Source: Anaerolineales bacterium
Lineage (GTDB): Bacteria > Chloroflexota > Anaerolineae > Anaerolineales > Anaerolineaceae
NCBI GenBank assembly: GCA_020060485.1
Contig: JAGVAB010000017.1
Coordinates: 1-17,978 of the forward strand
Reading direction: 5' to 3'
DNA: 17,978 bases
The notes below the pieces were generated by a model, which did not search any database, had not been told where the DNA came from, and was given only the letters and a program-made list of their open reading frames with translations. This document shows positions 1 to 17,978 of the stretch, in pieces. The number at the start of each line of letters is the position of its first letter. Positions within the stretch are counted from its first letter, which is position 1. The translations under genes were made by a program, and so were the position numbers.

Positions 1-240
1 CTGGTTTGCGTATATCGCCAGGTTTTCTGCACCCCACCCCTCAAACTCCCCTCCCCGCGCGGTGCTTGACGTGTGATCTTCATTCTTTTGCGGGAAGGGA
101 TGACGGGAGGGGGTAAATCATCACCGGTATTTTGCAACTGATTTGGACTGAATGTATTTCACTGCTTTCGAAAATCTCTTTTGTCAAGCTTTCTTGAAAA
201 TGCCATAGGCTGATTCAGTTACCATGTTCTCCAAGCAAGG
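1..240. other. Non-coding left edge, no gene recognised
   Basis: All three forward frames entering from the left edge close within about 115 bases and give no recognisable protein. The stretch contains a C-rich tract near 30-60 and, at 164-206, one copy of a 43-nt dispersed repeat described separately. It lies downstream of the minus-strand cytidylyltransferase gene. I see no convincing terminator: the best hairpin is a weak 5-bp stem around 185-198. Confidence 0.5.
164..206 (-). repeat. 43-nt dispersed repeat, copy 1
   Basis: Read on the minus strand this segment matches 8616-8658 on the plus strand at 34 of 43 positions without gaps. The shared core TCAAGAAAGCTTG is exact, and a second shared block, GATTTTC, follows a 5-nt mismatch zone. 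In both copies the repeat begins with ATG and could be read as a very short peptide starting MAFSRKL. Both copies lie in intergenic DNA, so a degenerate repeat is more likely than a gene. Confidence 0.5.
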
Positions 241-948
241 TTAAGCTTTGGGCTGGACCAGATGCCGCATCACCAGATCCGCCAGTTGCAGGTCAAAGGG
301 CGTATCAATGTCCACCCATGCTTCATTTTGCATGACATAGGCATAGGTCTGATCAGCATACCAGGTACTGTGTTGGAGCAAGAGCCGCGGACGGGCCAGA
401 TAGATGGCACCGTTGAGCTCATACGCCGGGGGCACGTCCTGACGGCGGGCAATGAACGGCTGTCCGGGAAAGTAATCCTGCAAGCGCTGGTCATCGTTCA
501 CCTGTTTGAGCCACTGCGGGGGATGCTTGAGTGGCGCCACACTGACCACCGCCTCGGCCTGCTTTGCCAGGGCCAGGGCCACCGCACCCTCAATATCGGC
601 CGTGGTCAGAAAAGGTGTGACCGCCTGCAGGCACATCAGGTAATCGGGAACGTAGCCCTCATGCTTTTCCAGCCAGCGCAAGCCATTTTGCAAGGTGGCA
701 ATGGTGGGCGTGTCATCCCGGGCATATTCGGCCGGGCGCAGATAAGGTGTCTCGGCGCCCCATTGACGGGCGACTTCCGCGATCTCTGGCGAATCCGTGT
801 CAACCACCAGACGGGAAATACTTTGGGATGCGCGGGCGGCTTCAATCACCCAGGCGATCAGCGGTTTATCTGCCAGGGGGACAATGTTCTTGTTTGGGAT
901 GCCTTTGGAACCGCCCCTGGCCGGGATGATGGTCAGGATTTCGGTCAT
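241..948 (-). CDS. CMP-N-acetylneuraminate/legionaminate cytidylyltransferase-like (NeuA/LegF family)
   Basis: A 235-residue cytoplasmic enzyme predicted to join a nonulosonic acid (sialic, legionaminic or pseudaminic type) to CMP using CTP, the last activation step before glycan transfer. The N-terminal nucleotide-binding motif IPARGGSKGIPNKN is at residues 8-21. Later family features are QAVTPFLTTADI in mid-protein, ARRQDVPPAYELNGAIY, and a C-terminal VDIDTPFDLQLAD. The length fits the short single-domain bacterial NeuA/LegF/PseF enzymes. The start has GTGAGG a few bases upstream. The gene lies 51 bp downstream of the membrane-protein gene at 1000-1725 and may be co-transcribed. The LegB/LegC-like genes at 11239-13402 suggest a legionaminic-type substrate, but sequence alone does not separate the three acids. 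Family assignment is firm; substrate is not. Confidence 0.88.
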   Translation of the reverse strand: MTEILTIIPARGGSKGIPNKNIVPLADKPLIAWVIEAARASQSISRLVVDTDSPEIAEVARQWGAETPYLRPAEYARDDTPTIATLQNGLRWLEKHEGYVPDYLMCLQAVTPFLTTADIEGAVALALAKQAEAVVSVAPLKHPPQWLKQVNDDQRLQDYFPGQPFIARRQDVPPAYELNGAIYLARPRLLLQHSTWYADQTYAYVMQNEAWVDIDTPFDLQLADLVMRHLVQPKA

Positions 949-999
949 ATGCGCCTCACTCAGGTTCTCCTGGATGGTATCCCTGGCTGTATGATCGTA

Positions 1000-1725
1000 C
1001 TAGCGCCAATGGATATGTTTGTTCTTCTCGTTGGCAGATTTGTGCTGATATTCCTGCCAGAATTGGCTGCTCTTGTCCTCGCCAATCTTCTTCAACTGCT
1101 TGACCTCGTTGACCTTGCGGGTTTGCTCGCGGGTTTTGCGGCGATAGAAAACCCCGCCGATGGCCATCAAAATGGCTATCTGGCTAATATAAGCAAAAGC
1201 CACCAGGTCCTCATTGCCGGTCATGTAATCAGGAAGCAAATAGATGTCTGCATCTTTGGTCAGGTGCTGGACTTCATACACACCAGGGGTCTGAATGAAG
1301 AAAATATGGATCGGCCGTCCCTTGGCCAGCGGGGTGTCATACAGGCGCAAGCCGCGCTCCACATAATCGACCTTGACCGCCTGGCCGCTTTCGTGTGCGC
1401 TGATCTTCAGCCACGGGTCCAGCTGATGAGCGATCAATTCATCATTGATCACCAGCAGGTCATAATCATTGGTATACACGGTATACAATCCGGGACGTTC
1501 AAATTTCAGCACGGTGGATGACTGCCCGGACATGTCCACCGTGGCAATCTCTGCCCTGGTGGGCGTCTGGATGATACCCAGTTGATCTGGCAGGAAAAGG
1601 AAAATGCTGCCAAAGCTCTTGACCACCTGTGATAGCGAGAAGAATACCATCAAAAGGATCAGGAACAAACCAATGCCAGCAACAATTGCATAAACTCGCG
1701 GTGATTTGTAAATATTCTCTGCCAT
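1000..1725 (-). CDS. Hypothetical two-helix membrane protein
   Basis: A 241-residue protein I do not recognise. It has an N-terminal membrane helix at about residues 11-33, an extracytoplasmic domain of about 135 residues without cysteines, a second helix at about 173-194, and a basic, charged, probably coiled cytoplasmic tail of about 47 residues that starts YRRKTREQTRK. The ATG at 1725 is preferred to the one at 1788: GAGG lies just upstream, and a promoter-like pair (-10 at 1759-1764, -35 at 1783-1788) would exclude the longer form. It precedes the CMP-sugar synthetase gene by 51 bp, so a link to surface-glycan assembly is possible but unproven. No catalytic motif is evident. Confidence 0.75.
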   Translation of the reverse strand: MAENIYKSPRVYAIVAGIGLFLILLMVFFSLSQVVKSFGSIFLFLPDQLGIIQTPTRAEIATVDMSGQSSTVLKFERPGLYTVYTNDYDLLVINDELIAHQLDPWLKISAHESGQAVKVDYVERGLRLYDTPLAKGRPIHIFFIQTPGVYEVQHLTKDADIYLLPDYMTGNEDLVAFAYISQIAILMAIGGVFYRRKTREQTRKVNEVKQLKKIGEDKSSQFWQEYQHKSANEKNKHIHWR

Positions 1726-1758
1726 TAAACCTCGTCCATTTTCAACAGGATCAGCATC

Positions 1759-1788
1759 ATTGTAACCGACAAGGCGGTGCAAATCCAA
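1759..1788 (-). promoter_or_regulatory. Candidate sigma-70 promoter for the membrane protein/neuA-like pair
   Basis: On the minus strand a TACAAT -10 box (1759-1764, 5 of 6 consensus) lies 18 bp from TTGGAT (1783-1788), which keeps only the TTG of the -35 consensus. Predicted initiation near 1752 gives a leader of about 27 nt containing the GAGG ribosome-binding site for the ATG at 1725. Confidence 0.4.
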
Positions 1789-1857
1789 TAGGTAACCGGT
1801 TAGCGAAACGGCTTCTCAAAGTCCCCTCCGGCATCTGACAGGGAGCGAGAGATTCAC

Positions 1858-1895
1858 GGGGAATTGCGGTCCACCCATTCGGGCCGCAATTCCCC
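1858..1895. repeat. Perfect 12-bp-stem inverted repeat
   Basis: GGGGAATTGCGG (1858-1869) is followed after 14 nt by its exact reverse complement (1884-1895). No T-run follows on either strand, so it is not a standard intrinsic terminator, although it does lie downstream of the minus-strand GIY-YIG gene. One arm recurs alone at 4319-4333, which suggests a small dispersed repeat. Confidence 0.7.
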
Positions 1896-1947
1896 ACATT
1901 CCTCATCCTGAAAGCAAAATTTTCCAAAAAATCAAGCCGCAGCGTTG

Positions 1948-2250
1948 TCAGTCTTCCTGCGACGGATCCAGGGGAGTCTGCTGCACCAGCCGTTGTTTTT
2001 GGGCATGGCTCATATTCTTCAGTTGCAGCTCGCGGCGCATGGCCGCGCCGCGGTCCGCCTGAGGTTCCACGTAAACCAGGCGCACCGGCCGGCGGGTGCG
2101 CGTATAGCGCGCACCCTTGAGCGTGCGGTTATGTTCCTGGGTGCGGCGCTGTGGGTCGGTGCTCCAGCCGGTATAAAAACTGCCATCAGCGCATTCCACC
2201 ATGTAACAGTAAAAGCCTGAAGGCAGTTCGGTTTTGTCCGGAACAGACAA
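1948..2250 (-). CDS. GIY-YIG domain protein (YhbQ/UPF0213 type)
   Basis: A single-domain GIY-YIG nuclease-superfamily protein of about 100 residues, the usual size for the YhbQ/UPF0213 group. The degenerate GIY motif is the FYCYMV segment and the YIG equivalent is FYTG. Family residues follow: the arginines of DPQRR, EHN, and GARYTRTRRPVRLVY. The reading frame stays open to an ATG at 2352, but that start would overlap the upstream dehydrogenase gene by about 100 bp. I chose TTG at 2250, two bases after the dehydrogenase stop and preceded by a purine-rich GGGAAG. It is the last gene of a three-gene operon with the M50 protease and the dehydrogenase. The cellular role of this stand-alone family is not settled; DNA processing or repair is the usual suggestion. 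Confidence 0.82.
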   Translation of the reverse strand: MSVPDKTELPSGFYCYMVECADGSFYTGWSTDPQRRTQEHNRTLKGARYTRTRRPVRLVYVEPQADRGAAMRRELQLKNMSHAQKQRLVQQTPLDPSQED

Positions 2251-2252
2251 GG

Positions 2253-3242
2253 TTATCGCTTCCCTTTTTTCTTCTTTGGATTCAGTCCGATCATATGCAT
2301 CAAATTCTCGCCCATGCTGGGGATCTCGGGGCCGCCAGTATCCATGTCCCAATTGGCACGATTGCGTTCATCCCACCAGCTTTGCAGGGCATCTTTCACC
2401 GATTCCAGCATGTCTTGCAGCCCATCCTCATCCCGGCTGGCAACGGCGCCGCGCAGCATCTGCAAGCCCTGAATCTGGTTATCGATCACCCGCACCAGAT
2501 TATCCCCATTCATCAGGAAAGAAGCGCCCAACTTTTGGTGGTCATTCATCAACAGCAGCGGCTGGACGGCCAGGGCAAAGGACTGCCCGGCAACCTTGCG
2601 GCCTTCCTGCCAGCCGGTGCGTCCGGCGGTGGCCAGCAGCAGGGCAGCCGCGTTGACCTGAGGCAGCAGGGTGCTGGCCGCAATCAGACCTTCGAACTCG
2701 GCCGGGTCAGCAAAGAAGGGTCGGCTGCCCAACAGCACTGCCAGGTCAGAGGTCAGGGTCAGGGCAGCTTCGCTGATCTTGCCCCGCGAAGTGATGACAG
2801 TCAGGCTCTGCTCAAAGAGGTCAGCGCGGGCGGCTTCCGGTCCGCTGCCCGTTTCCAGCAGACAGGCCGGATTAAGGGTTGGCGCAAAGGTCAGAAAATC
2901 CACACCATCCGGCAGCAGTTCCCCGGCCCAGGCCGTAACCGTAGTTTTAGCCAGGGAGGTATCCAGCACCACTGCGCCTTCTTTGAGGTCTTCGGCGATC
3001 AGGCTCAGGGTCTCGTAAATCTCATCCACCGGAATGGACAAAACCACAATGTCGGCTTCCTTGACAGCAGCATGCAAATTGAGGTGTACCTTGTCCAGGG
3101 CGCCCATCTTCTGAGCGGCGGCGCTGCGGGCAGGTTGGCGGTCATGGCCAACCCGAAAGAGTTGGCTGGTTTCCTTGCTCAAAGCCAGACCCATCGAAGT
3201 GCCCACGCGGCCGGTGCCGATCAAGGTGATTTGAACAGTCAT
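2253..3242 (-). CDS. NAD(P)-binding dehydrogenase, prephenate-dehydrogenase-like
   Basis: A 329-residue cytoplasmic protein with an N-terminal Rossmann fold. The dinucleotide motif GTGRVG is at residues 9-14, and a typical 6-phosphogluconate/prephenate-dehydrogenase-like core follows (ADIVVLSIPVDEI, then GAVVLDTSLAKT). The C-terminal part is helical and ends in a lysine-rich tail. The overall layout resembles TyrA/ProC-like oxidoreductases, but I could not identify residues that would prove prephenate or any other substrate. ATG at 3242 has AGGAG about 9 bases upstream, four bases after the M50 protease stop, so translation is probably coupled. The small spacing on both sides places it in the middle of a three-gene operon. 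Enzyme class is fairly sure; pathway is unknown. Confidence 0.75.
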   Translation of the reverse strand: MTVQITLIGTGRVGTSMGLALSKETSQLFRVGHDRQPARSAAAQKMGALDKVHLNLHAAVKEADIVVLSIPVDEIYETLSLIAEDLKEGAVVLDTSLAKTTVTAWAGELLPDGVDFLTFAPTLNPACLLETGSGPEAARADLFEQSLTVITSRGKISEAALTLTSDLAVLLGSRPFFADPAEFEGLIAASTLLPQVNAAALLLATAGRTGWQEGRKVAGQSFALAVQPLLLMNDHQKLGASFLMNGDNLVRVIDNQIQGLQMLRGAVASRDEDGLQDMLESVKDALQSWWDERNRANWDMDTGGPEIPSMGENLMHMIGLNPKKKKGKR

Positions 3243-3246
3243 CAGA

Positions 3247-3891
3247 TCAAACTCCTATCAAAAGTCTCCAGAGAATATTGAACAAGGGCAGCAGCGTCCA
3301 GCCAATGATGTCAATACCCACCGATGGCAGAACAAATACCAATACCATCAAGATCAGCGGCCCATAAGGACGAATGGTATCCAGGAAGCTTACCCATGAA
3401 GCCGGGAAAAGATACTGGGCTGCTTTTTCACCATCCAGCGGCGCCAGCGGGATGAGGTTGAACAGCATCAGCAGCAGGTTGATCTGGATGAAAATGCGCA
3501 GGAACAGATAGGCCGAGGGCAGCAGTCCGGCGGAAATGGAAAACGGGACGACCCCCAGGCGCAAAGGTATGGCTGCCAGGCCCGCCAGGAAAAGGTTGGA
3601 AAGCGGCCCAGCCAGCGAGACCCACATGGTGGCCGAACCTGAACGCCGCTGCAGGGCATAGGGGTTGATCGGCACCGGCTTGGCCCAGCCAAAACCAGCC
3701 ACGATCAGCATCAGGCTGCCGATGGGATCCAGATGCGCCAGCGGGTTGAGAGTCAGGCGGCCATGCAGGCGCGGGGTATCATCGCCGAAGAAATTGGCCG
3801 TCCAGGCGTGGGCGAATTCATGTACAGAAAGTGCGATCACCAGGGTGATCAAACGGGAGATGATGGTGGGAGCGTTCAATCCAAAAAACAT
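3247..3891 (-). CDS. Site-2-protease-type M50 membrane metalloprotease
   Basis: A 214-residue integral membrane zinc protease of the short M50B group (YwhC/rhomboid-unrelated S2P homologues). The zinc motif HEFAH is at residues 24-28 inside the first membrane segment. A conserved NPLAHLDP segment lies near residue 49, and the third metal ligand is in [10 protein letters not shown], with Asp at about 153. Several hydrophobic helices surround these motifs, and no PDZ domain is present. The ATG at 3891 is preceded by AAAGG at proper spacing. It is the first gene of the minus-strand operon with the dehydrogenase and GIY-YIG genes and diverges from the DUF951 gene. Intramembrane cleavage of some substrate is expected from the family; nothing here names it. 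Confidence 0.9.
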
Positions 3892-4025
3892 GTCTTTACC
3901 TTTATTGAAAAAATTGCCGCCAGGGCAAATGATCCACAGTTGTTATTGATAATAATTTTCAGTTACAGTCCACAAGAATCAAGTTTTTACCCCGAAAATT
4001 GCTGAAGTCATTATAACATGAGTGA

Positions 4026-4031
4026 TATAAT
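4026..4031 (+). promoter_or_regulatory. Extended -10 promoter giving a probable leaderless mRNA for the DUF951 gene
   Basis: TATAAT at 4026-4031 is preceded by TG-A, forming a TGnTATAAT extended -10, and ends six bases before the ATG at 4038. Initiation at or next to the A of the ATG is therefore expected. No Shine-Dalgarno sequence lies before the gene. The -35 region is weak, which is tolerated by extended -10 promoters. Confidence 0.55.
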
Positions 4032-4037
4032 CCGCTT

Positions 4038-4241
4038 ATGCTGTCCGAACTGGCCCTGGAAGACGTTGTCCGCCTGCGCAAACCCCACCCTTGCGGCAGC
4101 ACGGATTGGACCGTGGTGCGTCTGGGGGCGGATATTGGTCTGGAGTGCAAGGGCTGCGCAAGGCGCGTGCTTATGCCCCGCCGCGAATTGGCCCGCCGCC
4201 TGAAGATCATCCTGCCCAAAGATTCCCAGACTTCCAACTGA
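4038..4241 (+). CDS. DUF951 family small protein
   Basis: A 67-residue protein matching the DUF951 (YyzM-like) pattern. It has the KPHPCG block at residues 15-20, [10 protein letters not shown] at 24-33, the CKGC pair (Cys37, Cys40), and an MPRREL-type C-terminal helix. The three conserved cysteines suggest a metal- or nucleic-acid-binding mini-domain, but the family has no agreed function that I know of. The ATG at 4038 is chosen because homologous sequence begins there; an alternative ATG frame at 4018 gives unrelated sequence. There is no ribosome-binding site and a consensus -10 box sits at leaderless distance. It diverges from the M50 protease gene. Confidence 0.82.
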
Positions 4242-4318
4242 AGCTTGTCATTTTTGAATATTGGCGCATCCTGCTGGCTGAAGCACAATATCGCCAGATT
4301 TGTTTGCGAACCTCATCC

Positions 4319-4333
4319 GGACCGCAATTCCCC
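4319..4333 (+). repeat. Solo arm of the 1858-1895 inverted repeat
   Basis: The 15-mer GGACCGCAATTCCCC is the exact reverse complement of 1858-1872. Overlapping it, CCGCAATTCCCCACA (4322-4336) exactly matches 1884-1898 in the direct orientation. No complementary arm is seen in the 4242-4418 intergenic gap, which holds nothing else I recognise except the promoter at 4407. Confidence 0.5.
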
Positions 4334-4406
4334 ACAGAATCGAGTCATCAGGGCTGCTTTGCGAAAGCCCTTCGCGATACCTGATGTCTGTTTCCCTGAT
4401 TTGCTT

Positions 4407-4412
4407 TATAAT
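4407..4412 (+). promoter_or_regulatory. -10 box giving a probable leaderless mRNA for tsaE
   Basis: A perfect TATAAT ends six bases before the ATG at 4419. This is the same geometry as at the DUF951 gene, and again there is no Shine-Dalgarno sequence. The -35 region has no good match to TTGACA. Confidence 0.5.
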
Positions 4413-4418
4413 GTTTCT

Positions 4419-4913
4419 ATGCCGATCTTTGATCCCAATATGGTCGAATTTCTGAGCCGCGGCCCTGAACAGACCCGCCGTCTGGGGGCGCGTTTAGGAA
4501 CGCTGCTCGAACCTGGTGACGTTATTTGCCTGGCCGGTGACCTGGGGGCGGGCAAAACCACCCTGGTGCAAGGACTGGCCCAAGGCTGGGGTTCTCTGGA
4601 TGCAGTTTCCAGCCCAACCTTTGTGCTGGTCAACGTGTACCGCCGCCCGGACGGGCAAAATCTGCATCACCTGGATGCCTACCGCCTGCAGGATGCCCTT
4701 GAAGCCGAGGCGCTTGATCTCGACCAGATGCTGGATGATGGCGCCCTGGTCGTGGAATGGCCGGACCGCATTCAACTGGCATTGCCCCGGGAGCATTTGT
4801 GGGTTGAACTCGCCTGGGTAGCTGACGAACAGCGCCGGATGACCTTCAAACCTGTCGGCACACACTATGAACAGATGCTGGCTGTCTTTCGGCAGCGGTC
4901 TTTTGGAGGTTGA
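4419..4913 (+). CDS. tsaE: tRNA t6A biosynthesis ATPase TsaE
   Basis: A 164-residue P-loop ATPase that works with TsaB and TsaD to transfer threonylcarbamoyl to A37 of ANN-decoding tRNAs. The Walker A GDLGAGKTT is at residues 40-48. Family motifs follow: SSPTFVLVNVY (64-74), HLDAYRL (Asp86) and VVEWPDRI (111-118). The frame is open back to 4245, but homologous sequence begins near the ATG at 4419, and a TATAAT box directly upstream rules out the longer form. The stop overlaps the vicinity of the tsaB start (TsaE ends in GGT-TGA over the tsaB ribosome-binding site), indicating a tsaE-tsaB-rimI operon. Function is confident from motifs and neighbours. Confidence 0.93.
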   Translation: MPIFDPNMVEFLSRGPEQTRRLGARLGTLLEPGDVICLAGDLGAGKTTLVQGLAQGWGSLDAVSSPTFVLVNVYRRPDGQNLHHLDAYRLQDALEAEALDLDQMLDDGALVVEWPDRIQLALPREHLWVELAWVADEQRRMTFKPVGTHYEQMLAVFRQRSFGG

Positions 4914-4918
4914 GCTTT

Positions 4919-5584
4919 ATGTTATTGGCGGTGGATACTTCAACCCGTTGGATCGGCATGGCCCTCTACGATAGCGTGCAGATCAAGGGCGAAGTGATCT
5001 GGAAAACCAACAATCATCACACAGTAGAGCTGGCCCCCGCCCTGGAACAGCTTTTTTCGCGCTGTGCTGTCAGCAGTGCCGACCTGAAGGTGCTGGCAAT
5101 CGCTTTGGGACCTGGTTCTTTCACCAGTCTGCGCATCGGCCTTGCTCTGGTGAAGGGCATGGCTCTGGCCTTGCATGTGCCGGTGATCGGCGTTCCTTCG
5201 CTGGATGTGCTGGCCGCAGCCCAGCCGCTGCGTGATCTTCCTCTGGCAGCTGTCTTGCAAGCTGGCCGCGGCCGCCTGGCCCTGGTCTGGTACAAGGCGC
5301 ATAAAGGAAAATGGCAAGCCGACAGCCAGGCGGAAGTGGTGACCACCGCCACCCTGGCCGGGATGCTGCAACAACCTTCCCTGGTCTGCGGTGAATTGAC
5401 GGCAGATGACCGTCACCTTCTGTCCGCTAATCCCCATGCCATGCTTGTGCCGCCGGTGGATGCCATGCGCCGGCCTTCGTATCTGGCCGCCCTGGCCTGG
5501 AAACGCCACCAGGCGCGCCAGTATGATGATGCTGCCTCCCTGTCGCCGATTTATCTGCACCTGAACACCGGCACACCCTCCTGA
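4919..5584 (+). CDS. tsaB: tRNA t6A biosynthesis protein TsaB
   Basis: A 221-residue ASKHA-fold protein, the non-catalytic partner of TsaD in t6A tRNA modification. It starts with the characteristic LLAVDTSTRWIGMAL and carries the signature ALGPGSFTSLRIGLALVKGMA at about residues 64-84, where most relatives have GPGSFTGLR. An in-frame TTG lies at 4910, but ATG at 4919 is preferred because GGAGGT (4905-4910) is optimally placed for it. The gene lies between tsaE and rimI, the usual bacterial arrangement. TsaD is not in this window. Length is normal and I see no defect in the sequence. Confidence 0.92.
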   Translation: MLLAVDTSTRWIGMALYDSVQIKGEVIWKTNNHHTVELAPALEQLFSRCAVSSADLKVLAIALGPGSFTSLRIGLALVKGMALALHVPVIGVPSLDVLAAAQPLRDLPLAAVLQAGRGRLALVWYKAHKGKWQADSQAEVVTTATLAGMLQQPSLVCGELTADDRHLLSANPHAMLVPPVDAMRRPSYLAALAWKRHQARQYDDAASLSPIYLHLNTGTPS

Positions 5585-5603
5585 CCGCTCCGGAGGTGGT
5601 CCA

Positions 5604-6143
5604 TTGACATTCCATTTGCGCCCCATGACCCTGGAAGATGTACAGCAGGTGCACGCTCTGGATCAGCTCTGTTTCAGCCTCCCCTGGTCAGAGCAATCCT
5701 TTGCCTACGAAGTGGAACACAACCGCGTCTCCCGGCCTTATGTGATCGAGTGGAAAGGCACACAAGGAGAACATCGCCTGGTTGCCATGATGGTTTGCTG
5801 GCAGGTGATGGACGAGGTACAAGTGGCCACACTGGCTGTGCACCCCGATTTTCAACGCCAGGGCATCGCCCGCTGGCTGCTGGCGCATGGCCTGCTGCAG
5901 GCCGCCAGTGAAGGCGCCGACCACGCATTTCTGGAAGTGCGCATCGGCAACCTGTCTGCGCAAGCCCTCTATCGCCTGTTTGGTTTCGAGGTGGTCGGCC
6001 AGCGCAGCGGGTATTATCGCGATACCAATGAAGATGCCCTGCTGATGATCCTGGACTCTTTTGATCTTCCCCGCCTTCAAGCCTGGGCTGAACACAAGGC
6101 AGGAACTGCACCCGCACAGGAGAAAAATGATGACAACAACTGA
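5604..6143 (+). CDS. rimI: GNAT N-acetyltransferase, RimI-like
   Basis: A 179-residue GNAT-fold acetyltransferase resembling RimI, the N-terminal acetylase of ribosomal protein S18. It begins LRPMTLEDV. The acetyl-CoA loop is in VHPDFQRQGIARWLL, and the RimI-type C-terminal block is LEVRIGNLSAQALYRLFGFEVVGQRSGYY. The start is TTG at 5604, strongly supported by GGAGGTGG (5592-5599); the next in-frame ATG at 5625 has no ribosome-binding site and would cut into the domain. About 30 residues after the domain look unstructured and charged. It follows tsaB by 19 bp, a common tsaB-rimI pairing. Exact target protein is inferred from context. Confidence 0.87.
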   Translation: MTFHLRPMTLEDVQQVHALDQLCFSLPWSEQSFAYEVEHNRVSRPYVIEWKGTQGEHRLVAMMVCWQVMDEVQVATLAVHPDFQRQGIARWLLAHGLLQAASEGADHAFLEVRIGNLSAQALYRLFGFEVVGQRSGYYRDTNEDALLMILDSFDLPRLQAWAEHKAGTAPAQEKNDDNN

Positions 6144-6873
6144 AATTCTTGATGAAATCGCCCAACAGGTTGCAGTGTGCGAGAAGTGCGAGCTGTGTTT
6201 TTCCCGCAAGAATGCCGTGCCCGGGGCAGGCAATCCCTTTACCGAGATGCTCTTCATTGGCGAAGGGCCTGGATTCCATGAAAATGAGCAAGGACTGCCT
6301 TTTGTCGGCCGTTCCGGTCAGTTCCTGGATGAGCTTCTGGCGGGCTGCGGGTTGAAGCGTGCCGATGTCTTCATCACCAATGTGGTCAAATGCCGCCCGC
6401 CCGGCAACCGCGACCCGCTGCCAGAAGAACTTGCCGCATGCAGCCGCTATCTTGACCGCCAAATTGAGGCCATCAATCCCAGGGTCATCGTTACCCTGGG
6501 GCGCTATTCGATGGCAAAATTCATTCCCAATGCCAAGATCAGTGAAATTCACGGCAAACCGCGCTGGGTGCGCGGCCGGTTGATCGTGCCCATGTATCAC
6601 CCGGCGGCGGCGCTGCGCCTCGGTTCTCTGCGGGCGGTGATGAAGGATGATTTTGCCAGTTTGCCGCAATGGGTCGAACAGGCCCGCCAGTCTGCACCGG
6701 CTCAAGTTGCGTCCACTGAGGCGAACACCCATCCTGCAAACCCGCCCCTGGAAGACGACCCTGCCCAACTGGATATCTTTAGCGTTGCCCCGTCCGCTGC
6801 TCCGTCCCCGCCGCCGCAAGACCAGCCCGCCCCTGCCGAACCGGATGAACCCGCCCAATTGAGCCTGTTTTAG
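6127..6873 (+). CDS. Family 4 uracil-DNA glycosylase with clamp-binding-like tail
   Basis: A 248-residue Fe-S uracil-DNA glycosylase that removes uracil from DNA. Likely 4Fe-4S ligands are Cys18, Cys21, Cys89 and Cys105 (CxxC at the start, KCRPPGNRDP and a second pair later). Motif A is GEGPGFHENEQGLPFVGRSG (45-64) and motif B is MYHPAAAL (156-163). The catalytic domain ends near residue 188. A Pro/Ala-rich, probably disordered tail of about 60 residues follows, containing QLDIF (214-218) and ending in QLSLF (244-248), both fitting the bacterial beta-clamp-binding pentapeptide. AGGAG at 6118-6122 selects ATG 6127 or the adjacent 6130; the longer frame to 6061 lies inside rimI. The 17-bp overlap with rimI suggests translational coupling. 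Confidence 0.93.
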   Translation: MMTTTEILDEIAQQVAVCEKCELCFSRKNAVPGAGNPFTEMLFIGEGPGFHENEQGLPFVGRSGQFLDELLAGCGLKRADVFITNVVKCRPPGNRDPLPEELAACSRYLDRQIEAINPRVIVTLGRYSMAKFIPNAKISEIHGKPRWVRGRLIVPMYHPAAALRLGSLRAVMKDDFASLPQWVEQARQSAPAQVASTEANTHPANPPLEDDPAQLDIFSVAPSAAPSPPPQDQPAPAEPDEPAQLSLF

Positions 6874-6966
6874 TCCTGCGCTACCCCGCGCTGCGAGCCT
6901 GGCAGGTTCACCAGAGCCTTTCACAAAAGACTCCTCGATGAGCTTTATATACGTTTTGATCAAAAA

Positions 6967-6991
6967 GAGGCCGTCCCAAAAGGGCGGCCTC
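6967..6991 (-). terminator. Intrinsic terminator between convergent genes
   Basis: The stem GAGGCCG/CGGCCTC extends through a one-base bulge into CCC/GGG, closed by an AAAA loop. On the minus strand the stem is followed by TTTTTG, a good U-tract for the gene ending at 7017. On the plus strand the tail is T/C-rich (TTCGTCTTG), so it may also serve the uracil-DNA glycosylase operon less efficiently. Confidence 0.8.
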
Positions 6992-7016
6992 TTCGTCTTG
7001 TCCGTTCTTTTATTCT

Positions 7017-8342
7017 CTAGGGAATCCAGCGCGGATTGATCGCATAGCGGAAATTGCTCGTCAAACGGGTCTTGCCAGTTCCGTTCAATTCCATGGTATA
7101 GATGCCCTGTTCACCATCCTGCTTGGCATAGATGATCTTGGGGCCGGGAGCCCAGGATGGATATCTTTCGTTCTCGGCAGTGGTGCTGGTCAGATTGGTG
7201 GCAGTCCCCGGCACATTGGTAATATTGGCTATATAAATATCGTGCTGGCTGCCAGTGCTGACTGTGTACACGATCTGCTCATTGGAGACGAACCGCGGAG
7301 CATACTCCACGGCTGCCGTGTCAGTCAGGCGGACAATCACATAATCCGGCCCTGTATCCAGATCCAGCATATACAGGTCTGTCCGCCCACTGCGCAATGA
7401 GAGATAGACGATCTTGCGCCCATCCGGTGACCAGGCAGGGGAAGAATCCAGGAAACTGTCAGTTGTCAGGCGCTGGGGCGGCAATGCGCCGCTGGAGTTG
7501 AGCCGGTGTAATTCGGCGCTGTTGCCCGAACCCTGCACATACAGGATCCAGTTGCCATCAGGCGAATAGACCGCATCGTAAGAATTGAATCCCAGGTTGT
7601 TGATGATCGATTCATCACTGCCATCCGGGCGGATCTTCTTGACCTGCGGGATGGAGCCCACATGGAACAGCAGCCATTCGCCATCCGGCGACCAGTCGGT
7701 AAGGATTGGCTCGGCACCAGACGACCCGGCACGGATCATGGTGGCGTATTCACCGTTGCTGCTCATGGTTACCAGGTCCCTGAAGCCATCAGAATTATGG
7801 TCAACCGAAAAAGCAATGGCAGTGGGTTGAGGCGCCGGGGTATTGGTGTTGGTTGCAGTCAGCGTGGCGGTAGACGTTGCCGTGCCAGTGGCAGTTGCAG
7901 TGCGAGTATTGGTTCCCGTGGGTGAAGGCCCCGGGGTATTGGTATTCGTACGTGTTTGGGTGATGGTAGGGCTCTTGGTGGGGCCGGAAGTCGCTTTGGT
8001 GGCCGTGTTGGTGACCGCCGGGGTATTGGTCACCGTGCTGGTGTTTGTGCGCGTTGGTCGAATGACCGGAAAGAGAATACTGCGCGTGGCAGAAGCCATT
8101 GGCGTTGAGGATGGAGCCAAAGTGGGCAGCATAAACTCACTGGAAGTTGGCGTCCAGGTGGGCGGCATGGACTGGGGCGTAGGTGTCCAGGTGGAAAGGA
8201 TCATCTTGACCGGTGCTGTGGGCGGTGGGAACGGATTCACGGCTGCGTAGGGATCGTTGAAGATCATCAAAACCAGGGCGCCGATCAGCAACAATAGCAA
8301 CAGCAAGAAAAACGAGAGGATGTCCCAAATGGTAATTTTCAT
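7017..8342 (-). CDS. Membrane-anchored TolB-like beta-propeller protein with Thr-rich stalk
   Basis: A 441-residue envelope protein. Residues 1-7 are cytoplasmic, residues 8-27 are a strong leucine-rich membrane anchor, and about 45-175 form a Thr/Pro/Asn-rich stalk with TNTxT-type repeats. About 175-441 contain TolB/PD40-type WD40-like repeats, seen as SPDGEWLLF, SPDGNWILY, SPDGRKIVY and the later SWAPGPKIIY and TRLTS units. It is probably displayed outside the cell; ligand and role are unknown. The ATG at 8342 has AGGA upstream and the anchor starts there. The longer frame to 8492 is excluded because a consensus promoter (8458-8485) lies inside it. It is transcribed alone, convergent with the uracil-DNA glycosylase gene. 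The stalk DNA (about 7820-8240) is low-complexity as a result. Confidence 0.85.
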   Translation of the reverse strand: MKITIWDILSFFLLLLLLLIGALVLMIFNDPYAAVNPFPPPTAPVKMILSTWTPTPQSMPPTWTPTSSEFMLPTLAPSSTPMASATRSILFPVIRPTRTNTSTVTNTPAVTNTATKATSGPTKSPTITQTRTNTNTPGPSPTGTNTRTATATGTATSTATLTATNTNTPAPQPTAIAFSVDHNSDGFRDLVTMSSNGEYATMIRAGSSGAEPILTDWSPDGEWLLFHVGSIPQVKKIRPDGSDESIINNLGFNSYDAVYSPDGNWILYVQGSGNSAELHRLNSSGALPPQRLTTDSFLDSSPAWSPDGRKIVYLSLRSGRTDLYMLDLDTGPDYVIVRLTDTAAVEYAPRFVSNEQIVYTVSTGSQHDIYIANITNVPGTATNLTSTTAENERYPSWAPGPKIIYAKQDGEQGIYTMELNGTGKTRLTSNFRYAINPRWIP

Positions 8343-8457
8343 GGACGTTTCCTGAATAGTCGAAAAGGATTCCCTGGGCATCAATCGGGGTGGAACTCTG
8401 CTGACACATTTGTCCCCGAGCCATTTAAAGCAGAATCCGAAAATATGCTTTGATGTT

Positions 8458-8485
8458 AGTATAGCGGAGTTTAGTACAGTGTCAA
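8458..8485 (-). promoter_or_regulatory. Near-consensus sigma-70 promoter for the beta-propeller gene
   Basis: On the minus strand TTGACA (8480-8485, perfect) is followed after 16 bp by TATACT (8458-8463, 5 of 6). Initiation near 8451 gives a leader of about 110 nt before the ATG at 8342. Confidence 0.75.
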
Positions 8486-8615
8486 GTGGCAAATGCGTAT
8501 AGGTAGTTTAGAAGTACTTAACAAACAGCCCTCCCCTGCATCATTGGCTGCTTCTATAAACCTTGCCCTCAGATCCAAAGATGTGCCGTCATTAAGAAAA
8601 CCGGGAGTCCTCCTC

Positions 8616-8658
8616 ATGGCATTCTCAAGAAAGCTTGGCATTTACGATTTTCCAAAAC
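8616..8658 (+). repeat. 43-nt dispersed repeat, copy 2
   Basis: Matches the reverse complement of 164-206 at 34 of 43 positions (ATGGCATT, TCAAGAAAGCTTG and GATTTTC blocks). It lies in the non-coding divergent gap between the beta-propeller and amidotransferase genes. Confidence 0.5.
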
Positions 8659-8727
8659 GGTCAAGGTCTTCCAGATCAAAGTAGATGCAAAATGCTGATG
8701 ATAATGGGCTGCCCTCTGCCGCCATTT

Positions 8728-8778
8728 CTCCCCCGGCACGGATGGCATTTGTAAATCAGCCTTCATAGGCCGGGGGAG
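8728..8778. repeat. 10-bp perfect inverted repeat in the divergent gap
   Basis: CTCCCCCGGC (8728-8737) and GCCGGGGGAG (8769-8778) are exact complements around a 31-nt loop. No T-run follows on either strand. It sits in the 8486-8909 stretch between the two divergent promoters, which otherwise contains only the 43-nt repeat and no gene I can support. Confidence 0.6.
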
Positions 8779-8909
8779 GAAAAGAAACGTGCGGGTGAAT
8801 AAACCCTGGTGATGCACAGACCGTCTTTCGTCCGGCCTTGTGCCATCAATAAAAGAAGCAAATGGAAAATTAACTTTGAGAAAGCCGTGGAGTCCTCCTT
8901 CATTAATCA

Positions 8910-8939
8910 TTGAGACCAGACCTGTTTGGATGGTATACT
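8910..8939 (+). promoter_or_regulatory. Sigma-70 promoter of the nonulosonate operon
   Basis: TTGAGA (8910-8915, 5 of 6) and TATACT (8934-8939, 5 of 6) are separated by 18 bp. Initiation near 8946 gives a leader of about 54 nt before the ATG at 9000, which carries AGGAG at 8985-8989. Confidence 0.7.
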
Positions 8940-8999
8940 TCAGGCGGTTGCAATGATCAACTCATTCCAATCCATCAACACCATAGGAGTTTTTTCCGA

Positions 9000-10136
9000 A
9001 TGAAGTATTGCAAACGCTGCGTGATGCCCGACACCCGTCCCGGGATCAAGTTCAACGATGAGGGCATTTGCTACCCCTGTCTAACCTATGAACGGCGTTT
9101 ACAAGTAGATTGGCAAGCCCGCTGGCAGGAACTGGAACGACTGGCAGACCGCTACCGCGGCAGCAACGGCAATTATTATGACTGCATCGTCACCGCCAGC
9201 GCCGGCAAGGACAGCTATTACCAGGTGTGGACGATGAAGGAACGCCTGGGGATGAACCCGCTGCTGGTCTCGATTGACAATTTCAGTTGGACAGACACCG
9301 GCCGCCAGAACCAGGCCAATATGAGCGATGCTTTTGGCTGCGATATGCACCTGCTTTCACTCAGCCGCAAGGTGGCGCGCAAGATGTTCCGCAAGGGTTT
9401 TGAAGACCAACTCATCCCCTGCTGGTACTGGGATCGGGCAGTCTATACTTACCCGCTGCAGATCGCCATCCGCCTGGGTATTCCCCTGATCGTATACGGC
9501 GAAAATGTCAACTATGAATATGGCGGCGAGCAAATCGATGAAACCTACAGCGCGCTGGACCAGGTGAACAATAACGTGGTGCGTCCCATCCCCTGGGATG
9601 CCTGGCTGGACGACGAGATCAGCATGAAGGACATGAACCCCCTCATCCAGCCTTCGCAGGAAGAAATTGCCGCCGCCGGTCTGGACCCCATTTATCTCAG
9701 TTATTTTGAAGCCTGGGACGGCTACCGAAATTTTGAGGTCGCAAAAAAGTTCGGCTTCAAATCTTTGGAAGAGGAATGGGTGCGCGAAGGACTCTCTGAA
9801 AACTACGAGCAGATCGACACCATCGGCTATAACGTTCATCCGTGGTTCAAATTCATCAAGTTCGGCCATCAACACAACACAGATATCCTCAGTCAGTGGG
9901 TGCGCTCCGGCCGCATCACTCGCAGCGAAGCGGTGGAGATCATCAAGACCAAAGAACACATCCTCGACCGGCGCATGCTGGCAGACTTCCTCTCTTTCCT
10001 TCAAATCAGCGAAGCGCATTTCTGGGCCGTGGTGGACCGCTTTGCCAACCGCAATATTCTGGAAAAACGGGATGGCGTGTGGCGATTGCAGCCACAGGTG
10101 GAACGCGCCCTCGAAACTGGCGGAGAAGTTTGTTGA
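9000..10136 (+). CDS. N-acetyl sugar amidotransferase (WbpG/PseA family)
   Basis: A 378-residue cytoplasmic PP-loop ATPase family member that converts an N-acetyl (acetamido) group of a sugar to an acetamidino group using ATP and ammonia, as WbpG does in Pseudomonas O-antigen and PseA in pseudaminic acid modification. The N-terminus has two CxxC pairs (Cys4/Cys7 in YCKRCVMPDTRPG, Cys24/Cys27), probably binding a metal. The PP-loop is SAGKDS at 67-72, where SGGKDS is usual. The C-terminal helical part with NVHPWFKFIKFGHQHNTD is typical of the family. ATG 9000 matches the family N-terminus and has AGGAG upstream. It is the first gene of the operon with PtmE-, LegB- and LegC-like genes; the HisH/HisF-type ammonia-supplying partners are not seen nearby. 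Confidence 0.87.
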   Translation: MKYCKRCVMPDTRPGIKFNDEGICYPCLTYERRLQVDWQARWQELERLADRYRGSNGNYYDCIVTASAGKDSYYQVWTMKERLGMNPLLVSIDNFSWTDTGRQNQANMSDAFGCDMHLLSLSRKVARKMFRKGFEDQLIPCWYWDRAVYTYPLQIAIRLGIPLIVYGENVNYEYGGEQIDETYSALDQVNNNVVRPIPWDAWLDDEISMKDMNPLIQPSQEEIAAAGLDPIYLSYFEAWDGYRNFEVAKKFGFKSLEEEWVREGLSENYEQIDTIGYNVHPWFKFIKFGHQHNTDILSQWVRSGRITRSEAVEIIKTKEHILDRRMLADFLSFLQISEAHFWAVVDRFANRNILEKRDGVWRLQPQVERALETGGEVC

Positions 10137-10165
10137 GGTCGTTTGAAACATCGGGGATCATGATC

Positions 10166-11242
10166 ATGTCTCAGGATTTCACCAGTCTTTTTATCGGGGT
10201 CAACGCCTCCATCCGGGATGCCATTGCCTGCATTGACCGCAATGGCAAGGGCATTGCCCTGATCGTGGATGACGAGCAGCGCCTGGTGGGCACTGTCTCG
10301 GATGGCGACGTGCGCCGGGCGATGCTGGCCGGTGAAAACCTGGATACCGGCGTACATGTCTTGCTGGATGCAAAAAAAGGCGGGCCGTATGCCAAGCCCA
10401 TTTCTGCCCCTGTCCTCACCCCGCCGGATAAAATCCTGGCTCTGATGCAGGAATATGTCATTTCCCAGGTGCCGCTATTAGATGAAGACGGCCGGGTGGT
10501 CGAAATGGCCCTGCTGGAGGAAATGCTCCCCGAGCAGGCCGCACCCTTGCAGGCTGTCATCATGGCCGGCGGCGAGGGCATCCGCCTGCGACCGCTGACC
10601 GAGGACACCCCCAAACCATTACTGCCCGTAGGCGACCGCCCCCTGATGGAGCTGCTCATCGAGCAGTTGCGCAATTCCGGCATTCAGCAGATCAACGTTT
10701 CCACCCGCTACCTTTCCGACAAGATCAAGGAGCATTTCGGCGATGGCGCATCCCTGGGGGTGGAACTCAATTATGTAACCGAAGACCGCCCGCTGGGTAC
10801 GGCTGGCGCGTTGGGCTTGATGAACAAACCCGATTCACCTTTGCTGGTCATCAATGGCGACATCCTCACCCGCCTCGATTTCCGCTCCATGCTGGCTTTT
10901 CACCGCAAGCACAAGGCTGAATTGACCGTGGCTGTGCGCCAGTATGACCTGCAAGTACCCTATGGGGTAGTGGAATGTGACGGCCCGCTGATCAGCGAAG
11001 TGCGCGAGAAACCCGTCTACCGCTTTTTTGTGAACGCCGGCATTTATTTGTTGGAGCCCAGTGTCATTGGCTGTATTCCCAACGGTGAACGTTATGACAT
11101 GACCGATCTCATCCAGCAGCTGCTGACAGAAGGCCGCACGGTGGCCAATTTTCCCATCATGGAATACTGGCTGGACATTGGCCAATACGCCGATTATGAA
11201 AAAGCGCAGGATGACATCAAGAACGGGAGGTTCAAATCATGA
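10166..11242 (+). CDS. CBS-domain sugar nucleotidyltransferase (PtmE-like)
   Basis: A 358-residue enzyme with two N-terminal CBS motifs (about residues 1-120, e.g. LVGTVSDGDVRRAML) fused to a sugar-1-phosphate nucleotidyltransferase. The NTP-binding signature MAGGEGIRLRPLT is followed by TPKPLLPVGDRP at about 130-153. INGDIL carries the metal-binding Asp, and YWLDIGQYADYEKA ends the domain. This architecture matches Campylobacter PtmE, which makes GDP-glucosamine for legionaminic acid synthesis, so GDP-sugar production is a reasonable inference. ATG 10166 is preferred over 10160 because GGGGA lies 8 bases upstream. The stop overlaps the next start as ATGA. The CBS pair probably senses an adenosine or guanosine nucleotide. 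Confidence 0.87.
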   Translation: MSQDFTSLFIGVNASIRDAIACIDRNGKGIALIVDDEQRLVGTVSDGDVRRAMLAGENLDTGVHVLLDAKKGGPYAKPISAPVLTPPDKILALMQEYVISQVPLLDEDGRVVEMALLEEMLPEQAAPLQAVIMAGGEGIRLRPLTEDTPKPLLPVGDRPLMELLIEQLRNSGIQQINVSTRYLSDKIKEHFGDGASLGVELNYVTEDRPLGTAGALGLMNKPDSPLLVINGDILTRLDFRSMLAFHRKHKAELTVAVRQYDLQVPYGVVECDGPLISEVREKPVYRFFVNAGIYLLEPSVIGCIPNGERYDMTDLIQQLLTEGRTVANFPIMEYWLDIGQYADYEKAQDDIKNGRFKS

Positions 11243-12222
11243 GCTGGCAAGGCAAACGCGTGCTGGTCACCGGGGCGGGCGGCTTTATCGCCAGCCACCT
11301 GGCCGAGCGCATGGTAAAGGATGGGGCCGCAGTGCGCGCCCTGGTGCATTACAATGCCCTGGGCAGCCGCGGCTGGCTGGATGAATCCATTTTGGCCGAT
11401 CAGATCGAAGTGCTGGCAGGTGATATTACCGACCGCGACAGCGTACGCCGGGCGATGGAGAATGTTGATGTCGTCTTTCATCTGGCAGCCCTGATCGCCA
11501 TTCCCTACTCTTACCGCGCCCCCGAATCCTATGTACGCACCAATATCAATGGCACGCTGAACGTATTGCAGACGGCCCGCGACCTGGGCACGCCGCGCGT
11601 GGTGCACACCTCCACCAGCGAGGTCTACGGCACAGCCCTGTATGTGCCGATTGACGAGAAACATCCCCTGCAGGGGCAATCGCCCTATTCGGCCAGCAAG
11701 ATCGGCGCCGATATGATGGCCGAATCCTTTTACCGTTCCTTTGATTTGCCGGTGGTAACGGTGCGCCCGTTCAACACCTTTGGGCCGCGCCAGTCTGCCC
11801 GGGCAGTCATTCCAACCATCATCTCGCAATGCTTGCAGCAGGGGCAGGTGCGGCTGGGCAGCCTGACCCCCACCCGCGATCTGAATTTCGTTACCAATAC
11901 AGTCGATGGCTTTGTGCTGGCTGCGCAAGCCCCGGCGGCGATCGGTCAGGTGATCAACCTGGGCTCTGGCCGCGAGATCAGCATCGGTGATCTGGCAGCC
12001 CTCATTGCCCGCCTGACCGGCATTGCGTTTGATGTCGAAAGCGAAACCGCCCGCTTGCGGCCTGAAAAGAGTGAAGTCAACCGCCTGCTGGCCGATCACA
12101 CCCGGGCCACCGAGCTGCTGGGCTGGACGCCGCGGGTTACCCTCGAGGAGGGTCTGGTGCAAACCATTGACTGGATTCGAGAAAATTTGGACAGGTACCG
12201 CCCCCATGAATACACAGTTTGA
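11239..12222 (+). CDS. NAD-dependent sugar 4,6-dehydratase (LegB-like)
   Basis: A 327-residue extended short-chain dehydrogenase/reductase. The NAD-binding motif TGAGGFIASH is at residues 11-20, the dehydratase-type TSTSEVYG at 124-131, and the catalytic YxxxK at Tyr150/Lys154. FNTFGPRQ and the sugar-binding DLNFVTNTVDGF segment follow. It is expected to convert a nucleotide-activated hexosamine (GDP- or UDP-GlcNAc) to its 4-keto-6-deoxy form, the step before LegC amination. It overlaps the PtmE-like gene by ATGA, with GGGAGG as ribosome-binding site, and the LegC-like gene by 17 bp. Very tight coupling supports one pathway. The nucleotide carrier cannot be read from the sequence. Confidence 0.88.
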   Translation: MSWQGKRVLVTGAGGFIASHLAERMVKDGAAVRALVHYNALGSRGWLDESILADQIEVLAGDITDRDSVRRAMENVDVVFHLAALIAIPYSYRAPESYVRTNINGTLNVLQTARDLGTPRVVHTSTSEVYGTALYVPIDEKHPLQGQSPYSASKIGADMMAESFYRSFDLPVVTVRPFNTFGPRQSARAVIPTIISQCLQQGQVRLGSLTPTRDLNFVTNTVDGFVLAAQAPAAIGQVINLGSGREISIGDLAALIARLTGIAFDVESETARLRPEKSEVNRLLADHTRATELLGWTPRVTLEEGLVQTIDWIRENLDRYRPHEYTV

Positions 12223-13402
12223 ACCCGGCGCCCCGCCCCCTTCGGCGGACTATGTGCCGTTGTGCATCCCCGAACTGTGCGGCAATGAATGGGCCTATAT
12301 CAAGGAATGCCTGGATACTGGCTGGGTGTCCTCGGTTGGTTCGTATGTCGACCGTTTTGAAGCCGACCTGGCCCGCTATGTGGGCATACAACACGCGGTG
12401 GCTGTGGTCAACGGCACAGCAGCCATTCACATCGCCCTGCTGGTAGCCGGCATTCAGCCGGAAGACGAGGTGCTGGTCTCAACCATGACCTTCATCGCTC
12501 CGGTCAACGCCATCCGCTATGCCGGAGCCTGGCCGGTCTTGATCGACTCGGACGCTGAAACCTGGCAAATGGACCCGCAGCAGGTGGCTGATTTTTTGGA
12601 GAAGGAATGTGAGACCCGCTCTGGCAGTTTGTGGAATCGCCACACCGGGCGGCGGGTGCGGGCCATCATGCCCGTGCATATCCTTGGTCATCCGGTGGAT
12701 ATGCACCCCATCATGGAACTGGCCCGGCGCTATGACCTGATTGTGATCGAAGATGCCACCGAGAGCCTGGGCGCGCGTTACAAAGAGCAGATGACAGGCT
12801 GCATTGGCGACATTGCCTGTTTCAGTTTCAACGGCAACAAGATCATCACCACCGGCGGCGGGGGCATGCTGGTGACCAATCGCCAGGACTGGGCTGAAAA
12901 AGCCCGCTATCTGACCACTCAGGCCAAAGATGACCGTCTGGAGTTCATCCACAATGAAATTGGTTTCAATTATCGGTTGACCAATGTGCAGGCCGCCATG
13001 GGCGTAGCCCAGCTTGAACAACTCGAAGCCTATATTGCCGTCAAGCGGCGCATTGCCGCCGCCTATGACGCTGCCTTTCAGGCTGTGCCCGGGCTGACCT
13101 TGATGCCCGATGCCCCCTGGGCTTACAGCATCAAATGGATGTATACCATCCTGGTTGACGAGGATGTGTATGGCATGGACAGCCGCGCATTATTGCGCAA
13201 GCTGCGCGAGGCTCGCATCGAGACCCGCCCGCTGTGGCAGCCTGCCCATCTTTGCCCGGCCCACCGCCAAGCCTATGCCATGCCCTGCCCGGTGGCCGAA
13301 CGTTTGAAGCGCCAGGCGATCAGCCTGCCCTGCTCGGTGGGCTTGACCGATGCCCAGCAGCAGCGGGTGATTGAACTTGTGCGGGTGAATACCGCAGGCT
13401 GA
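12206..13402 (+). CDS. PLP-dependent sugar aminotransferase (LegC-like)
   Basis: A 398-residue DegT/DnrJ/EryC1-type aminotransferase that adds an amino group to the 4-keto sugar made by the upstream dehydratase. NGTAAIHIALL (69-79) binds PLP phosphate, IEDATES (181-187) contains the PLP-ring Asp183, and Lys212 in SFNGNKIITTGGGG forms the Schiff base. The insertion around SGSLWNRHTGRRVRAIMPVHILGHP is typical of LegC-type enzymes rather than PseC or ArnB. ATG 12206 overlaps legB; the frame extends further upstream only inside legB. It is the last gene of the operon. LegC-type specificity is supported by neighbours and general similarity but not proven. Confidence 0.88.
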   Translation: MNTQFEPGAPPPSADYVPLCIPELCGNEWAYIKECLDTGWVSSVGSYVDRFEADLARYVGIQHAVAVVNGTAAIHIALLVAGIQPEDEVLVSTMTFIAPVNAIRYAGAWPVLIDSDAETWQMDPQQVADFLEKECETRSGSLWNRHTGRRVRAIMPVHILGHPVDMHPIMELARRYDLIVIEDATESLGARYKEQMTGCIGDIACFSFNGNKIITTGGGGMLVTNRQDWAEKARYLTTQAKDDRLEFIHNEIGFNYRLTNVQAAMGVAQLEQLEAYIAVKRRIAAAYDAAFQAVPGLTLMPDAPWAYSIKWMYTILVDEDVYGMDSRALLRKLREARIETRPLWQPAHLCPAHRQAYAMPCPVAERLKRQAISLPCSVGLTDAQQQRVIELVRVNTAG

Positions 13403-13461
13403 TCGCCTGGCGACATTGTACCCGAATGGGTAAGCCGGAGGCTCCCCCGCGGTTCCGTACC

Positions 13462-13639
13462 GGGGAGCACTAAAATGTTGTAGATTTTGTCGTTGCGCAG
13501 GAGCGACCCGCACCTGCGGTGGGGCAGGTGAGCGACTGTGGCAATCCCCATCACGGCTTGGAGATTGCCACGTCGGGTGAAACCCTCCTCTACGACAGCA
13601 GTCAGGGCGTGATTCTCTACATACTTTTAGTGCACTCCC
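13462..13639. mobile_element. MITE-like 178-bp element with terminal inverted repeats
   Basis: The left end, GGGGAGCACTAAAA followed by TGTTGTAGA, is mirrored by the right end (TTTTAGTG-CA-CTCCC, preceded by TCTCTACATAC). The element is bounded on both sides by TACC (13458-13461 and 13640-13643), a candidate 4-bp target-site duplication. Inside are a 9-bp perfect hairpin GTGGCAATC/GATTGCCAC (13538-13546/13563-13571) and a 7-bp hairpin CACCTGC/GCAGGTG (13511-13517/13524-13530). There is no transposase ORF. It fills most of the 310-bp gap between legC and wzm. Confidence 0.6.
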
Positions 13640-13641
13640 TA

Positions 13642-13660
13642 CCCTTCGACAAGCTCAGGG
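13642..13660 (+). repeat. 19-nt hairpin repeat, copy 1
   Basis: CCCTTCGACAAGCTCAGGG has a 4-bp outer stem CCCT/AGGG around the invariant centre TCGACAAGCTC. A second copy at 15892-15910 differs only at positions 2 and 18, and the two changes keep the base pair. It overlaps the right TACC flank of the MITE-like element and lies just upstream of the wzm promoter. Confidence 0.65.
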
Positions 13661-13675
13661 CACGAGTGTTAAAGG

Positions 13676-13681
13676 TATAAT
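13676..13681 (+). promoter_or_regulatory. Candidate -10 box for the wzm-wzt operon
   Basis: A perfect TATAAT lies 31 bases before the ATG at 13713, leaving a leader of about 25 nt with a weak AAGGTG ribosome-binding site. No good -35 hexamer is at the right distance, where the end of the 19-nt hairpin repeat lies. Confidence 0.45.
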
Positions 13682-13712
13682 GGTTGGACTTCATTCCTCC
13701 TGAAAAGGTGTT

Positions 13713-14597
13713 ATGACACGTAAGCAAGATGTAGACATGCAGGACCAATCACAAGAAACGCAGTGGTGGACCACCATCATCACCCCGCGTGAGAAGTGGT
13801 ATCACTTGCGCCTTAAAGAATTGTGGGATTACCGTCAGTTGGTCTGGCTGTTTGTGCGCCGCGACTTCGTTTCAGCCTACAAGCAGACCATTCTGGGCTA
13901 TTTCTGGTTCGTATTCCCGCCCATTCTGTCAGCCATCGCCAGCACTTTCTTTTATAGCAACGTCATCTCCCTGCCCACCGACGGCCTGCCGCCCTTCCTG
14001 TTCTACATGTCGGGCACCTTCATGTTCAACATCTTTTCAGCCTGCTTCATTAACACATCCAACATTTTCGGTGAGAATGCATCCATCTTTGGCAAGGTGT
14101 ATTTTCCGCGCCTGACAGTGCCCCTCGCCAAAGTGTTGATCTACCTGATCAATGTTGCCGTGCAGTTCTTCCTCTTCATAGGATTCCTGATCTATTTCAT
14201 CACCCAGGGCGCAGACATCCAGCCCAATTTATGGGCCTTGTCTCTGCCTTTATTGCTGCTGATGGCCGTCTTTATCGGCCTCGGCCCGGGTTTGATCACT
14301 TCGGCCATGACCGCCCGCTACCGCGACCTGGGCCGGCTGGTGACCTTCTTTACCACGCTGGTCACCTACATCACCCCGGTGGTCTACCCGCTTTCCAATG
14401 TACCTGAGCATCTCAAGATCTACTTCAAGCTTAACCCGGTAACGGCAATCATCGAAACTTTCCGCTACGGTTTCCTGGGACAGGGTGTGCTGGACCTGGG
14501 CATGCTGGCGTATTCATTTGCGGTATCTTTTGTTTTCCTGCTGATCGGCGTGTTCTGGTTCCGCAGTATGGAAAGCACTTTTCTGGATACGGTATAG
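13713..14597 (+). CDS. Polysaccharide ABC transporter permease (Wzm-like)
   Basis: A 294-residue ABC-2 family permease that, with the downstream ATPase, exports a lipid-linked glycan across the cytoplasmic membrane. It has an N-terminal cytoplasmic amphipathic segment of about 55 residues. The family motif RRDFVSAYKQTILGYFWFVFPPI marks the entry to the first helix, and about six membrane helices follow, with SAMTARYRDLGRLVTFF in the typical cytoplasmic loop. A second in-frame ATG (13737) is possible; 13713 has the better upstream AAGG. It lies 9 bp before the ATPase gene. Similarity to TagG-type teichoic acid exporters is shared by the whole family, so the cargo is inferred from the sugar genes upstream. 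Confidence 0.9.
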   Translation: MTRKQDVDMQDQSQETQWWTTIITPREKWYHLRLKELWDYRQLVWLFVRRDFVSAYKQTILGYFWFVFPPILSAIASTFFYSNVISLPTDGLPPFLFYMSGTFMFNIFSACFINTSNIFGENASIFGKVYFPRLTVPLAKVLIYLINVAVQFFLFIGFLIYFITQGADIQPNLWALSLPLLLLMAVFIGLGPGLITSAMTARYRDLGRLVTFFTTLVTYITPVVYPLSNVPEHLKIYFKLNPVTAIIETFRYGFLGQGVLDLGMLAYSFAVSFVFLLIGVFWFRSMESTFLDTV

Positions 14598-14606
14598 GCG
14601 GAGATC

Positions 14607-15860
14607 ATGGGTAAAGTCATTTCAGTTGAGAATCTCCGCAAATACTACCGCCTCGGTTTGGTCGACCGGCGCACCTTCCGCGACGATGTCCTTGTTCTGT
14701 GGAATCGTGTTACTGGCAAGCCGGACCCCTACGGGCGCACCCAAAGCGAAGAAAGCGGTATCTGGGCATTGAAAGACGTCAGCTTTGAGGTTGAGGAAGG
14801 CGAGCGCATCGGCATCATCGGCTTCAATGGCGCAGGCAAGTCCACCCTGTTGAAGATCTTCTCAAAGATCACCGCCCCCACCCAGGGGCAGATCAAGATC
14901 CGGGGCAAGGTAGCCAGCCTGCTGGAAGTGGGCACCGGCTTTCACCCCGAACTGACCGGCCGCGAGAACATTTTCCTGAATGGCACCATCCTGGGTATGA
15001 AATATCCCGAGATCGAAAAGAAATTTGACGAGATTGTCGAGTTTTCCGAGATCGGCAAGTTCATCGATACCCCGGTCAAACGGTATTCCAGCGGCATGTA
15101 TGTGCGCCTGGCCTTTGCCGTGGCCGCCCATCTGGAGCCCGAGATCCTGGTGGTGGACGAGGTGCTGGCAGTGGGTGATTTTGCCTTCCAGCGCAAATGC
15201 CTCGAAAAAATGGAAGATGTTTCCACTGGCGGGCGCACGGTATTGTTTGTGAGCCACAACATGGGCTCCATCCATCGCCTGTGCAACCGCGCCATTCTGC
15301 TGCGCCAGGGCGAAGTTTCCGCCATCGGGACAACCGAAGCGGTGATCAACAAATATATGCAGGAAGGCATTGCCGGGGCTGCCCAGTATTCCCAGCCTTC
15401 CAACCCGCAAAAGCCGATGAACCTGCTGGAGGTGCGCGTTGCCAACCAGCAGGGCGCAACCGTTGCCCAGTATGGTTATGATGAACCGGTTTCGGTGCGC
15501 CTGAAATACGAGATCAACGAGCCGGTGCGTGGCTGCTATGTGGGCATTGAATTGTTGACCTCGATGGGCGTGAGCGTCTTGACCACGGCCGACCATGATG
15601 CCGATATCGGCATGCTGGAAGACCGCAAACCCGGCATCTATGAAGGTGAAGTGGTCATCCCGGCCCGGCTCCTCAACCCCGGAGAATATATGGTGCGCGT
15701 CTGGATCGCCGACGGTTTTGCCGTGGTGGCTTACGAACGCCTGGATGCACTGCGCTTCTCGGTGATGGACACCGGCACGCCCGGCTCGCATTTTGGCCGT
15801 GATTCGCGGCGCAGCCTGTTGCAGCCCATCTTCCCCTGGCAGACAAAAAACCTGGATTAA
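14607..15860 (+). CDS. Polysaccharide ABC transporter ATP-binding protein with C-terminal Wzt domain
   Basis: A 417-residue ATPase partner of the upstream permease. Residues about 1-250 are the nucleotide-binding domain: Walker A GFNGAGKST (72-80), GTGFHPELTGRENIFLNG typical of Wzt/TagH, signature RYSSGMYVRLAF (159-170), Walker B ILVVDE (180-185) and H-loop His217. Residues about 270-400 form a beta-rich extension of the Wzt_C type, which in known O-antigen exporters recognises the modified non-reducing end of the finished glycan. This suggests that the exported polymer carries a terminal capping residue. The ATG at 14607 has a short-spaced GGAG. A typical TagH-type ATPase lacks such a domain, favouring Wzt. 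Confidence 0.92.
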   Translation: MGKVISVENLRKYYRLGLVDRRTFRDDVLVLWNRVTGKPDPYGRTQSEESGIWALKDVSFEVEEGERIGIIGFNGAGKSTLLKIFSKITAPTQGQIKIRGKVASLLEVGTGFHPELTGRENIFLNGTILGMKYPEIEKKFDEIVEFSEIGKFIDTPVKRYSSGMYVRLAFAVAAHLEPEILVVDEVLAVGDFAFQRKCLEKMEDVSTGGRTVLFVSHNMGSIHRLCNRAILLRQGEVSAIGTTEAVINKYMQEGIAGAAQYSQPSNPQKPMNLLEVRVANQQGATVAQYGYDEPVSVRLKYEINEPVRGCYVGIELLTSMGVSVLTTADHDADIGMLEDRKPGIYEGEVVIPARLLNPGEYMVRVWIADGFAVVAYERLDALRFSVMDTGTPGSHFGRDSRRSLLQPIFPWQTKNLD

Positions 15861-15891
15861 TTGCCGGGATCCATTCAGATTCTGCAATGTA

Positions 15892-15910
15892 CACTTCGAC
15901 AAGCTCAGTG
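15892..15910 (+). repeat. 19-nt hairpin repeat, copy 2
   Basis: CACTTCGACAAGCTCAGTG shares the 13642-13660 centre; positions 2 and 18 change from C-G to A-T so pairing is kept. Flanking bases extend the stem to 7 bp (15889-15895 with 15907-15913, one G-U pair). It lies 18 bp before the adenylylsulfate kinase start. Confidence 0.65.
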
Positions 15911-15928
15911 TGCGGATTTTATAAATTG

Positions 15929-16540
15929 ATGACAAAAAACATTCTTCCCCATCAGACCTCCATCACTCCGCAGGAGCGCAGCGCCATCAAAGGTCACCAG
16001 CCAGCCGTGCTGTGGTTCACCGGCCTTTCGGGCAGCGGCAAATCGACCATCGCCAACGCGGTTGACCTGACCCTGAACCGGCAGTACCATGCCCACACCT
16101 ACCTGCTGGACGGTGACAATATCCGCACCGGCCTCAACCGCGATCTGGGCTTCTCTCTGGCCGACCGCACCGAGAACATCCGCCGCATCGGCGAGGTGGC
16201 GCGTTTGCTGCATGATGCCGGCCTGATCGTGCTGACGGCTTTCATCAGCCCGCTGAACGCCGACCGCCAGGCGGTGCGTGATCTGCTGGGGGCGGGCAAT
16301 TTCCTGGAAGTGTATGTTAACTGCCCGCTGGAGGAGTGCGTCCGCCGCGACCCCAAGGGACTGTACCGCAAGGCCCAGGCGGGCGAGATCCCCGAATTCA
16401 CCGGGATCAGCTCGCCCTACGAGCCGCCGCTGGCCCCGGAACTGGTGCTGAACACGAGCGAGCAGTCTCTGGAGGAATGTGTGGCGGCGGTGGTGAAGAT
16501 GCTAAGGGAAAGAGGGATTGTGGGGGCGAAGATAAAATAA
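15929..16540 (+). CDS. cysC: Adenylylsulfate kinase (CysC-like)
   Basis: A 203-residue P-loop kinase that phosphorylates adenylylsulfate (APS) to PAPS, the sulfate donor. The Walker A GLSGSGKST is at residues 32-40 and the APS-binding DGDNIRTGLNRDLGFSLADR starts at residue 61. ENIRRIGEVARLL, FISPLNADR and the lid region RDPKGLYRKAQAGEIPEFTGISSPYE are near-canonical. The frame opens at 15887, but that start lies within the hairpin repeat; ATG 15929 fits the family N-terminus. No Shine-Dalgarno is visible and an AT-rich TTTATAAATT lies directly upstream, so leaderless transcription is possible. No ATP sulfurylase or reductase is adjacent, so PAPS for sulfation of the exported glycan is a reasonable inference. 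Confidence 0.92.
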   Translation: MTKNILPHQTSITPQERSAIKGHQPAVLWFTGLSGSGKSTIANAVDLTLNRQYHAHTYLLDGDNIRTGLNRDLGFSLADRTENIRRIGEVARLLHDAGLIVLTAFISPLNADRQAVRDLLGAGNFLEVYVNCPLEECVRRDPKGLYRKAQAGEIPEFTGISSPYEPPLAPELVLNTSEQSLEECVAAVVKMLRERGIVGAKIK

Positions 16541-16781
16541 AAAATGTCGGCAGGCTGGAGGGCGGGTACAAGATGCTGGCGGCCCCGCGGCGGCAGGAGG
16601 GGACAGCACGGCCTCAGCCACCGAGACTCCCCCGCCGCCCTTGCAGCGTAATGGTGGGTTGGCAACCACCCTACTATGCAGCTTGATTGCTTACTGTCGT
16701 CGTCCATCCAAACCTTCGTTAGGATTGAGCAATTTATTGACTTTGCCCGCCTAACCCGAACTTGCGTTTAAGCAGGTGGAT
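16541..16781. other. Non-coding junction with inverted-repeat clutter and a composition change
   Basis: G/C-rich DNA after the kinase gene contains imperfect inverted repeats: GGCGGC at about 16599 with GCCGCC at about 16634, and GGTT-GGC-AACC at about 16655-16667. Beyond about 16680 the sequence becomes AT-rich. I see no gene and no intrinsic terminator with a T-run. Confidence 0.45.
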
Positions 16782-16925
16782 ATGAACACTTTATTAGCTG
16801 ATCTACTATATTATCAAGGTTTTGCAGAACCCCCACCTTTCGCAGACAAATTATGGAGAGCTAATTTCTCCGATTCACCAAAACGAAGAATTCGCAAATA
16901 TGGGTCCTGGATGGGTTTATGGTAA
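16782..16925 (+). CDS. Possible 47-residue small protein
   Basis: An ATG preceded at short distance by AGGTGG opens a 47-residue frame starting MNTLLADLLYYQGFAEPPP and ending in a basic, Trp-containing tail (KRRIRKYGSWMGLW). I do not recognise it. It overlaps another frame (16822-17016, TTG start without a clear ribosome-binding site) whose C-terminal half, NMGPGWVYGNFGKDGRARMDF, also looks protein-like. One may be real, or the two may be remnants of a single frameshifted gene. Either way this is a weak call. Confidence 0.3.
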   Translation: MNTLLADLLYYQGFAEPPPFADKLWRANFSDSPKRRIRKYGSWMGLW

Positions 16926-17027
16926 TTTTGGAAAAGATGGCCGAGCCCGAATGGATTTCATGGATACCAATATGCCAATATGGTTAGGTTTACTAGGATT
17001 ACCATTAGTTGATTAAGGGGTTGTACT

Positions 17028-17885
17028 ATGAGAAATCGATTCTTTAAATTCGGGATAGTCACAATCTTATTCTTCATTATTCTTATAGGCTGCACTGGAT
17101 TAAATCATTCATCATTTAGTTCTGAGTCTACCTTAACTATGAATGTAGTTTCTACTTTGCCGATGCAACAACCATCTCCTACCATTCGGCCTTCCAGTAC
17201 ACAAACCCTTACCATCACTCCCACAATAATTCCTACTTTGTCAATAGATCAATCAAAAAAACTATTTTGGGAATTGTTAACTGAAAATCCAGCGTGTGAA
17301 TTTCCTTGCGTCTTTGGCATTACACCTGGCTACTCTTCCAAAGAAACGCTCCAGAAATTTGGAACAACAATAGGAAATCATTCAGCGTCAGAATTCACGG
17401 TACTCTATAGAGAAGATGATGATGTAACAAGAATCACATGGCTAATTCCTCAAGAAAGATACCAACTGCAAGCGTATTTCCAGGATAACATTGTGGAATA
17501 TCTTGCTTTTAATGCATGTGTATCGAATGTGTATAATCATTGTGTATTTGACAATTCAAATTTCAATGACAATGTAGAAATGTTTTCTTTATCCCAAGTA
17601 ATGATGGATTATGGTCAACCCGGAGATATATTTGTCTGGGCTTGGCATGATAGTGATATGCCTGAACCAGGAGCCTCCTGGAGTCAAATCAGTTTGGTGT
17701 TGTATTATCCTGAGGACGGCTTTTTATTCGAGTATGTTATGCCGACAGAGAGTATCAATAACCAATACAAAGGATGCCTTTCAAAAACAAGATGGAAAAT
17801 AACAACCTGGGATCAAGAGAACAATCCTTCCTTAGAAGAAGTACTAGAGAAAGCGGCATCTGGTTTAGGTGTAAATCATTACTAG
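17028..17885 (+). CDS. Putative lipoprotein with Thr/Pro-rich linker
   Basis: A 285-residue exported lipoprotein. A basic start (MRNRFFK) and hydrophobic segment lead to a lipobox LIGC with acylated Cys22. Residues about 35-72 are a Ser/Thr/Pro linker. The globular part begins with ENPACEFPCVFGITPG (Cys90, Cys94), a pattern I associate with a recurring uncharacterised lipoprotein group of Chloroflexota; the further cysteines Cys164 and Cys172 could form disulfides. Function is unknown. ATG 17028 has AAGGGG at good spacing. The gene is markedly AT-rich compared with the glycan genes upstream, suggesting a different origin or relaxed composition. Confidence 0.8.
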   Translation: MRNRFFKFGIVTILFFIILIGCTGLNHSSFSSESTLTMNVVSTLPMQQPSPTIRPSSTQTLTITPTIIPTLSIDQSKKLFWELLTENPACEFPCVFGITPGYSSKETLQKFGTTIGNHSASEFTVLYREDDDVTRITWLIPQERYQLQAYFQDNIVEYLAFNACVSNVYNHCVFDNSNFNDNVEMFSLSQVMMDYGQPGDIFVWAWHDSDMPEPGASWSQISLVLYYPEDGFLFEYVMPTESINNQYKGCLSKTRWKITTWDQENNPSLEEVLEKAASGLGVNHY

Positions 17886-17891
17886 GGTCTT

Positions 17892-17978
17892 ATGCTAGTT
17901 AGGAAAAGCCAGAGCTTTGATCTGAAGGAAATTTGGCTTACCCAACAAGCGATTGATGTAAATGCACAACGTATGAGC
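17892..17978 (+). CDS. Start of an unidentified gene, cut by the window edge
   Basis: An ATG six bases after the lipoprotein stop, with AGGG just upstream, opens a frame that runs to the window end: 29 codons starting MLVRKSQSFDLKEIWLTQQA. Position and spacing suggest a gene co-transcribed with the lipoprotein. It is too short to identify. Confidence 0.4.
   Translation, partial: MLVRKSQSFDLKEIWLTQQAIDVNAQRMS

Follow-up and report, generated by a model that had tools for sequence, protein, structure and literature searches.

The stretch of DNA that we analyzed (hereafter the window; 17,978 nucleotides from a member of the Anaerolineales) carries on its forward strand a gene for a family-4 uracil-DNA glycosylase (UDG) at positions 6127 to 6873. 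Its reading frame opens with an ATG at 6127, codes for a product of 248 amino acids through 6870, and closes with a stop codon at 6871 to 6873. Three genes precede it on the same strand, namely, tsaE (4419 to 4913; PF02367), a tsaB-like gene (4910 to 5584; PF00814), and a rimI-like gene for a GNAT acetyltransferase (5604 to 6143; PF00583), the last of which overlaps the start of the UDG gene by 17 bases at its 3' end. Among 73 loci of relatives for which 2 kb or more of upstream sequence was available, homologs of these neighbors were found in 67, 68, and 63 cases, respectively, and all three lay upstream of the UDG gene in 62, as in the tsaE-tsaB-rimI-UDG cluster of the window (4419 to 6873). 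The UDG gene of Collinsella also adjoins tsaE. Past the gene, a GC-rich hairpin at about 6965 to 6993 was seen by eye and is not among the matches of the terminator scan.

By family model, motifs, and fold, the window protein is a family-4 UDG, and it is predicted to excise uracil. It scored 178.8 bits against TIGR00758, over the cut-off of 125.3, and matched PF03167 in Pfam, while its score of 208.3 against NF040953, a narrower equivalog model, lies below the cut-off of 250. The top Foldseek matches of its predicted structure were all UDGs (1l9g, 1vk2, 4zbx, and 1ui1), with an E value of 1.6e-23 and a TM score by target of 0.88 for 1l9g. Its sequence relatives in the PDB include the enzymes of Sulfolobus tokodaii (4zbx; E value, 1.6e-47), T. 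maritima (1l9g), and T. thermophilus (1ui0). The catalytic domain spans residues 1 to 189 (6127 to 6693, forward strand). In an alignment of 61 sequences, C18, C21, C89, C105, H158, and P159 were invariant; we take the four cysteines to be ligands of an Fe-S cluster and assume that the invariant Cys and His residues are family-defining for family 4. The domain also contains GEGPG (residues 45 to 49) and HPA (158 to 160), which presumably correspond to the GExPG and HP[AS] active-site motifs of family-4 enzymes.

The catalytic domain is followed by a Pro/Ala-rich tail that is predicted to be disordered (residues 190 to 248; 6694 to 6870, forward strand). P, A, E, D, Q, and S together make up 76% of the tail. 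An AlphaFold2 model built with the 61-sequence alignment is confident for the catalytic domain (pLDDT block means of 93 to 98) and predicts no secondary structure from residue 191 onward (block means of 54 to 70). Two short motifs lie in the tail on the same strand: QLDIF at residues 214 to 218 (6766 to 6780) and QLSLF at residues 244 to 248 (6856 to 6870), the latter directly before the stop codon. They are separated by a linker of 25 residues (6781 to 6855). A sequence-only reading of this DNA had placed the tail and both motifs at these positions, which proved exact to the base, and had described both motifs as resembling peptides that bind the bacterial sliding clamp. QLSLF fits the published consensus Q-aliphatic-x-[L/M]-[F/L]. 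QLDIF departs from it and is the weaker match, its fourth residue being Ile rather than Leu or Met.

Conservation of the terminal motif among Chloroflexota

We scored as strict those proteins whose last five residues match Q[LM]xLF, and relaxed forms were recorded separately. Among the best 120 of 7,998 scored homologs, 114 carried the strict terminal motif and 119 a strict or relaxed one. The sole exception (P0051) stops at DEPTQ, at a place where its relatives run on into the motif. Some of the homologs from this and our other searches (P0002, P0004, and others) have been automatically named DNA polymerase in one source; they are apparently mislabeled proteins of the UDG superfamily. A second set comprised 80 loci kept of 182 found in a named genome collection, with titles that indicated Chloroflexi, Chloroflexota, or Anaerolineae-type organisms. 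Here the strict motif was present in 65 and the relaxed motif in 79, although one of the six search peptides lay in the tail and may have slightly favored tail-bearing matches. In the remaining locus, the motif is followed by EEQLDK. Finally, a family-4 match was found in 294 of 301 Chloroflexota genomes, 287 of them over the cut-off. From these we drew a phylum-wide sample of 90 (the 30 best matches and every second of the next 120 listed), which leans to high scores. It included 53 strict and 85 relaxed terminal motifs, two proteins with the motif slightly further inside, and three that lacked it: one was tail-less, and the others have QLSLSW and PTLFQAEA. The homolog, locus, and phylum-wide sets share members; L006 and L122, for instance, represent one genome.

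Given the low complexity of the tail, the motifs could have been chance products of a sequence rich in Pro, Ala, and Gln. We assembled 291 sequences, of which two were dropped when the landmark was not found and 11 were duplicates, leaving 278 distinct tails. The consensus lay within three residues of the end in 260 of them, against a mean of 0.65 and a maximum of 3 in 200 shuffles. Together with the absence of the terminal motif from 238 family-4 enzymes retrieved with non-Chloroflexota queries (see below), the shuffles rule out a chance origin, to which we assign a negligible probability. The tails range in length from 10 to 88 residues (median of 38 over the 278), and the letters and length of the linker vary while the terminal motif is kept, most often as QLSLF and more rarely as QLSFF or QLSMF. 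Across 223 strict tails, flanking positions were variable (2.4 to 3.7 bits), with a preference for Pro at position -7 and frequent acidic residues directly upstream of the motif; entropies at the motif positions themselves are unusable as evidence, since the tails had been chosen for carrying it.

Mechanical extraction of open reading frames of at least 150 amino acids from the 80 loci yielded 849 frames, and all 65 that end in Q[LM]xLF encode the UDG. At the level of DNA, a terminal Q[LF]xLF-stop pattern was not enriched in three Chloroflexota genomes, with 35 matches versus 51 for a backward control. Thirty of the 35 were read; 24 had a true stop, and four ended frames of at least 150 amino acids, that is, the UDG in each of the three genomes and one frame of 203 residues. 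The latter (L254, in genome G006) has a Pro-rich stretch followed by QFSLF at its end, which makes it another putative bearer of a clamp motif at the C terminus.

Family-4 enzymes from elsewhere provided the negative controls. None of the best 120 homologs listed in a search with a Thermotoga query ended in the motif, nor did any of 118 new homologs among the matches listed for a mixed-alignment query (Collinsella, proteobacterial, Phycisphaerae, and other sequences). Names are given for a minority of this combined set of 238 and include Thermotogota, Phycisphaerae, Omnitrophota, Deltaproteobacteria, and Binatia; the controls, drawn from lists of the best 120, cover some but not all phyla. The nearest approaches were a faint resemblance at the end of one protein (P0234; QEPLF) and a QAPLL within the N-terminal extension of another (P0286). 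In place of a C-terminal tail, enzymes from the mixed search (P0246 to P0359) often have a long N-terminal extension that varies among them, and [DN]LF recurs in some of these extensions. The terminal motif was likewise absent from seven UDGs examined among 469 plasmid records (Collinsella, Mycetohabitans, Azospirillum, Tritonibacter, Methylobacterium, Enterococcus, and Halomarina) and from seven examined among the 86 records of a phage collection. These counts, above all 0 of 120 and 0 of 118, rule out the possibility that a clamp motif is general to family-4 UDGs.

We then considered the remainder of the UDG superfamily in Chloroflexota hosts. Ten genomes yielded 27 superfamily matches, 17 of which were not the best family-4 match and were treated as paralogs. 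None of the 17 had the motif in its last 55 residues, and none of 13 family-1 Ung enzymes had it in its last 40. Relaxed matches occurred elsewhere in the open frames of five paralogs (L217, L219, L220, L221, and L222) and of one Ung locus (L240). Ung was found in 13 of 101 Chloroflexota genomes and is thus not widespread there, unlike family 4. A motif general to the superfamily in these hosts is ruled out by the same counts. The sequence-only reading had envisaged that QLxLF would be conserved in related Chloroflexota enzymes while the rest of the tail was not, and this is the pattern in our samples, with clean negative controls. Interpretation of the end of the tail as a putative terminal clamp motif is strongly supported by these comparisons.

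The internal motif

The same reading had proposed two clamp motifs in the tail, which applies to the window UDG and a subset of its relatives but not to most tails. A second motif that fits the consensus was present in 34 of 75 long tails, far above the shuffled mean of 1.29 (maximum of 6 in 500 shuffles). The 203 short tails lacked one, so that most of the 278 have a single motif. QLDIF of the window UDG does not count among the 34 because of its Ile at position 4. Relatives have QIDLF, QMDLF, and similar sequences in the same place, of which QIDLF and QMDLF fit the consensus, and other two-motif UDGs have QASLL or QQSLL as the internal motif. When a wider rule was applied, 50 of 291 sequences had a second motif, and in 48 of these 50 the spacing to the terminal motif was 21 to 29 residues, compared with 15% expected from random placing. 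The 50 rows are not 50 independent cases, as many are close relatives.

In our trees, the window UDG groups with six other two-motif proteins (support of 99), and those with QASLL or QQSLL sit elsewhere. That the second motif arose twice independently was not established: a quick tree needs five changes, a single origin was not rejected (p-AU of 0.112), and the FastTree carries a long-branch warning. The position of the internal motif suggests how the longer tails may have arisen. In two-motif proteins, it starts 30 to 47 residues past a reference point in the catalytic domain, and the sole motif of short-tailed UDGs comes to lie near this position (median tail of 38 for all 278). Many matches in the locus search also pair the last residues of a relative with residue 218 of the window UDG. 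Because the internal motif sits near the place of the motif in short tails, the long tail may represent the short form extended by about 30 residues.

The terminal motif alone could bind the clamp, with QLDIF a weaker remnant or a spare site that has no role of its own. In keeping with this, 203 of 278 tails are short and carry a second motif in no case, and QLDIF, QASLL, and QQSLL all deviate from the best consensus, in contrast to the canonical terminal motif. In addition, a single cleft of the E. coli clamp is reported to be sufficient for viability (PMC3022782). The enrichment of second motifs over shuffled tails argues against it, as does their narrow spacing, with the reservation about close relatives noted above. 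We consider that the terminal motif acts alone with a probability just short of even. It is a tentative and somewhat less probable idea that the tether is bivalent in some Anaerolineae-type UDGs, including that of the window, such that two motifs about 25 residues apart would simultaneously fill both pockets of the DnaN dimer, lock the glycosylase on the ring, and exclude competing polymerases during uracil removal. The spacing of 21 to 29 residues in 48 of 50 two-motif tails is kept despite variation in the letters of the linker. Such binding is plausible because a dimeric clamp offers two pockets. A lone terminal motif is compatible with tethering of the enzyme to the clamp, since it bears on the second motif only.

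The sliding clamp as a candidate partner

To characterize the clamp side, we compared six Anaerolineae-type genomes that are related to the window but are not its own host. DnaN was found in five of the six, with a total of seven sequences. Two genomes yielded two DnaN-like clamps (L083 and L086 in G001; L084 and L087 in G002), three yielded one, and one yielded none; L087 is the most divergent. A search for DnaN in plasmids added nothing. When compared at the 18 residues of the E. coli binding pocket listed in section 11 of PMC11139829, nine were identical in all seven sequences (R152, L155, G174, R176, P242, N320, M362, P363, and M364), and five were nearly kept or similar (T172, L177, V247, Y323, and V360). 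Four differed, with H175 replaced by F, R246 by A, V, or Q, V344 by N, T, or R, and R365 by H or E.

Other proteins encoded by these genomes carry the same type of motif. In all six, MutS has QMALF, QLALF, or QLTLF near its C terminus, in the form Q[LM]xLFP and about 41 to 44 residues from the end (L188 to L193). MutS therefore resembles the UDG in having Q[LM]xLF near the C terminus; it differs in its distance from the end and in acting in mismatch repair. DnaE, represented by one sequence per genome (L178 to L181, L183, and L185; L182 and L184, which are partial second places, were not used), has QLAFF, QLSFF, QMSFF, QMSLF, QLPLF, or QISFF at one aligned internal place in all six, and QLSFF is common to DnaE and some UDG tails. 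This sharing of a motif type by UDG, MutS, and DnaE is the strongest indirect evidence that DnaN is the partner of the tail.

Short peptides at a C terminus can be recognized by more than one partner, and docking on DnaN is itself our inference, so it is conceivable that QLSLF marks the enzyme for docking on, or degradation by, something other than DnaN. The letters of the motif fit the published clamp consensus, and the MutS and DnaE of relatives use the same type. Moreover, some relatives have residues past the motif (QLSLFG and QLSLFEEQLDK), which a strict C-terminal degron would forbid. We regard a different partner as improbable. Instead, the tail very probably links uracil repair with DnaN, in the manner of the PCNA-binding motifs of archaeal and human enzymes. 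This assessment draws on the sequence of the tail, its predicted disorder, the conservation of the motif and its restriction within the sets that we examined, the motif type common to MutS and DnaE of relatives, and their largely conserved clamp pocket; from these we infer binding, recruitment, an effect on repair, and bivalency.

The tethering model can be outlined as follows. The catalytic domain (residues 1 to 189) would remove uracil, and the tail would be an added tether on an otherwise ordinary family-4 UDG. The disordered linker ends in QLSLF, which would insert into the hydrophobic pocket of DnaN. The terminal Phe, with its free carboxylate, would place that group near Arg152 of the clamp, as in E. 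coli Pol IV; both the role of a C-terminal carboxylate in clamp binding and the clamp consensus are described in PMC11139829. The enzyme would thereby be held on clamps at the replication fork or behind it, where uracil is incorporated as dUMP or forms in single-stranded DNA that is exposed. QLDIF, 25 residues upstream, might add affinity, possibly by occupying the other pocket of the clamp dimer.

There are precedents for interactions between uracil repair and sliding clamps. The sequence-only reading had noted that some archaeal and eukaryotic UDGs bind PCNA, and the literature agrees. Interaction of UDG with PCNA is described for Pyrobaculum, for the family-4 enzyme of Sulfolobus, and for Pyrococcus, and the activity of the P. 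furiosus UDG is enhanced by PCNA (PMC4858679). The archaeal case thus resembles that of the Chloroflexota in joining a UDG with a sliding clamp, although for the Chloroflexota the binding is predicted. The partner in archaea is PCNA, whereas the Chloroflexota enzymes have a DnaN-type pentapeptide at the extreme C terminus, which is sometimes doubled. Human UNG2 is a family-1 enzyme with an N-terminal PCNA motif. It is tethered to PCNA for the removal of misincorporated uracil (PMC8053108), which is comparable to the clamp tethering that we propose, with a eukaryotic clamp. Among bacteria, Nei2 and XthA of Mycobacterium tuberculosis are partners of the beta-clamp, which enhances the activity of Nei2 (PMC9690074). 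They are base-excision enzymes that use the clamp, and neither is a UDG; unlike the Chloroflexota enzyme, Nei2 acts on oxidized bases, and its motif is described as "peculiar" (PMC9690074). Nei2 is also mentioned in PMC11109965, where clamp-dependent action of NucS on deaminated bases is discussed. Furthermore, bacterial homologs of EndoQ have clamp-like motifs in their C-terminal region (PMC4858679).

Among the open-license papers listed in our literature searches, none dealt with a bacterial UDG that has a clamp motif. The main text of a 2024 review of the beta-clamp contains neither "uracil" nor "glycosylase" (PMC11139829), and the same is true of the main text of PMC2705854. The bacterial clamp interactome is described as incompletely defined (PMC13254535). 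The tail-bearing UDGs of the Chloroflexota and the naturally tail-less ones of Thermotoga form a clean pair with which the proposed tether could be tested. Clamp-tethered uracil repair has been described for Archaea and Eukarya, and the Chloroflexota UDG would be its bacterial counterpart. If this is true, the existence of a tether across a bacterial phylum would represent convergent evolution of replication-coupled uracil removal.
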